A stretch of DNA of 64,000 bases from Candidatus Terraquivivens yellowstonensis (GTDB lineage Archaea; Thermoproteota; Nitrososphaeria_A; Caldarchaeales; Wolframiiraptoraceae): assembly GCA_023539445.1 (NCBI GenBank), contig JAKCEW010000005.1, forward strand, positions 1 through 64,000, read 5' to 3'. The first letter of the stretch is position 1. Each line of letters starts with the position of its first letter. The notes under the pieces are model-generated. The model was not told the origin of the DNA, did no database searches, and saw nothing but the letters and a program-made list of their open reading frames with translations. Below are positions 1 through 64,000 of the stretch, piece by piece. The position numbers and the translations under genes were made by a program.

Positions 1-123
1 AATGTAGGTACAGGGATGTATGTGCAGGATGCCGTGGGAGAGCGTATGAAGCAACAGGAGACATGCTATCAACAGATCCTGGATGCTGGGTATGGTAAGT
101 TTTTTAGAAAAGCACAGTTCTAG
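1..123 (+). CDS. C-terminal fragment of an unidentified protein (…NVGTGMYVQDAVGERMKQQETCYQQILDAGYGKFFRKAQF*)
   Basis: Open frame 1 from the window edge to TAG at 121-123; protein-like composition. Confidence 0.45.
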   Translation, partial: NVGTGMYVQDAVGERMKQQETCYQQILDAGYGKFFRKAQF

Positions 124-230
124 CCGCAACGATAATCTCTCATAAACTAAAAGCCCAGTCAAAGTTTTATGAAACAAGCAGTTTATAAAGGAGCATGATG
201 GTTTGACAAATAAAGTCGGATGCGCCCTTA

Positions 231-323
231 GCCGGGGTGCCCTAGCCCGGTAGGTCTGCCGAAGGGGCCGGTCTGCTAAACCGGTGGCCTATGGCCGCGC
301 GGGTTCAAATCCCGCCCCCGGCG
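231..323 (+). tRNA. tRNA-Ser (GCT)
   Basis: Acceptor GCCGGGG/CCCCGGC, anticodon arm CCGGT-CTGCTAA-ACCGG, long variable arm GGCC-TAT-GGCC, T-arm GCGGG-TTCAAAT-CCCGC; upstream TTTATAAA about 45 nt away. Confidence 0.9.
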
Positions 324-487
324 CCTCAACAAATCCCTTGAAAAATTTAACTTGGTACGAGTGTAGCTTGCCTCTTGCCAACGACGCGAAAATTCCTAGA
401 TGTGAGAGGCTTTCCGCCATAAACAATGGCCACTTAGCACTTCCCATAATCTACCGATTGCTGTTCCTCAGGACCGATCTTTATGGC

Positions 488-1591
488 CTAGTCTGGTTTT
501 TTAGCTGATGCCCTTTTGAAGAATCCAGAGAGTTTCGTGAAGGCAAAGCCAACAATCCCTGCTGCCTGGGCTATCGCAACCCAGATCACCACGGTCCTCT
601 CCCAGCTAGCAACAGCGTACTGTTGACTCAAGGCCTTATACCCCTCTTCGCTTTCCTTCAGCGACTCCTGCAAGCTTCCTATCTTTTCTAGAGCCTTTTC
701 GTACTTTGTCTGAAGATCTTGGTGCGTCTTCTTCAATTCTTCGTATAGTGCCGTAAGCATCGCGTACTCTTTGCTGAGCGAGTTGTAGTCGGCACTGAGA
801 TTCTCATACTTATGCCTGAGGCTCTCTTCAGACTTTAGCAGCGAGCTGTACCTGTCCTGTAATATGGCATACTCTGATGATAGGTTGAGATAGCTACGAC
901 GGACTGAAGAGAGCTCCCCCTCAACCTTAGAAAGCTCCATATTCAGCCGTGCGTTGAGCGCCTCGACTGATGTAAGATTGTGCTTGAGGTGCTCATTTTC
1001 AAGCTCTAACCTGTCAACTAATGCATTTAACTCAGAAACTTCGTCCCTAAGTTCGTTTACTTCCAATTCGAGTGTATCGATCGTATCCCTTAAGCTCGAA
1101 ACCTCTGACTGAAGCACGCTTATCGTTGATTGCGCAGCGTTAAGCTCGGATACCAATTCTGAGTAGTATTTGCTCCTAACGCTTGCCATGTAGAACTCTT
1201 GGAACAGGCTTCCGTCCGCGTAGTTGGCTTCGATTTTTGCGGACACGAGTGTGCCGAGTGTTGATGGCGGACAGAGTGTCAATACGCCGCTATACACCAA
1301 ACCAGGCCCGCCGGTGAAAGAGGTCACGAGGTAATCGTCGTACAACGTCCTAGTGGACGCGCCAGCATGGTAAACAACCTTTAGGTGCACATTAAGGTCC
1401 GATACGGCTGTTAATGCGGTCACGACGACCCTGATGCTGAAGCACGTGCCTGGTTTCACTTCTGTCGGATAGCTCAGCTCTATCTTCACGGAATTGTCGT
1501 TTATGCTCATTGTAAATGCCTCTGCATGTATGCTTGGTATGAAGAGCGCTAGCGTTAAAAGTAAGGTAAGGATATACCAAGGCTTGCTCAA
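488..1591 (-). CDS. Predicted secreted or membrane-anchored coiled-coil protein
   Basis: N-terminal signal-like hydrophobic segment, long heptad-rich middle, C-terminal TM segment (VVIWVAIAQAAGIVGFAF) with basic tail. Confidence 0.6.
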   Translation of the reverse strand: MSKPWYILTLLLTLALFIPSIHAEAFTMSINDNSVKIELSYPTEVKPGTCFSIRVVVTALTAVSDLNVHLKVVYHAGASTRTLYDDYLVTSFTGGPGLVYSGVLTLCPPSTLGTLVSAKIEANYADGSLFQEFYMASVRSKYYSELVSELNAAQSTISVLQSEVSSLRDTIDTLELEVNELRDEVSELNALVDRLELENEHLKHNLTSVEALNARLNMELSKVEGELSSVRRSYLNLSSEYAILQDRYSSLLKSEESLRHKYENLSADYNSLSKEYAMLTALYEELKKTHQDLQTKYEKALEKIGSLQESLKESEEGYKALSQQYAVASWERTVVIWVAIAQAAGIVGFAFTKLSGFFKRASAKKPD

Positions 1592-1657
1592 ACCAGCCCC
1601 CTACGTATTTTTGTCCGTAACGCATATTAATTTTATCACTTCAGGGTACGGCGCCAG

Positions 1658-3124
1658 CTACATCCCTATCCAAGTTCTTACGGCCCTTCCTATTATGCTG
1701 AGTATCGGGGCGTTAAAGAATCCCAGGACTATGACCAGTAGCAATAAGACGCTCATGGAGAACAGCATACCAACAGGCGCCTCCTTTCCCCCTTCGTGCT
1801 TTGGCTCCAAGAAGAAGATGGCTCTGATCATCCTAAGATAGTATGCGGCGGTTATGGCGGTTGCGATTATGCCGATGGAAGTCATGATTACAGCACCCGA
1901 CATGAAGGCCCCGGAAAATATCATCCACTCGCTTGCGAAGCCTCCCAGCGGCGGCGTTCCTGCTATCGACAGTCCGGCAACGAGCATCGTTGTGGCTGTG
2001 ACGGGCATCTTGGAGGCTAGGCCGCCGAGCTTTGTCAAATCCCTCTCCTTAACTTCATGTATTAAGGCTCCGGCACCCATGAAGAGCAGCCCTTTTGCAA
2101 AGCCGTGATTCAGAACGTGGAATAGGCTGCCAGAGATACCGAAGGATGTGAGCGACGAGAGGCCGAAGAGTATGTAGCCCATTTGACTGATGCTGCTGTA
2201 GGCCAAAAGCCTCTTAACGTCGCTCTGGACGAGGGCCATGATACCTCCCCAAAGCATTGTTACGACCGCTAGGGGCATGAGCCAGACCGACATCTCAGAG
2301 ACCGCCGCCGGCATGAGTCCAAGTAGCAGCCTAGCAAAGGCATAAACACCCGTCTTTATCATGACACCACTCAGGAGGACGCTTATCGGTGTTGGTGCTT
2401 CGGCATGGGCGTCCGGAAGCCATGTGTGGAATGGGAAAACCGCCATCTTAACAGCCGCTCCTATGAATATTAACGTCGCTATGCTTAGCAGTGACGCTCT
2501 GTGAATTTCGTAAGCACGGGGAACGTTCTCCAAGAGCAACGACATGTCCATGCTACCGAATATGGAATTGAGCCAAGCTATGCCGAGTAGCATGCAGAGA
2601 GCACCAGCATGTGTGAAGATGAAGTACTTGAAACCTATGAGTCTCGGATTTCCCGTTCCCCAATACGCTATGAGAAAGTAGGATGGTATGAGCATTATCT
2701 CCCAGAATATGTAGAGCATGAATAGATTCCAAGAAAGGACGACACCCATCATACCCGTTTGGAAGATTTGGAGTAGTGGGTAGTAGACCTCCAGCCTGCT
2801 TTCGTGCTCCATGTACCTGTGCGAGTAAACGCTAGCTAGGAAGCCCATCAGGGATATGAGTAGAGCAAACGTATAGCTTAGGCTGTCTAGCATGAAGTTC
2901 AGGTTAAGACCGAATGCCGGTATCCATCTGTATTCCTCGTAGATGTATTCACCAACCATTATTGGTGATATGTAGTAGAGGATTATCAGGAACGGTATGA
3001 GACAAGAAACGTGGCATAGCATGGCTCCGTACTTCCACGAACGCTTTCCCAATAGGTAGGTGAAGGGTGAAGTAAGCAAAGGCAGGAACACACTGATGAG
3101 GAGCAAGTAATTCACACCGCTCAT
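1658..3124 (-). CDS. nuoM: NADH dehydrogenase / Mrp-type proton-pumping subunit M
   Basis: Multi-TM protein with HTWLPDAHAEAPTPISVLLSG and LLAYSSISQMGYI motifs. Confidence 0.88.
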   Translation of the reverse strand: MSGVNYLLLISVFLPLLTSPFTYLLGKRSWKYGAMLCHVSCLIPFLIILYYISPIMVGEYIYEEYRWIPAFGLNLNFMLDSLSYTFALLISLMGFLASVYSHRYMEHESRLEVYYPLLQIFQTGMMGVVLSWNLFMLYIFWEIMLIPSYFLIAYWGTGNPRLIGFKYFIFTHAGALCMLLGIAWLNSIFGSMDMSLLLENVPRAYEIHRASLLSIATLIFIGAAVKMAVFPFHTWLPDAHAEAPTPISVLLSGVMIKTGVYAFARLLLGLMPAAVSEMSVWLMPLAVVTMLWGGIMALVQSDVKRLLAYSSISQMGYILFGLSSLTSFGISGSLFHVLNHGFAKGLLFMGAGALIHEVKERDLTKLGGLASKMPVTATTMLVAGLSIAGTPPLGGFASEWMIFSGAFMSGAVIMTSIGIIATAITAAYYLRMIRAIFFLEPKHEGGKEAPVGMLFSMSVLLLLVIVLGFFNAPILSIIGRAVRTWIGM

Positions 3125-5037
3125 ACATGAACACCTCCGAAAAGCAAGAGCAAGAATATAATCAAGAGTATTGCGATTCCTAGGGCATATCCGCTGATGT
3201 TGACATTGCTGCTACCAGTCTGCAAGTATCTGAAGGCCTGAACAAAGGACTGCATCGCCCTAGCCAGCGCGTAGTTGAACCCCTCTATGACTTTTTCCTC
3301 AACATACCTCCTGATCTTTGACGAAAGCCAAAGCGTTCCATCCACGAAAACCTTGTAGTACGCATGGTCGATATAGTACCTGTTAACCAGCAGTTTGTGG
3401 AGCGCTGAACCTAACCTGCCTTTCCTTACGCTAACGGGGTTGATTAGCGGCACGCCCCTTGATGTTGCGGAAAGGTAAAACGCATAAGCGAGCGACAGGC
3501 CCGATATGAGTATTATGGCTGAGGTAGCGTACGCTGATGGGCTGGGCTTAAAGTGATGATGCAGGCCGATGTAGCTCGTGAAGGGCTCCTCAAAGAAGCC
3601 AGCCAATAGGCTTAGCGTAGCAAGTATGAGCAGTGGTACCGTCATGACCTTTGGGGCTTCATGCGCATGCGAAGATTCTGGACTTGGGGGCGCTAGGAAT
3701 ATTTTGTAAATCCATCTCATGGTGTATGTGACTGTTAGGATTGACGTGAAGACGACGAGCAAGTAAATTATGCTATTGCCAGCCTCGAGCGACGCCTCTA
3801 TTATCAGGTCTTTACTGAAGAAACCGCTGAACGGTGGTATGCCGGAGAGCGCAAACGCACCAAAAAGTGAGGCAACGAAGGTGAGCGGCATCTTTCTTAC
3901 CAGCCCGCCCATCTCGTCGATGTTGTTCGTATGAACCGCATGTATTACTGCTCCGGCCGAAAGGAACAGTAGGGCTTTGAATATGCTGTGGCTGAGAACG
4001 TGGAACTGACTGGAGAACCATCCGAGCTCGGACGCTAAGCCGAGGGCTGTGAACATCAGCCCCAGCTGGCTTATCGTAGAGTAAGCCACAACCCTCTTTA
4101 TGTCGTTCATCACCAAACCCATCGTGGCAGCTAGGAAAGCCGTTACTGCCCCTATCGTCGCTATGGTCTCGTACCAAGGAGCCAAAATTCTCCCGAACGC
4201 CTCAAGCGGGACAATAGTGAACGCCGTCCTAGCAACTAGGTAAACGCCTGCCTTTACCATGGTCGCTGCGTGTATGAGGGCGCTAACCGGTGTCGGGCCT
4301 TCCATAGCATCAGGCAACCATACGTGCAAGGGGAATTGGGCCGACTTTCCTATCGCGCCCCCGAAGATGAGTAGCATACATGCGATAACGAAGCCTTTGG
4401 CATTCGGGTCATTTGAGAGCAACTCCTCCAAGCCGACCGAGATTTCGTGCATACTGAACGTACCGAGGGATTTGTAAAGCAATAATATGCCAATTAAGAA
4501 TGCTACATCACCTACTCTTGTTGTGACGAATGCCTTTATCCCTGCATGCGCCGCAGAGGGCTTCCTGTACCAGAAGCCTATCAACGCGTAAGAACATAGG
4601 CCGACTATCTCCCAGAATATGTAGGTTTGTAGGAGGTTGTTGGATAGTACAAGACCGACCATTGCTCCGACGAAGAAGAGCATGAAGAAATAATATCTCG
4701 GAAGCCCCTCCTCGTGCTCCATATAACCTATTGAGTAGAGGATGATGAGCGTGCCGAGAAACGATGCGATGGATGCGAACAAAATGGATAGCGGGTCCGC
4801 TAAGACGCCCGCCTCGATCCAGTTACCGTCTGGTAAGGGTATCCACTTTACCCTTTCTTCTATTACCTTCCCTCCCCACACATCAAGTACCATGGAGAGC
4901 GAGAAGACGGCAGAGACCGATGCTGTAAGAACCGGGTAAATTTCACCGGCCCTTTTACCAAGCCTGAAGACGATGGGGACGAACACGGAGCCGATGATAG
5001 GTATCAGCCACGAAAGCCATGCTGCGAACGGCAACAT
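3121..5037 (-). CDS. nuoL: NADH dehydrogenase subunit L
   Basis: HVWLPDAMEGPTPVSALIHAATMVKAGVYL and VAYSTISQLGLM motifs; 638 aa; overlaps nuoM by 4 bp. Confidence 0.9.
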   Translation of the reverse strand: MLPFAAWLSWLIPIIGSVFVPIVFRLGKRAGEIYPVLTASVSAVFSLSMVLDVWGGKVIEERVKWIPLPDGNWIEAGVLADPLSILFASIASFLGTLIILYSIGYMEHEEGLPRYYFFMLFFVGAMVGLVLSNNLLQTYIFWEIVGLCSYALIGFWYRKPSAAHAGIKAFVTTRVGDVAFLIGILLLYKSLGTFSMHEISVGLEELLSNDPNAKGFVIACMLLIFGGAIGKSAQFPLHVWLPDAMEGPTPVSALIHAATMVKAGVYLVARTAFTIVPLEAFGRILAPWYETIATIGAVTAFLAATMGLVMNDIKRVVAYSTISQLGLMFTALGLASELGWFSSQFHVLSHSIFKALLFLSAGAVIHAVHTNNIDEMGGLVRKMPLTFVASLFGAFALSGIPPFSGFFSKDLIIEASLEAGNSIIYLLVVFTSILTVTYTMRWIYKIFLAPPSPESSHAHEAPKVMTVPLLILATLSLLAGFFEEPFTSYIGLHHHFKPSPSAYATSAIILISGLSLAYAFYLSATSRGVPLINPVSVRKGRLGSALHKLLVNRYYIDHAYYKVFVDGTLWLSSKIRRYVEEKVIEGFNYALARAMQSFVQAFRYLQTGSSNVNISGYALGIAILLIIFLLLLFGGVHV

Positions 5038-5116
5038 GTTAGAGAATAGAATCCTTTGGCAATCATTTAAACGTTGAGCCGTGCGGACTACTTACATCCA
5101 TAGTTGCGTTGTAATG

Positions 5117-6631
5117 TTATGCTGGCACTTCAATGCCTAGCTCCCTAACGACCTTCCTGCCTTTGTAGGAGACGTACTTTAAGAACGCGTTTATCACTAA
5201 CTTGAGCGGATAGTTCTTTCCCCCTTTAAGGTAGAATTTGTTAACGATGTCCTCAGCCCACCTGAGCGAGTGTAGAAGGCAGCGCGCCATGACTTCCTTG
5301 TGCTCGTCCTTCACCTCAACGTCTGTGAACCAATTCTTGTTCTTCAGGAGGCCCATCGGCACGAAGAACATGGGGACTATGAGGGACCTGTATGGCCTGA
5401 GCCTGTCCAATAGCTCTGCGGTCGCCACAACATCGTCCGGTGTTTCTTCAGGAAGACCAAGGATCAATGTGGCGGCTGGGATTACGTTGTTATCGTGCAT
5501 TATTGCGAAAGCCTCCTCGACGACCTCAGGCCACTTCTCGGCGGGATAGGGCGCGGCCTTTGCCGGCATTATCTTCTTCGCGAGCTTCGGCGATCCTGTT
5601 TCTATCCCGACCTCCACGCCCCAGTAGCGTTGATGTTCATCACAAATTATTTCTGCCAGCTTCCTGATCAGGCCATGTTCCTTCTCGGCAAGCTTTATGG
5701 CTGCGAGGCTTGCATGGCTCCAAGCGAGCGTCTTCCAATATTTCTTGGACAACTCGTGCAACTTTATCAAGGCATCCGGATTCAGCCTGATCCCGTTCGC
5801 GCCGTATAGGAGGACGTCCTCGGAGTGGAGTATGCCCGATTCCACACCACCCTCAACGTTCACGAGTATCTCCTTTTCGATTCTATCGAGTGGTATGTGA
5901 CGGAGGGGCCTAAGGGTTACTGAGCAGAATTTGCATCCCCTAGGGCACCCGCGCATGATCTCTACGAGCCCGTTAATGCTCGGCCGCTTTATCGGCGGGA
6001 TCTCCTCTATCGATGGTACGTCGTTTGGGCCGACGAAAATGTATCTAGGTAGTGGCTCGCCCGCATATGCTCTTTCGACCAAGTCTGTGACCACTCGCTC
6101 GCCCTCGCCGTCAACTATTGTATCTATGCCCCATCTTTCGATCAGGTCTGGCTTGTAGAGCCATTGCCATGCCGCCGGGCCTCCGACTATTACCTTGAGC
6201 CCCCGCCTCTTCGCCTCGGCGAGGCTTAAGCCCTCCATAAGGTTCCGGAAGCTCTTGGCATTCACGGGCTCCTTCTTTGTGACGACCCACCATTCGCTGC
6301 TCGGAGGGCATAGCGCGAAGTAGTCATGGTGACTGAGCATGAGTATCTTTGCATCCCCAAGATATCTGTTTACGTGATCCGGGTCTATCACCGCCGCATT
6401 GTACCCTTTGTCTTGGAGAAGGGCTTCGAGCTTCCTAAGCGCGTAGGGTGCTTGCCATGGCCTCCCCGCAGAATCTGTCTTCATCTTCGGACACGCTATC
6501 CACATCCAGAGCCTCTCCGGCATGCCAATGGCAGGCCCGGTCGCCATGAAGCCCAGAAACTCCTTACCGTGATGCGTCGTCATCATACTCCGATCTGTCG
6601 TCAGGATTATGTCAGGCTTGCCCTCAGACAA
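5117..6631 (-). CDS. B12-binding-domain radical SAM protein
   Basis: MRGCPRGCKFCS (CxxxCxxC) plus N-terminal Rossmann-like region. Confidence 0.75.
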   Translation of the reverse strand: MSEGKPDIILTTDRSMMTTHHGKEFLGFMATGPAIGMPERLWMWIACPKMKTDSAGRPWQAPYALRKLEALLQDKGYNAAVIDPDHVNRYLGDAKILMLSHHDYFALCPPSSEWWVVTKKEPVNAKSFRNLMEGLSLAEAKRRGLKVIVGGPAAWQWLYKPDLIERWGIDTIVDGEGERVVTDLVERAYAGEPLPRYIFVGPNDVPSIEEIPPIKRPSINGLVEIMRGCPRGCKFCSVTLRPLRHIPLDRIEKEILVNVEGGVESGILHSEDVLLYGANGIRLNPDALIKLHELSKKYWKTLAWSHASLAAIKLAEKEHGLIRKLAEIICDEHQRYWGVEVGIETGSPKLAKKIMPAKAAPYPAEKWPEVVEEAFAIMHDNNVIPAATLILGLPEETPDDVVATAELLDRLRPYRSLIVPMFFVPMGLLKNKNWFTDVEVKDEHKEVMARCLLHSLRWAEDIVNKFYLKGGKNYPLKLVINAFLKYVSYKGRKVVRELGIEVPA

Positions 6632-6975
6632 CTTTTCTCCACCTCCTCGACCAATAGGCCGGTAATCCGCGAGGGCCTGAGAGCACCCCTGCCGAGCACG
6701 AGTAGTATCCCTTCGCCCGAAGCTCTCTCAAGATCCTTCTTCAGTTCGGAGGCTGGCCTCTCCTCAACCACGATGCTTAGCGAGACACTGCTCAAAAGGA
6801 TGTTTCGCAAAGCATCATAGTAGGATTCGTGGGGGTTTTTATCCAAGTAGAATCTAATGAGGACTCTCCGTTCCCGGTGGGCTAGTGCCTCCGCAAGCTT
6901 CCTCTTTAGGTGCTCGACGGCCTTCTCATCAAGCTCGCCCGCAAACCATACTTTGAGAAACTTTTGAGAGAGCAA
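6607..6975 (-). CDS. Hypothetical protein, 122 aa, overlapping the radical SAM gene
   Basis: ORF track; likely co-transcribed. Confidence 0.5.
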   Translation of the reverse strand: MLSQKFLKVWFAGELDEKAVEHLKRKLAEALAHRERRVLIRFYLDKNPHESYYDALRNILLSSVSLSIVVEERPASELKKDLERASGEGILLVLGRGALRPSRITGLLVEEVEKSCLRASLT

Positions 6976-7166
6976 GCGGCTAGCCCACCAATTTTTGGAG
7001 AAATTAGCGAAGAATTAAAGCTTAAGTTTTTGCTGTACTGGCCACTAGCTTCTCGCGATTTCGAGTATGAAGTGCACTTAGCCGTGCCATTCCAAGCCAG
7101 CTAAACCTTTGAGCAAGTATTACGATGTAAAGACTTAATTATCGGTAAGGTAACAGCCTAAATTAA

Positions 7167-7649
7167 ATGAGAGAGAAGAAAGGTATAAGCTATGTTGTTA
7201 CAGTGGCTATCGTAACAGCTGTTACGATAACTTTGGGATTTTTTCTTTGGGGAGTTGTAAGTGGATGGACCGGGGCTTCTATGATGGACATCGTGTCAGA
7301 AACAAATAAGGGAATAGCCCAGCAAAGAAGCATACTCGTGGTTGAGTTTATTGATTGGGAAAGCGGAACCGTTTGGGTATCAAATCCAGGAAAAGTGGAT
7401 CTTGTAATACTTTCATGTACGATTTATCCAAAATCCAACCCTCAACCACAGGGAAACTATCGAGAGATAGCTAGAGTTAGTGCTTCTATGGACCGTGTTT
7501 ATCCGCTGAAAATAGGATCGGATTGTCAGCTTATTACAGGCCAGAAACCGTATGTTATCGATATACGTGCTATAGCCTCAACCATATACAATCCAAATAA
7601 CCCGTTGGAGAATGCTCAATGGATGATTATGGTGAGGCAAATTGTATAG
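7167..7649 (+). CDS. Archaeal type IV pilin-like protein
   Basis: N-terminus MREKKGISYVVTVAIVTAVTITLGFFLWGVV: basic leader followed by hydrophobic helix. Confidence 0.65.
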   Translation: MREKKGISYVVTVAIVTAVTITLGFFLWGVVSGWTGASMMDIVSETNKGIAQQRSILVVEFIDWESGTVWVSNPGKVDLVILSCTIYPKSNPQPQGNYREIARVSASMDRVYPLKIGSDCQLITGQKPYVIDIRAIASTIYNPNNPLENAQWMIMVRQIV

Positions 7650-8802
7650 GAAAGGTATTGGTCGTAAGAAGGGCATTTCAGCAGTCGTTGGAGGGGCAAT
7701 AGTTCTAGCGTTGTTCTTCGTAACGGTGGTGCCGCTAGTTATATTTATGCAGAATTCGTACGCATTATTTCTAAATGAGTCGAATTCGCGGAGGATCTTC
7801 GATACTGATAGAATGTCTGAATCACTAATGGTTGGAATATCACAAGATGTGTTAACGAAAGATCTGACGCTATTATTATCAAACGATGGGCCTGTGAACG
7901 TTAGGATTGTTAGGGTTTGGGCTATAGATGCCGTTAGGCAGACTGCTATACCTGCGGCGGGGCCATGTTTGGAGGAAGACCTTCCAAGTCTACCTCCTGG
8001 TGCAAACGGCACAATCAATGTTCAAGCCTGTGTTAGTGGGTTTACGGGCAACGTGCAGTTCTTTGTCGTGACGGAGAGGGGCAGAATATTCTCCCCAAGT
8101 AAGGTTTACTTGAGTGGGGGTCGACCTGTTGACATAGTGTTCCCGTACACGTTGACTGTTAGCATAATTAACATGGATAAGGGGCGCTTGTATGAGGTTT
8201 ATGTTACACCTATTGGAAATGGCAGAGTATCGCCTGAAAAGTTTACCCATAAAGCAACCGCGAGTAACGAGAACGTTACAGTAGCGTTCGGAGCATCTCC
8301 GGGAGAATACGTCATCGCATTATATGAATCCGGCAAACTCGTTCAGGTACCTGAGGGAAATCCCCAGCGAATAGTGGTGCCAGAATCGACGGCGATCATT
8401 TTCACATTAGGTCATAAACCTTATGAAATCGTGCCGCTCGAACCCATCATATCTGCCCCTTCTTCTGTTAAGAAAGATGCTACAGTATTAGCGGATATCT
8501 ATGTTAGGCTACCGAAGGATGCTGATGAAAGCGTAGAAATAACTCAGATAGCAACGAACTGGATTACAGTCACCGGTGGCGCAACTATAGACAGTTGCGA
8601 TACTTATATAGGAGTTGAGATTCAACCCGGACGAATCGGACTTGTCGGATCATGTACAATTGACACTGATGGTGTCACTGGTAGATCTTTCACAATAATT
8701 GTTAATGCGAACAGTATTTTTGGGGAAGGTGTGATTTCTTCGGCAACTTATACAAATATTGGGGCGAGTAAGAATATCAAAGTTACTGGGCCGCCTAGAT
8801 AA
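7642..8802 (+). CDS. Larger archaeal pilin-like / extracellular protein
   Basis: TTG start overlapping the previous ORF by 8 bp; GRKKGISAVVGGAIVLALFFVTVVPLVIF leader/helix followed by a beta-rich ectodomain. Confidence 0.6.
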   Translation: MYRKGIGRKKGISAVVGGAIVLALFFVTVVPLVIFMQNSYALFLNESNSRRIFDTDRMSESLMVGISQDVLTKDLTLLLSNDGPVNVRIVRVWAIDAVRQTAIPAAGPCLEEDLPSLPPGANGTINVQACVSGFTGNVQFFVVTERGRIFSPSKVYLSGGRPVDIVFPYTLTVSIINMDKGRLYEVYVTPIGNGRVSPEKFTHKATASNENVTVAFGASPGEYVIALYESGKLVQVPEGNPQRIVVPESTAIIFTLGHKPYEIVPLEPIISAPSSVKKDATVLADIYVRLPKDADESVEITQIATNWITVTGGATIDSCDTYIGVEIQPGRIGLVGSCTIDTDGVTGRSFTIIVNANSIFGEGVISSATYTNIGASKNIKVTGPPR

Positions 8803-8845
8803 TCGGATTGTTTCGGGGACGGCGCTTTTTCCAGTAGAGCCATCC

Positions 8846-9319
8846 TCAGGTATCGATAAATTCAACAGAGCCATCTTGTGGATTATATATTATGACGGAG
8901 TCCCAACCGGGGTTCAGCACGAGGGCTTTACCGATCGTTTCCATCCTTCTGCTATGTGTATGGCCGTGGATCACGACGTCGTACATGCCGCTCCTTGCAA
9001 TCGCCTCAACAAGCTCAGCATACTCTCCGTGAATGACCGCGACCTTTTTGCCGTTGAGGTCTATGGAAGCAAACCTGCCCTCGAGCCTACCGCCAACCTC
9101 GTTGATCACCTTGTTCAGAAGTAGTAGATCACCGTCGTTGTTCCCTAGAACCGTTACGAATCTCAGCCCTGCGAACTCCCTCACCGAGAATGGAGCAACC
9201 CAGTCACCGCAATGGATAACGAGCTCGACCCGCCTTTCCTTGAACACGCGTACCGCCTTTCTTATCCGATCCAGATTGTCATGGGTATCGGATATTATGC
9301 CAACGGGCAAGCCTGACAC
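8846..9319 (-). CDS. YfcE/MJ0936-family metallophosphoesterase
   Basis: GIISDTHDNLDRI, HCGD, LGNND, IHGHTHSR motifs. Confidence 0.88.
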   Translation of the reverse strand: MSGLPVGIISDTHDNLDRIRKAVRVFKERRVELVIHCGDWVAPFSVREFAGLRFVTVLGNNDGDLLLLNKVINEVGGRLEGRFASIDLNGKKVAVIHGEYAELVEAIARSGMYDVVIHGHTHSRRMETIGKALVLNPGWDSVIIYNPQDGSVEFIDT

Positions 9320-9401
9320 CGCATGCGTACGTTATGCCCGTCCTTTTAGCTTTTTCAACGAACATTCAGCTTAAATATGGTGCCTAAAATTGTATGCGTA
9401 G

Positions 9402-9713
9402 GTGGTTGTGGTGGAGATAATCCTGAAGGTTAAGTCAGAGAACGTCGATAGGGTACGGAACACCCTATTAAGCGATGACGTGGTTTCGAGGGCAAACGTC
9501 CTCGTGAGGGATGCGAAGAGCTTGATCGGCGGCGAGGGCTTCGAGGGCTACTACGTCAGGATAATAGGAACCGATGAACAGTGCAGCAGAGCATCGGAAC
9601 TCGTGAAGGATATCGTCGAGGAAGTGAAGGGCGAGGAGAAGGAAAGGATATCGGCGAAATTCGAGGAGGAAGGGGAGGCCGCGGTCGAAGGCTTCGGCAG
9701 GATATTCGGCTGA
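9402..9713 (+). CDS. Hypothetical protein, 103 aa
   Basis: ORF with alpha/beta composition; family not recognised. Confidence 0.5.
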   Translation: MVVVEIILKVKSENVDRVRNTLLSDDVVSRANVLVRDAKSLIGGEGFEGYYVRIIGTDEQCSRASELVKDIVEEVKGEEKERISAKFEEEGEAAVEGFGRIFG

Positions 9714-9762
9714 GGCGCAAAGTTCAATACCCTCCACGTTCTAAACAATTTTCGTCGGGACT

Positions 9763-9837
9763 GCCGGGGTGGCCGAGCAGCTAGGCGGCGGCCTGCAGAG
9801 CCGCTCTACTCGGGTGCAAATCCCGACCCCGGCTCCA
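9763..9837 (+). tRNA. tRNA-Cys (GCA), encoded CCA
   Basis: Acceptor GCCGGGG/CCCCGGC, anticodon arm GCGGC-CTGCAGA-GCCGC, T-arm CGGG-TGCAAAT-CCCG, TCCA 3' end. Confidence 0.92.
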
Positions 9838-10911
9838 TTAAGGCATTATTTCCACGGTATTGTTGTATTCCGGATACAATAAATCTTCAAGCCTGAGTCG
9901 CGACCTTGATGTAGCGCTCATAATCCTTTCTAGGTTGTTCTCGATGAGGTCGATGATGAATTTCGAGCACTCGCAAACGGCCTCGACCCCCTCAATTCCC
10001 CACAACCTTTCGAGATGCGTGTAAAGACATCTGGTCCCGCAGGTTCTTAGGCGCTCGCATGACTTGCATGGTTCCTCGACGATCGGCTTCCTTTTCTCGA
10101 TATCAGATCTTGAGACATTTCCCAAGCGGCCCACAAAAGCCCATCTTTCCGAGACCGCTATCGGGCAGGATACAACCCTTCCGTCGGTCAGAATCGTGAA
10201 AGATTCAATCCCGGAGCCGCATGGTGGAATCGGTCCGCCCCTCAGAACCCTCTTGAGTATTCCACGGAACGGGACTATTCCAAGAAGCTCGCCCCGCTCA
10301 AGTCTTGCAAGCCATTCCCCGAAAAGCCTCCTGAGCCCGGTCATGTAGGACTCGCGGATCCACTGCCAGAGATCAGGCCACGATTCGATCGGAACCCATA
10401 CGAAGCTGAGTTGCCAATGGACCGAGTCGAAGATGCCGATGTCTAGCAGGTGCATCACGTCGCTGAAAACGTCGGAGTGACAGGTCAGAGTCATCCTCGC
10501 GACAAGCTCCCCTTCGAACCCTTTTGCGCGCACGGCGCTCACAGAATTCAGCACTTTCCTGTAAACCCCCTTGCCTCTATACATGTCGGTTACCGCCTCC
10601 CGACCGTCTATGGATATGAGGATTGTAGAGAGCGAATCAAGGAGTCTCGGACTCAGCCTATCGAGCAGGAGCCCGTTCGTCTGGACAACGAACCGCGCAT
10701 CCGGAAACCTCTCGACGACATCTTTCATGAATGCTATGTTCAGTAGAGGCTCGCCCCCGTAAAATGCGACGACATCTCCGCTCTTTATCAGGTCATCCAA
10801 TAACCCGATTCTATACTCCACCCTCCATGGGACGATGCTCGGGTCGAAGCTCCCTCCGCAGTATTTGCATGAAAGGTTGCAGCGCCCTGTAGTGTAAAGG
10901 ATGAACTGCAT
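9838..10911 (-). CDS. Radical SAM protein with SPASM-like C-terminus (resembles the AF1577-type putative peptide-modifying group)
   Basis: TTGRCNLSCKYCGG; AFYGGEPLL; C-terminal Cys cluster CGSG…CKSCERLRTCGTRCLY…CEC. Confidence 0.72.
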   Translation of the reverse strand: MQFILYTTGRCNLSCKYCGGSFDPSIVPWRVEYRIGLLDDLIKSGDVVAFYGGEPLLNIAFMKDVVERFPDARFVVQTNGLLLDRLSPRLLDSLSTILISIDGREAVTDMYRGKGVYRKVLNSVSAVRAKGFEGELVARMTLTCHSDVFSDVMHLLDIGIFDSVHWQLSFVWVPIESWPDLWQWIRESYMTGLRRLFGEWLARLERGELLGIVPFRGILKRVLRGGPIPPCGSGIESFTILTDGRVVSCPIAVSERWAFVGRLGNVSRSDIEKRKPIVEEPCKSCERLRTCGTRCLYTHLERLWGIEGVEAVCECSKFIIDLIENNLERIMSATSRSRLRLEDLLYPEYNNTVEIMP

Positions 10912-11002
10912 CCGGAGATTATGCTGAGCACGGCAACGGTATATTTACTTTACCGGGTTGGGAGCAAAAACTTAAAGCCCTAATAGAGCAATTTTCAACG
11001 AT

Positions 11003-11596
11003 TTGGATCCGAGTTCGAGACTCAAGGCCCTCCGAAATGAGGTCAAAACTTGTAGGAAGTGCTCCCTCTGGAAGACCCGAAAGAATGCGGTCTTTGACGA
11101 AGGACCGGTGGATGCTCGGATCATGCTCGTTGGTCTCGGGCCCGGAAAGCAGGAGGACCTTCAAGGCAGACCTTTTGTCGGGGCAGCCGGGAAGCTTCTC
11201 GACGAGCTCATCAAGGAGGCCGGGCTTAATAGGGAGCGGCTGTACATAACCAACGTCCTCAAGTGCTTCCTTCCGGAGAATCGGGCAACAGAGGAGCAGA
11301 TAAAGGCCTGTGCACCATACCTCGACGAGCAGATAGACCTAGTAAGCCCAGAAGTTCTGGTCCCCTTAGGGAACGTGGCGGCAAACTATCTTTTGAAGAA
11401 ATTCGGAATGGAGCCGGCACCCATGGAGGAGATTCATGGAAAGTTCTTCAGGGCATCGATGCTAACACAATCCATGTTGATCGTTCCTATGTACCATCCG
11501 GCCTCGGCCCTCAGGAATCCGCCCCTACGGAACGTCCTCTTCGAAGACTGGAGGGAGTTCGGTTCAAGGCTGAGATCTTTGGGAATAGTTCCCTAG
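11003..11596 (+). CDS. Type-4 uracil-DNA glycosylase
   Basis: GLGPGKQEDLQGRPFVGAAGKLLDELI, YITNVLKC, YHPAS motifs; Fe-S Cys CRKC. Confidence 0.9.
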   Translation: MDPSSRLKALRNEVKTCRKCSLWKTRKNAVFDEGPVDARIMLVGLGPGKQEDLQGRPFVGAAGKLLDELIKEAGLNRERLYITNVLKCFLPENRATEEQIKACAPYLDEQIDLVSPEVLVPLGNVAANYLLKKFGMEPAPMEEIHGKFFRASMLTQSMLIVPMYHPASALRNPPLRNVLFEDWREFGSRLRSLGIVP

Positions 11597-11623
11597 CGCT
11601 ACGATTATATTTCATCCAAAGCC

Positions 11624-12688
11624 TTGATGATTCCGATGGAATATCCACTCGCTAGGTTTCAAGAGGAACTTGGAGAAGGTAGGGCGAGGTGTAGGGCCTG
11701 CAGTAGGTTCTGTACAATAAGGGATGGTGGTTTTGGGATCTGCTGGAACTACGCGAACATCGGCGGGAAGATATTTCACGTCGGCTATGGCCTCTTAAGC
11801 TCGATCGAGAGCAGACCCATAGAGATAAAACCATTCTTCCACTACTGGCCTGGCTCTTCAGCGCTCACGTTCTCGAACTGGGGCTGTAACTTCTACTGCC
11901 CATGGTGCCAGAATCACAGAATCAGCTTCAGCAGGCCTCCAGCAGACTCTGGTGTCAGGCATTCTCCGGAGGATTTGGTGGAGATGGCGAAGGCATTCGG
12001 CGATGAAGGTCTTTGTGCCAGCTTTAACGAGCCTGCTACCCAAGTTGACTTCCTTTTAGATGTGTTCTCGCTCGGCAAAAAGGAAGGACTCTACTCTACT
12101 GTGGTCACGAACGGGTACTTCAGCCACGCCTCGCTGGAGGCCCTAATCGAATCGGGATGCGATGGCTTTTCAATAGATATAAAAGGTTGCCCGAAGTCCC
12201 ACACTAAGATTTTGAAGGGTGTGGACCCAAATGTTGTATTGAGTAACGCGAAACATGCAATAGAGCTTAATGCGCATGTAGAAATGGTCTTCCTCATAGT
12301 CCCGGGATTCAACGACGATGATGATTGTATAAGATGGATAGTGGAAAAGCATGTCTCGATGCTCGGAGAGGACGTCCCTTTGCACATCAACAGGTACTAT
12401 CCGGCGCACAGGTACGCCTCACCACCTACGCCCCTCGAAAAGTTGCTGTTTGCGAAGAAAATAGCCCAAGAGGCCGGCGTGAAGTTCGTCTACATAGGAA
12501 ACGTTGGTTTGCCGGAATTCGAGAGCACCTACTGTCCCACATGCGGAAAGCTGCTGATAGCTAGGAGTGGCTACGAGGTCACCGCCTACAATTTGGACAA
12601 AGAGAATAGGTGCCCTAGGTGCAATACCCGCATACCTTTAAGGGGCTGCAACATAAAGAAAGATAAGAGATGGCGCATTCTTTTGTAA
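11624..12688 (+). CDS. AmmeMemoRadiSam-system-type radical SAM enzyme (AmrS-like)
   Basis: WGCNFYCPWCQNHRIS; N-terminal CRACSRFCTIRDGGFGICW. Confidence 0.82.
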   Translation: MMIPMEYPLARFQEELGEGRARCRACSRFCTIRDGGFGICWNYANIGGKIFHVGYGLLSSIESRPIEIKPFFHYWPGSSALTFSNWGCNFYCPWCQNHRISFSRPPADSGVRHSPEDLVEMAKAFGDEGLCASFNEPATQVDFLLDVFSLGKKEGLYSTVVTNGYFSHASLEALIESGCDGFSIDIKGCPKSHTKILKGVDPNVVLSNAKHAIELNAHVEMVFLIVPGFNDDDDCIRWIVEKHVSMLGEDVPLHINRYYPAHRYASPPTPLEKLLFAKKIAQEAGVKFVYIGNVGLPEFESTYCPTCGKLLIARSGYEVTAYNLDKENRCPRCNTRIPLRGCNIKKDKRWRILL

Positions 12689-12731
12689 TAAAATTTATTT
12701 AGAGACTTCTATTCCAAAAAGTTGATCGGGC

Positions 12732-13643
12732 ATGGGCCTAAAAACCTGGTTCCTAGCCACGAGACCATGGTCATTCGTAATGACTGCAGTATCGGTAGGG
12801 TTGGCCGGCTCTCTTGCTTGGAGGGTTGGCTCATTCGAGCCTTTACACTTTTTGCTCACGCTTTTTGGTCTAATAGCGTTCCATGCAGCGAGCAACATGC
12901 TAAACGACTACTATGATGTGAAGCATGCGGTCGATGTATACGGTGCGCCTACCACTAGATACAGGGTGCATCCTTTGCTTTCGGGTCAGATAAGTGTTAA
13001 GTCGTTCACTATTGCGATCGCATTCCTCTATGCAGTGGTTCTAAGCATTGCGACGTATCTTTCGCTGGTAAGGGGTTTTGTCGTTTTGCTCTTTACTGTG
13101 GCTGGACTGTTCTTCAGCTATTTCTACACGGCCGACCCTGTTCCGCTAAAGCACAGGGCTTTGGGTGAAATATCAGCCCTCTTAACATGGGGCCCCCTCA
13201 TGGTGGGCGGAACATACTTCGTACTAACGGGAAGGTTAGACCTTCTGCCCGTGCTCGCGTCCTTGCCCATAGGTGTGCTTGTTATGACGGTTCTCTTTGC
13301 GAACAACATGCGCGATGTAGATTACGACAAGACGGTCAACATTACTACCCTCCCGATGATCTTGGGAAAAGAGCGCTCCCTCAGCTTCTACAAATATTCG
13401 ATAATTTCTGCCTACGTGGCGCTCTTTGCGCTAGTGGTCGCCGCTTTGCTTCCTCCAACGACACTTCTCGTAATTTTAACCATACCGAATGCGATAAGGC
13501 TGATCAAAATCTTTAAACATGGCGTACCTGACGCAGCAGACCCGCTGACAGCGCAGCTTACGCTCCGCTTCGGCCTACTAATGATAGCGGGCGTACTCAT
13601 AGGAGACCTTTTAGAAATTTTCGGCATCAAACTTTCTCTTTAG
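12732..13643 (+). CDS. UbiA/MenA-family prenyltransferase
   Basis: AASNMLNDYYDVKHAVD and NNMRDVDYDK Asp-rich motifs; multi-TM. Confidence 0.87.
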   Translation: MGLKTWFLATRPWSFVMTAVSVGLAGSLAWRVGSFEPLHFLLTLFGLIAFHAASNMLNDYYDVKHAVDVYGAPTTRYRVHPLLSGQISVKSFTIAIAFLYAVVLSIATYLSLVRGFVVLLFTVAGLFFSYFYTADPVPLKHRALGEISALLTWGPLMVGGTYFVLTGRLDLLPVLASLPIGVLVMTVLFANNMRDVDYDKTVNITTLPMILGKERSLSFYKYSIISAYVALFALVVAALLPPTTLLVILTIPNAIRLIKIFKHGVPDAADPLTAQLTLRFGLLMIAGVLIGDLLEIFGIKLSL

Positions 13644-13770
13644 GTTGAATATGTGGGGTCGGCTCGGCTCTTCCGACATCATAAGCTCAGTCTGGGACGG
13701 CAGCCTCATTCCCCGTAAAGTTTAACATACAAAATGACTTTATATCCTTTCAATCTTAGGTAAGGCGGCC

Positions 13771-14256
13771 TTGAAGTGGTTATGGGCTCCTTGGCGCATG
13801 GCTTACATAAGCTCCGGCGGGCCTAAGGAGTGCATTTTCTGCACAAAAGGCGTCTCTTCGAACGAAAAAGAGGACCTAGTCCTCTTCAAGGGCAAGAGGT
13901 GCTTTGTCCTGATGAACCTTTATCCATACAACCCCGGTCACCTCATGGTGGCGCCGTATAGGCACGTGGGCAACTTAACGGAACTGGATGTGGATGAAAG
14001 GAATGAACTCATGGAGCTGATAGTGAAATCCATAGCAATTTTGCAGAAAGTCATGAATCCGGATGGTTTTAACGTTGGTGTAAACTTGGGGAGGGTCGCG
14101 GGCGCCGGTGTTGAGGGGCACGTCCATTTCCATGTTGTTCCACGATGGTCCGGTGACACAAACTTCATGACCGTCGTGGGCGACGTGAAGGTAATGCCTG
14201 AGCTTTTGAGCAGCACATACGAAAAACTCGTGGTACACTTCGTCGAAAAGAAGTAG
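13771..14256 (+). CDS. HIT-family hydrolase
   Basis: APWRMAYI, CIFC, GVEGHVHFHVVPRW (HxHxH). Confidence 0.9.
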   Translation: MKWLWAPWRMAYISSGGPKECIFCTKGVSSNEKEDLVLFKGKRCFVLMNLYPYNPGHLMVAPYRHVGNLTELDVDERNELMELIVKSIAILQKVMNPDGFNVGVNLGRVAGAGVEGHVHFHVVPRWSGDTNFMTVVGDVKVMPELLSSTYEKLVVHFVEKK

Positions 14257-14278
14257 TCTTCGAGTTAGGGACTTTGAC

Positions 14279-14929
14279 ATGGGTAAATTTAGAGCCATAA
14301 TATTCGATATCGACGCGACGATATGCGATAACACGGAAAGGAGGAGGAGGGCGATTGAGCTAACATTAAACATAGCGGTGCCCGAAGAGCTTTACTCACG
14401 AATAAAGAAAAAGGGTTTTCCACACATCATAAAGGCGCTTGGGTTTGAGCCTAACAACGAACTCGTCAAAAAGGTTGAAAGGTGCTTTCTCGAGAACGAG
14501 GAGCTTTATGTTCTTGACAGGCCGATAGAAGGCGCGGTCGAGACCCTTAACGCTTTAGCATCGATTTACAGGGTAGGCTATGTGACGGGTAGGCCTAAAG
14601 AACAGTTGGCGCTGGATTTTCTGAAAAGATATGGTTTTCCAATAGGTCCAGTAATGGCAAGGAGGATAGGCAGCGGTGAGGGTATGAAAAAGGTGGAAAT
14701 ATTCAAGGAAATGCTCAAAAGACTTGAGGTAGAACCTTCGGAGGCGGTCTCCGTTGGCGACATGCCCGAAGATGGTCTTGCCTCAAGAGCTGCGGGGGTG
14801 CTATCCGTTGGTGTTGCAGAATTTTCAACAGTTGATGTTGACCTCATGAGGAATAATTTCGACCACATAATAGAGAGAATAACTGACCTTCCTAAACTCC
14901 TTGCAGATTTAGAGGGAGGCTATATTTGA
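14279..14929 (+). CDS. HAD-superfamily hydrolase
   Basis: IIFDIDATICDNT, VGDMPEDGLA. Confidence 0.82.
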   Translation: MGKFRAIIFDIDATICDNTERRRRAIELTLNIAVPEELYSRIKKKGFPHIIKALGFEPNNELVKKVERCFLENEELYVLDRPIEGAVETLNALASIYRVGYVTGRPKEQLALDFLKRYGFPIGPVMARRIGSGEGMKKVEIFKEMLKRLEVEPSEAVSVGDMPEDGLASRAAGVLSVGVAEFSTVDVDLMRNNFDHIIERITDLPKLLADLEGGYI

Positions 14930-15880
14930 TAGCTCCACATCAGGTCTTGCTAAGAGCACCACCCTGCTATCTGAATCCTTGGTAACGATTACGTAACCCA
15001 AAGACCTATTAAGCTCTTCAGCGAAATCGGAAACTTCCTCCATGCTTGGCATAGCCTCCCTCGGCAGCCTCTTTTGAGACTCGCCTACGTGCATGTACGC
15101 CTTACACTCGACAAACTCGGGCATGGCAAGTTTTATTAAACTCGCATACTTCTCGGCATCTTTCATTGTGTAATTTTTCACCAACGTTAACCTCACAACT
15201 TTCCTACAGTCAAGCGAACTCATAAGCTCCAGACTTTTTATCGTTCTCTGCCAACTGTCCGTTATGAGTGGCCTCGTAACTTGTTTGTGTGTCTCTTCGT
15301 CAGGCCCGTATAAGCTTATGTAAAGATTGGTTGGCAGGACCTCGAGCTCCTTTAACACCTCGGGCATTGTGCCATTGGTCACGAGGAACGCCGTCATGCC
15401 CCTTAGCTTTGCCTCCTTTATCAGGTCGGAAAGGTAGGGATAAAGCGTCGGCTCGCCATCTAACGATATTGCTACATGCTTCGGCTCCATAGCCTCGTTA
15501 AACCTTTGAGCGGTAACCTTAGGATTGCCCTTGAAGCCCGAGAGGAGTTCTCGTTGCGCAGCTATGCAACCATCAAGTATCGCCTTTGGCTCGTCCCAAT
15601 CCCCGCTATACGGGCTAACCCTGTTTATGCTGTGGAAGCGCCAACAGAATATGCACATCATATTACAATATTGAAGCGTCGGCGTCATCTGAACGCATCT
15701 GTGACTTCTTATGCCGTACCACCTCTTATAGCAGAACTTGCCGCCCCTTAGCGCGGTTTTCGTCCAGTGGCAAACTTTCACGGCGGAATGCCTGCCAACT
15801 ATCCTATACCCTGCTTTCTTGAACTTCTCTAACGCTTTAACCTCATCCCTAGATAGTCTATGAGCCGGGATTGTCGACAT
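14909..15880 (-). CDS. taw1: 4-demethylwyosine synthase (TYW1/Taw1)
   Basis: CNMMCIFCWRFHSI radical SAM motif; AISLDGEPTLYPYL; GRHSAVKVCHWTK N-terminus. Confidence 0.88.
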   Translation of the reverse strand: MSTIPAHRLSRDEVKALEKFKKAGYRIVGRHSAVKVCHWTKTALRGGKFCYKRWYGIRSHRCVQMTPTLQYCNMMCIFCWRFHSINRVSPYSGDWDEPKAILDGCIAAQRELLSGFKGNPKVTAQRFNEAMEPKHVAISLDGEPTLYPYLSDLIKEAKLRGMTAFLVTNGTMPEVLKELEVLPTNLYISLYGPDEETHKQVTRPLITDSWQRTIKSLELMSSLDCRKVVRLTLVKNYTMKDAEKYASLIKLAMPEFVECKAYMHVGESQKRLPREAMPSMEEVSDFAEELNRSLGYVIVTKDSDSRVVLLARPDVELSNIASL

Positions 15881-15967
15881 CTGAATCCACTAAGGCTCGG
15901 TGGGATATATGTTTAACATAATATTTATACGGCTAATGATAAGGATGAAGATCGTGGTGTATGGTTT

Positions 15968-17080
15968 ATGAGGATAACCGATGTTAGACTTGTGTCGTTA
16001 TACTCGCCTCTTAAAGAGCCCATGAAGCTGTCCGTTGGAACGCTCGAGAAAAGACCTTTTGCGCTAATCGAGGTTCACACAGATGAGGGTATAATCGGTC
16101 TTGGGGAGACCTTCGTGAACTTCCCGCCATGGTCGATCGAGGAAAGGAAAGTAACGCTCGAGAACGTGAAGAAATTGCTTCTGGGTGAGGACCCCACGAA
16201 TATCGAAGCACTATGGAAAAAGATGCATACATCATTGGTGAAGATGGGGCTTCAAGGTGGTTGCAAGGGTGCTATAATCCAAGTGATTAGCGGGATAGAC
16301 ATAGCCCTTTGGGACATCCTTGGAAAAGTAAAGAACCAGCCCATATGTAAGCTCATATCAAATAGTCCAAAGCAAAAATTAAGACTTTACGCAACCGGAC
16401 TCAGTGCAAGCGACCCGGTAGGACATGCGAAGAGGTTGGTGTCAGAAGGATACGACACCCTGAAACTTAGGATAGGTTTTGACCCTGAGAAGGATGTCGA
16501 GCTTGTGAAGAGTGTAAGAGAGGCCGTGGGCAAAGATGTCAAACTGATAGCTGACGCAAACATGGCTTGGGACTACGAAAAGGCGTTAGAGATGGCTAAG
16601 AGATTAGAAAGGTATGAACTCTTCTGGCTCGAGGAGCCCATCATATGCGATGACCTAGACGGTATGTCGCGGCTTGCGGCCGAACTCGATACTTGGATCG
16701 GCGCCGGAGAGAATGCTTACGGTTTGGCCGAGTTTGAGAGGATGGTAAAGAAGAGGGCTGCCGACGTCCTAATGCCCGACGTCAGCAAGACAGGCGGCAT
16801 AACTGAGGGTGTTAGAATAGCCAAGCTAATAAACTCGAGCGGGCTACCTTTCTCGCCGCACTTCTATGGCTCTGAGGTTGGCTTCGCAGCGACCTTGCAT
16901 TTTGTTGCGGCAACTGAGGGGTGCTTGATAGTTCAAAGAGACATATCGGATGTACCTCTCTTCAAGGACATGCTAAAGGAACCAATAAGGATAGAAGATG
17001 GTTATGCTGAGGTGCCAAAAGGTCCTGGCTTAGGCATAGAGCTAAATTGGGAGAAGTTGGAGAAGTACCGCACAGGTTAA
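15968..17080 (+). CDS. Mandelate racemase / muconate lactonizing enzyme family protein
   Basis: Enolase-superfamily pattern TLKLRIGFDPEKDVE, DANMAW, WLEEPI, AGEN. Confidence 0.87.
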   Translation: MRITDVRLVSLYSPLKEPMKLSVGTLEKRPFALIEVHTDEGIIGLGETFVNFPPWSIEERKVTLENVKKLLLGEDPTNIEALWKKMHTSLVKMGLQGGCKGAIIQVISGIDIALWDILGKVKNQPICKLISNSPKQKLRLYATGLSASDPVGHAKRLVSEGYDTLKLRIGFDPEKDVELVKSVREAVGKDVKLIADANMAWDYEKALEMAKRLERYELFWLEEPIICDDLDGMSRLAAELDTWIGAGENAYGLAEFERMVKKRAADVLMPDVSKTGGITEGVRIAKLINSSGLPFSPHFYGSEVGFAATLHFVAATEGCLIVQRDISDVPLFKDMLKEPIRIEDGYAEVPKGPGLGIELNWEKLEKYRTG

Positions 17081-17096
17081 TGGGTGGCACTCGATC

Positions 17097-17888
17097 TCAA
17101 GGCTCGCTAAAAATTTCTATGAGTTCTTTCAGTAGCTTATCGTTAGCGGCTGCCACGTATTTGACGTCACCTGTGTAGAGCAGGTTTAGGTTTTCCAACG
17201 ACCCATCCAAACATTTTACAGCACCGCCCGACCGTGTTACTATATATGCCGCGGCCGCCATATCGACGACCCTCACACCATTCAGAGCAAGGAAGCAGTC
17301 TAGCCTCCCGCAACCCACGTACGCAGTCTCTAGGGCCGCAGAGCCCATGAATCTCGCATAACGGGCCTTTGAGGCTATTCGCTCAGCGAATTTAGATAGC
17401 TTTTCGCCATGCTTGAAAACCTTTAGGTCAAAGGAAATTACTGCATCGCTCAAAGAGCTTATGTTTGACGGCTTGGCCGGTTTACCGTTAATGTATACGC
17501 ACTTCTCGTTCGCTATGATGACCTCGCCATTAACTAAGTTGATTATACCAGCAGCGATTATGTCCGAAAACTTCTCACCCTTAGAGATTGCCACGGCCGC
17601 GGAGTAAAAGGGTAGGTCCTGTTTCAGGTTTACTGTTCCGTCCACCGGGTCCACGATAGCCAAGTATTCGGAGTTATCCGGGTCGCCGAGGAGTCCTGCC
17701 TCCTCACTGAGTATTGTTATTCCTGGTATGGCGTCCTTTAGGACGTCGATTATGGCTTTCTCGGAGGTGACGTCGGCCACCGTCGATATGTCGCCGAAGG
17801 CGCCGGCACCTAGCTCACGACCTTTGTCCTCTAGGCTGTCTAACGCTAGCTTTGCAGCTTCTAGCGCCCTCTTTATTATTAATTCCAA
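17097..17888 (-). CDS. Inositol-1-monophosphatase / archaeal FBPase family
   Basis: ILSEEAG, IVDPVDGTVNL motifs. Confidence 0.87.
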   Translation of the reverse strand: MELIIKRALEAAKLALDSLEDKGRELGAGAFGDISTVADVTSEKAIIDVLKDAIPGITILSEEAGLLGDPDNSEYLAIVDPVDGTVNLKQDLPFYSAAVAISKGEKFSDIIAAGIINLVNGEVIIANEKCVYINGKPAKPSNISSLSDAVISFDLKVFKHGEKLSKFAERIASKARYARFMGSAALETAYVGCGRLDCFLALNGVRVVDMAAAAYIVTRSGGAVKCLDGSLENLNLLYTGDVKYVAAANDKLLKELIEIFSEP

Positions 17889-17903
17889 CTCGGGGTCTCT
17901 TTC

Positions 17904-18944
17904 CTAAATCACTTTAACTTTGTCGAGGGGTCTGATTTTCATGACGTCCGTGTTAAACAGTGAGATCGGCGGCTCGCCCTTTAGGACCTTAACGATGTTC
18001 AATGCACCAGTCTCCGCCATCGCGTACCTTGCCTCATACGTTGCATTGCCTATATGCGGTGTCAAGACTACGTTTGGAAGCTTCAGCAACGGGCTGTCCA
18101 TGGGTAGCGGCTCAACCTCGAAGACGTCGAGCGCCGCTCCAGCTATCCAGCCTTCTTGTAGAGCCTTTATCAGCGCTTTCTCATCCACTACGGGCCCCCT
18201 TGAAGTGTTTATCAGGAACGCGGTCTTCTTCATCATCCTAAGCCTTTCCTCATTTAGCAAATGGTATGTGTCCTTCGATAGGAACACGTGTATGGAGACG
18301 AAATCTGAGGTTCTTAGAAGCTCCTCAAGGCTAACGAACTTTATCCCGAGCTCCTGCTCAGCCTTCTGATTCCTGACGATATCATAATAGATTAAGTTCA
18401 TGCCGAATGCCTTTGCTCTCACAGCGGTTGCATAACCTATCTTGCCAAGCCCGATTATGCCTAGCGTCTTACCTTTAAGTTCTGTTCCCAACATCATGAA
18501 GGGCGTCCATGAAATTTTCCACTTACCCTCTCTGATATACCTGTCACCTTCGACTATCCTTCTAGCGATTGCGAGCATAAGACCTATGGCAACCTCAGAT
18601 ACGGGCTCTGATGCTGCCGGGGAATTTGTGACGTATATACCCTTAGAAGTAGCATACTCAACATCTATGTGGTCAACACCCGCGGTCATTGTGCCTATGA
18701 CCCTAAGGTTCGGTGCGGCATCTATTACCTCTTTGTCCACTCTAGCTGTTAGATGACAAAATATGGCATGGACATCTTTTACACTTCTAACAAACTCTTC
18801 ATGCGGTATCGGCTCATCCTTCTCTCTGTAGATCACCTCGCACTCTTTTCTTAAAACCTCTATGCCCGACTCCGGCATCCTGTTCGTGACGAATACCTTT
18901 GGTTTCATGTGTTTTTCAAAATTTTGGTTAGATATAAATTTCAT
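17904..18944 (-). CDS. D-2-hydroxyacid dehydrogenase (glyoxylate reductase-like)
   Basis: GKTLGIIGLGKIGYATAVRA, INTSRGPVVDEKAL, LTPHIGNAT. Confidence 0.9.
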   Translation of the reverse strand: MKFISNQNFEKHMKPKVFVTNRMPESGIEVLRKECEVIYREKDEPIPHEEFVRSVKDVHAIFCHLTARVDKEVIDAAPNLRVIGTMTAGVDHIDVEYATSKGIYVTNSPAASEPVSEVAIGLMLAIARRIVEGDRYIREGKWKISWTPFMMLGTELKGKTLGIIGLGKIGYATAVRAKAFGMNLIYYDIVRNQKAEQELGIKFVSLEELLRTSDFVSIHVFLSKDTYHLLNEERLRMMKKTAFLINTSRGPVVDEKALIKALQEGWIAGAALDVFEVEPLPMDSPLLKLPNVVLTPHIGNATYEARYAMAETGALNIVKVLKGEPPISLFNTDVMKIRPLDKVKVI

Positions 18945-19213
18945 CTACGCCTTTGTTTCAAGAGCCGCTCCGCAATTTTCGAAAGTTCCGGCCATCTTCT
19001 TCGGACCTCCGTCTCGATTATCTTGGCTATTTCATCGCTTATGCTATAGCGCGGTAAAAGGCTTTTTCTGTAGTTAAATACTGCGGCTGAGAGTGGTGAG
19101 TAGAAGGTAAGCCTTGGTTGCTTCATGGCTAATTTTATCGCTTCTGCTAAGAACTTCTTGTTTAGCTTCTCCTGCTTTTTCTTCAACGGTGTTTTTTGCT
19201 TCATGTCATTCAT
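18941..19213 (-). CDS. Small basic hypothetical protein, 90 aa
   Basis: Lys/Arg-rich ORF overlapping the downstream gene by 4 bp. Confidence 0.45.
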   Translation of the reverse strand: MNDMKQKTPLKKKQEKLNKKFLAEAIKLAMKQPRLTFYSPLSAAVFNYRKSLLPRYSISDEIAKIIETEVRRRWPELSKIAERLLKQRRR

Positions 19214-19227
19214 TAAATTTTTGAAAG

Positions 19228-19555
19228 TTATAAGGTTTACCTTAAAACGTAGATGGTAAACCCAATTAATTCAAAAATCATTGCAACTCAACGGCCGATG
19301 AATAGTACGAGGCGAATCAATTCAATTGATATCGAATTAATGTACCGTTTGGCACTGAATCGTTATGAGCCCTTGGGAAAAAACGCCATTTTTCGCGTTT
19401 TCCGCGGGCTTTTGGATGCGAATCGGTTGGGGAATCGTGCATTTGTAAAAATAAAACGTCACATGATGAATTAGCAGATGGTTTCTGCTTTGCTACATTT
19501 CACACGTTATCTGATTTTATGGTTTACCTAAAAAGGTAAAAGGTTTACCTTATAA
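19228..19555. mobile_element. Putative MITE-like element (or mirrored promoter/operator pair) bounded by bipartite inverted repeats
   Basis: Left TTATAAGGTTTACCTT-11nt-GGTAAACC (19228-19262); right end is its inverted counterpart GGTTTACC-11nt-AAGGTTTACCTTATAA (19521-19555); AT-rich interior. Confidence 0.5.
19253..19474 (+). CDS. Small ORF inside the inverted-repeat element (73 aa, basic)
   Basis: ATG about 25 nt downstream of TTATAA; Arg mostly CGN, unlike neighbouring AGG/AGA-rich genes. Confidence 0.3.
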   Translation: MVNPINSKIIATQRPMNSTRRINSIDIELMYRLALNRYEPLGKNAIFRVFRGLLDANRLGNRAFVKIKRHMMN

Positions 19556-20825
19556 TAGTTTCATGCCTTTCTGCACCTATCGAAACGTACCTTATTGGAC
19601 AAGCCAAGATTTTTTCTAGATATTCGATGTAATCCCTCAATTGCTTTGGAAGAACATCGAACCCTCCCTTCAAGGCTTCGAGTTTTTCCCTTTCCGAAAG
19701 ATCCCTCCAACCCTCCAACTCGACATATACTGGCCTACACTTTTCCAGAACATGTAACGAGCTAGGAAAGTTCTTAATCTCTTGACCGTTGTACTCATAA
19801 GCCAAGCAGACCTTAACGGGATCTATACCGGAAAGACAGTCCACCTTCGTCACAGCCACCGATGTAACACCGTTCAGCATTATCGAATACCTTACAGCAA
19901 CCGCATCGAACCAGCCAACCCTTCTGGGCCTTCCAGTGGTGGTTCCGTATTCCTTGCCCTTTTCTCTTACCATCGATGCGATGGGTTCTTCCATCTCTGT
20001 CGGAAATGGGCCCTTACCAACCCTCGTGGTGTATGCCTTAGTGACACCTATGACCTCGTCAACCCTCTTCGGACCTATGCCCACGCTGTTACATGCGGCT
20101 CCTGCCGTCGTGTTGGAGGATGTGACAAAAGGATACGTTCCATGGTCGATGTCCAACAGCGTCCCTTGGGCTCCTTCCAGTATTACAACTCCTCCCCGGT
20201 CTAGTGTTTCGTTGACAAGAAGCGCCACGTCTCCGACGTGCTTTCCTAGCTTTAGGGCAACCTCGCGGAGAAACTGGGCAACACGCTCGACGTCCAGCTC
20301 CACATTCATGTTGTAAACATTAGATAAAAGGGCCTTACTCATGTCTAAAGCCTTCTTAAGCCTAGGTTTGATAGATTCTATGCCGATCAAATCGGAGAAC
20401 CTTATGCCGACCCTTGCAGACTTGTAGGTATAAGCTGGGCCTATGCCCCTTTTGGTCGTTCCGACACCCTTACCGGACGACTCCTCTGCCTCATCCAGCA
20501 TCTTATGGACGTCCAGTACTATGTGCGCCTTGCCGTCGATCGTCAGCGTTGGTCGTATGCCCTCCCTGTTTAATGATTCCAGTTCCTCAAGGAGCTTTAT
20601 GGGGTCTATCACCATGCCGGATGCTAGGCAGACATGTTTGCCTCTAAGTGCGGCGACTGGTAGGTGATGGAACCTGTAAGTCTTACCGTTAAGGACAACG
20701 GTATGGCCTGCGTTAGCACCGCCCTGGTATCTTACCGCCAAATCCGCGTTTTCCGATATAAAGTCCACAATCTTGCCTTTTCCCTCATCGCCCCATTGGA
20801 GTCCGACGATCACTATGGCTGGCAT
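19545..20825 (-). CDS. purA: Adenylosuccinate synthetase
   Basis: VGLQWGDEGKGKIVDFI, GGANAGHTV, GTTKRGIGPAY. Confidence 0.95.
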   Translation of the reverse strand: MPAIVIVGLQWGDEGKGKIVDFISENADLAVRYQGGANAGHTVVLNGKTYRFHHLPVAALRGKHVCLASGMVIDPIKLLEELESLNREGIRPTLTIDGKAHIVLDVHKMLDEAEESSGKGVGTTKRGIGPAYTYKSARVGIRFSDLIGIESIKPRLKKALDMSKALLSNVYNMNVELDVERVAQFLREVALKLGKHVGDVALLVNETLDRGGVVILEGAQGTLLDIDHGTYPFVTSSNTTAGAACNSVGIGPKRVDEVIGVTKAYTTRVGKGPFPTEMEEPIASMVREKGKEYGTTTGRPRRVGWFDAVAVRYSIMLNGVTSVAVTKVDCLSGIDPVKVCLAYEYNGQEIKNFPSSLHVLEKCRPVYVELEGWRDLSEREKLEALKGGFDVLPKQLRDYIEYLEKILACPIRYVSIGAERHETIIR

Positions 20826-20828
20826 TTT

Positions 20829-22289
20829 TCACTCTATTACCTCCACGTCATGTGGGTAGCTCTCCTTTATGCCCGCCTCAGACAAGCTGATGAACTTGGC
20901 ATTGCTCCAGAGCTCCCTAATGTTTCTCGCGCCGCAATAACTCATACCGGCTCTAAGAGCTGACACGAGTTGTCTAAGGAGCTCCGAGGCACTCCCCCTG
21001 TAGGGCACGTATGCCTCGACACCCTCGGAGGTGTACGCGTAATCCACTATAGAGTCTAGGTCAAAATCTATCTGTCTACCCTCTTTGAGGTCTCTGGCTA
21101 GCATGGCATAAAACGATGCCATGCCCCTGTAGACTTTGTATTTCCTGCCGCCCTTAGATATCGTTGCGCCCGGGCTTTCATCCGTACCGGCAAGGAGGCT
21201 ACCTATCATCACGGTTGACGCTCCTGCAGCGATAGCTTTGACCAGATCTCCGCTGTTGCGTATGCCGCCGTCTGCTATCAACGGCACATCCATCTCAACG
21301 GACTTCTCAGCACAGCTGAGTATGGCAGTAAGCTGTGGTACGCCGACCCCGGCCACAATCCTAGTTGTGCAAACAGCTCCTGGACCTATCCCGACCTTGA
21401 CGGCATCAGCACCAGCAGAGGCAAGGTCCTCAAAACCCTCGGGCGTAGCTACATTACCGGCAACTACCTGAACGTCGCCAAAGACTTCTTTAAGTTTCCT
21501 AACCGCCCTTATGACCTCATCCGTGTGACCGTGGGCAACGTCGATGACTAAAGCATCTGCGCCAGCATCTAAGAGTGCTTTTGCCCTATCCAGATAGCCT
21601 TCCTTTATCCCTATCGCGGCGGCAACCAAAAGCCTGCCCTTCTGATCCCTTGCAGCGTTCGGGTACATGCTCTTAATCATTATGTCTTTTGCCGTGACGA
21701 GGCCGACGACCCTATCATTTTCGTCAACAAGCGGCAGTTTCTCGACTTTGTACTTCTTGAATATCTCTTTCGCCTCCTCGAGCGTTATCCTACGGGTTGA
21801 GACCACAAGCCTCTCCCTTGGCGTCATGACATCGGTTATGGGCCTCTCATTATTCTCCTCGAATAGTATGTCGCGCTTCGTAACTAAGCCTTTAAGCTTA
21901 CCGTCCTCATCAACTACCAGAAGTCCTCCTACGCCATACTTTTCCATGAGCTCCCTTGCCTTTCCGACCGTGCTATTTAGGGGCAAAGTGTACGGCCTTT
22001 CTATTATGATGTTTTCAGCCCTCTTGACGCGCTGAACCTCTTGGGTTTGCCGCTCAATGGGCATGAACCTATGTATAACGCCTATCCCTCCATGTCTTGC
22101 CATCGTAATTGCCATCTCAGACTCCGTAACAGTGTCCATCGCTGAAGAGACTATCGGTATGTTCAGCCGTATCTTTTTCGTGAAGAAGGTTTCCGTTGAA
22201 ACTTCCTTCCTAGAACGTAGGGAGAACTTTTGGGGCACAAGAAGGACGTCATCGAAGGTTAAACCTTTCTCTATTTCTTTTATGACCAC
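20829..22289 (-). CDS. guaB: IMP dehydrogenase with CBS domains
   Basis: [43 protein letters not shown]. Confidence 0.95.
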
Positions 22290-22334
22290 TTAATCCCTTA
22301 GCCCACTGGTTGAGCGGCTGAATTTAAAGATTAA

Positions 22335-23354
22335 CTAGGTTACGACCTTCTCTAGCTCGGAAGTTTCGTATGCAAGCCTTATCTCCTTGGCTATCCTCCT
22401 ACCCATACTCATACCCTCACCATATAGCAGGTAGGAGTAGGGTGAGCCGTTTATGAAGAGGTTTGTACCGGCAACTATCCTAGCCGAGAATTCAAAGACG
22501 ACTATGTCATCGGGCGTTCTACAAATGGCCTCTATACAAAATGGCCCTATCATGCCTGGCGGTACGAGCCTTTTCGTAGCTTCGACAAACCTTTCAGCAA
22601 TGTCGAAGAATTTTTCCAGCATCGACTCCCTCAGGACTAGGGGTATGTTGCCTACTACCTCGTAGGTCGGTTGTACACCAAGGTTCAGCTGGTCCGACGC
22701 CGGTATCCTTCCCAAAGAGTCAACGTTGGTTTCGTACCTCCTGTCGACACCAAGCAACTCCACCTCCCCTTTAAGGGGCGAGTAGAAGAAATGGGGATAA
22801 ACAGTTACGCCTACTACGTACTCCTGTATGTAAAGCCCGCGATTCATCCGTACGCCCGTTTCCGTCAGTTTTTTTATCAAATCCTCCCTTCCGCTTGCTA
22901 TGAAGTACCCTCTCCCTCCCTCTGCGCCAGGTAGCTTGACTATGACAGGACAGTCCACTTCATCCGGTGAACTGAAAGCCCTCGGTACCTCTATGCCTGC
23001 TTTCTTGAGGAGCATTTCTTTGAGCTCCCTGTCCGATTCCCAAATTAGAAGTTCCCTATTCCCGAATATTGGGACCTTGAAATCCTTAACGAACTTCTTA
23101 ATATCAACGTCCGATATTATGGTTCCATGCGGTACCAATATGCTGCCCATGCTGTTTAGATTACTTTGCACATCCTCCCTTAGTAGGTCCTCCACACCCT
23201 CTACTAGGATTAACTCGTCCGCTAACCTGAACCTCTCGTAGAGTCTGTGGCGGCTCCTAGGGCATAAAAGTACGGCCTTAAGCCCCTCGTCCTTGGCGCC
23301 CCTTAGTATCTGAAGAGCCGAATGCGAGCCATATGTGGCGACCGATACCTTCAT
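22335..23354 (-). CDS. purP: Formate-dependent FAICAR synthetase, PurP family (copy 1)
   Basis: GSHSALQILRGAKDEG, ATP-grasp core, PPGMIGPFCIE, FEFSARIVAGTN. Confidence 0.85.
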   Translation of the reverse strand: MKVSVATYGSHSALQILRGAKDEGLKAVLLCPRSRHRLYERFRLADELILVEGVEDLLREDVQSNLNSMGSILVPHGTIISDVDIKKFVKDFKVPIFGNRELLIWESDRELKEMLLKKAGIEVPRAFSSPDEVDCPVIVKLPGAEGGRGYFIASGREDLIKKLTETGVRMNRGLYIQEYVVGVTVYPHFFYSPLKGEVELLGVDRRYETNVDSLGRIPASDQLNLGVQPTYEVVGNIPLVLRESMLEKFFDIAERFVEATKRLVPPGMIGPFCIEAICRTPDDIVVFEFSARIVAGTNLFINGSPYSYLLYGEGMSMGRRIAKEIRLAYETSELEKVVT

Positions 23355-24457
23355 GTAACCACCTCTTTTAGCCTATTTTGCTCTGCCGCCTTCTTAATCT
23401 CCATCGCTATCCTCCTACCTACGCCTACGACAAAACCATAATAGTACTTTGAGTAAGGGCTGGTCGTGGTCAGCATGGGGCTTCCCGGGACTCTCAACGA
23501 CACGTCGAAAACCACGAATTCTAGATCCTTGTCTATTGCGCCCTGAAGGGCAAATGGCCCTATTATGCCTGGCGGGTATTCTTTTTTTACGGTCTCTACG
23601 AACCTTTCACCAACTTCAAAGACTTTCTCCAGCAACGACTCCCTCACGGACGCTGGCTGATGTCCCACCTCTATGTTCTGGAGTAGGACGTCAACCTCTA
23701 GCTGTTCCCTGGCAGGAAGATTAACAAAGTCGTAGAGGTTCGTCTGGAGCCTCCTGTCCGCGCCAAGAAACTCAAGGCGATTATCGAGTGGCGAGTAGAA
23801 GTAGTTAAAGTTGAAAAGCGTACCTATGACAAATTCCTCTATCACGGCTTTGGATAGCCCCTCCTCGGATATCAGACCCGCTTCAATCCTTTCCCGAGCC
23901 TTTCGCCTATATTCTGAGGGTGAGGAGGCGACAAAGAAGGCCCTCTCAGCCTTCCTCTTGGCTTCCTGCACCTTCACTATCACGGGCCTGTCTATTTCGT
24001 CCGGCGAGCTGTACCTAATGGGCGTCCTTATACCGGCCTTAGAGAGGAGGTAATACTGGTTCCTTTCTGCCCACCTCTCCTCTGCCTTCAACAAAGCCCT
24101 GTTGCCGAATATGGGCACGAAAAATTCATTTTCTATACCGTCGTATGGCACGTAGGTCGTAAAGGACCTGTTGGGAACGAAGATGGAATTTGCTGCCCTC
24201 AGATCAATCATCACGTCCTGTTTCAGAACGTCGCTAAACTTCTCAACCACGATTATTCTGTCCACTATCCTCTTGAAATGGACATAGGCCTTCATCCTGT
24301 CCCTTTGACAGACTGCTATAGTCGAGAGCTCCTCATCCTTCGCGCCATCAAAGACTTCTAAAGCCGAGTGGCTTCCTATGCAGCTGACAGACAGCGCTCT
24401 TGTGTTGTAGCTCTCTATAAGCCTTGCTATCTGGGACCTCTCGATCAAACCCAGCAC
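23351..24457 (-). CDS. purP: PurP-family paralog (copy 2)
   Basis: GSHSALEVFDGAKDEE, PPGIIGPFALQ, FDVSLRVPGSP; overlaps copy 1 by 4 bp. Confidence 0.82.
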   Translation of the reverse strand: MLGLIERSQIARLIESYNTRALSVSCIGSHSALEVFDGAKDEELSTIAVCQRDRMKAYVHFKRIVDRIIVVEKFSDVLKQDVMIDLRAANSIFVPNRSFTTYVPYDGIENEFFVPIFGNRALLKAEERWAERNQYYLLSKAGIRTPIRYSSPDEIDRPVIVKVQEAKRKAERAFFVASSPSEYRRKARERIEAGLISEEGLSKAVIEEFVIGTLFNFNYFYSPLDNRLEFLGADRRLQTNLYDFVNLPAREQLEVDVLLQNIEVGHQPASVRESLLEKVFEVGERFVETVKKEYPPGIIGPFALQGAIDKDLEFVVFDVSLRVPGSPMLTTTSPYSKYYYGFVVGVGRRIAMEIKKAAEQNRLKEVVT

Positions 24458-24506
24458 CCAAGCTAGGCCTTGCTGTGTAGGATAAAAAATATAAAAAATT
24501 AAAGTT

Positions 24507-24935
24507 TTAGACCCCTTCCCGGACCACTTCGGTCCTAACCATGACGGACGATCTATCTGCGAAGTGCTTTGTGTACTCCTTCGGTGCCAATCCTTTGACT
24601 ATGTGCTCGAAAGCTTTCTCAGGCTGGCTTTCACGACCGCAAGTGTAGACATCAACCGTTGCGTATTGATAGCCGGGCCATGTATGCACCGCAACATGGC
24701 TCTCCGTGATTAGTGCTATGACCGAGACACCGCCCTTCTTACTGAAGAACTTCCACGACTTAAGCTCCACTAGGTGCATATTCGCTATCTTAATAGCCTC
24801 TTTTACCAGCCTCCTCAGGTACTTCTCGTCAGATATCAGTCGGACGTCGCATCCATAGAGATTGCCGTAGACGTGCTTGCCCACTATGTTGTCCTCGTCT
24901 CCCTTGAAAGTGGTCACCTTGTAGCTACTCAACAT
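24507..24935 (-). CDS. speD: S-adenosylmethionine decarboxylase-family pyruvoyl enzyme
   Basis: GNLYGCD, TESHVAVHTWPGYQYATVDVYTCG (ESH cleavage site). Track ORF extends to 25019; ATG at 24935 preferred (MLSSYKVTTFKGDED), with TTTATAATT upstream. Confidence 0.85.
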   Translation of the reverse strand: MLSSYKVTTFKGDEDNIVGKHVYGNLYGCDVRLISDEKYLRRLVKEAIKIANMHLVELKSWKFFSKKGGVSVIALITESHVAVHTWPGYQYATVDVYTCGRESQPEKAFEHIVKGLAPKEYTKHFADRSSVMVRTEVVREGV

Positions 24936-25099
24936 TTTTTGTCTATTTGCTCTACAAACCAAATTATAAATCTTCACCTTCACACGTACACTCAAGCACG
25001 TCTGACAACTCTTTTTCACATCGGTTGACCTTCGATGACAAGCATCCGCAAGTTATCATAAATTGCTAATTTGTTTGACTTCTTTTTTTGAAAATGAAA

Positions 25100-25250
25100 C
25101 AAAATTTGCACATCGGCTAAGCATCGGAAGTAAGAACGGTCTTGTGAGGGTGTCCCACCGGTTCGCGAGTCTTGGCCATAAACGCGCCGAACCGTCCCGA
25201 TAGCACGAAGTGGCTAACCAACCTGTAAGAGCCCGTTCACATTAAAGTTT
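25100..25250. ncRNA. Candidate structured RNA in GC-rich intergenic island (strand unknown)
   Basis: CGGTTCG…CGAACCG stem with extra CG/CG pairing, inside an otherwise AT-rich gap; TTTAAAAAAC-like box on the minus strand near 25250. Confidence 0.3.
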
Positions 25251-25289
25251 TTTAAATGCCCCGTGCCCGACTAAAGCCGGTAGTCCTTC

Positions 25290-26360
25290 TTGCCAACAAA
25301 AGAAGAACTCATTCAAATTCTCAGAAGCGTTATCGACCCAGAGCTCGGCATTGACATAGTCTCTTTAGGGATGGTAAAGGATGTTAGCGTAGAAAATGGC
25401 ACAATCAGAGTGACCCTAGAATTGACGACACCGGCCTGCCCGTTCCGTAGCCAACTGAAGGAGAACGTCGAGAAGGTTCTAAAGACGGCACCAGGGGTCT
25501 CCGAGGTTAAGGTAGATGTGGTTGCCCGCGTCGCCTCCTCAAGGGTCAGCTATAATGTTCTTCCAGGTGTAAAAAACATAATCGCGATCGCCAGTGGTAA
25601 GGGTGGTGTCGGCAAGTCCACAGTCGCTGTGAACATAGGTTTGGCCTTAAGCGAATTTGGTGCAAGCGTAGGCATACTCGATGCTGACATATACGGACCC
25701 ACAATACCCAAGATCTTAAACGTCAAAATTGGGCCTACCAACGCTGGTAATAAGATAGCGCCCGCAATAAGCTACAATGGTATGAAGGTGATGTCCATAG
25801 GTTTCCTCCTCCAAGAGGATGAGCCTGTAATATGGCGGGGGCCACTCGTCGCAAACGCCATCAAGCAGTTCTTGACTGAGGTGGAATGGGGCGAGTTGGA
25901 CTATCTCATAGTGGACCTTCCGCCCGGAACCGGCGATGCCTCGTTAACGCTGGCACAGAGCATCCCCCTTACCGGTGTCGTCATAGTTAGCACGCCCCAG
26001 GATGCCGCGCTGAGGATAGCTATGAAGGCCCTGAACATGTTCAGGAAGCTGAACGTCGAGATAATAGGTATAGTCGAGAACATGAGCTACTTCGTTTGTC
26101 CTAACTGCGGCCATGTGTCCGAGATATTCGGGAGGGGCAGTGTTAAGGCTGCCTGCGAGAGGCTTGGAATAAGGTTTTTGGGTGAAGTGCCGATAAGCCC
26201 GGATATAAGAATCAACGGCGACCTCGGAAAGCCGGTCGTGATCGCGGCACCGAAATCCGAATCGGCGGAAGCCTTCAGGAGAATAGCTTATGCTATAGCG
26301 GGTAGTGTTTCGGTTATAGCCTACAAGAAAAAAATGGGAGGAACGGGGAATGTCGCTTGA
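25290..26360 (+). CDS. Mrp/NBP35-type P-loop ATPase with N-terminal DUF59/MIP18 domain
   Basis: ASGKGGVGKSTVAVN, VDLPPGTGD, CPNCG; TTG start. Confidence 0.93.
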   Translation: MPTKEELIQILRSVIDPELGIDIVSLGMVKDVSVENGTIRVTLELTTPACPFRSQLKENVEKVLKTAPGVSEVKVDVVARVASSRVSYNVLPGVKNIIAIASGKGGVGKSTVAVNIGLALSEFGASVGILDADIYGPTIPKILNVKIGPTNAGNKIAPAISYNGMKVMSIGFLLQEDEPVIWRGPLVANAIKQFLTEVEWGELDYLIVDLPPGTGDASLTLAQSIPLTGVVIVSTPQDAALRIAMKALNMFRKLNVEIIGIVENMSYFVCPNCGHVSEIFGRGSVKAACERLGIRFLGEVPISPDIRINGDLGKPVVIAAPKSESAEAFRRIAYAIAGSVSVIAYKKKMGGTGNVA

Positions 26361-26808
26361 GAAAAAAGGCCTACCAGCGCCCGGAGTTTACGGAAAGGAA
26401 GAGCTCGACCTATGGAAATTACTATCGAGGATGCAAGATGCTTTAGTTGGTGGAAGCTCTGGAGCGGTCGCCAGCTTCTTGGGCATCGTCAAATCTATCG
26501 GTAGCAACGGAAAAAGGGTCGAGCATTTGGAGATAGAGGCATACGACAGACACGCGAACCCCACGATACAGAGGATATGCGAAGAGACGAGGGAGAAGTT
26601 CGGCCTAGAATTCGTAGGGATATGGCATCTAAAAGGCAGGTTTAAGGTCGGCGAACCTCTTGTACTGGTCGTCGTGGCAGGCAAAAGCAGGAAGGAAGTT
26701 TTTCAAGCTTTGGAGGAGGCTGTTAACAGGTACAAGACGGAGCCCGCGCTTTTCAAGAAAGAGGCATACGAGGATGGAACGTACGCGTGGCTTGATGCAG
26801 GGCATTGA
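26350..26808 (+). CDS. moaE: Molybdopterin synthase large subunit
   Basis: GAVASFLGIVKSIG, IWHLKGRFKVGEPLVLVVVAGKSRKE, KKEAYEDG. Confidence 0.88.
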   Translation: MSLEKKGLPAPGVYGKEELDLWKLLSRMQDALVGGSSGAVASFLGIVKSIGSNGKRVEHLEIEAYDRHANPTIQRICEETREKFGLEFVGIWHLKGRFKVGEPLVLVVVAGKSRKEVFQALEEAVNRYKTEPALFKKEAYEDGTYAWLDAGH

Positions 26809-26835
26809 TGGACGTTACTAGCGGGCTACGGTGCC

Positions 26836-27327
26836 TTATTCTTGTTTAGCAAATTGGGGTAGCAAGACCCTGATGAGCCTCTCTTCACCGGCCATGACGT
26901 GATAGCTCGGCGACCTAACCTTCTTATCCCCTACGAATACGTGGCCGTGAACTATCAGTTGCCTTGCATGGTGTATCGAGTTAGCCAATCCGAGCTTGTA
27001 AACAACGGTTTGTAACCTTCTCTCCAAAAAGTCCCTAACCGTAAGCCTTAGTACGTCATCCAACGTCGCCGTGGAGGGCAGAACCCCGAACCTCGCCAGC
27101 TTTCCTATAAGCACCCCCTCTTTCTCTTTCCTCTCTTCGCCACTAAGAACGAAGAGGGACCTAGCTATTGCCCTATACTTCCTGAGGGTTGCTGCCGTCC
27201 TCCAAAGCTCTCTTTTGTTCCTTAACCCGTACTCGCCTACGAGCTTCAGCTCTTCCGCTAAGACATCCGCTCTCCAAGGATGCCTTGGCGTCTCATACTT
27301 CTTACGGTGCCTCTTAGGGTCTCCCAT
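26836..27327 (-). CDS. rps4: Ribosomal protein uS4
   Basis: MGDPKRHRKKYETPRHPW; FLERRLQTVVYKLGLANSIHHARQLIVHGHV. Confidence 0.95.
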   Translation of the reverse strand: MGDPKRHRKKYETPRHPWRADVLAEELKLVGEYGLRNKRELWRTAATLRKYRAIARSLFVLSGEERKEKEGVLIGKLARFGVLPSTATLDDVLRLTVRDFLERRLQTVVYKLGLANSIHHARQLIVHGHVFVGDKKVRSPSYHVMAGEERLIRVLLPQFAKQE

Positions 27328-27414
27328 GCCTGTAGGCTAGGCTTTATTGTCCTATTTTTAGCTTTCGGAGATTTTAAGAGAAAAAGTTTATACGAGCTTG
27401 TCCTATTACGCGCT

Positions 27415-27723
27415 ATGGATTGTAGTCAATTAAAGTCTCTCGCAAGTTTTCAGAACCTCTTCAAGGAACTCTACATGTCTAGGGATTTGAGTAGGGGTGC
27501 CGATAAGACCCTGCTTTGGTTGGTATCAGAGCTGGGCGAGCTGGCCGATGCGTATCTAAAGCAGGATGTAAATTCTATGAAAGAAGAGGCGGCCGATGTA
27601 TTCGCATGGCTCTGCAGTTTTTGCAACTTGCTTAACATAGACCTTGAAGAGGCAGTCTTAAAAAAGTACGGCAACGGATGTCCTAGATGTTCCTCATCAC
27701 CGTGCAAGTGCCCGGTGAGATAA
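27415..27723 (+). CDS. MazG-like nucleotide pyrophosphohydrolase with C-terminal Cys motif
   Basis: WLVSELGELADAYLKQD…EEAADVFAWLCS; ATG at 27415 preferred over track start 27280. Confidence 0.8.
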   Translation: MDCSQLKSLASFQNLFKELYMSRDLSRGADKTLLWLVSELGELADAYLKQDVNSMKEEAADVFAWLCSFCNLLNIDLEEAVLKKYGNGCPRCSSSPCKCPVR

Positions 27724-27759
27724 GGAAATTAAAAACCCTTTTAATAGAATGTATCAGGC

Positions 27760-28998
27760 TTGCTACACGAGTACGAGATCGGTAAGCTTGAAGCAAAGGG
27801 CGAATTGAGAAACTTCTGTCCAGTTTGCAAGGGCAGGCTTTCTGAGTGCAGGCCGGCTGTGTGCCCATTTGTTAAGAAGCTATCTATGTGGATACCAATG
27901 GAAAGGTTCCAGGATAGGATAGTGTTCGGTGCGAGCCCACCAACAGTGTTCGTGGGTGAATGGGGGTATCCAAGGGTAAACGTCGGACCTGCCGTTTCTG
28001 CTATGGAAAAGGACTTCGCAGGTTTACTTGACTTGCATGAAAAATGGTTGGGTTTTTCCATAGATGAGCTCTTGCTCATGAGGCTCAGTCTACTTCACGG
28101 TAAGAAAAGGGTTGGTGTTACTGTAGCAAGGATGCCGAGCAGGTTTATCGAATCCTTCCAGGAGCTGGCAATGTCGTCTACACCAGTGGATACCGAAATG
28201 GAGTTAGAGAGCAGACCCGCGCTAAAGCCCCTATTTTACGTAAGGGAATCGCCAATAGGCCCTTCAGCGCCGCTTCTAAAAATAAGGCTTGCTGAGAATC
28301 CCAGCGTCCCAAGGATCGTCGAAAAGGCGGTATCGGATGCGGATTTGAGGGCAGAAAATGCTATCTTAACAATGTACCGCTCCGGCATTAGGCAAGAGCA
28401 CATAACCCGGCTCCTCTCCATCGGCCTCCTTGGCTCAAAGAATGAGAGGAAGATGGTCCCTACAGAGTGGAGCATAACGGCCGTTGATGGGATAATCGGC
28501 AAGGCACTCAGGAAGGAAGTTATAAAATATTCTTTAATAAACTGCTACGAGGTTTATGGGTTCGAGGCCTTACATAACAGAGTTTGCATCCTCTTGCTAC
28601 CGTTGAGATGGATGTTCGAGGTCCTTGAATACTGGCACAGCATGCCCAGCAAGTTTCCTTACTCGGACCACGAGATCACGGGCTTCCCGGAAAGGTATCC
28701 TGAGAATATTGGCGGTGCCTATCATGCAGTAAGGCTTCCGGTACTGGAGCATCTATCGGTTAGGAGAAGACAGGCGGCTGCTCTTGTCTTTATTGAGGTC
28801 TTCCCTGGCTGGTTACCGCTCGGCGTCTGGAGACTTAGGGAGATTAGCAGGAAGGCCCTTAGCATGCAACCTACCAAGGCGAATAGCTTAGATGAAGCCC
28901 TATCGCTCTTATCAACGAAGTTGAAACTTCCGATTGAAAAGTGGGTAAGAGCAAGCTGGTTGCTGGATTTCTTGAAAAATCAAACTAGGCTGGAATAA
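27760..28998 (+). CDS. nreA: Archaeal DNA repair protein NreA family
   Basis: CPVCKGRLSECRPAVCPF; FGASPPTVFVGEWGYPRVNVGP; 412 aa, TTG start. Confidence 0.82.
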   Translation: MLHEYEIGKLEAKGELRNFCPVCKGRLSECRPAVCPFVKKLSMWIPMERFQDRIVFGASPPTVFVGEWGYPRVNVGPAVSAMEKDFAGLLDLHEKWLGFSIDELLLMRLSLLHGKKRVGVTVARMPSRFIESFQELAMSSTPVDTEMELESRPALKPLFYVRESPIGPSAPLLKIRLAENPSVPRIVEKAVSDADLRAENAILTMYRSGIRQEHITRLLSIGLLGSKNERKMVPTEWSITAVDGIIGKALRKEVIKYSLINCYEVYGFEALHNRVCILLLPLRWMFEVLEYWHSMPSKFPYSDHEITGFPERYPENIGGAYHAVRLPVLEHLSVRRRQAAALVFIEVFPGWLPLGVWRLREISRKALSMQPTKANSLDEALSLLSTKLKLPIEKWVRASWLLDFLKNQTRLE

Positions 28999-29088
28999 AA
29001 ACGATCGTTTTACCCTGAGAATGTCTGGCAGTAATGGGGAGGGAAGCGGCTTATATGAGCACAATTTTCTTAAAATCGGTGCATAAGG

Positions 29089-29520
29089 ATGCCCAAGAAA
29101 CCTAAGAACACACTCTCACCAAGGTACAAGGCAAGGGTTGGTTACGAGAGCGAGTATGCTTTGGTCAAAAAGCTGGTCGGCAAGGGCTGGCCCGGATGGT
29201 ACGCTCTGAGAACCCCTGGAAGCGGAAGCGGAAAGATGGCAAAGCCAGACATTATAGCGGTAGAGAACGGAGAACTGTATGCTATAGAAGTCAAGTCAAG
29301 CAGGAAACCTTACGTCATGCTAAACAGGGAACAGGTTAAGAGGCTCCTAGAATTTTGCAGGATGTTCCGCCTAAGGTGTCCACATTGTGGAAAGGAATTC
29401 GCGGCAAAACCCGTCTTGGCGGTCAGGTTCATGGGTTATGGATGGGAATTCATCGAAGTTCCGGAGAATACGGACCATCCAATTATAATAAAAAGAAGGC
29501 CTAAAGACTCAGGTTCATGA
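29089..29520 (+). CDS. hjc: Holliday junction resolvase Hjc-like
   Basis: GYESEYALVKKL…RTPGSGSGKMAKPDIIAVENGELYAIEVKSS. Confidence 0.87.
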   Translation: MPKKPKNTLSPRYKARVGYESEYALVKKLVGKGWPGWYALRTPGSGSGKMAKPDIIAVENGELYAIEVKSSRKPYVMLNREQVKRLLEFCRMFRLRCPHCGKEFAAKPVLAVRFMGYGWEFIEVPENTDHPIIIKRRPKDSGS

Positions 29521-29931
29521 TGCATTCTTTCTTGTTTGTACCTGCTTATTTTGCTCCTTTTCTGGTGCCTGCTTAAGCTTTATCACCCTCTCCTCGACCG
29601 GTTTCTCGAAGACCTTTCTCTCAACTTCTCCAAGCTCAATGAGTAGAGGACTGAGGAAGTGGCTGAGCGACGGCGAGTTCTTAAGCCACTTTCTCTCGGA
29701 GGGTTTTGATAGATAACCTATTTGGACGAGGGCTTGTAGTAGATTCGATACGCTCCTTCTCTTCTTCTTATCCTTGGTGATCTCTGGTGGTAGGAGCTCT
29801 GCTATCTGTGTTAAAGTAAACGGTTGGACTCGTATGTTTGCTATAGCGGCTAAGATTGCCTCGACATCCTCTGGTTTCAACAACCTCGTTTTCCAACTAA
29901 GCATTGTGACTATCGGGTGAATCTTACCCAT
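29515..29931 (-). CDS. Hypothetical, probable winged-helix protein
   Basis: TLTQIAELLPPEI…SVSNLLQALVQIGYLSKP pattern; basic/Gln-rich tail. Confidence 0.5.
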   Translation of the reverse strand: MGKIHPIVTMLSWKTRLLKPEDVEAILAAIANIRVQPFTLTQIAELLPPEITKDKKKRRSVSNLLQALVQIGYLSKPSERKWLKNSPSLSHFLSPLLIELGEVERKVFEKPVEERVIKLKQAPEKEQNKQVQTRKNAS

Positions 29932-29940
29932 TGCGGTGCT

Positions 29941-31410
29941 CTACCTCTGGTAGAGCTTAAGTATGATATCAGGGTCTATGATGTTGGTTTTATTGCAAGA
30001 AGGACAGACAATCTTTAAGGTTTCTCCTTTGTTCTTTAATTCCGTCAGCTCTTCGGTGGTGGGTAGCCAGACAGAAGTCCCAGCCCTACAGTATCTACAT
30101 ATTATCTTTGCCTTTTTATCGCTCGGTACCTTAGGGATCTTTTCCCCTGTACTGGTTTTTAGTAAGAAGATTATCTGTTCACCTTCCTTCGGCGCCCCGG
30201 CGGTCGCCTCAGTTTGCATAGATTTGAGGACGCTCTTTATTGACTGCAACTCTTCCTCCAGCTTTGCCCTTTTCTCCACTAGGCTTTCGAATTGTTTCTC
30301 CAACCTCTCGAAGACCCACTTCGGAACGAACTCTCCGGAGAGTGCTGGTATGACCAGCTCCACCAACCTTTTCCTCGCCTTCTCTAAAAGGTGTCCCTCC
30401 AACGGTTTCAGCATTGGAAGCTCACCGCGCTTTATCTTCAGTATGTTATTCATTTGCTGTATGATGGCCTCTATGTCCTCAGGTTGGGTGTTTTGGGGCT
30501 CGGAGAGTAGTGTAAGCAAGGATCTAGCGGCGTTTAGCTCATCTTCCAGCTCCTTAAGCATTGTCTGCTTCTTTGAGACCTCCTCGTCCAACTTCTTGAG
30601 TTCCTCTTTTTTGTTCTCTATTGCCGAAAGCAAATCCTTTACTGTGCCCTTTACATCAAGCAATGAAGAGTACTCGACATAAAGGGTTTCGCGTAACCTT
30701 TTTAATTCCTCAACTTCCTGTTTTAGGCTATCCCGTTGAGCCTTCAACTCTTCTAGGGCAGACTTTATCGCGCTAACTTCCGACTCGACATTAAGTAGCT
30801 CGGCACACTCACGAAGAAGAGAGTCGTGTTTCGCGCTGGCTTCGTTTACGTTTGCCTCAACCTCTTTCAATTTCTGCTCAAGTTCCGCTATGTGCTTGTT
30901 TAGGTCGCCGGCCTTGATCACCTGATCGATCACTTCGTTTGGATCGCCCTTTGAACTTTTTATGGAGTTCAACACGGCAACAAGCCTTTCGATGTCATCC
31001 AAGCCTAGCTTGTATTGCTCTAAAACCGAGAGTAGTGAGTTGACCCTGTTCACTATTTCTAAAGTAAGCTTTCTCTGCTGCATGTAAATCTCTAAATCTT
31101 CCTCGAGCCTCGCTCTCTTCTTCTTCAAATCGTCTATCGCATACTCTATCGTTACGAGCTCCCTTGTCTTTTTCTCGTACTCCTTCAACAGGGCGCCTAT
31201 GCTCTTTCCTGTCTCCTTTTCCAGCTTTCTTAACCTAGTCATGGCAGTGGCGTAATATCTGATTTTTGACGGCTCTTTCGAAGCACTTTCGATAGCGTCA
31301 AGAAAGTCTTCTAGCTTTTGTAGCGAAATGCCGGCTTTATCCAACCTACGCAATAGTTCCTCCGCTTTCTGGGCCGTTGCGCTTTCCTTAAAGACTCCTT
31401 CCTCTGCCAA
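29941..31410 (-). CDS. Long coiled-coil protein with C-terminal zinc ribbon
   Basis: About 300 aa heptad-rich region; CRYC…CPSC near C-terminus; no Walker A seen. Confidence 0.6.
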   Translation of the reverse strand: MAEEGVFKESATAQKAEELLRRLDKAGISLQKLEDFLDAIESASKEPSKIRYYATAMTRLRKLEKETGKSIGALLKEYEKKTRELVTIEYAIDDLKKKRARLEEDLEIYMQQRKLTLEIVNRVNSLLSVLEQYKLGLDDIERLVAVLNSIKSSKGDPNEVIDQVIKAGDLNKHIAELEQKLKEVEANVNEASAKHDSLLRECAELLNVESEVSAIKSALEELKAQRDSLKQEVEELKRLRETLYVEYSSLLDVKGTVKDLLSAIENKKEELKKLDEEVSKKQTMLKELEDELNAARSLLTLLSEPQNTQPEDIEAIIQQMNNILKIKRGELPMLKPLEGHLLEKARKRLVELVIPALSGEFVPKWVFERLEKQFESLVEKRAKLEEELQSIKSVLKSMQTEATAGAPKEGEQIIFLLKTSTGEKIPKVPSDKKAKIICRYCRAGTSVWLPTTEELTELKNKGETLKIVCPSCNKTNIIDPDIILKLYQR

Positions 31411-31460
31411 GGGCTTTTCTCTCGAATTTATTCAACCATTAAATATAAAAATATTGTTTG

Positions 31461-31487
31461 TTAAGACGGGTTGGATGACCGTCTTAA
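31461..31487. promoter_or_regulatory. Perfect 9-bp inverted repeat (hairpin or operator)
   Basis: TTAAGACGG-GTTGGATGA-CCGTCTTAA upstream of the coiled-coil gene. Confidence 0.55.
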
Positions 31488-31636
31488 TACCCTAGTATCA
31501 GTTCCTGCTCGGATTCTTCATCGTTACGCAGTAACTCCGAAATACCCGCTGTCATCATCCGTCATAAAGGTGCATAGTAGCCACTAATTAGCGTTTCAGT
31601 CTAAGATATCAGCTACCGTTAATTTGTCCTCGTTTT

Positions 31637-32062
31637 CTACCTTTGCCTACCTCTTCTTCCTGACTGGAACTTTCTCCCTCGTGGTCCGCTAAAACCTTCT
31701 TCGCGAGGCATGGCTTTTGCTGAAAGGTTGTTTTCTATGTTTACGTTTGGCATTTCTTCATTGACGACCTCTATTGAACCGTACCTTCCAAGGTTTAGTT
31801 GCGCGAATCCTTTAAACGGCTTTACGAAAGCGTTGGTGATCATAACTACATCACCCTCGTTTATTTTGTCCACATTATCGTCCCAGAGAACCAACGTTAT
31901 GGCACCGGTCTCATCAGCAATCAACGTCTCGCTAAGTTTATGCTCTCTTTGGTCAAACTTCGAGGCTACGAACTTCTCCTCGCCTTTTTTTACAACCTTC
32001 GCAAGAAGGTTTACCGAACGCGACCAGGGGGTTAAGTTACCGATTTTTACTAACCCACTCAA
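31637..32062 (-). CDS. OB-fold single-stranded DNA-binding protein (RPA/SSB-like)
   Basis: TLIADETGAITLVLWDDNVDKINEGDVVMITNAFVKPFKGFAQLNLGRYG; basic RG-rich tail. Confidence 0.82.
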   Translation of the reverse strand: MSGLVKIGNLTPWSRSVNLLAKVVKKGEEKFVASKFDQREHKLSETLIADETGAITLVLWDDNVDKINEGDVVMITNAFVKPFKGFAQLNLGRYGSIEVVNEEMPNVNIENNLSAKAMPREEGFSGPRGRKFQSGRRGRQR

Positions 32063-32142
32063 CCTCTTTTACCACGCTTTTTTTAGCATTAGGTCTGGTG
32101 GGACGTATTTAAGTGTTTGTATTTTTCGTAAGAACGTCTGAC

Positions 32143-33735
32143 TCAATCAGTATGCAAGTATGGTTCGAGCAACCTGAGAACTTCTTCTTTGCCTATGTCG
32201 AATAAATAGGGGCCCAATCTAGGACCTTTCGGTATGCCTAGGAATATTTCGTAAAGCTTCCTAAAGAATTGCTGAGGTTCTATTCCGTTGGAGCGGGCGA
32301 GCTCGAAGATACTGTGCTGTAGCTCCTCTGGGCTGTTAACCTCGAGTATCTTTGATGCCAATTGCCTGATCGCTATCCTTTCATTCTCACTCAACTCCAC
32401 CAGACCCCTCTTCACCCTGCCGAACTTTTGTGCATAGTTTATCGCAAGTCTAACCCTCCTCAGTACTTCATCATCAATCTTATAACCGTACCTTGTGAGC
32501 CTAGAGATTACAAATTCCTCAACCCTTCCTTTAGGGGCAAAACTGGCCAATTCAACAAGGAGATTGTAGGGGACGTGCGTCTTGGGTTGTTTGGGCGGTC
32601 TAAGGTGATGAATGTACTCGTACAGACCCTTTAGGCGCATCTCAGCCGTTTTTGTAGCGGCTTTTTGCTTGCCGAAATAAACGTCTTCTATGTAATCGAC
32701 CTCGTCCATTAGCTTAGGTATGCTTTTGTACGAGATTCTCCTGGTTCCAGCGTACCTTTTATACACAAGAAGGAGCAAACTCTCTGGCGTCCCATATTTC
32801 AACCATTCCTGTGGTGTTAAGACATTACCCGTAGATTTGGATATCTTTCTTCCATGCTCATCCAAAAACATCTCATACCTGATATGATAAGGCGGCATGA
32901 AGCCAAGAATACGTTCAGCTACTATGTCATTCACCTTAACAGAATCCGCTATATCTTTTCCATAAGCCTCGAATCTTATATCAAGCCTGGCCCATCTGGC
33001 GGCAAACTCTACCTTCCATGCCAGCTTTCCATCGCCCTTCCTTATGTCCGCCTCGCCTTCGTATCCGCACCCCTCTACCTTCCTACCCTTTATCTCGACA
33101 CCTTCGCATCTGTATTTTACGATGAACTTTTTCTGATCGTATTCGTATGCACTTGCCGTGTATATCCTACCGCAGTTTTTACATATAGGGAAGTACGGGA
33201 GGACCCTCAGGAATTTGTCCTGACCCACCGTCTCGTATATTATCCGGCCTATGGTTGATGAATTTCTCAGAATCTTGTCTATCTCGTTGACTAGCATGCC
33301 ATCCTCGTAAACCTTCTTGGCCGAGAAGAATCTGTACTCTACGCCGACAGCGTCAAGAGCATCCTTTAACATTCCGCTCATGTGCTCGCCATAGGAATTA
33401 TGGCAACCAAACGGGTCTGGTATGTTGGAGACGGGCTTTAGCAGGTACTCTTGGAGCCAAGACGGCATATCGGAGGGCACCCTTCTTAAGCCGTCCATGT
33501 CGTCTGCAAAGGCTATGGTTTCAGAATTGTAGCCCATGTTCCTGAGAGCCAGCATTACGCCATAAGCCCTTACAGCATCCGAGAGGCTTCCTACATGCGG
33601 TATTCCTGAAGCGCCAAGGCCACTTTCAGTCCTTATCATGCTTGTGTCTCTTCCAGAAGATATTTCGCGCTCGATTATCCTGCTGGCTACTGTATCTAAC
33701 CATGTTCCTTTTCCGATTATCTCGTCCTTTTTCAT
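32143..33735 (-). CDS. lysS: Class I lysyl-tRNA synthetase
   Basis: GLGASGIPHVGSLSDAVRAY; KISKSTGNVLTPQEWL. Confidence 0.93.
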   Translation of the reverse strand: MKKDEIIGKGTWLDTVASRIIEREISSGRDTSMIRTESGLGASGIPHVGSLSDAVRAYGVMLALRNMGYNSETIAFADDMDGLRRVPSDMPSWLQEYLLKPVSNIPDPFGCHNSYGEHMSGMLKDALDAVGVEYRFFSAKKVYEDGMLVNEIDKILRNSSTIGRIIYETVGQDKFLRVLPYFPICKNCGRIYTASAYEYDQKKFIVKYRCEGVEIKGRKVEGCGYEGEADIRKGDGKLAWKVEFAARWARLDIRFEAYGKDIADSVKVNDIVAERILGFMPPYHIRYEMFLDEHGRKISKSTGNVLTPQEWLKYGTPESLLLLVYKRYAGTRRISYKSIPKLMDEVDYIEDVYFGKQKAATKTAEMRLKGLYEYIHHLRPPKQPKTHVPYNLLVELASFAPKGRVEEFVISRLTRYGYKIDDEVLRRVRLAINYAQKFGRVKRGLVELSENERIAIRQLASKILEVNSPEELQHSIFELARSNGIEPQQFFRKLYEIFLGIPKGPRLGPYLFDIGKEEVLRLLEPYLHTD

Positions 33736-33795
33736 CGGGCAAAGCCCCCATAGTGTGGCGTAGATTAAAAGTTTTAGCTTGGATAAGCAAGCCTA

Positions 33796-34656
33796 TCAAA
33801 AGCTGGAAAGTCGGGCGACCACACACATGGAAATTTCGTCAAAACGGACAGAGAAGCCGGCCTCTCTCAGCCTCTTCATCACGCCCACCCAAAGCCTTAT
33901 GCCCCTTTTTATTCCAGGCTGGCCGACATAGTGAATCAAAATACCGTTTGGCTTTAAGACCGTGGCAAGCTTCTTATAAAATTCCAAACTGTAAAGGTGA
34001 CCGGCGAGAGAAAGCCGTGGTGGATCATGTATTACAACGTTAAACTCTTTTCCAAAAGAATCTAAAACTTCATACACATCGCCAAGGATTACCTCAACGT
34101 TCTCGTTATCCAACCCCCTTGACCAAGGATTGATCCTAGCAAGCTCCAGCACGTTCCTATCCACTTCCACTGTGACGACGGAGGCCGCACCCCTAGAGAT
34201 AGCGCCTATGGCCGTGTAGCCTAAACCCATACAAGTATCTAGAACGCTCTTACCGCGAAAGCTTTCAACGTTCCTAAGCTTAAGCTTTGTATCTTCATCC
34301 GGTGTGATGTCCTTTACTCTATGCATGTGTATCCCGTCAATCTCCAAAGTCGGTGGCCTTCCCCACTTCACCAATACGAGCTTGTAAAAGTGCTCGCCGA
34401 CTATTGCCGCCGGCTCCACGGCTCCCGCCCTCAAAACATACACATCTCGCGGTCTTTTCGCGGACTCTTCTATTACCTTCCAGTCCACGAACCTACCTCT
34501 GACTTCTACGCCCGCCCTCGTCAATCTACACAACTCTTTCGATAGCGCGAGGTCGAAAGAGAGCGTGACTTCGGAAAGGTTACGCCTCTTAGCCTCGAGC
34601 AGCTCTTTCGCGACGGGCTCTGCAAGCAATGGTTCGTTAATCGGTTCAAACTTCAT
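33796..34656 (-). CDS. SAM-dependent methyltransferase-like protein
   Basis: VLDTCMGLGYTAIGAISRGAASVVTVEVD; NVVIHDPPRLS; start MKFEPINEPLLAEP preferred over track start 35046. Confidence 0.8.
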   Translation of the reverse strand: MKFEPINEPLLAEPVAKELLEAKRRNLSEVTLSFDLALSKELCRLTRAGVEVRGRFVDWKVIEESAKRPRDVYVLRAGAVEPAAIVGEHFYKLVLVKWGRPPTLEIDGIHMHRVKDITPDEDTKLKLRNVESFRGKSVLDTCMGLGYTAIGAISRGAASVVTVEVDRNVLELARINPWSRGLDNENVEVILGDVYEVLDSFGKEFNVVIHDPPRLSLAGHLYSLEFYKKLATVLKPNGILIHYVGQPGIKRGIRLWVGVMKRLREAGFSVRFDEISMCVVARLSSF

Positions 34657-34657
34657 C

Positions 34658-35512
34658 ATGGAACGGTTAAAGCCCAGTGTATTTAAGCAAAATCCTGTGA
34701 TAAAGGCGAAGGCCGCAATATTGACATCAACGAGGGATGCCGCATCGATGCTTGTGAGGGGCATACTGTTAGAAAACTTTGGATTTAAGGAAACCGACTG
34801 GTACTTTAACGGTAACCCCGTCTTCATGAAAAATGACGTACTCCTTGTGACGCTCGATGTACTGTTAATACATGCGGAGGGTATAGATGAGAGGCTAGAC
34901 GTACCCCTTCTCGTGGCCGTCTCGAAACACGTATCGGAGAAGGGCATAAAGGCGCTGCTCACGCATCCTGTCGGAAACTGGGGCTCAGATGCAAGCCAAG
35001 GTGGTATGGCATTCAAGGTTTCTAGAACGTCTTGTGCCGCACTCACAACATCTTTGATGACGCTTTACGAGGAGTCAAGCTCGCTACACGGCTGGTCGGT
35101 GGGTCTTGAGGTAACGCACCATGGTCCATTTAGTACAAAGCCTCTAATATTCGTGGAATTCGGCGGTCCGGAGAACGAGCTAAACAACATTAAAGCGGCT
35201 GAGGTCGTGGCAGCCGCGGCAGTTGCCGCGATTGAAAGACCAAAGCTTTTGGAACCTGCTATAGGCTTTGGAGGCGGACATTATGCCCCGCTATTCACAA
35301 AACTCGTACTCTCTGGCGAATACTCGTTTGGCCACATGATACCGAAGTATGCCTTCCCGATAACCAAGGAGGTCGTGTTACAGGCTTTTGAGATGACGGT
35401 CGAAAAGCCCGAGGTAGCCGTGATGGATTGGAAAGGTATTCCTAGTGTAGACCGCCAGGCACTTCAATCAATGTTAGAGGAATTTGGAAAAAGGGTAGTA
35501 AAGAAAAGGTGA
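34658..35512 (+). CDS. dtdA: D-aminoacyl-tRNA deacylase, archaeal DtdA
   Basis: SLHGWSVGLEVTHHGPF, FVEFGGPENE, AIGFGGGHYAP; start uncertain (ATG 34658 or internal). Confidence 0.87.
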   Translation: MERLKPSVFKQNPVIKAKAAILTSTRDAASMLVRGILLENFGFKETDWYFNGNPVFMKNDVLLVTLDVLLIHAEGIDERLDVPLLVAVSKHVSEKGIKALLTHPVGNWGSDASQGGMAFKVSRTSCAALTTSLMTLYEESSSLHGWSVGLEVTHHGPFSTKPLIFVEFGGPENELNNIKAAEVVAAAAVAAIERPKLLEPAIGFGGGHYAPLFTKLVLSGEYSFGHMIPKYAFPITKEVVLQAFEMTVEKPEVAVMDWKGIPSVDRQALQSMLEEFGKRVVKKR

Positions 35513-35556
35513 TTCCGTAAAGGGTACAGCAAATATTTATTATCACATGCTCGTAA

Positions 35557-36120
35557 GTGCTCGTCGATATGAGTGAAGTTAAGAAAATAGTGAAAGAGTC
35601 CACGATTGCAGAAATACTATCCGTCAGCGGTGGTATTGTAGCGGGCATCATCCTCTCTTCGATGACTGGTGTTCTAGAAAAGGTTCCCGGCATGTTAGCG
35701 GCGATACCGGCTTTCCTGAACATGAGGGGGGCCATATTCTCCTCGTTTGGTGCAAGGATTTCCACAAGGCTTCATATCGGTGAGCTGGAGCCTGTTTACA
35801 GGTTAAGGGGTCTTGCCCTTGAGGAAGTGCTCGCATCCTTCACCTTGGGTATATCCCAATCGGTACTTATCGGGATATTCGCGTATCTGGTATCTTTATG
35901 TATGGGCGTTAACCCTTCCTTGCTGTATTTATTGGGAATTTTTGCACTTGCAGGTTTTCTTTCTAACGTGATAATGATAACCATAACGTTCTTTTCAGAC
36001 ATATGGCTTTACAGGCGCGGGATAGACCCGGATAACGTCATCGGACCATACATAACGACAGTCGGCGATACGATAGGTCTCCTAACAATTATAGCCTCAG
36101 CTAAGGTGTTGGGCCTATGA
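35557..36120 (+). CDS. MgtE-type divalent cation transporter half (copy A)
   Basis: IPAFLNMRGAIFSSFGARISTRLHIG; TM segments. Confidence 0.75.
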   Translation: MLVDMSEVKKIVKESTIAEILSVSGGIVAGIILSSMTGVLEKVPGMLAAIPAFLNMRGAIFSSFGARISTRLHIGELEPVYRLRGLALEEVLASFTLGISQSVLIGIFAYLVSLCMGVNPSLLYLLGIFALAGFLSNVIMITITFFSDIWLYRRGIDPDNVIGPYITTVGDTIGLLTIIASAKVLGL

Positions 36121-36677
36121 CCAAGATTTTCTGGAAGCTCTTGAAGGAAAGCCAAATACCTCTAACATTGGCTGCAGCTTTCGGAGTACTTTCGGGAGCT
36201 CTTTTGGAAATGCGATTGGAAACCCTCATATCGTTACCCATATTGCTAGCCATAGTCCCGCCGCTTAATGATATGGCCGGCGATTTAGGGACGATCATCG
36301 TGGCAAGACTTACGACAGCCTTCTACCTTGGTTCGGTCGAGCCGAGGTTGCGCAGGAATAAGGGTTTGCGCATGAACCTATTTTCGCTCATGTTGGTTAG
36401 CGCAATAGTTGTGCTCTACATAGGCCTCATACTTTCTCCTGTTTACTCAGCAACGTTGAATACGGGTGGTATGCTGCTTACCGTGTTCGCTATGGTCGTG
36501 CTTGCCGGCATGATGGGTGTTTTCTTCACATTATTGTCTGGTATATTCCTATCAGTGTTAAGCTTCAAGAAGGGATACAACCCCGATACGGTAGTAATGC
36601 CCATAATAACGCTCATAGGGGATTTCTTGAGTATCGTAAGCATCCTGTTCGTCGCAAAAATTTTTGGTTTGATCTAG
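36117..36677 (+). CDS. MgtE-type divalent cation transporter half (copy B)
   Basis: VPPLNDMAGDLGTIIVARLTTAFYLG; overlaps copy A by 4 bp. Confidence 0.75.
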   Translation: MTKIFWKLLKESQIPLTLAAAFGVLSGALLEMRLETLISLPILLAIVPPLNDMAGDLGTIIVARLTTAFYLGSVEPRLRRNKGLRMNLFSLMLVSAIVVLYIGLILSPVYSATLNTGGMLLTVFAMVVLAGMMGVFFTLLSGIFLSVLSFKKGYNPDTVVMPIITLIGDFLSIVSILFVAKIFGLI

Positions 36678-36748
36678 CCTTTATAAAGGGTTGTGCTAAA
36701 TTATATATCGAGCTTGCACAATAAAAATAGCGAGGTTAGGAGGTACAG

Positions 36749-37972
36749 TTGTCTAAGACCTCCAAACAACGAAAGTTAAAACCTGCGAATTTGAAGGATA
36801 TAATAACCCAGATGAAGGATACGTCAGAATTGATGCTAGACCTTGCCTTCTCGACGATACTCTTTGAGGAGGACTATTTTGCGGAAGAAGTTCTCGAGCT
36901 TGAAGAGAAGATGACGGAGCTATGCTTCAAAGCAAGAGAGGTCATAATACAGGCCTCGAAGGGTATAAAAGAAGTTGAGAGTCTCTCAGCGGTCCTTCAA
37001 ATAATTCAGGCCGCAGAAAAAGTCAGCAACGCTGCTGTTGAGATAGCAACAATAGAGCTTAGGGACATAGGTCTTCCAAAAGCATTCTTCAAGACAATAC
37101 ATCTCATCGAAGAAACGATAACGTCATTGATCGTGCCAGAGAATTCAGCCGCTATCGGGAAGAGGCTGGAATACATAGAGAAGGAGACCGGTATGCAGAT
37201 AATTACGATGAAGAGGGACGGCCAGTGGTTGATAAAGCCTGATGGCAAAATAACCTTGAAGGCGGGCGATAGGTTGATAGCAAAAGGACCGTTCGAGGCT
37301 CTTTCCAATTTTGAGGTTTTCGTATTAGGCAAACATGTGATGATACCGAGCATATCGGAGTTGATGGAGCCAGATTCCCAAAGGAGGATTCGTGAAATGT
37401 TGGTCGAAATGATGAACCTTTCGCAACTTTCTGTGGACCTAGCGTATTCCTCGACGATATTTTATAATAAAGAGATAGCTGAGGAGGTGTTAAAAGTAGA
37501 AGAAAAGATGAACTGTATGCAGGAGACCGTAGAGCATGAAATCTTGCTTTTTGCAAAGGTGACTGATAACGTAAAGCTTCTAAGAGGGTTATTGAGACTT
37601 GCTTGGGCGTTAGAGACCATAACGGATGCTAGCGTTGAGATGGCAAAGGTCGTCTTGAGCGGTGTAGCCCTGCATCCAATATTTGTGTCAGCGATGGGTG
37701 AAAGCGACGAGGTGATAAGTAAGATAGAAGTCAAGCCAAATAGCAAGCTGGACGGTCTGACCGTTGCGGAGTGCGGGCTTCAGTCTGACATGGGCATCCA
37801 GATAGTGACGATAAGGAAGGCGCTTACGGGTAAATGGGAGTATTATCCGAAGGGCGATACCAAGATAGAGGCCGGCGACGTCCTCATAATAAAGGGCAGT
37901 AAGGAGGCGATCGATTCTCTCATCAGCTTAACCGCAACGGAGAGTGCTCCAAATGAGTCCGGAGAAGTTTAA
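36749..37972 (+). CDS. Duplicated PhoU–TrkA_C protein
   Basis: Two repeats: PhoU-like helices then GMQIITMKR…LKAGDRLIAKG and GIQIVTIRK…IEAGDVLIIKG. Confidence 0.8.
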   Translation: MSKTSKQRKLKPANLKDIITQMKDTSELMLDLAFSTILFEEDYFAEEVLELEEKMTELCFKAREVIIQASKGIKEVESLSAVLQIIQAAEKVSNAAVEIATIELRDIGLPKAFFKTIHLIEETITSLIVPENSAAIGKRLEYIEKETGMQIITMKRDGQWLIKPDGKITLKAGDRLIAKGPFEALSNFEVFVLGKHVMIPSISELMEPDSQRRIREMLVEMMNLSQLSVDLAYSSTIFYNKEIAEEVLKVEEKMNCMQETVEHEILLFAKVTDNVKLLRGLLRLAWALETITDASVEMAKVVLSGVALHPIFVSAMGESDEVISKIEVKPNSKLDGLTVAECGLQSDMGIQIVTIRKALTGKWEYYPKGDTKIEAGDVLIIKGSKEAIDSLISLTATESAPNESGEV

Positions 37973-38474
37973 TCTGATAGTGACGACGCCAAGGGGGATG
38001 GAGTCGATCTCAGCATCCGAGCTAACAGATATATTAAACCGCATGGGTGACCCGTCTCCTAAAGTCGAGCAGACCAGAATCTCGGGGCTTCTAACAGCTA
38101 AAACCTCTCTAAATCCTGTTGAGGTGGTTGAGAAGTTGAAGGAGATTGTTGAAAAGGAGCCGTGGTTTATCAGGAACATACAAAGGGTCATACCGATCGA
38201 AGAGGTCGTAGAAACAAATACAGAAAAGATAGCGGATGCCGCCTTTAGGCTTGCTCAAATAATACCTGAAGGACACACGTTCCGGGTCACAGTTGAGAAG
38301 AGACATACGCAACTCTCTAGTAGGGAGATAATAGAGGCTGTGGCCGCTAGAATCAACAGAAAGGTTAATTTGGAGAGACCGGACTGGGTTGTTCTCGTCG
38401 AGGTTCTGGGCGGCCTAACCGGTATCTCTGTAATCAAGCCGAACCAAATATTCAGCGCCTCAAAGCACGGTTGA
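37944..38474 (+). CDS. Stand-alone THUMP-domain protein (Tan1-like)
   Basis: NLIVTTPRGMESISASEL; TFRVTVEKRHTQLSSREIIEAVAARI. Confidence 0.72.
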   Translation: MLQMSPEKFNLIVTTPRGMESISASELTDILNRMGDPSPKVEQTRISGLLTAKTSLNPVEVVEKLKEIVEKEPWFIRNIQRVIPIEEVVETNTEKIADAAFRLAQIIPEGHTFRVTVEKRHTQLSSREIIEAVAARINRKVNLERPDWVVLVEVLGGLTGISVIKPNQIFSASKHG

Positions 38475-38479
38475 GTAAG

Positions 38480-39406
38480 CTAGCCAATATAGCCTCTTGC
38501 TATCCTTAACGCTTTTCTCACGACATCAGTAGCCGACTTACCGAAGATGTAAGTCATAGGTTCCAAGCCAACACCTCCCTTATCGAATACAACGTCCAGA
38601 TCGTTATACTTCCTGAAAGCGGCAGCAATTGCCTCTATTACGGCCTCCTCGCCACTCGCATCCCCCTTTTCCGTATAAGCTAAGTTCATACCAAGCTTCT
38701 TAACAGCAGCCTCGACCCCCTCATCGTACTTCATGTTCATGACAGCTCTGACTTCATTCTTGACGCTCCTAACCCGCAGAAGCACCTTTGCCATGTGCTT
38801 CGAGGCACCAAACTCAGGCCTACTCATGGATTTCGGCCGGTCCCTCAGAGCGACGATTCTTCCTGGTACAGCAGCAACATCCATCTCAGACTTGGCATCT
38901 TTTAACGACATGGCGATGTTGACTGCCACCTCAGGTATCAGCTTGACGAAATAGCTCGACTCTTCGAGCATAGAGAGCGCATGCTCCATATCCTTCAGTA
39001 TCTCCATATGTTCAACGGATGGATGCTCTGGAGCTTTGAGGCACACGTCGCATTCACCCAACGATGGGTACAAGCTTTTATGGTAATCACAAAGTAATCC
39101 CCTCGAAAGCATTCCTTTCCAGAAGGCACAAAATGTCTCGTTTGCCTTTCCTACACTCTCTAACATGTCGTTGGAGACGAGCTTCACAAGCTTGTCAGCT
39201 TCATCTAAGGGTATGCCTATGGATTGAAGCTTCTTCTTGTAGTAGTCGGGATCTTTTGATAAGTATAGGCTAACGGCTGCCTGTGTTATCCCGAGAAGGG
39301 TGGCTATCCTCGATTGACTCAAACCGCTTTTCCTGAGCTCGAGCGCAACCAGACCCCTGATCGCTGGCAAAAAATCTCGAACCATTATCTCGCATGGAGG
39401 AAACAT
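38480..39406 (-). CDS. HTH–ThiN protein (ThiR-type regulator / ThiN)
   Basis: N-terminal HTH (LSQSRIATLLGITQAAVSLYL); C-terminal ThiN-like AFRKYNDLDVVFDKGGVGLEPMTYIFGKSATDV. Confidence 0.8.
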   Translation of the reverse strand: MFPPCEIMVRDFLPAIRGLVALELRKSGLSQSRIATLLGITQAAVSLYLSKDPDYYKKKLQSIGIPLDEADKLVKLVSNDMLESVGKANETFCAFWKGMLSRGLLCDYHKSLYPSLGECDVCLKAPEHPSVEHMEILKDMEHALSMLEESSYFVKLIPEVAVNIAMSLKDAKSEMDVAAVPGRIVALRDRPKSMSRPEFGASKHMAKVLLRVRSVKNEVRAVMNMKYDEGVEAAVKKLGMNLAYTEKGDASGEEAVIEAIAAAFRKYNDLDVVFDKGGVGLEPMTYIFGKSATDVVRKALRIARGYIG

Positions 39407-39515
39407 TCCGTTCTATTGCTGTGTTTGTTACGGTGGTTTTATAACTTTATGTTACGTTAGGAGCAAAAATGTATTTGTCCGGCCGCTTTCTATACTTTGT
39501 AAAGGTTGAGGCGCT

Positions 39516-40559
39516 TTGGCCCACGTCATGCAGCTTCCTAACATAGTGATCATCGGAAGAAACCTGAAGAACAGAGTCGCCGAGGTTGTGCTTACAGCAT
39601 CGGGCGGTCAGCCAGTACTCATAATTACGGGAAAGACTGCTTATAGCATATACGGGCGCTCGGTCTCCGAGGCGATAGCAGAAGGGGCCGATGTGGAGGT
39701 ACACAGTATTGAAAACGAGATCTCTCAAGAGTTGGATATTATTCACAAAATTCTTTCTAAAAGAAGGTTCGGCGCGGTCGTTGGGATAGGTGGCGGTAGG
39801 GTAATAGACGTGGCTAAAGCATCGGCTCATGAGGCGGGTGTGCGATTCGTCAGTGTTCCGACAGTTGCATCTCACGACGGTATAGCAAGCCCCATGGTCT
39901 CCGCGATGGATAACAATCAACCATACTCTAGGATGGCGAGCATGCCGTTTGCCATAGTGGCAGACATAGACGTTATAGAAAAGGCTCCGCATAGATACGT
40001 GGCAAGCGGTTGTGGGGACCTTGTGGCTAAGTACACAGCAGTCAGGGATTGGAGGTTGAGTCATAAGGTTACTGGCGAGTACTTCGGTGATTATGCGGCA
40101 AGCCTCGCATACATGAGCGCAGAGATAATTTTCAGGAATGCAAAAAAGATAGGTGAAAGAAGACAGGACAGTGTCAGGACGGTCGTTGAGGCCTTGATAA
40201 GCGCGGGTGTGGCAATGGGCATAGCCGGGAGTAGCAGACCGTGCAGCGGCTCCGAACATTTGATATGTCATGCACTGGGCCGTCTTATGGAAGACCCGCC
40301 ATTGCACGGCGAAAGGTGTGGCGTCTCCACGATATTTGCGGCATTAGCGCATAAAGCCGCATGGAAAAAGGTCAAAGCCGCATTGTCCTCAATAGGCGCA
40401 CCATCGAATTTATCGGAATTGGGAGTTGACGAGCAGACATTCGTTAAGGCAGTCATTATGGCACCGGATATAAGACCGGATAGATACACAATACTCCATA
40501 AACTAAGATTGGCAGAGTCGGACGTAAGGCGGATGCTTAGGGAGGCCGAACTTAGCTAA
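39516..40559 (+). CDS. egsA: Glycerol-1-phosphate dehydrogenase
   Basis: GIGGGRVIDVAK, SVPTVASHDGIASP, GSEHLICHAL, HGERCGV. Confidence 0.92.
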   Translation: MAHVMQLPNIVIIGRNLKNRVAEVVLTASGGQPVLIITGKTAYSIYGRSVSEAIAEGADVEVHSIENEISQELDIIHKILSKRRFGAVVGIGGGRVIDVAKASAHEAGVRFVSVPTVASHDGIASPMVSAMDNNQPYSRMASMPFAIVADIDVIEKAPHRYVASGCGDLVAKYTAVRDWRLSHKVTGEYFGDYAASLAYMSAEIIFRNAKKIGERRQDSVRTVVEALISAGVAMGIAGSSRPCSGSEHLICHALGRLMEDPPLHGERCGVSTIFAALAHKAAWKKVKAALSSIGAPSNLSELGVDEQTFVKAVIMAPDIRPDRYTILHKLRLAESDVRRMLREAELS

Positions 40560-41155
40560 AGCTTCAGCTTTGCGTAAGCTTCCTTCAGGTTCTGCTCGAC
40601 CTTCTCTTTTATCTGCTCGTAGTAGTTATTGCCCTTAGAATCTATGATGACGAACAGCGGCCCGAATTCCTTTACCTCCATGACCCAGATGGCCTCTGGA
40701 ACGCCCAAATCTAGCCAGTGAACGCCTGTGATCCTTTGGATAGCCTTAGCACCTAAGGCACCAGCACCGCCGGTGAATATCGTGTAAACCGCGCCGAACT
40801 TCTTACAAGCCTCCGCCGTGCGTTTTCCCATACCACCTTTTCCTATGATTATCCTCACCCCAGACTTCTCTATGAAGTCGTACTCGTATGCCTCTATCCT
40901 AGTACTGGTCGTAGGTCCTGCAGATACGATCTCCCACTCACCATCTTTTTTCTTGACTATTGGGCCCATGTGGTATATTGCCATGCCCCTGAAATCTACT
41001 GGGAGCTTCTCTCCTCTTGCTATGAGTTCAAGCGCCCTTTTGTGACCTGCATCCCTCAACGTATATACAGTTCCCGTGAGGTACACTATATCGCCGATTG
41101 AAAGTTTTCTGACCTCTTCTTCACTGACCGGTGTTCTCAAATTATATTCCGCCAT
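40556..41155 (-). CDS. Class I fumarate hydratase, beta subunit
   Basis: GPTTSTRIEAYEYDFIEKSGVRIIIGKGGMG. Confidence 0.9.
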   Translation of the reverse strand: MAEYNLRTPVSEEEVRKLSIGDIVYLTGTVYTLRDAGHKRALELIARGEKLPVDFRGMAIYHMGPIVKKKDGEWEIVSAGPTTSTRIEAYEYDFIEKSGVRIIIGKGGMGKRTAEACKKFGAVYTIFTGGAGALGAKAIQRITGVHWLDLGVPEAIWVMEVKEFGPLFVIIDSKGNNYYEQIKEKVEQNLKEAYAKLKL

Positions 41156-41157
41156 GC

Positions 41158-42078
41158 TTACACCTCCTCTTCAAGAAAGCTGTGGCTTGGATAAGTAACT
41201 TTCCCGTCCGCCGTGATCTTCATCGTCGCCCTCCTAGCCGCCCAGCAGAAAACCATGACAGAGATGGCATACGTGGCAGGATGTCTCTCAGCTATTTCGA
41301 TATGCACGTCCAGTGCCGTGGGCCCGCTACCCGTGCCGTGAACGCCCCATCCCAATGAGTTCACGGCATCCAAAAGCTTCTTCTCAATCTCTGCAATTTT
41401 AGGGTCTGGATGCCTTTCACCTACAGGTCTCAATAAACCCCTTTTAGCCATCTTGACGGCTATCTCGCCCGTAGCTCCTATGCCGAGTGCTATGATGTTT
41501 GGTGGACAGGTTCTGGGGCCCGCATCGAATGCCGTGTCTATCGCAGCCTTTAACGCTCCTTCCAAGCCTTCAGCTGGTGTAAGCACCTTCATCATGCTTA
41601 CTGCCTCACTACCCCCGCCCTTAAGCATCACCGTTATCTCCGCCTCATCGCTGTTTGGAACGACCTCCCAGTCTATCCAAGGTAGGTAGTTGCCTACGTT
41701 GTTTCCCGTATTCTTGCCTGTTATAACGTCCACGACATTCGGCCTAAGGGGTATGAGCTCCGTGGCTTTGGCTGTAGCTTCACGTAATATTCTCGGAAGA
41801 GAACCCATGTATGGGAACTTCTCACCAACCTTGACGTAGAAGAGAATGGCGCCTGTATCTTGGCATAAAGGTCTCTTCTCCTTTTCAGCTATTTCAAGGT
41901 TGTCAAGGATTGCGCGGAGCATCTTCTTCTGCAGTTCACCCTTTTCTTTTTTGTATGCCTCCTCCAGCGCATTCTTAACATCCCTTGGAAGGTATACGGC
42001 AGCAGCCATCAGAAGTTTAATTGTAGCTTGCTTTATCTTCTCCTCAAACTCCTGAGGAGAAATGCTAGCACCAACCAA
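41158..42078 (-). CDS. Class I fumarate hydratase, alpha subunit
   Basis: LCQDTGAILFYVKVG; GGGSEAVSMMKVL; ERHPATYAISV. Confidence 0.9.
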   Translation of the reverse strand: MVGASISPQEFEEKIKQATIKLLMAAAVYLPRDVKNALEEAYKKEKGELQKKMLRAILDNLEIAEKEKRPLCQDTGAILFYVKVGEKFPYMGSLPRILREATAKATELIPLRPNVVDVITGKNTGNNVGNYLPWIDWEVVPNSDEAEITVMLKGGGSEAVSMMKVLTPAEGLEGALKAAIDTAFDAGPRTCPPNIIALGIGATGEIAVKMAKRGLLRPVGERHPDPKIAEIEKKLLDAVNSLGWGVHGTGSGPTALDVHIEIAERHPATYAISVMVFCWAARRATMKITADGKVTYPSHSFLEEEV

Positions 42079-42193
42079 GACCCATCGAGTTTATGTTGAA
42101 GACTTCTTATGTATATATTTTATCGTGTAAAAAGTTGCATCGATGCGATGAGACTAAGCTTAAATATGGTACGGCGTTTTAAAGTAACGTAAG

Positions 42194-42535
42194 ATGGTGA
42201 ATGGATTGAAAGATGTAAGGGTTTTAGATCCTGAAAAGATTGGATGGGAGCCAATTAAGCAGTACCCCAAGGGCGCTTGGAGCAAGACCCTTTATGTCGA
42301 CGAAAAAACCGGGGCCACAGCAATGATTGTTAAATTCGACAAAGGTTTTCGCGAACCACCCCATACTCATCCGTCGAACCTGCATATGATTTTTCTAAAA
42401 GGAAAGCTAGTCGATGCTAAGGGCAACGAAATAAAGGCAGGCATGTACGTCTTCGTGCCTGCAGGCGTAGAGCACGGCCCATTCGATGCACCCGAGGATT
42501 GCGTATTTTTCGCATACTTCGATGGACCGCCGTAA
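42194..42535 (+). CDS. Cupin-domain protein
   Basis: REPPHTHPSNLHMIFLKGKL…GMYVFVPAGVEHGPF. Confidence 0.82.
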   Translation: MVNGLKDVRVLDPEKIGWEPIKQYPKGAWSKTLYVDEKTGATAMIVKFDKGFREPPHTHPSNLHMIFLKGKLVDAKGNEIKAGMYVFVPAGVEHGPFDAPEDCVFFAYFDGPP

Positions 42536-42548
42536 TTCAGTTCAAGGT

Positions 42549-43757
42549 CTAAAGGAAAACTGGCTCTGGCTCAAATGTTGGTAACTTAGATAATGCTTTG
42601 AGTTGCAGTATGACCTTCTCCCTTATTTCTCTGACGGTTGGCAAATCTGCGACGATCTTGCCTTGCTTTATTAAGGGCTTAAGCAAGGGCTTGACCGGTC
42701 GGTTACATTTGGGACATGCTTCCAGTTCTTTCGTCCACGGGACCACCGTGTCATGGAACATATCGCACCTGTAGACCTGTTTCCTTCCGGGAAGCTTGCC
42801 CTTTTTTGACCTCGGTTGTCCATTTACCTCGACTATGTCAAGGGCAATGTCTACAGACGGGGGAAATGCTATCGAGGTCCCTACACCAAAACCATCCACG
42901 AGGTCCATCAATTCCTTAATATCAGCCTCGTCAACCCCGCCGCTGACGAATATCTTAACGTTTTCATGTCCTAAAAGCTTGAGTGTCCATTTCGTCTCCA
43001 TTACTATTTTCCTCATGTTCCCTCTTCTGGAGCTTGGTGTATCGAGCCTAACACCATACAGCCTATCTCCAAGGCTTTCTGCCGCGAGTAAAGCCTCCAC
43101 CCTCTCATCAAACCACGTATCGCAAAGGGTAATCCTAGGGACTTCGGGGGGCATGAGTTCGTCGAAAGCTTTCCAAGCCTTTACTTGGTCGCCAAACGTT
43201 ATTATCATGGCATGTGGCATCGTTCCTACGGGCTTTTCACCCATCATCTTCGCGCCCAAAACGTTTGAGACGGCATCGCAACCACCTATGAACGCTGACC
43301 TATCTACCATGGGCGCTATCGTTGGATGTACGCACCTTATGCCGAAGAATAATAACGTTTTATCGCCCGCCGCTAACTTACATCTGGCCGCCTTTGTTGC
43401 GATACTCGTACTGTGGCGCAGAATCCCGAGAACTGACGACTCCATTTGGCCAAAGGATGCATAGTTCCCCTCCAATCTTACGATTGGTTCCATCATCCTA
43501 AATATCGTTCCTTCTTCCATGGCGTAAACGTCAATCGGTTTCCCATCGAGAATGTAAGCCATCTCTTCTATACCACCCAAGATTGCCCATTCGTAACCTG
43601 CAGGTAACGAGTATGCGTGCGCCTCCATGGCTACTGAAACTTTATCCAGACCGGACTTCTTTATGACCTCGGAGGCTCTTTCAAAGTATACATCGGTCAC
43701 CCTTCCTTCCTTTATGTCAGATTCGGAGGCTACGTAGAGCTTAGGCAACAAATTCAC
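42549..43757 (-). CDS. Nicotinate phosphoribosyltransferase
   Basis: Motifs including FGIRCVHPTIAPMVDRSAFIGGCDAVSN; VRLDTPSSRRG. Confidence 0.88.
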   Translation of the reverse strand: MNLLPKLYVASESDIKEGRVTDVYFERASEVIKKSGLDKVSVAMEAHAYSLPAGYEWAILGGIEEMAYILDGKPIDVYAMEEGTIFRMMEPIVRLEGNYASFGQMESSVLGILRHSTSIATKAARCKLAAGDKTLLFFGIRCVHPTIAPMVDRSAFIGGCDAVSNVLGAKMMGEKPVGTMPHAMIITFGDQVKAWKAFDELMPPEVPRITLCDTWFDERVEALLAAESLGDRLYGVRLDTPSSRRGNMRKIVMETKWTLKLLGHENVKIFVSGGVDEADIKELMDLVDGFGVGTSIAFPPSVDIALDIVEVNGQPRSKKGKLPGRKQVYRCDMFHDTVVPWTKELEACPKCNRPVKPLLKPLIKQGKIVADLPTVREIREKVILQLKALSKLPTFEPEPVFL

Positions 43758-43759
43758 CC

Positions 43760-44362
43760 TTAAGGTACGAAATCTAGCAGCTCAGAGCTGGTTAATATGC
43801 CCTTGTACAGAAATGATATTTGACGGAAGGCTGATAGCTGGTCGAACTCAGTAAGCGCGGATACGCAATCAACTGGCAAGTACACTCTGTAGAGGTTCAG
43901 GGCAGCAGAACCTGCTGTGTGTAAGACGCATATATTGGATACGGTCCCTGTGATGATCACGTTCTTTATTCCCCTTATCCTGAGTATGTGGTCCAACGGG
44001 GTCCCGAAGAATGCATCATACCTCAGCTTCTTTATGATCACCTCACCCTCAACGGGTTTCAATTCCTCTATTATCTCGGAGCCCCAAGTACCGGCTACCG
44101 CGTGCTTCCCCCATATCGGGAACTCCGGGTCATCCTCCATGTGCCAGTCTTGCGTGAATACGACAGTAGCGCCGCTTTTTCTAGCCTTTTCCAGTAGGCG
44201 CTTTATGTTCGGAATAGTACGCTTCACTGCCTCGCCTACATACAGCTTGCCCTTTTCATTCGCAAAATCATTCTGCATATCCACGATTATTAATGCGGAA
44301 GTTTTTGCATCCAGACTAACCTTTTGCGGTTCAGGTATGCTTGGTACTTCAACCATTTTCAA
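43760..44362 (-). CDS. Nicotinamidase/isochorismatase-family hydrolase
   Basis: SALIIVDMQNDFA; TGTVSNICVLHTA. Confidence 0.9.
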   Translation of the reverse strand: MKMVEVPSIPEPQKVSLDAKTSALIIVDMQNDFANEKGKLYVGEAVKRTIPNIKRLLEKARKSGATVVFTQDWHMEDDPEFPIWGKHAVAGTWGSEIIEELKPVEGEVIIKKLRYDAFFGTPLDHILRIRGIKNVIITGTVSNICVLHTAGSAALNLYRVYLPVDCVSALTEFDQLSAFRQISFLYKGILTSSELLDFVP

Positions 44363-44542
44363 AAACCATCACCATGCTACGCTCATAGTTGGTATGCGGC
44401 TTCTCTTTAACCGTTGTTTATAGGCAAAAAATTCATGGAATCATGCTGTATTATGCATGTTTTGCTAAATCTTTCGGGGAGAACAGGGCTCCATAAAGGA
44501 TGTGCTTATTTAGCTCCAAGCATAACAAATAAGAGATTAACT

Positions 44543-44995
44543 ATGGAAATAAAGCAGGTTGATATCTCAAATAAGACTCCTGAGAGGAGGGTTGCAATGG
44601 CAACAGGTCGCATAAAGCTTAGGCCTGAGACCGTGGAACGTATAAGGAAGGGTGAAGTGGAGAAAGGCGACCCGTTCCAAGTAGCAAGGCTCGCTGGGAT
44701 ACAGGCGGCTAAACTCACGCCCCTGCTTATGCCATTATGCCATCAGCTCAAGTTGGAACATGTTGAGTTAGAATTGAAGCTTACCGACTCGGCGGTGGAG
44801 GCAACGGCAAAGGTTGTTGCTACAGAAAAAACCGGTGTGGAGATGGAAGCACTCACTGCCCTAACGATCGCACTTCTTAATATTTGGGATGTGCTTAAAG
44901 CGTACGAGAAAGATGAGAACGGGCAGTATCCTGTCACGGAAATATCGAACATCAGGGTTATCAGTAAGGTGAAGCAACGCGTTGATGTCCCATGA
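44543..44995 (+). CDS. moaC: Cyclic pyranopterin monophosphate synthase
   Basis: AARLAGIQAAKLTPLLMPLCHQLKLEHV-type core; KTGVEMEALTALTIALLNIWDVLKAYEK; ATG 44543 preferred over track start. Confidence 0.93.
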   Translation: MEIKQVDISNKTPERRVAMATGRIKLRPETVERIRKGEVEKGDPFQVARLAGIQAAKLTPLLMPLCHQLKLEHVELELKLTDSAVEATAKVVATEKTGVEMEALTALTIALLNIWDVLKAYEKDENGQYPVTEISNIRVISKVKQRVDVP

Positions 44996-45506
44996 GCTTC
45001 ATAGAAAAAGGGCACCAAAAAAGGTCAGCATAGCTATAGTAACCGTAAGCACTTCCAGATACGAGCAGAAGGTGAGGGGCGAGGATTATATTGATGACAC
45101 TGGCGACATTTTGGCGAACGGCATGCTTGCCAAGGGTCACAGCGTGGTATACCGTGAGCTCATTAGCGATGATATAGGACAAATAAGGTCAGTATTGCTC
45201 GCTTTGCTGAACAGGAATGATGTTGATGCGATATTGTTTTGTGGTGGAACGGGTATAACGAAGACTGACCTTACGATAGAGGCCGTGGAGCCGTACTTAG
45301 AAAAGAGGTTGGATGGCTTTGCTGAGATTTTCCGAATGTTAAGTTACCAGAGGATAGGTTCTGCTGCGATGCTCTCGAGGGCCATAGCTGGCATAGCAAG
45401 GGAGAAGCTAGTCGTCTGTATACCGGGCTCGCCTGATGCTGCTAAAACTGCCATCGAGCTCCTCGCAGACGAGTTGCCGCATATAGTTTACATGGCAAAG
45501 AGTTAA
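44982..45506 (+). CDS. moaB: Molybdenum cofactor biosynthesis protein MoaB/MogA
   Basis: FCGGTGITKTDLTIEAVEPYL; MLSYQRIGSAAMLSRA. Confidence 0.92.
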   Translation: MMSHELHRKRAPKKVSIAIVTVSTSRYEQKVRGEDYIDDTGDILANGMLAKGHSVVYRELISDDIGQIRSVLLALLNRNDVDAILFCGGTGITKTDLTIEAVEPYLEKRLDGFAEIFRMLSYQRIGSAAMLSRAIAGIAREKLVVCIPGSPDAAKTAIELLADELPHIVYMAKS

Positions 45507-45512
45507 ACAAAC

Positions 45513-46295
45513 ATGAGGCTAACTTTTCTTGGTACAGGTTCAATAGTACCGACGCATAACAGATTCTCTTCATCGATACTCGTCGAAATAAGAGATGAGA
45601 GAATGCTCTTGGACTGCGGCCCTGGAACCTTAGAAAAGCTCAGGAGGATCGGTGTAGATCCGAACGCTATACCAAGGGTATTCTTGACCCATTATCATAT
45701 AGACCATGCGCTCGACCTTCTGGCCATGGTGAAGCTGAGGGCCTTCGACCAGTATGGTGGCCCTTCTCCTAACCCTTTGAATCTTAGGGTTTACGGCCCA
45801 CCGGGTCTGAATACTTTGGTAAGTCATCTTTTTGAGAAGATACCCCAATTCAGGTATGTCTCGGAAAACTTGTCATGCTTCAAGTATCTTGAGTTGAAAG
45901 AGGTAACGGAGGGTCTTGTGGAGGATAGAGCTACATGGCGCGTAACATGTGCACCGGTTAAACATTACAACGGCGTAGCGTACAAGATAGAGGCTGAGGG
46001 GAAAAGCGTAGTCTACTCCGGAGATACAATCCCAGACGAAAACCTGATAGAACTTGCGAAGAATGCGGACGTCCTGATACATGAGTGCTCGTTTCCAGAT
46101 GAGCAACTCTTGGGGCTTCATACCTCAGAAAAGGGACTGGCTGAAGTGGCTGCTAAAGCGAGGCCGAGAGTTTTGATTCCCATCCACCTCTACCCAGCAT
46201 GGGAAGGGAGAGAGGATGAACTCAAGATGTCGCTGACTAAAGCCTTCAGCGGGGACGTCATCGTGCCAAAGGACCTTGAGAGTTACGAAGTTTAA
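45513..46295 (+). CDS. RNase Z-like metallo-beta-lactamase protein
   Basis: FLGTGSIVPTHNRFSSS; LTHYHIDHALDL; YSGDT; HECSF. Confidence 0.87.
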   Translation: MRLTFLGTGSIVPTHNRFSSSILVEIRDERMLLDCGPGTLEKLRRIGVDPNAIPRVFLTHYHIDHALDLLAMVKLRAFDQYGGPSPNPLNLRVYGPPGLNTLVSHLFEKIPQFRYVSENLSCFKYLELKEVTEGLVEDRATWRVTCAPVKHYNGVAYKIEAEGKSVVYSGDTIPDENLIELAKNADVLIHECSFPDEQLLGLHTSEKGLAEVAAKARPRVLIPIHLYPAWEGREDELKMSLTKAFSGDVIVPKDLESYEV

Positions 46296-47024
46296 TCAGG
46301 CATACATCGGTTTTCTTTCAGCTGCTTGTGCAACCTCCCTTAACGAGTGTAACCTGTCCTGCATCGTCTTTGCCTCTCGGTATAGCGGTTCCAAGTCTAT
46401 CTTTATCCTAGGAACAAGCTTCGTTAAAGTTTCTAGCAACATCGCAGCTGCGGCAAAAAGCGGGGTATCTTCTGTCACCTCTGCCAACAACACCACGACA
46501 TCGAGGTTGTTCCATCTTCCTTCACAAAGCAGGACTCCGGGGACGCCCGGAACGACGCCTATATTCAGCTGTTCTATGCCAGCATTGGATAGCATTTCCC
46601 TTGCCTTCGCCGTACTGCCGATGCCGTAAATCTTCGCTTCCCCGGATTCTTTAGGAACGCTTAAAGTCGAGACTATCATATCGCAACCATTCCTTAAAGA
46701 CCATTCTACGATCATGTTCGCTACAGCCCTCGAAAGCCATAGCGGCAGGTTGAACTCCGATAAGAATGTCGCTAGCTTTAGCTCTTCCTCAACATACACT
46801 CTTGCTGGATACCTTGGCTTGCCGCCATAAACAAAGGCAACGGGAGGGAAATGGACGGACTCTATGAAAGCCACTTGGTCCATTTTCAAGTGCGCCACGA
46901 GATAGCTGGCTACAAGCGACGTAACTAGGCTTGAGGATGGGAAACCATCTATTACAATGCCTCCCCTCAGGTCAGGTCTTTTGTATTCCTTAATTTTTAT
47001 TATCTCGGAGGATTCGTACGCCAT
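46296..47024 (-). CDS. PAC2-family protein (proteasome assembly chaperone-like)
   Basis: GGIVIDGFPSSSLVTSLVASYLVAHLKM…GVPGVLLCEG. Confidence 0.82.
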   Translation of the reverse strand: MAYESSEIIKIKEYKRPDLRGGIVIDGFPSSSLVTSLVASYLVAHLKMDQVAFIESVHFPPVAFVYGGKPRYPARVYVEEELKLATFLSEFNLPLWLSRAVANMIVEWSLRNGCDMIVSTLSVPKESGEAKIYGIGSTAKAREMLSNAGIEQLNIGVVPGVPGVLLCEGRWNNLDVVVLLAEVTEDTPLFAAAAMLLETLTKLVPRIKIDLEPLYREAKTMQDRLHSLREVAQAAERKPMYA

Positions 47025-47159
47025 AAAGAAACCTTGTACAAATTAGTGCTTATAAAATTTATTTGTGAGTCAAGCTGGCTGATCGATTACTAAAAACAGC
47101 CGCTAGATAACAAACGTTTAAAAAGAGATGTTTAGAAAAACCCGAGCGGGGGAGGTTGC

Positions 47160-47681
47160 TTGGCTATACTGAGCGACTTGGACTTGTTGAACTACATCAG
47201 GAGCGGAAGGTTGTTAATAGAGCCCTTCGAGGAAAGCACTGTTAGGGAAAATGGTGTAGACCTCAGAATTGGCGGGGCTATAGCTAGGATGAAGAATATC
47301 GGGAGGCCCCTTGACACTAGAAACGACAACGTCGAGGATTTTTACACGATTGAGAGCGGCAGTAGCTTCATCATAAACCCTAGGGAGCACGTACTCCTCC
47401 ACACGAAGGAGTACATCAAGCTTCCGGTTGACCTGATGGGTTTCGTCAACCTTAGGAGTAGCTATGCGAGAGTGGGTTTGAGCATACCTCCGACAATAAT
47501 AGATGCAAACTTCGAGGGGCAGTTAACGATAGAACTTGTTGGTGGAGATTTTCCGGTTAAGCTCTACGAGAATGACAGGTTCATACATGTTGTCTTTGCC
47601 AAGCTAACATCGCCCGTGGAGAGACCTTACAGGGGGAAATATCAGGGACAGAAGGGCATAAGGCTTCCTTCATTCAAATAA
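47160..47681 (+). CDS. dcd: dCTP deaminase
   Basis: MAILSDLDLLNYI; NGVDLRIGG; RSSYARVGLSIPPTIIDANFEGQLTIEL. Confidence 0.93.
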   Translation: MAILSDLDLLNYIRSGRLLIEPFEESTVRENGVDLRIGGAIARMKNIGRPLDTRNDNVEDFYTIESGSSFIINPREHVLLHTKEYIKLPVDLMGFVNLRSSYARVGLSIPPTIIDANFEGQLTIELVGGDFPVKLYENDRFIHVVFAKLTSPVERPYRGKYQGQKGIRLPSFK

Positions 47682-47737
47682 AGATGCGTTAGCTTGAAGC
47701 CTTAAATATTTCCCATCAGGTTGCTGAATCAACGGCA

Positions 47738-48166
47738 ATGAGCGAGACTAAACAACAAGTTGAGCAAAAGCAAAGTCAAAAGAAACCTCTATGGGGAATT
47801 GTCCACATCTACTCTAGCTACAACAACATCATAGTTCATGTAACGGACTTGAGCGGCGCCGAGACGATCGCCAGAGCTTCTGGTGGAATGTTCGTTGATG
47901 CCGGAAGGCTTGAGCCAACACCGTATGCCGCCACAAGAGCGGCTAACTACGTTATGGAGATCGCAAAGCAGAAAGGCATATCAGCCGTCCACATTAGGGT
48001 TAGGGCTCCTGGTGGTGTTAAGGCGAGAACACCGGGTCCGGGCGCTCAAGCTGCAATTAGGGCCGTAGCTAGGTCTGGTGTCCAGATCGGCAGGATAGAG
48101 GACGTCACTCCCCTTCCCCACGATAGTATAAGAAAGAAAGGCGGAAGAAGGGGAAGAAGGGTCTAG
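47738..48166 (+). CDS. rps11: Ribosomal protein uS11
   Basis: [56 protein letters not shown]. Confidence 0.97.
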
Positions 48167-48171
48167 AAACA

Positions 48172-48723
48172 TTGAAGGTAGAGCGTAAGAATCTTGGCAA
48201 GATGTTAGGCTATGTTGTGGATATTGCGCCGAATATGAGATGGGGCAAATTCCTATACACCATTAAGCTAGCGGTGATGGACCTTCCTAATGTTGTGGCC
48301 CAGAACATGGAAGAACTGTTGGACTGGATATGGTACGGCTCTGCCGTAAATGTAGAGATATCAAGCGTTCAGCAAGAAGACAAAGTAAAGTTAGTCGTGG
48401 ATAACGTTTCACCAAATGAGTACGAGTCTTCCATACAACCGGTGCCAGTAAACGTCTTAAACTTTGACGCTCAGACTGGAGAGTTGGTACTCAAAAGGGA
48501 CGATGGCCGCATGTTAACTCTTAGGGTCTATGAAGAGCATGTAAGAGACGAGCTCTTAGCAACCTCCGAAAAGAACTTTTATGCACTATTTCTCGAGAAA
48601 CCGATTGGGTTAAGGATAATCGGCCTTATACGCTCATCGAAGTACAAACTCTTTAGCAGGGCCAAAGAGTTGGCCAATTCATTCATCCCTTCGTTCTTAG
48701 AACATAATCTCTGTAAGATGTGA
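48172..48723 (+). CDS. Hypothetical protein, 183 aa
   Basis: ORF 6 nt downstream of rps11; no recognised family; not Rpo3. Confidence 0.55.
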   Translation: MKVERKNLGKMLGYVVDIAPNMRWGKFLYTIKLAVMDLPNVVAQNMEELLDWIWYGSAVNVEISSVQQEDKVKLVVDNVSPNEYESSIQPVPVNVLNFDAQTGELVLKRDDGRMLTLRVYEEHVRDELLATSEKNFYALFLEKPIGLRIIGLIRSSKYKLFSRAKELANSFIPSFLEHNLCKM

Positions 48724-49690
48724 CACCAAGCCTCTCGACAGCCCTCTCAAAGTCCAGCTCCGTCTCTATTCCCAAACTATGCATGGCTTCGTTTGCTTCG
48801 TCTATCGTCTCTGAGTTTGCCACAGCTTTTGCTAACTCGCTCGCTTCGTAAAGTATCTGAGCGTCGAGGAAAAACGTTATGCTTGAGAAGATAGACACAT
48901 ACGCAACCCTCGTTCCTTCCCTTATAGGTACATTACCCCTCACACCCTTGGCTGCCATAATGGCGAGCTTGCTTGCTTCAGTATCTAACCCCTCTAACAA
49001 GAACTCCATAAGCTTCACGTCATCTTGCGTCATACCCAATGCACCAAGTAAACCGCCCATCGAGGCTATTTCGGACAGTCTCAACTCTAGCTCTTGCGGC
49101 TTAAGCTCACCATCGCATCCTAACCCCACTACACCTACTATACTCTTAACGCCAGAGTTAACCAATGCTGCGAGCACCAAGGAATCGCATAGAGGGGACT
49201 TAAGACCCTCCTCCTTCCCAGTAGCTAAAACATCTCCTCCGACATCAATTCCGACGATGAAGCCTATACCAAGTCTCTCAGCCATTTCACGAATGCCGCT
49301 CGCAAGACCCTTGGCTCCCTTGGTTAGATCTAAAAGCAGAACTTTCTCGCCCAGCTTTGCGGAGAGTCTACAAGTTTGCGGTATAGCGCCACCCCTTATT
49401 CTAGTTTGACTACCGGCTAAGCATACCGTTTTGCTTAAAACCTCTTCCACATTATCTAGCTCGTCCAAGGACCTCGGGCCGGGCTTTGGGTCTACGACGA
49501 ACCTTTCCCATAAGGCTGAGCCTATCAACACTTCGAACCTATCTTTCCTCAAAGAGTTTCTCGTCGGTATCGTTCCCAGCGCATCGCCACCACCGCCTAT
49601 ACCTACGACCGCAGCCCTTCTAGTACCCTTTAAGTCGAAACGTTTCCAGTCCATGAACAGCACCGAACCTTTAAAGAAGCGCCTTTGCAA
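48683..49690 (-). CDS. DUF1152-family protein
   Basis: VVGIGGGGDALGTIPTRN; GIDVGGDVLATGKEEGLKSPLCDSL. Confidence 0.78.
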   Translation of the reverse strand: MQRRFFKGSVLFMDWKRFDLKGTRRAAVVGIGGGGDALGTIPTRNSLRKDRFEVLIGSALWERFVVDPKPGPRSLDELDNVEEVLSKTVCLAGSQTRIRGGAIPQTCRLSAKLGEKVLLLDLTKGAKGLASGIREMAERLGIGFIVGIDVGGDVLATGKEEGLKSPLCDSLVLAALVNSGVKSIVGVVGLGCDGELKPQELELRLSEIASMGGLLGALGMTQDDVKLMEFLLEGLDTEASKLAIMAAKGVRGNVPIREGTRVAYVSIFSSITFFLDAQILYEASELAKAVANSETIDEANEAMHSLGIETELDFERAVERLGVTSYRDYVLRTKG

Positions 49691-50810
49691 GCTTTATCGC
49701 AAAGATTGGATGAGTTAGTAACTTCGTAGCAACCCTTTTAACGTTAAGTCCGTTTGCCAAATCGAGTATATCCGATGCATCAAGTAACGTCTGAAGAAGG
49801 TTCAGCTCATCATCCGTCATCTTTTCCAACGCGCGCATGACCTTTAAACTCTTATTTATTCTCGTTATCCATGGTTCGTATTTCTCATAGAATTCTGAAA
49901 GCCTCTTCTTTGACGTGTCACCTTCGTGGCATGCCTTCGCGGCAACTTCGCCTGCTGCCAAGCCTGCTGCTACCGATGAATGTATGCCCGCGCCTGTCAA
50001 GGGTATGACCATTCCAGCAGCATCTCCTATGAGCATAGCGCCATCTAGTATGCACTCTTTTATCATTCCGCCGACTGGTACGGGAGCGCCTCGGTAATCG
50101 ATTATCTTAGCATTTCCCAACTCCTTCTCGAACATCTTGACAAACTTGTCTAGGTAGAATTTTGCTGGAGCGCCCCTCACACCTATGCCGACCTCTGCGA
50201 TCTTCTCGCTTTTGGGGAATATCCATGCGTATCCGCCTGGGGCTATATCGTTGCCGAGGAAGAACCTTACAACATCTGTACATTCGAGCTTGCAGTTCAC
50301 CATCACGTACTGGATAGTCGGTATGGGTTCCGAGCGCTCATTTATACCAAGAGACCTCGCCACAGTTGAATTGTATCCGTCAGCACCTATGACGACCTTT
50401 GCCGAGTACTCATCACGATTCGTCTTGACCCTCATAACATCTCCATCTCTCCAAACCGATACAACCTCCTCCCTTACGTGTATGTCAGCACCAGCCTCAG
50501 CGGCTTGAGCAGCTATCTCCTGTATGAAGAGCGATTTGTTTATCAAAAATCCTATGTCCTTTATCTCCACAAACTTCATGTTTGGCGCATAAACCCTTGC
50601 GTATGCCCTATTGAGGACTATGCTGGGTTTCGGCTCCACACCGGCTGTTTTGAAAGTTGTTTGACTCGTTGCCTCACCGCACGGTTTGTTTGCCATGATC
50701 GTCGGACACTTCTCCAACAACAGGGTCTTAGCATCGCCCAGAGCTGCCGCTTTCGCTGCCGAGACGCCGGCCGGTCCGGCGCCAACAACTATGACATCGT
50801 AGCTACCCAT
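49671..50810 (-). CDS. Geranylgeranyl reductase-family flavoprotein
   Basis: DVIVVGAGPAGVSAAKAAA; VIGADGYNSTVAR; GDAAGMVIPLTGAGI. Confidence 0.92.
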   Translation of the reverse strand: MGSYDVIVVGAGPAGVSAAKAAALGDAKTLLLEKCPTIMANKPCGEATSQTTFKTAGVEPKPSIVLNRAYARVYAPNMKFVEIKDIGFLINKSLFIQEIAAQAAEAGADIHVREEVVSVWRDGDVMRVKTNRDEYSAKVVIGADGYNSTVARSLGINERSEPIPTIQYVMVNCKLECTDVVRFFLGNDIAPGGYAWIFPKSEKIAEVGIGVRGAPAKFYLDKFVKMFEKELGNAKIIDYRGAPVPVGGMIKECILDGAMLIGDAAGMVIPLTGAGIHSSVAAGLAAGEVAAKACHEGDTSKKRLSEFYEKYEPWITRINKSLKVMRALEKMTDDELNLLQTLLDASDILDLANGLNVKRVATKLLTHPIFAIKLAKALL

Positions 50811-50914
50811 AGCCGAGCACCCTATCTGAATTTCAAGAGCATGTATTTATCCTTGCCACACCCTTCCATACTGAGTCTCGTGGTGTGGGCTTTGTTAAAG
50901 ATGAGGACCGACAG

Positions 50915-52037
50915 TTATGGTTTTTCCATATAGACGATGCTTTCTTTTGCCTCGCCGATCTTTATAACTCTTTTCGTCGTTGCAACCCTTCTGTTTACTA
51001 TGCGTATCTTTTCAACGTTAAAGCCTATGCTCTCAGCCAGTCTTGCGATCAGTATATCGGATTCAACGACCCTGTCAGGAAAGACCCCGCCTGCGACTAC
51101 TAGGGCTACCTTGCCTTTGGGCTTCAGAACTCTGAACATCTCCGAGAGAGCCTTTTTCATGTCTGAGAAGTAGGCTTTTGCGATTATTGGGAGGTCCATT
51201 TCGGGAAACGGGTCTTCAACGTTTTTTGGGTTCAGGCCCAAGTAAGAACGAACCGCATCTACCTTGACGCCGGGAAGGAAGAGCTCGTATTCTATCCTAT
51301 AGACTGTTGTGTACTCTATCTTGTTCAGATATGGTGGCGATGTTATTATTGCGTCGAACGTATCGTCGGGTAGCTGGAGCATCCTCGCATCGCCGAGCAT
51401 TATCCTAACCTCACAATCCTCGAGCTTTATCGACCTAACATCTTTGATCATCCTCTTAACAATCCTCTTGAAGAATTTCCTAAATGGCGGTGTCGGCTTC
51501 TTCACTATCTTTATTACACCACCGTTTTTGTAAGCGTAAGAGGCTTTCATGGCGCTCCTCATAAGAGCTAGCATGAAAAAGCCCTTGATGTTTTCCTCCA
51601 TCTCGGCGATCCTGTCCCTGAAGAACACAACATCCTCAAGGACCGGTCTGCTGAAGGCCCTCTTTACGAGCGGGTCAAGACCTTCCAGCGAAGGCTTGGA
51701 GTAAGGAATCGAAAATAATGAATCCGCTTCCTTCTCCAGCAAATCTGCATCGTATCTGGTAGTCTTGGTTTGCGATACAAACACGGCCAATGGTGACGAA
51801 TCAACACCACAGGAGTTTACACCTACCTCCATACAGGCAAGCGCCGTCGTACCGGAGCCGAGAAACGGGTCAAGCACCCAACTCCCTTTACCTAAGTTGA
51901 ACTCCTTAAGCATCAGCCAAACGAAATCTCTCGAGAATCCTTCCTTAAAGAAAAAACCAGTTATGCACAGGTATGTTCTTATTCGGGACGAAGGTCACAA
52001 GCTTTCCGAGGTCGTACCTCTCCTCGATCACGAACAT
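50915..52037 (-). CDS. DNA methylase (N4/N6)-like protein, frame-disrupted; two frames joined by +1 shift at 51945-51950
   Basis: Downstream frame DPFLGSGTTALA and TSPPYLNKIEYT; upstream frame MFVIEERYDLGKLVTFVPNKNIPVHNWFFL* joins to KEGFSRDFVWLMLKEFNLG. Confidence 0.7.
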
Positions 52038-52040
52038 ATG

Positions 52041-52580
52041 CTACTTCCCCCTAAGCTTAGTGGCCTCTGCTATTATTGTCTTACAGAAGCTTGGGAGATC
52101 GTCAGGAACTCTGGACGTTATTATGTTTCCGTCCACAACTACTGGAGCGTCTATGAATGTAGCGCCGGCATTTATCACATCATCCTTAATCCCGCTGACA
52201 CAGGTTACCTTCTTCCCATTCAGTAACTTAGCTGATATTAGAAGCTGTGGCCCATGGCATATGGCACCTATTATCGCTCCTTTCTGCCCATGTTTCCTGA
52301 CAAACTCCACAACCCTGCTATCCCTCCTCAGCCTATCAGGAGACCAACCGCCGGGAATTATGACTATGTCAAAGTCCATGCTAAGGGCTTCATCTATCGT
52401 TAGGTCTGGAACTATCGACAGGCCATGCTTACCTCTGTACACATCCCTTGTCGGCGCCACAACCTTCACATCAGCACCTTCCTCTATGAACCTGAGCAAC
52501 GGGTAGTGGAGCTCCAAGTCCTCATAATCAGGGCCAGCAAGTATTGCAACCCTTTTACCTGAAAGGCTCAAGCCGAGCAC
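52041..52580 (-). CDS. DJ-1/PfpI-family protein
   Basis: DYEDLELHYPLLRF; IIGAICHGPQLLISA. Confidence 0.92.
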   Translation of the reverse strand: MLGLSLSGKRVAILAGPDYEDLELHYPLLRFIEEGADVKVVAPTRDVYRGKHGLSIVPDLTIDEALSMDFDIVIIPGGWSPDRLRRDSRVVEFVRKHGQKGAIIGAICHGPQLLISAKLLNGKKVTCVSGIKDDVINAGATFIDAPVVVDGNIITSRVPDDLPSFCKTIIAEATKLRGK

Positions 52581-52654
52581 CTTTTTAGCGTGGGCGCTTA
52601 TCGTATAAAAAAATAGCGCACGTATTAAGTCCTTATATAGAGCTACGGTTAAAA

Positions 52655-52993
52655 TTGATTTTGAGGGAAGGGCTTTTGCAAAAGGATATGCCCACCGTGA
52701 AGCAGGTTATTGAGGCTCTAAAGAACTGCTACGACCCAGAGATTCCGATAAACATAGTAGACCTTGGTCTTATCTATGACGTTCAGGTGAGGGATGATGG
52801 TAGCGTGTACGTTAAGATGACCCTTACGGCTCCGGGTTGTCCTATAGGGTATTTTCTTGTTGAGCAAGTAAAGGAGACTATAATGCGTGATGTGAAGGGC
52901 GTGCGGAGGGTTGACGTGGACCTAGTATTTGATCCGCCATGGAATCCGGGAATGATGAGTGAAGAAGCCAAGAAGATGCTTGGCATCGAATGA
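52655..52993 (+). CDS. DUF59/MIP18-family Fe-S assembly protein
   Basis: CYDPEIPINIVDLGLIYDVQV…MTLTAPGCPIG. Confidence 0.9.
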   Translation: MILREGLLQKDMPTVKQVIEALKNCYDPEIPINIVDLGLIYDVQVRDDGSVYVKMTLTAPGCPIGYFLVEQVKETIMRDVKGVRRVDVDLVFDPPWNPGMMSEEAKKMLGIE

Positions 52994-53099
52994 GTTAAAC
53001 CTCAATCCCTAAACTACGACTTGAGTGCAACAGCCGTCCAGATATTATAGGAAAGCTTAAGCGAAGGCTTTATCGAACACCTAAAGGGTTAACTGGCAC

Positions 53100-55433
53100 A
53101 TGGAGCTGGTACCGAGAATACAGGAAAAAGCATGGAACCCGTCAATTGAAAAGAAGATGCTCGAGCTTTGGGAATCGGAAAACCTTTACGTCTTTAACAT
53201 AAGGAGCAAGAAGAAAAAATTCGTTATAGACACGCCACCACCGTACCCTTCAGGAAGGCCATGGCACATAGGAGCGGCAGCCCAATACTCCCAGATCGAC
53301 ATGATAGCAAGGACGGCTAGGATGCTGGGTTATGAGGTATTGTTCCCCATAGGTATCGATAGGAATGGCATACCCGTCGAGCTTTACGTCGAGAGAACGT
53401 ACAAGGTCTCCATGAGGTCGGTACCAAGAAAGGAGTTCATCGAACTCTGTAGTAAAGCTCTCGACGAGTTGGAGGCAGAAATGCTGTCCATAATGCGAAG
53501 GATGGGCTTAAGCGCTGACTTCGAGAATCATTATAGGACCGATTCTCCGGAGTATAGAGCCCTAACCCAGAAGACCTTCATCAAGCTTTGGAACGAGGGT
53601 TTGATCTATGAAGCAACAAGACCGAACAACTACTGCTGGGAATGCGGAACGACGATAGCGGACGCTGAGGTCGAGTATGAGGAACTTCCGACGAAACTCG
53701 TTTACATGAAATTCAAGGTCAAAGAAACAGGCGAGGATTTGGTCGTGGCGTCAACAAGACCGGAGCTCCTGTGCTCCTGTAAGGCTATCATCGTAAATCC
53801 AAACGACGAGAGGTATGTTCACATTCATGGGTTGCATGCAATAGTCCCGATTTACTCAACGGAAGTGCCAATAATACCGCACCCGGCAGCCAAGCCTGAG
53901 TTTGGCACTGGTGTTATGATGGTCTGTAGCTACGGTGACTACACGGATGTCCAGCTATTCAGGGAGCTTGGTTTGGAAGAGGTCGTGGCAATAGGCGAGG
54001 ATGGAAAGATGACGGAAAGGGCGGGTAAGTATGCAGGCCTCAAGGTCGAGGATGCAAGAAAGAAGATCATCGAGGACATGGAGCGCGAGGGGCTTCTCGT
54101 AAAGGTCGAGGATATAGTCCATAGGACCCCAATCTGCGAGAGGAGCAAGACACCGATAGAAATAATCCCGATGAAGGAGTATTATCTCAAGCAGCTTTAT
54201 GCCGTGAAGGACCTGGATAGGTTAGCAAGGAAGATGAAGTTCCATCCGGAGATGCATAGACAACTCTTACTGGACTGGATAAACTCCCTTAAGATAGACT
54301 ACCCCATCTCGAGACGCAGGTACTACGCTACCGAAATACCGATCTGGTACTGTAAACGTTGTGGCACGCCCATTGTACCGCCGCCAAACAGGTACTACAG
54401 ACCTTGGTGCGAACCCCCTCCATTTGAAGCATGTGAAAAGTGCGGATGTACGGAATTCATCGGCGAGGAAAGGACTTTTGATACATGGATGGATTCTAGT
54501 ATCTCACCACTTTTCATCACAAAATACAATACCGATGAAAAATTCCACAAGGCTCTCTATCCCGCTAGCATAAGACCACAAGGCAAGGACATTGTCAGGA
54601 CTTGGCTCTACTACACCCTACTCAGATGCTATCAGCTCACAGGGAAGGAACCATTCAAGCACGTCTGGATATCTGGATTAGGTCTTGACGAGAAGGGAGA
54701 GAAGATGAGTAAAAGCAAGGGCAACGTCATAGACCCTGTCCCCATACTGGAGAAGTACGGCGCCGATGCATTTAGGTTCTGGAATGCGCAGGAAGCCAGT
54801 TTAGGTTACGACTTTAGAATATCCGAGGCAAGGATTGCGAGCGCTACGAAGTTCCTGACGAAGCTCTGGAACTTATCGAGATTCGTATCCTCCTTCCCAA
54901 TACCGAGAAGGGCGAAACTCATGCCGACGGATAAATGGATACTCGCGGAGCTTTCGGTCCTTATACGTGAGTCTTTAAAGCATTACAAGGATTTCAACTT
55001 CTTCTATCCTGCTAGATTGATTAGGGACTTCGTCTGGAATGTGTTCGCCGACCATTACGTGGAGATGGTCAAGACTAGGGCTTATGGTGTAGGGTTCACG
55101 AAAAGTGAGCAAAAAGCTGCTTGGTTTACTTTGCACACTGTTCTCAAGAGCGTGCTCCTCCTCTTGGCACCCATAGTACCCTTCATAACGGATGCGCTGT
55201 GGAGACAACTGTATGGCAAACATAGCATACATCTAGAAACCTTCCCGAAGGCCATTTGGTCCACCGCTTACAGGAAGTTTACTGAACCCCTCATCGAGTT
55301 TAATTCTAGCATATGGGCAAAAAAGAAGAGCTTGGGCCTTTCTTTGAAGGACCCGATAGAATGCGAGATACCAAGAAAACTCAGGGTATTCGAAAAGGAC
55401 CTTAAGGCCATGCACAACATAAAAAATGGGTGA
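53100..55433 (+). CDS. valS: Valyl-tRNA synthetase, archaeal type
   Basis: TPPPYPSGRPWHIGAAAQYSQIDMIARTARM; GEKMSKSKGNVIDP. Confidence 0.88.
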   Translation: MELVPRIQEKAWNPSIEKKMLELWESENLYVFNIRSKKKKFVIDTPPPYPSGRPWHIGAAAQYSQIDMIARTARMLGYEVLFPIGIDRNGIPVELYVERTYKVSMRSVPRKEFIELCSKALDELEAEMLSIMRRMGLSADFENHYRTDSPEYRALTQKTFIKLWNEGLIYEATRPNNYCWECGTTIADAEVEYEELPTKLVYMKFKVKETGEDLVVASTRPELLCSCKAIIVNPNDERYVHIHGLHAIVPIYSTEVPIIPHPAAKPEFGTGVMMVCSYGDYTDVQLFRELGLEEVVAIGEDGKMTERAGKYAGLKVEDARKKIIEDMEREGLLVKVEDIVHRTPICERSKTPIEIIPMKEYYLKQLYAVKDLDRLARKMKFHPEMHRQLLLDWINSLKIDYPISRRRYYATEIPIWYCKRCGTPIVPPPNRYYRPWCEPPPFEACEKCGCTEFIGEERTFDTWMDSSISPLFITKYNTDEKFHKALYPASIRPQGKDIVRTWLYYTLLRCYQLTGKEPFKHVWISGLGLDEKGEKMSKSKGNVIDPVPILEKYGADAFRFWNAQEASLGYDFRISEARIASATKFLTKLWNLSRFVSSFPIPRRAKLMPTDKWILAELSVLIRESLKHYKDFNFFYPARLIRDFVWNVFADHYVEMVKTRAYGVGFTKSEQKAAWFTLHTVLKSVLLLLAPIVPFITDALWRQLYGKHSIHLETFPKAIWSTAYRKFTEPLIEFNSSIWAKKKSLGLSLKDPIECEIPRKLRVFEKDLKAMHNIKNG

Positions 55434-55440
55434 ACTAAAC

Positions 55441-56370
55441 TTAGTGCTCCACCTTGCTCCAGTACTCATCGACTTGCTTCTGTATCTCGGCAATAATGCT
55501 CTCATTCTTTACCGGTTTGAATAGGTGAGCGAACCTTCTCTGGACCTTTAGGTAATCCTCGACCGGTTTTCTTTTTGACGGAATGTATGTATGCGTAACC
55601 TCGCCATATACTGCCTCCTTAAGCGGCCATATTCCAGTCTCGACGGCAAGCTTAGCCAATTTCACGGATTCTGAAGTTTCTGCGCCCCAGCCTGTAGGAC
55701 ATGGAGAGAGCGCTAGGAAGAGCTTCGGTCCCTTGAAGCTAAGCGATTTCTCTACCTTCCTAAGCATATCAATAACATGCGACGGTGATATCGTCGCAAC
55801 GTAAGGCGGTCTATGGCTTCGCCATATCTCGAAAAGGTCTTTCTTGGGAAGGACGTTTCCAGCGGGATACAGATGCGTGGGTTTTGTGGTCGCTGTTCCG
55901 CTACCCATCGGCGATGAAGAAGAGGCTTGAAAACCAGTGTTACCGTATGCCTCGTTATCAACACATAGGTAGAAGAAGTCTAGGCCCCTATGTATGGCCC
56001 CCGACGTTGCTTGCAGACCTATATCTGAGGCGGCCCCATCTCCTGTTACGACTACGACCTTAAGATTTTCTGTTGGGTCCAGTTTGCCCTTTTTGATGAG
56101 TATGTCTAACGCGTCCCTTATACCCTGCGCACCGGCCGGTGCGGATGGCATTGCTATGTAAAACCACGAAGACTTGAGCGGTGTGTACGGAAACGTTGCC
56201 ATTAAAGTTACACAACCGGCAGCATTCACCCACACAACATCACCACCTAGCGCTTTGTGGAAAAGCCTCATGACCTGTAGAGCTCCGCATCCAGCACAGA
56301 GGGGCGTCCCTGGTACAAGGAATTCTTCCTTGGGCACGTCCTTTAACGTTTTATACTTTATGATGCTCAT
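55441..56370 (-). CDS. porB: 2-oxoacid:ferredoxin oxidoreductase, beta subunit
   Basis: CAGCGALQVMR; TGDGAASDIGLQA; CVDNEAYGNTGFQ. Confidence 0.88.
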   Translation of the reverse strand: MSIIKYKTLKDVPKEEFLVPGTPLCAGCGALQVMRLFHKALGGDVVWVNAAGCVTLMATFPYTPLKSSWFYIAMPSAPAGAQGIRDALDILIKKGKLDPTENLKVVVVTGDGAASDIGLQATSGAIHRGLDFFYLCVDNEAYGNTGFQASSSSPMGSGTATTKPTHLYPAGNVLPKKDLFEIWRSHRPPYVATISPSHVIDMLRKVEKSLSFKGPKLFLALSPCPTGWGAETSESVKLAKLAVETGIWPLKEAVYGEVTHTYIPSKRKPVEDYLKVQRRFAHLFKPVKNESIIAEIQKQVDEYWSKVEH

Positions 56371-56371
56371 C

Positions 56372-57667
56372 TTACTGACCTCCTGAGGCCAACTTCAACA
56401 GGGATTCAACAAGCACAGCCTCGTCCTCACGGAATAACAACAAGGGCCCATCCGGTCCTGCCCTAAGCGACGCCAACCTGTTGGCAACTCTTACGGCATG
56501 CTTGAACTCCTCTAGGCTTATGGACTTTCCTCCTAGACCTGCAATTACCGGTAGTATAACCTTGGGTCTGTCTTCTAAGTGGTAGAGGGCCTCGGCGATC
56601 TCTGGACAGGTTATTCCGCCTTTACCTACGGATATGTTCTGATCGATGACTACCACGCACCTTTTACCCCTGAGGCTCTTGATGATGTCATCCGTCGGGA
56701 ATGGTCTGAACAACCTTATCTTAAGCAGTCCTACTTTATGCCCTTCTTCCCTCATAGCATTTACGGCCTGCTTACCGATGGATGTAAAGGAATTGGACAT
56801 GACGATGACAGTATCCGCATCATCTAACATATACTCTTCTACTGGTGCATAGGTTCTGGAGAATAACCTTTCAAACTCTTTTGCCGCATCCATGAACACG
56901 TTGAGAGCGTTACGCGAAGCCATATGCATTTGGTACTTGAAAAACGAATACAATGGCGGTATAAGGACTGGTGTACCCTTTGCGACAGGTGCTGAAGCCC
57001 TAATAGGGTTAACAGGTTTGTACTCTGGAAGGAACTCATCTACTGCACTTTGCTCAGGTAAATCGACACTCTCTCTCGTGTAAGAAAGGTGAAAACCATC
57101 TATGTTAACGATGGCGGGTAGCAAAACCCTGTGATCCTCAGCCACCCTATATGCGAGGAGTACAAGGTCCAGCGCTTCTTGCACATTTTCGGTATGAAAC
57201 TGTAGGAAGCCGGAGTCTCTTGCCGCAAGTACATCGTTGTGGTCAGGCTCGAGCGTTATCGGAGCTGCAAGCGCCCTTGCGACGTTTACAAGAACTAATG
57301 GAGCTCTCCAACCAGCTATGTTGTACAACATCTCAAAACCGTACAAAAGACCTTGGCTCGACGTCGCTGTGAAAACTCTAGCACCGGTCGCTGCGGCGGT
57401 GCCTGCTGCTGTTAGTAGGGAGTGCTCGGACTCCATCTGCACAAACATGGCATCCATCTCTCCCTTCCTTACCCACTCGCTTAGTATCTCGATGATCTCT
57501 GTTTGAGGCGTGATTGGATAGGCGGGGATGTAATCGACCCTTGCCAGCCTCGCAGCCCACGCGACGGCTTGTGATCCTGTAAGCATCTTCAGGACCATGC
57601 CGTCTCCCTCTCCACTCTTATCGCATTCCTTGGACATTCCGTCGTGCACACTAGGCAGCCTTTGCAA
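56372..57667 (-). CDS. porA: 2-oxoacid:ferredoxin oxidoreductase, alpha subunit
   Basis: YPITPQTEIIEILSEW; MESEHSLLTAAGTAAATGARVFTATSSQGLLYGFEML. Confidence 0.9.
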   Translation of the reverse strand: MQRLPSVHDGMSKECDKSGEGDGMVLKMLTGSQAVAWAARLARVDYIPAYPITPQTEIIEILSEWVRKGEMDAMFVQMESEHSLLTAAGTAAATGARVFTATSSQGLLYGFEMLYNIAGWRAPLVLVNVARALAAPITLEPDHNDVLAARDSGFLQFHTENVQEALDLVLLAYRVAEDHRVLLPAIVNIDGFHLSYTRESVDLPEQSAVDEFLPEYKPVNPIRASAPVAKGTPVLIPPLYSFFKYQMHMASRNALNVFMDAAKEFERLFSRTYAPVEEYMLDDADTVIVMSNSFTSIGKQAVNAMREEGHKVGLLKIRLFRPFPTDDIIKSLRGKRCVVVIDQNISVGKGGITCPEIAEALYHLEDRPKVILPVIAGLGGKSISLEEFKHAVRVANRLASLRAGPDGPLLLFREDEAVLVESLLKLASGGQ

Positions 57668-58483
57668 TGGTCGTAGTTTATGACAGGGTAACCCCGCTCA
57701 TCCAAGGAGATGCACGCCTCAGGACAGTAGATGTAGCAGATGCTGCATGCTGTACAAAGATTCTTATCTACGATCGGTTTGAATACCCTCCAACTACCCG
57801 TTTTCCTTAATGCTGTGTTTCCTACAGAGAGTAAGTCCGGAATACCCTTCTCACCTAAGTACCGAACCTCTACCACTTTGTGTAACGGCTTGTGGTTTAA
57901 CCCACGCAATCCTACAGACTCTGTACTTAGATAGCATTCTTTGGCCAATTGGACATTCTTCTCTATTATATCGGTTTCGAGTCCTAGCTCTGCGAGCTCT
58001 TCTTCCACAGCGCCGAGCGTTGATTGGAGGCTTATCAATCCAGAGAGTTTGCAGGCAACGGCACCCATGGCGGCGCTTAGTATGTCCTTACCTACGTACT
58101 TCAACGCTAGGCCTGTTAAGTCGCCGTAGATTACGCGTATCTTCTTCAACTGTTCAATCGATACTTCTTTCGGCGAGTTGACGAAAAGAACAGAATCCTC
58201 CGCCATGCCCTCAAGCGGTTTGACAGTCATGTCAAATAATAACGAAGGCGTCGTGACAAGCACGTAACTTGGATTAAATATATGCCCGCGCTCCATTATC
58301 GGAGCGTCGGATAACCTGACGAAGGTTGTTATAGGCGCCCCACGCCTTTCAGCACCATATATCGCAAAGTCTTGGGCAAAAAACCCCTCAAAGAAGGCGG
58401 CCTTACTGAGAATACGGCCAGCAGTTTTTATCCCTTGACCGCCCCTTCCATGAAACCTAAACCTTACGATAAAGGGGCTTCAC
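57589..58483 (-). CDS. 2-oxoacid:ferredoxin oxidoreductase gamma–delta fusion, N-terminus frame-disrupted
   Basis: Track ORF starts at internal Met 58296; same frame upstream encodes IVRFRFHGRGGQGIKTAGRILSKAAFFEGFFAQDFAIYGAERRGAPITTFVRLSDAPI; C-terminal two 4Fe-4S motifs. Confidence 0.8.
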
Positions 58484-58573
58484 CTCGTCATAAATTATGA
58501 TGACCGACGATATAAAGTTGCACGAATTTGGCGCTTGGTAAACTTTTTAACGTCCTACCAACGTTCCAAGTAT

Positions 58574-58634
58574 GGGGCGCTGATGAGCACCGCCTTTCTG
58601 AGTCGTGATGACGCGGGAGTACCACTGAAGCCCC
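58574..58634 (+). ncRNA. C/D box sRNA candidate A
   Basis: Terminal stem GGGGC/GCCCC; C CTGATGA, D' CTGA (58598), C' GTGATGA (58605), D CTGA (58625); guides GCACCGCCTTT and CGCGGGAGTACCA; TTTTTAA box about 26 nt upstream. Confidence 0.78.
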
Positions 58635-58690
58635 CAAACATCTAAGGTAAGAAAGAAACTGTTAAATTCCCCAAAGCTGCAAGCACTTCA

Positions 58691-58748
58691 TAGCGATGAT
58701 GAGTCTGACCAGTCTGAAGTGATGATCTGGATCTTGAGCTCTGAGCAT
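58691..58748 (+). ncRNA. C/D box sRNA candidate B
   Basis: C ATGATGA (58696), D' CTGA (58714), C' GTGATGA (58719), D CTGA (58741); guides GTCTGACCAGT and TCTGGATCTTGAGCT; TTAAAT box about 26 nt upstream; weak terminal stem. Confidence 0.7.
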
Positions 58749-58876
58749 CAACATGAGTTCTTTAATGACTCCTTTTTGACATGCCGCCACCTATTCTAAC
58801 AAACACTTTGTATTCGGCGAAACGCATAAAATGCCGGTCGGTAAGCTTTTATACAGAGGAGGAAGGTCTCCTTTCC

Positions 58877-60082
58877 ATGAAGGAAAAGGTCCCTCCATAC
58901 TTTGAAGGCGTATATGAATACATCTCGATGCCAAGAAGGCTTCTCTTCGGACCGGACTCTGTAAAGAATGTAGGCAAGGAAGTGAAGCGGTTCGGTAACA
59001 GGGCACTCATAGTGACTGACGAGGGCGTTCAGAGGGCAGGCCTAGTAAGCAAGGTAACGGATGCTCTACTTACTGAGGGCGTAGAGTTTTACGTGTTCAA
59101 CGGTGTGAAGATGGAGCCCGATTTGGAAAACGCAAGAGTCGTAGCAAAGACTTCTAGGGAGAGGGATTACGATGTTGTGATCGGCGTCGGTGGTGGAAGC
59201 TGTCTGGACATGGCAAAGGTCGCGACCGTCATGGCTACAAACGAAGGCGATGTTGAGGAGTACTTTGGGGACGAACTCGTCAAGCGACCCGGCCTTCCCC
59301 TGATATTGATACCCACGACGTCAGGCTCGGGTAGTGAGGCTACAAGGGGGTCCGTTATATCTGTAGGAGATATCAAGAAGGTAATCTTCAGCAGGTGGAT
59401 GATAGCTGAGGTGGCGATAGTCGATCCCATGATGACCCTGACCATGCCTCCAAAGCTCACGGCGATTACGGGCATAGATGCGCTGAGCCACGCGGTCGAG
59501 AGCACCCTCTCGAAGAGGTCGAACATAGTATCATCGGCGCTCGCTAGGGAGAGCATAAAGCTAGTATCCGAAGGTCTGGAGGCAGCGTACAGGAATGGGA
59601 AGGATGTGAACGCGAGATACAGGATGGCAATTGCCGCAACGCTTGCCGGAGCTTCCTTTGCCAACTCGAGCGTCATCCTCGGCCATGGAATATCCTATGC
59701 ACTTGGCACGCTCTTCCATGTACCGCATGGTCTAGGTTGCGGCATTGCCCTGCCCTACGTTATGGAGTATAACATGCAGGTACGTGCCGATGCGTTGAGG
59801 GATGTGGCGGCCTCGTTTGGCCTGAACGTCTGGGGTCTTGATGATTTGGAGGCGGCCAAGATGGCAGTAAGGGCTACGGCGAATCTGATAAAAAATGTTG
59901 AGCTTCCTATCAGCCTAAAGGAGATGGGGATTCCTAGGGAAGCTGTGCCGGAGCTTGCGAACGTCCTAGTGTCCAAGTACCAGAGGTTGCTTAACAACAA
60001 CCCCTGCGAGGTCACTTACGAAGATGCCAACAGAATCTTCATGAGGATGTGGGAAGGTAGGCTAGAAAGCCTAGGTGGCTGA
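58877..60082 (+). CDS. Iron-containing alcohol dehydrogenase
   Basis: GVGGGSCLDMAK; PTTSGSGSEATRGSVI; HGISYALGTLFHVPHGLGCGIALP; ATG 58877 preferred (MKEKVPPYFEG). Confidence 0.9.
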   Translation: MKEKVPPYFEGVYEYISMPRRLLFGPDSVKNVGKEVKRFGNRALIVTDEGVQRAGLVSKVTDALLTEGVEFYVFNGVKMEPDLENARVVAKTSRERDYDVVIGVGGGSCLDMAKVATVMATNEGDVEEYFGDELVKRPGLPLILIPTTSGSGSEATRGSVISVGDIKKVIFSRWMIAEVAIVDPMMTLTMPPKLTAITGIDALSHAVESTLSKRSNIVSSALARESIKLVSEGLEAAYRNGKDVNARYRMAIAATLAGASFANSSVILGHGISYALGTLFHVPHGLGCGIALPYVMEYNMQVRADALRDVAASFGLNVWGLDDLEAAKMAVRATANLIKNVELPISLKEMGIPREAVPELANVLVSKYQRLLNNNPCEVTYEDANRIFMRMWEGRLESLGG

Positions 60083-60189
60083 GTCGGCCCATCGGCGTAT
60101 GGTACGTTCTCCCCAATCATTAGAGTATGAAGAGTATTTATCCAAGCATCCGGGAAAAATTTTTCCACGGGTGCTGAGCTTTTGGTTAC

Positions 60190-60246
60190 GGGGATGATGA
60201 GCTCGGGAAGCATGACCGGATGATATTGGTCTTAAGTTCTGACCCT
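60190..60246 (+). ncRNA. C/D box sRNA candidate C
   Basis: Stem GGGG/CCCT; C ATGATGA (60194), D'-like ATGA (60212), C' ATGATAT (60220), D CTGA (60239); 11- and 12-nt guides GCTCGGGAAGC and TGGTCTTAAGTT. Confidence 0.62.
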
Positions 60247-61084
60247 AAAGCCTGTAGTAGGACTTCGGTGCGTGCCTTAACCATATCCTCTTGAGCTTTT
60301 CTATGTCCTCTAGCACCTTGCTGTTCGCGACCTCCTCGGCCCTTTTTCTGTTCGATTCCAAAACAAGCTCCAGCAACCTCGAGCCTGTCTGCTTGAAGAG
60401 AATCTCGGTATTCTGAATCAGGCAGTGGCCCCCTATGACGTCCGGATAGTATATCGGCCTATCCTTCAGGACCTCATGCACCTCAGAAACGAACTCTGCT
60501 ACGACGTCCAACTCGGCTCCGAACCTCATCGCTATTCGGTGTGCCTCGTGCCACGACGTTATCATGATGGCCCTGTACACGGTCTCCCAGAGCTTTGCCA
60601 ACTCCAACGATTCGGGCTCTTGAGCTACCCTTACCTTAAACCCTGCCATCTCTAGATGCTCCTTCGCATGGTTTAGGGCGGAATGATTAACCGCGGCAAC
60701 CCATTTCGTCCAGAAAGTCATGTGCTCTTTCATCAAAGGATGCTTGCCCCTTACCGGTGAGTAGGCGACCTTTGCGCTCGTTCTCGACTGTAATGCCCTA
60801 GTGGCTCCGAGCGCGACCGTCGAGTGAACTATTACCAAGGACGGGCTTAGCATGTTGATATAGCCCAGCGTAGCGTCTATGAACTGGTTGAGCTCCTTGA
60901 ACGGATATGCCACGTGGAGTATGCCGATTGGTGGCTTGAGGTCGTCGATGCTGTCAACAGTCTTGCTACTATCTAGGTCGTAGCCGTATACGTTCGAGAA
61001 CTTCTCGGAGAGGATATCGTACAGCGGCCTTCCAACCTCGCCAAGCCCTACCACGAGTATTTCATCTGCGCTTTTCGCTTTCAC
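60245..61084 (-). CDS. NAD-binding dehydrogenase, UDP-glucose/GDP-mannose dehydrogenase-like
   Basis: ILVVGLGEVGRPLYDILSE; VHSTVALGATRAL; PDVIGGHCL. Confidence 0.55.
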   Translation of the reverse strand: MKAKSADEILVVGLGEVGRPLYDILSEKFSNVYGYDLDSSKTVDSIDDLKPPIGILHVAYPFKELNQFIDATLGYINMLSPSLVIVHSTVALGATRALQSRTSAKVAYSPVRGKHPLMKEHMTFWTKWVAAVNHSALNHAKEHLEMAGFKVRVAQEPESLELAKLWETVYRAIMITSWHEAHRIAMRFGAELDVVAEFVSEVHEVLKDRPIYYPDVIGGHCLIQNTEILFKQTGSRLLELVLESNRKRAEEVANSKVLEDIEKLKRIWLRHAPKSYYRL

Positions 61085-61237
61085 GCCCTTCGATGAATTT
61101 GTGTCGAATTTAAGTTTTGATTAACTTCAGAAACACAGTGTGCTACCAGCGGAATCAAATGGTGACGAGAATACGCAGAGATTCTCGCTTTCAATATGCG
61201 CACGAATGTTTAAATACCATGCGCGTCATCACTTCTA

Positions 61238-61254
61238 CACTTTAAATTAAAGTG
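61238..61254. promoter_or_regulatory. Perfect inverted repeat at predicted transcription start of the KaiC-like gene
   Basis: CACTTTAA-A-TTAAAGTG; TTTAAATA box about 25-30 nt upstream; ATG at 61262. Confidence 0.5.
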
Positions 61255-61261
61255 ATAAAGG

Positions 61262-61966
61262 ATGTTGAAACTGCACAAAAGGCCAGAGTTGATTAAGAGG
61301 CTTATACACGAAGACTACCCGAACGCTACCTTTCTCCATATAGGCCCAGTAGGCTCTGGTAAGACTATCTTTTTGATGCACATTTTGTATGAAAGGTTGA
61401 AAGAAGGTTATAAGTGCGTTTACGTCTCCGTAAAGAACTCGCCGAAAACGTTTATGTGGATAATGAAGAAAAGGAACATGGACGTCGAACCCTACGTCAA
61501 GGATGGTCGTTTAATAATCGTCGATTACCTCTCTGAAAAAGCAGGCATCCCACCAGATCCAAGCGAGTGGTACTCAAAAGTTATTCGGCTAAAGAATCCA
61601 ACCCCAACAGAGTTTAGCATAATGTCTAGCAAGCTTAGAGAAAGTTCCATAGAGTTCATTTTCGTAGACAGTCTGGCCGACATTTTTATGGATTTTGGAT
61701 TCACGGAGACGAGGAAGCTTCTCGATGTGGTGATACCTAGAATAAGAGAGGCGTGCATCGGTGCTTTTGTTCTAGATAAAGGGGTGCTTGATGAAATGAC
61801 GGAGAACTACATCAGGTCGAGGTTTGACGGCATAGTTGAGTATAAGGTCGAGGAAAGCCCGTTCGGTATTGAGAGATACATAAGGATGTTCCGTTTTACT
61901 CTTGCAAAAATAGATACTAGATGGCACAAGCTGATAATAGATCCTTACGGGATAAGGATCGAATAA
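61262..61966 (+). CDS. KaiC/RecA-superfamily ATPase-like protein
   Basis: Walker A GPVGSGKT; Walker B-like FIFVDSLADIF. Confidence 0.75.
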   Translation: MLKLHKRPELIKRLIHEDYPNATFLHIGPVGSGKTIFLMHILYERLKEGYKCVYVSVKNSPKTFMWIMKKRNMDVEPYVKDGRLIIVDYLSEKAGIPPDPSEWYSKVIRLKNPTPTEFSIMSSKLRESSIEFIFVDSLADIFMDFGFTETRKLLDVVIPRIREACIGAFVLDKGVLDEMTENYIRSRFDGIVEYKVEESPFGIERYIRMFRFTLAKIDTRWHKLIIDPYGIRIE

Positions 61967-62025
61967 TTTTTCTGTATTGCATGCATTTAAAGCGCGCCTA
62001 CACAACCGTTTTAAACTCCAAGATG

Positions 62026-62086
62026 TGGCTCAGACCCCGCTCCTAGTAAGCATCCTGTAAGTCGCGACGTTCTCTCATCATCGCCA
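62026..62086 (-). ncRNA. C/D box sRNA candidate D
   Basis: Minus strand: TGGC-g-ATGATGA…41 nt…CTGA-GCCA; TATA (TTATAAAT) at 62108-62115, 26 nt upstream; degenerate D'/C'. Confidence 0.6.
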
Positions 62087-62145
62087 AGGTTCACGAATGC
62101 TTGCACGATTTATAAGGTTTCTTTACATTTCCGTCAAGAGCTTTT

Positions 62146-62202
62146 CGGCTCAGCTACCCCAGAGGATATCATGAATCAACCTTTAGGGCATCATCATAGC
62201 CG
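62146..62202 (-). ncRNA. C/D box sRNA candidate E
   Basis: Minus strand: CGGC-t-ATGATGA-TGCCCTAAAGG-TTGA-TTC-ATGATAT-CCTCTGGGGTAG-CTGA-GCCG; 11- and 12-nt guides and 4-bp terminal stem. Confidence 0.75.
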
Positions 62203-62234
62203 TCAGGATTTTCAAGCAAGGCCACGGATAAGCT

Positions 62235-63458
62235 TTACCCATGCTTCAGCTCGCGGACGTGCATCCCGCCGCCCTTCACGAGGAGACAACCATTGTACAC
62301 AAGCTCGCCCCTCCTGAAGACCGATACGACCTTTGCGGACAGCTTCCTACCCTCGAATGGTGTGTATTTCGCTTTGCTCAAGAAATCCCTAGCGCTTATG
62401 CTCCACCGAACGCTGGTGTCAAAAACGACGAGGTCTGCGTAGAATCCCTTTCTGATGTCGCCCTTCGGTATGCCCAAGTACTCGGCCGGAGCTTTGCAGA
62501 GCTTTTTGAGAAGCGTGCTTATCTTAAGCCTCCCTTCGAGCCACTCGGTCAGCATCAGAGGGTACATTATCTCTAGGCCGGGAAAGCCCGGTGCGCGTCG
62601 TTCTGAAACTTTTTCTTCTAAAGTATGTGGTGCGTGGTCGGAAGCTATGAAATCCACTGAGCACCTCTCAAGTCCTGAAAAGATATACTGCTTATCAGCC
62701 ATCGAGGCGAGCGGAGGCCTCACCGCCGATATCCTCCTAGAATTTTCGTCGAGCTCTTCTTCCGAAAGAAGTAGATGATGTGGTGTCGCCTCGACCTTTA
62801 TCCTAGCACCAAGCCCTTCCTTCGCCAACTCTATCATCCTCAACGACTCTGCTCTCGATATATGCGCGAACCTTATGTCGTCGTCTGCTCTTATGCGTGA
62901 TAGCAACATCTTTACGGCCTTCGCCTCATCATCCCCTTCTAGCTCCGCGTGGACGACGAGTCTCATACCGCTCTCCCTCGACACTTTTAGGTAGTCTTCT
63001 AGCCTTTCCAAATCTTCGGGGTAGAGCTTCATGCCACAAGCTCCCAACTCCAGCGCCCTTTTTGCATCCTCGACCTTTTCGAGGGCTCCCACATGGACTG
63101 AGTAATCCACGACAGCACGCGCGGCAAGCAGACTTAGCCTTTCCCTAAGGGCTTCAGGGCTTCTTATCGGCGGCGAGGTGTTTGGCATCTCCGCAACCGT
63201 CGTGACGCCGCCGGCCGCCGCCGCGGACGTCCCAGTGAAAACGTCCTCTTTGTATGCTTGGTTCCAATCCCTGAGATGGACGTGAAGGTCTGTGGCAGAT
63301 GGCAGAAGCAATTGACCTTTGCCCAACAATAGCCTAGGACCTGAACCGACCTCGCCGACGTTCACGGAAGATATCCGCTCACCATCTATCTCGACGGTAA
63401 CTTCGTCTATTAGCCTGCCGTCTACGACCGCCCTGCCGACTATCCTCAGGTCTGCCAT
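62235..63458 (-). CDS. pyrC: Dihydroorotase
   Basis: LLLPSATDLHVHLRDWNQAYKEDVFTGTSAAAAGGVTTVAEMPNT; FIASDHAPH. Confidence 0.9.
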   Translation of the reverse strand: MADLRIVGRAVVDGRLIDEVTVEIDGERISSVNVGEVGSGPRLLLGKGQLLLPSATDLHVHLRDWNQAYKEDVFTGTSAAAAGGVTTVAEMPNTSPPIRSPEALRERLSLLAARAVVDYSVHVGALEKVEDAKRALELGACGMKLYPEDLERLEDYLKVSRESGMRLVVHAELEGDDEAKAVKMLLSRIRADDDIRFAHISRAESLRMIELAKEGLGARIKVEATPHHLLLSEEELDENSRRISAVRPPLASMADKQYIFSGLERCSVDFIASDHAPHTLEEKVSERRAPGFPGLEIMYPLMLTEWLEGRLKISTLLKKLCKAPAEYLGIPKGDIRKGFYADLVVFDTSVRWSISARDFLSKAKYTPFEGRKLSAKVVSVFRRGELVYNGCLLVKGGGMHVRELKHG

Positions 63459-63466
63459 GACCTTCA

Positions 63467-63952
63467 CTACTGCGTCAGCTGCTTCAGCACTTCTTCCTCC
63501 TCGAGGTATCTACCGCAGTATTCGCACTCGAGCCTCAGAGGACTCTTCGAGACAACGACAAACTTGGAGCTCACGTGCTCCATTGGCTGCCTCGTTATGC
63601 AACCTGGGTTCGTGCACCTGAGAATGCCGACTATCCTATCGGGCAGCTTGACTGACCTCTTCTCAACAACCTCGTAATTCCGTATTATGTTTATCGTGGC
63701 CGTTGGCGCTATAAGCGTCAACTTGTTGACCTGATCTGTCATGAGTTCTAGGTCCTCGACCTTCACTAGGTCCTTCTTACCAAGCTTCCCGCTCCTGACG
63801 TTCATCGTTACTGTTACGACGTGCCCCTCGCTTCCGGTTATTCCTAGCAACCTTAGGACCGCTAGGGCCCTTCCTGCGGGTATGTGGTCTATGACCGTTC
63901 CATTCTTTATCTTGCTTACCCGTAAAGTTTCTTGGTCGTTCATAGAGGACAC
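63467..63952 (-). CDS. pyrI: Aspartate carbamoyltransferase regulatory subunit
   Basis: VSKIKNGTVIDHIPAGRALAVLRLLGI; CTNPGCI…CEYCGR zinc site. Confidence 0.93.
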   Translation of the reverse strand: MSSMNDQETLRVSKIKNGTVIDHIPAGRALAVLRLLGITGSEGHVVTVTMNVRSGKLGKKDLVKVEDLELMTDQVNKLTLIAPTATINIIRNYEVVEKRSVKLPDRIVGILRCTNPGCITRQPMEHVSSKFVVVSKSPLRLECEYCGRYLEEEEVLKQLTQ

Positions 63953-64000
63953 CTAAAACACTCCGAGAACTAAACCTATCAAGGCCATTCTCACGGGAAC
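63953..64000 (-). CDS. pyrB: Aspartate carbamoyltransferase catalytic subunit, C-terminal fragment
   Basis: Minus-strand VPVRMALIGLVLGVF* immediately upstream of pyrI. Confidence 0.7.
   Translation of the reverse strand, partial: VPVRMALIGLVLGVF

Follow-up and report, generated by a model that had tools for sequence, protein, structure and literature searches.

A probable programmed +1 ribosomal frameshift at a conserved UUU_UUU_C site in an archaeal DNA-type methyltransferase gene

In yeast ABP140/TRM140, the methyltransferase domain is made only after a +1 shift. The gene is a listed +1 frameshift (PMC5009743). For influenza PA-X, a +1 slip on UUU_C, at UCC_UUU_CGU, was shown by mass spectrometry; the authors favoured re-pairing from UUU to UUC together with a sensitive E-site codon, and predicted a wider UUU_C class (PMC3498833). 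The members of that class cited in the same paper are viruses of eukaryotes. In archaea, the only −1 programmed ribosomal frameshift demonstrated in a cellular gene is that of Saccharolobus fucA1, on A_AAA_AAT, according to a 2021 review in which +1 shifting in Archaea is mentioned solely as an apparent case in the haloarchaeal virus HSTV-2 (PMC8211752). The methylase gene described here resembles fucA1 as a candidate programmed frameshift in an archaeal cellular gene, but fucA1 shifts by −1. It resembles ABP140/TRM140 in having its methyltransferase domain beyond a +1 shift, but ABP140/TRM140 uses another shift site and encodes a tRNA methylase of a eukaryote. No earlier report on this methylase gene was found in the literature searched, most of it available without subscription, and a +1 shift in a conserved cellular archaeal gene is new as far as those papers go.

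The window analysed is a stretch of 64,000 nucleotides from Candidatus Terraquivivens yellowstonensis (contig JAKCEW010000005.1, positions 1 to 64,000). On its minus strand, the frame that opens at ATG 52037 reads MFVIEERYDLGKLVTFVPNKNIPVHNWFFL and then meets TAA at 51947-51945. If one base is skipped, the reading continues as KEGFSRDFVWLMLKEF...DPFLGSGTT and stays open as far as the stop at 50915, giving a joined product of 373 aa. An open joined reading of this length is far beyond chance. The features of the locus are as follows.

52041 to 52580, minus strand: upstream DJ-1/PfpI gene with stop TAG, ending 3 nt before the methylase ATG.
51945 to 52037, minus strand: frame-0 open reading frame with the 30 N-terminal methylase codons and the stop TAA; dN/dS 0.077 within the genus, and gap-free alignment to the N-terminus of single-frame orthologues.
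51950 to 51956, minus strand: candidate shift site UUU_UUU_C, where the P-site UUU would re-pair with UUC; invariant in 23 of 23 shifted orthologues, with zero silent changes on the tree.
51945 to 51950, minus strand: CTT TAA, the zero-frame codon and in-frame stop that follow the slip codon, a probable stimulator; stop present in 22 of 23.
50915 to 51949, minus strand: +1 frame with the rest of the methylase to its stop, including KEGFS, DPFLGSGTT (SAM motif I) and TSPPYLNKIEY (catalytic motif IV); PF01555 match of 54.8 bits.

Given the 3-nt gap, translation of the DJ-1/PfpI gene and the methylase is probably coupled. The original prediction had described the frame break from ATG 52037 and a joined methylase N-terminus leading into motif I; both are confirmed here, and the same break was found in 22 other genomes. 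The favoured reading of the gene, drawn from comparative sequence data, is that a single solitary DNA-type N4/N6 methyltransferase of 373 aa is probably produced through a programmed +1 ribosomal frameshift at codon 29.

Evidence that the two frames encode one protein came from homology. A single match to the PADLOC MTase_II profile (Type II methyltransferase) spans the junction, covering residues 12-262 with an E value of 3.9e-50, and the PF01555 score compares with a cutoff of 26.7 bits. The SAM motif DPFxGxGTT and the catalytic TSPPY are both present, as in Type II-like solitary N4/N6 DNA methyltransferases, with invariant residues across 40 aligned sequences. A structure modelled for an intact single-frame orthologue, L023 (mean pLDDT 88.6), has a methyltransferase fold; the closest solved structures are those of archaeal Trm11 tRNA methylases, at a low score (TMq 0.35). 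The product is a putative solitary DNA-type N4/N6 methyltransferase, with a Type II methyltransferase as nearest profile and Trm11 as nearest fold.

Orthologues were sought in all 44 genomes of the order and then in 398 genomes of the phylum. The break, TGG TTT TTT C, is present in 23 of 51 orthologues, and all 23 genes are apparently functional. Within the window's family they comprise six in its own genus (g1, every genome), seven in g2, one in g3 and two in g4; family f4 contributes two in g8, two in g10 and one in g11; and two genomes of the distant family f10 carry the break outside the order. The shifted state therefore spans seven genera of the order plus f10, and proteins as little as 47% identical have identical or nearly identical sites. 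A match to the site in a further genome, G256, was dismissed as chance. The other 28 orthologues have a single intact frame encoding W-F-(Y/F/H)-(F/Y)-K, with codons TGG TTY (TAY/TTC/CAC) (TTY/TAY) AAR; exactly three residues separate W from K, and the motif does not vary in length. One intact orthologue (L030, in G035) has T5 (TGG TTT TTC TTT AAG), one T short of the shifted form, and is nested among shifted relatives.

This distribution bears on whether the break could be an assembly or base-calling error or the mark of a decaying pseudogene. A homopolymer run in a metagenome-assembled genome (MAG) invites that suspicion, as does one degraded duplicate elsewhere, but the same site recurs in 23 genomes from several projects, and purifying selection on either side of it is strong. 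Separately sequenced Terraquivivens MAGs, the nearest records at 83-89% protein identity, share the break, and one shifted carrier (G024) consists of one contig, 1,680,938 bases long. Such an origin is scarcely credible for the window and is already refuted for the clade. The original prediction had proposed that relatives with one T fewer would expose an artefact, a test that fails for the window's genus and most of the family; the intact-frame relatives it had also asked about do exist, in genus g5, in families f2 and f3 and in others, but not in the window's genus, where six of six are shifted. The degraded duplicate (L100, G017:C13:1-2600) is a second methylase copy in G017 that keeps the T6-C site and has several stops further on, either a decaying duplicate or a binning mixture.

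Further support for a joined product came from the pattern of substitution. Before the break, dN/dS is 0.077 in g1 and 0.057 in g2. After it, the ten codons encoding KEGFSRDFVW show no amino-acid change in g1 (pN 0.000 at pS 0.775). These comparisons indicate that purifying selection is strong on both sides of the break and, together with the alignments, that two overlapping frames are under selection at the protein level. In 20 of the 23 genes, the stretch of +1 frame that runs from the last stop up to the site lacks ATG, GTG and TTG, and the first start codon past the site comes 13-50 codons on. In most copies, then, translation of KEGFS would depend on a change of frame at the site, by the ribosomes or in the mRNA. 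One could instead suppose that no joined protein exists, the 30-aa frame coding for a leader or a coupling peptide, with the methylase beginning at a downstream internal ATG, such as the one found 13-14 codons past the site in several genera. This is very improbable, because KEGFSRDF, which lies ahead of that ATG, is conserved despite many silent changes, three carriers (G024, G027 and G031) have no such ATG, and the supposed leader is homologous to the N-terminus of the single-frame orthologues.

The bases of the site are themselves constrained beyond what the amino acids require. For the 23 shifted genes, silent changes at 55 conserved two-fold codons were counted on the gene tree. None has occurred in the site's first two Phe codons, the only codons among the 55 of which this is true; the third has undergone one, and the other 52 columns have a minimum of one and an average of 4.5. 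Elsewhere in the shifted genes Phe is encoded by TTT 177 times and by TTC 404 times (30% TTT), yet the first site codon is TTT in all 23. TTT_TTT_C is invariant: the run is always T6, never T7, and the next base is always C. This silent-site constancy suggests that something other than the encoded protein preserves U6-C. Beyond the C, where the third codon specifies Phe it is TTT in 20 of 21 genes, and in the two genes where it specifies Tyr it is TAT; UAA thereby stands in frame 0 in 22 of the 23 genes. CTT occurs in 21 of 23, and the combination of CTT and stop in the window and 19 others.

The same pattern speaks to the proposal that RNA polymerase drops one U within T6, leaving part of the mRNA in frame for ribosomes that behave normally. 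A T6 run is present, and loss of one T restores the frame. The run is exactly T6, however, and thus short; slippage-prone runs are selected against at about nine in many bacterial genomes (PMC1088944), and coding sequence of the window's own genome does not avoid T6 (18 observed, 21.2 expected). Moreover, the run is followed by C in 23 of 23, although T would be silent there and would lengthen it, and transcriptional slippage does not account for the TTT/UAA constraint past the C. We therefore regard it as improbable. Since the same split is kept in 23 genomes from several genera, the ribosome very probably shifts +1 on purpose at this site.

Under the frameshifting model, the P-site tRNA-Phe on UUU would re-pair +1 onto UUC, and decoding would resume at UUU-AAG (Phe-Lys) to give ...HNW-F-F-F-KEGFS... 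Ribosomes that do not slip would read one Leu codon, stop at UAA and release a 30-residue peptide. Slippage is probably made more frequent by the slow stop, whose retention in 22 of 23 genes suggests that it probably contributes to the shift. A Phe slip from UUU to UUC yields W-F-F-(F/Y)-K, in agreement with the intact family. To judge from the alignment, the direction is +1 and not −2: a −2 shift would add one residue to a W-K motif in which length does not vary.

The original prediction had likened the site to bacterial prfB (RF2), with the slip on CUU and UAA in the A site. Its conserved +1 event is strongly supported; the slip on CUU, one codon later than proposed here, is probably not the main step. 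In that scheme, tRNA-Leu on CUU would move to UUU with UAA waiting in the A site. The prevalence of CTT and the stop is consistent with it, particularly since nothing in the protein fixes the wobble base that creates the stop (TTT in 20 of 21 Phe cases, compared with 30% elsewhere); tRNA-Leu(GAG) is present; and a pilin gene with the same bases and no stop stays unshifted. Natural variants argue otherwise. Two carriers, L102 and L109, read TTT TTT CTA TAA (TTTTTTCTATAA, a natural variant without CUU), and their CUA would re-pair on UAU with two mismatches. A third, L099 (G031, a single MAG), reads TTT TTT CTT CAA (TTTTTTCTTCAAG) and meets its next stop a few codons on; it is the sole carrier without an adjoining stop (TTTTTTCTTCAA, a natural variant without the stop). 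A CUU slip would also insert Leu at a position occupied by Phe or Tyr in every one of the 28 intact orthologues, and would leave the upstream TTT_TTT_C invariance unexplained. These variants indicate that CUU is dispensable and that the stop, though probably helpful, is not strictly needed, so that the slip likely occurs one codon upstream of CUU-UAA; a slip on CUU itself is unlikely.

The pilin/archaellin-like gene (window 7167-7649, plus strand) contains in-frame GGA TTT TTT CTT TGG at 7239 with no frame break, a natural non-shifting counterpart, which implies that the heptamer alone is unable to divert most ribosomes. Other T6-CTNTAR sites of the genome are antisense to genes or upstream of one, and none lies at a gene break. 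TTTTTTC is scarce in coding sequence of the same genome (4 observed against 10.8 expected over about 152 kb sampled, a deficit reached in about 1 in 100 shuffles), which would fit avoidance of UUUUUU-C.

Searches for stimulators and causes other than the stop gave negative results. Downstream RNA structure was not detected at the site (mean z 0.02 in shifted genes and 0.39 in intact ones), nor was a consistent Shine-Dalgarno element upstream of it. A rare Leu codon was rejected as the cause, since CTT outnumbers every other Leu codon in the window; the A-site CUU is not rare, but a stop comes next in 22 of 23. Loss of tRNA-Phe wyosine modification was likewise rejected, because 43 of the order's 44 genomes have the Taw1 family (PF08608), whether or not their methylase gene is shifted. 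In the window, a wyosine-pathway gene (Taw1/TYW1, PF08608) lies at 14945-15127 on the minus strand. Among the 39 tRNA matches of the window's own genome (G000), no tRNA-Phe was recognised; many of its tRNA genes (L054, L059-L064, L116-L120) carry introns.

Set against the known systems, the site resembles PA-X in a P-site UUU followed by C, at which we infer that tRNA-Phe re-pairs with UUC, and in a conserved E-site codon. UUU_C is present in 23 of 23 sequences at what would be the P site, and the E-site codon is restricted to UUU in 23 of 23 with no silent change. Unlike PA-X, this is a cellular archaeal gene, the E site holds UUU, the A site holds CUU or CUA and then UAA, and the shifted product is the whole enzyme. 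As in prfB, with its CUU_UGA, the shift falls early in the gene, CUU and a stop adjoin it, and the +1 frame encodes most of the protein. Unlike prfB, the gene encodes a methylase and not a release factor, the stop is UAA, there is no Shine-Dalgarno stimulator just upstream, and CUU and the stop are not universal among carriers (CUA in two, no stop in one).

The history of the shift is complex. On the gene tree, the shifted state requires 5-6 changes, at least 4 of them across well-supported branches, and a single clade of shifted genes is rejected (p 0.0003) with the columns around the site left out. The shift either arose several times or is old and has been lost several times. In most lineages an origin needs two changes, Tyr replaced by Phe and one T gained; this requirement, and the Tyr codon of their own that the f10 genes retain past the site, would favour at least two origins.

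The shift likely keeps methylase levels low or adjustable. A low level of a solitary methylase is plausible as its purpose, with termination speed or the state of tRNA-Phe as possible modulators. More tentatively, the UUU_C +1 shift may be an ability common to archaeal ribosomes that several lineages adopted separately in the same methylase gene for dosage control, perhaps sensing termination speed or tRNA-Phe state. The natural variants, intact orthologues and same-genome non-shifting counterpart bring both mechanism and purpose within reach of direct tests. Routine gene callers would truncate the methylase in these genomes. If the favoured reading is true, the +1 site belongs to a cellular gene of Archaea and has been kept across several genera and families, and it would tie archaeal ribosomes to the UUU_C class of viruses of eukaryotes.
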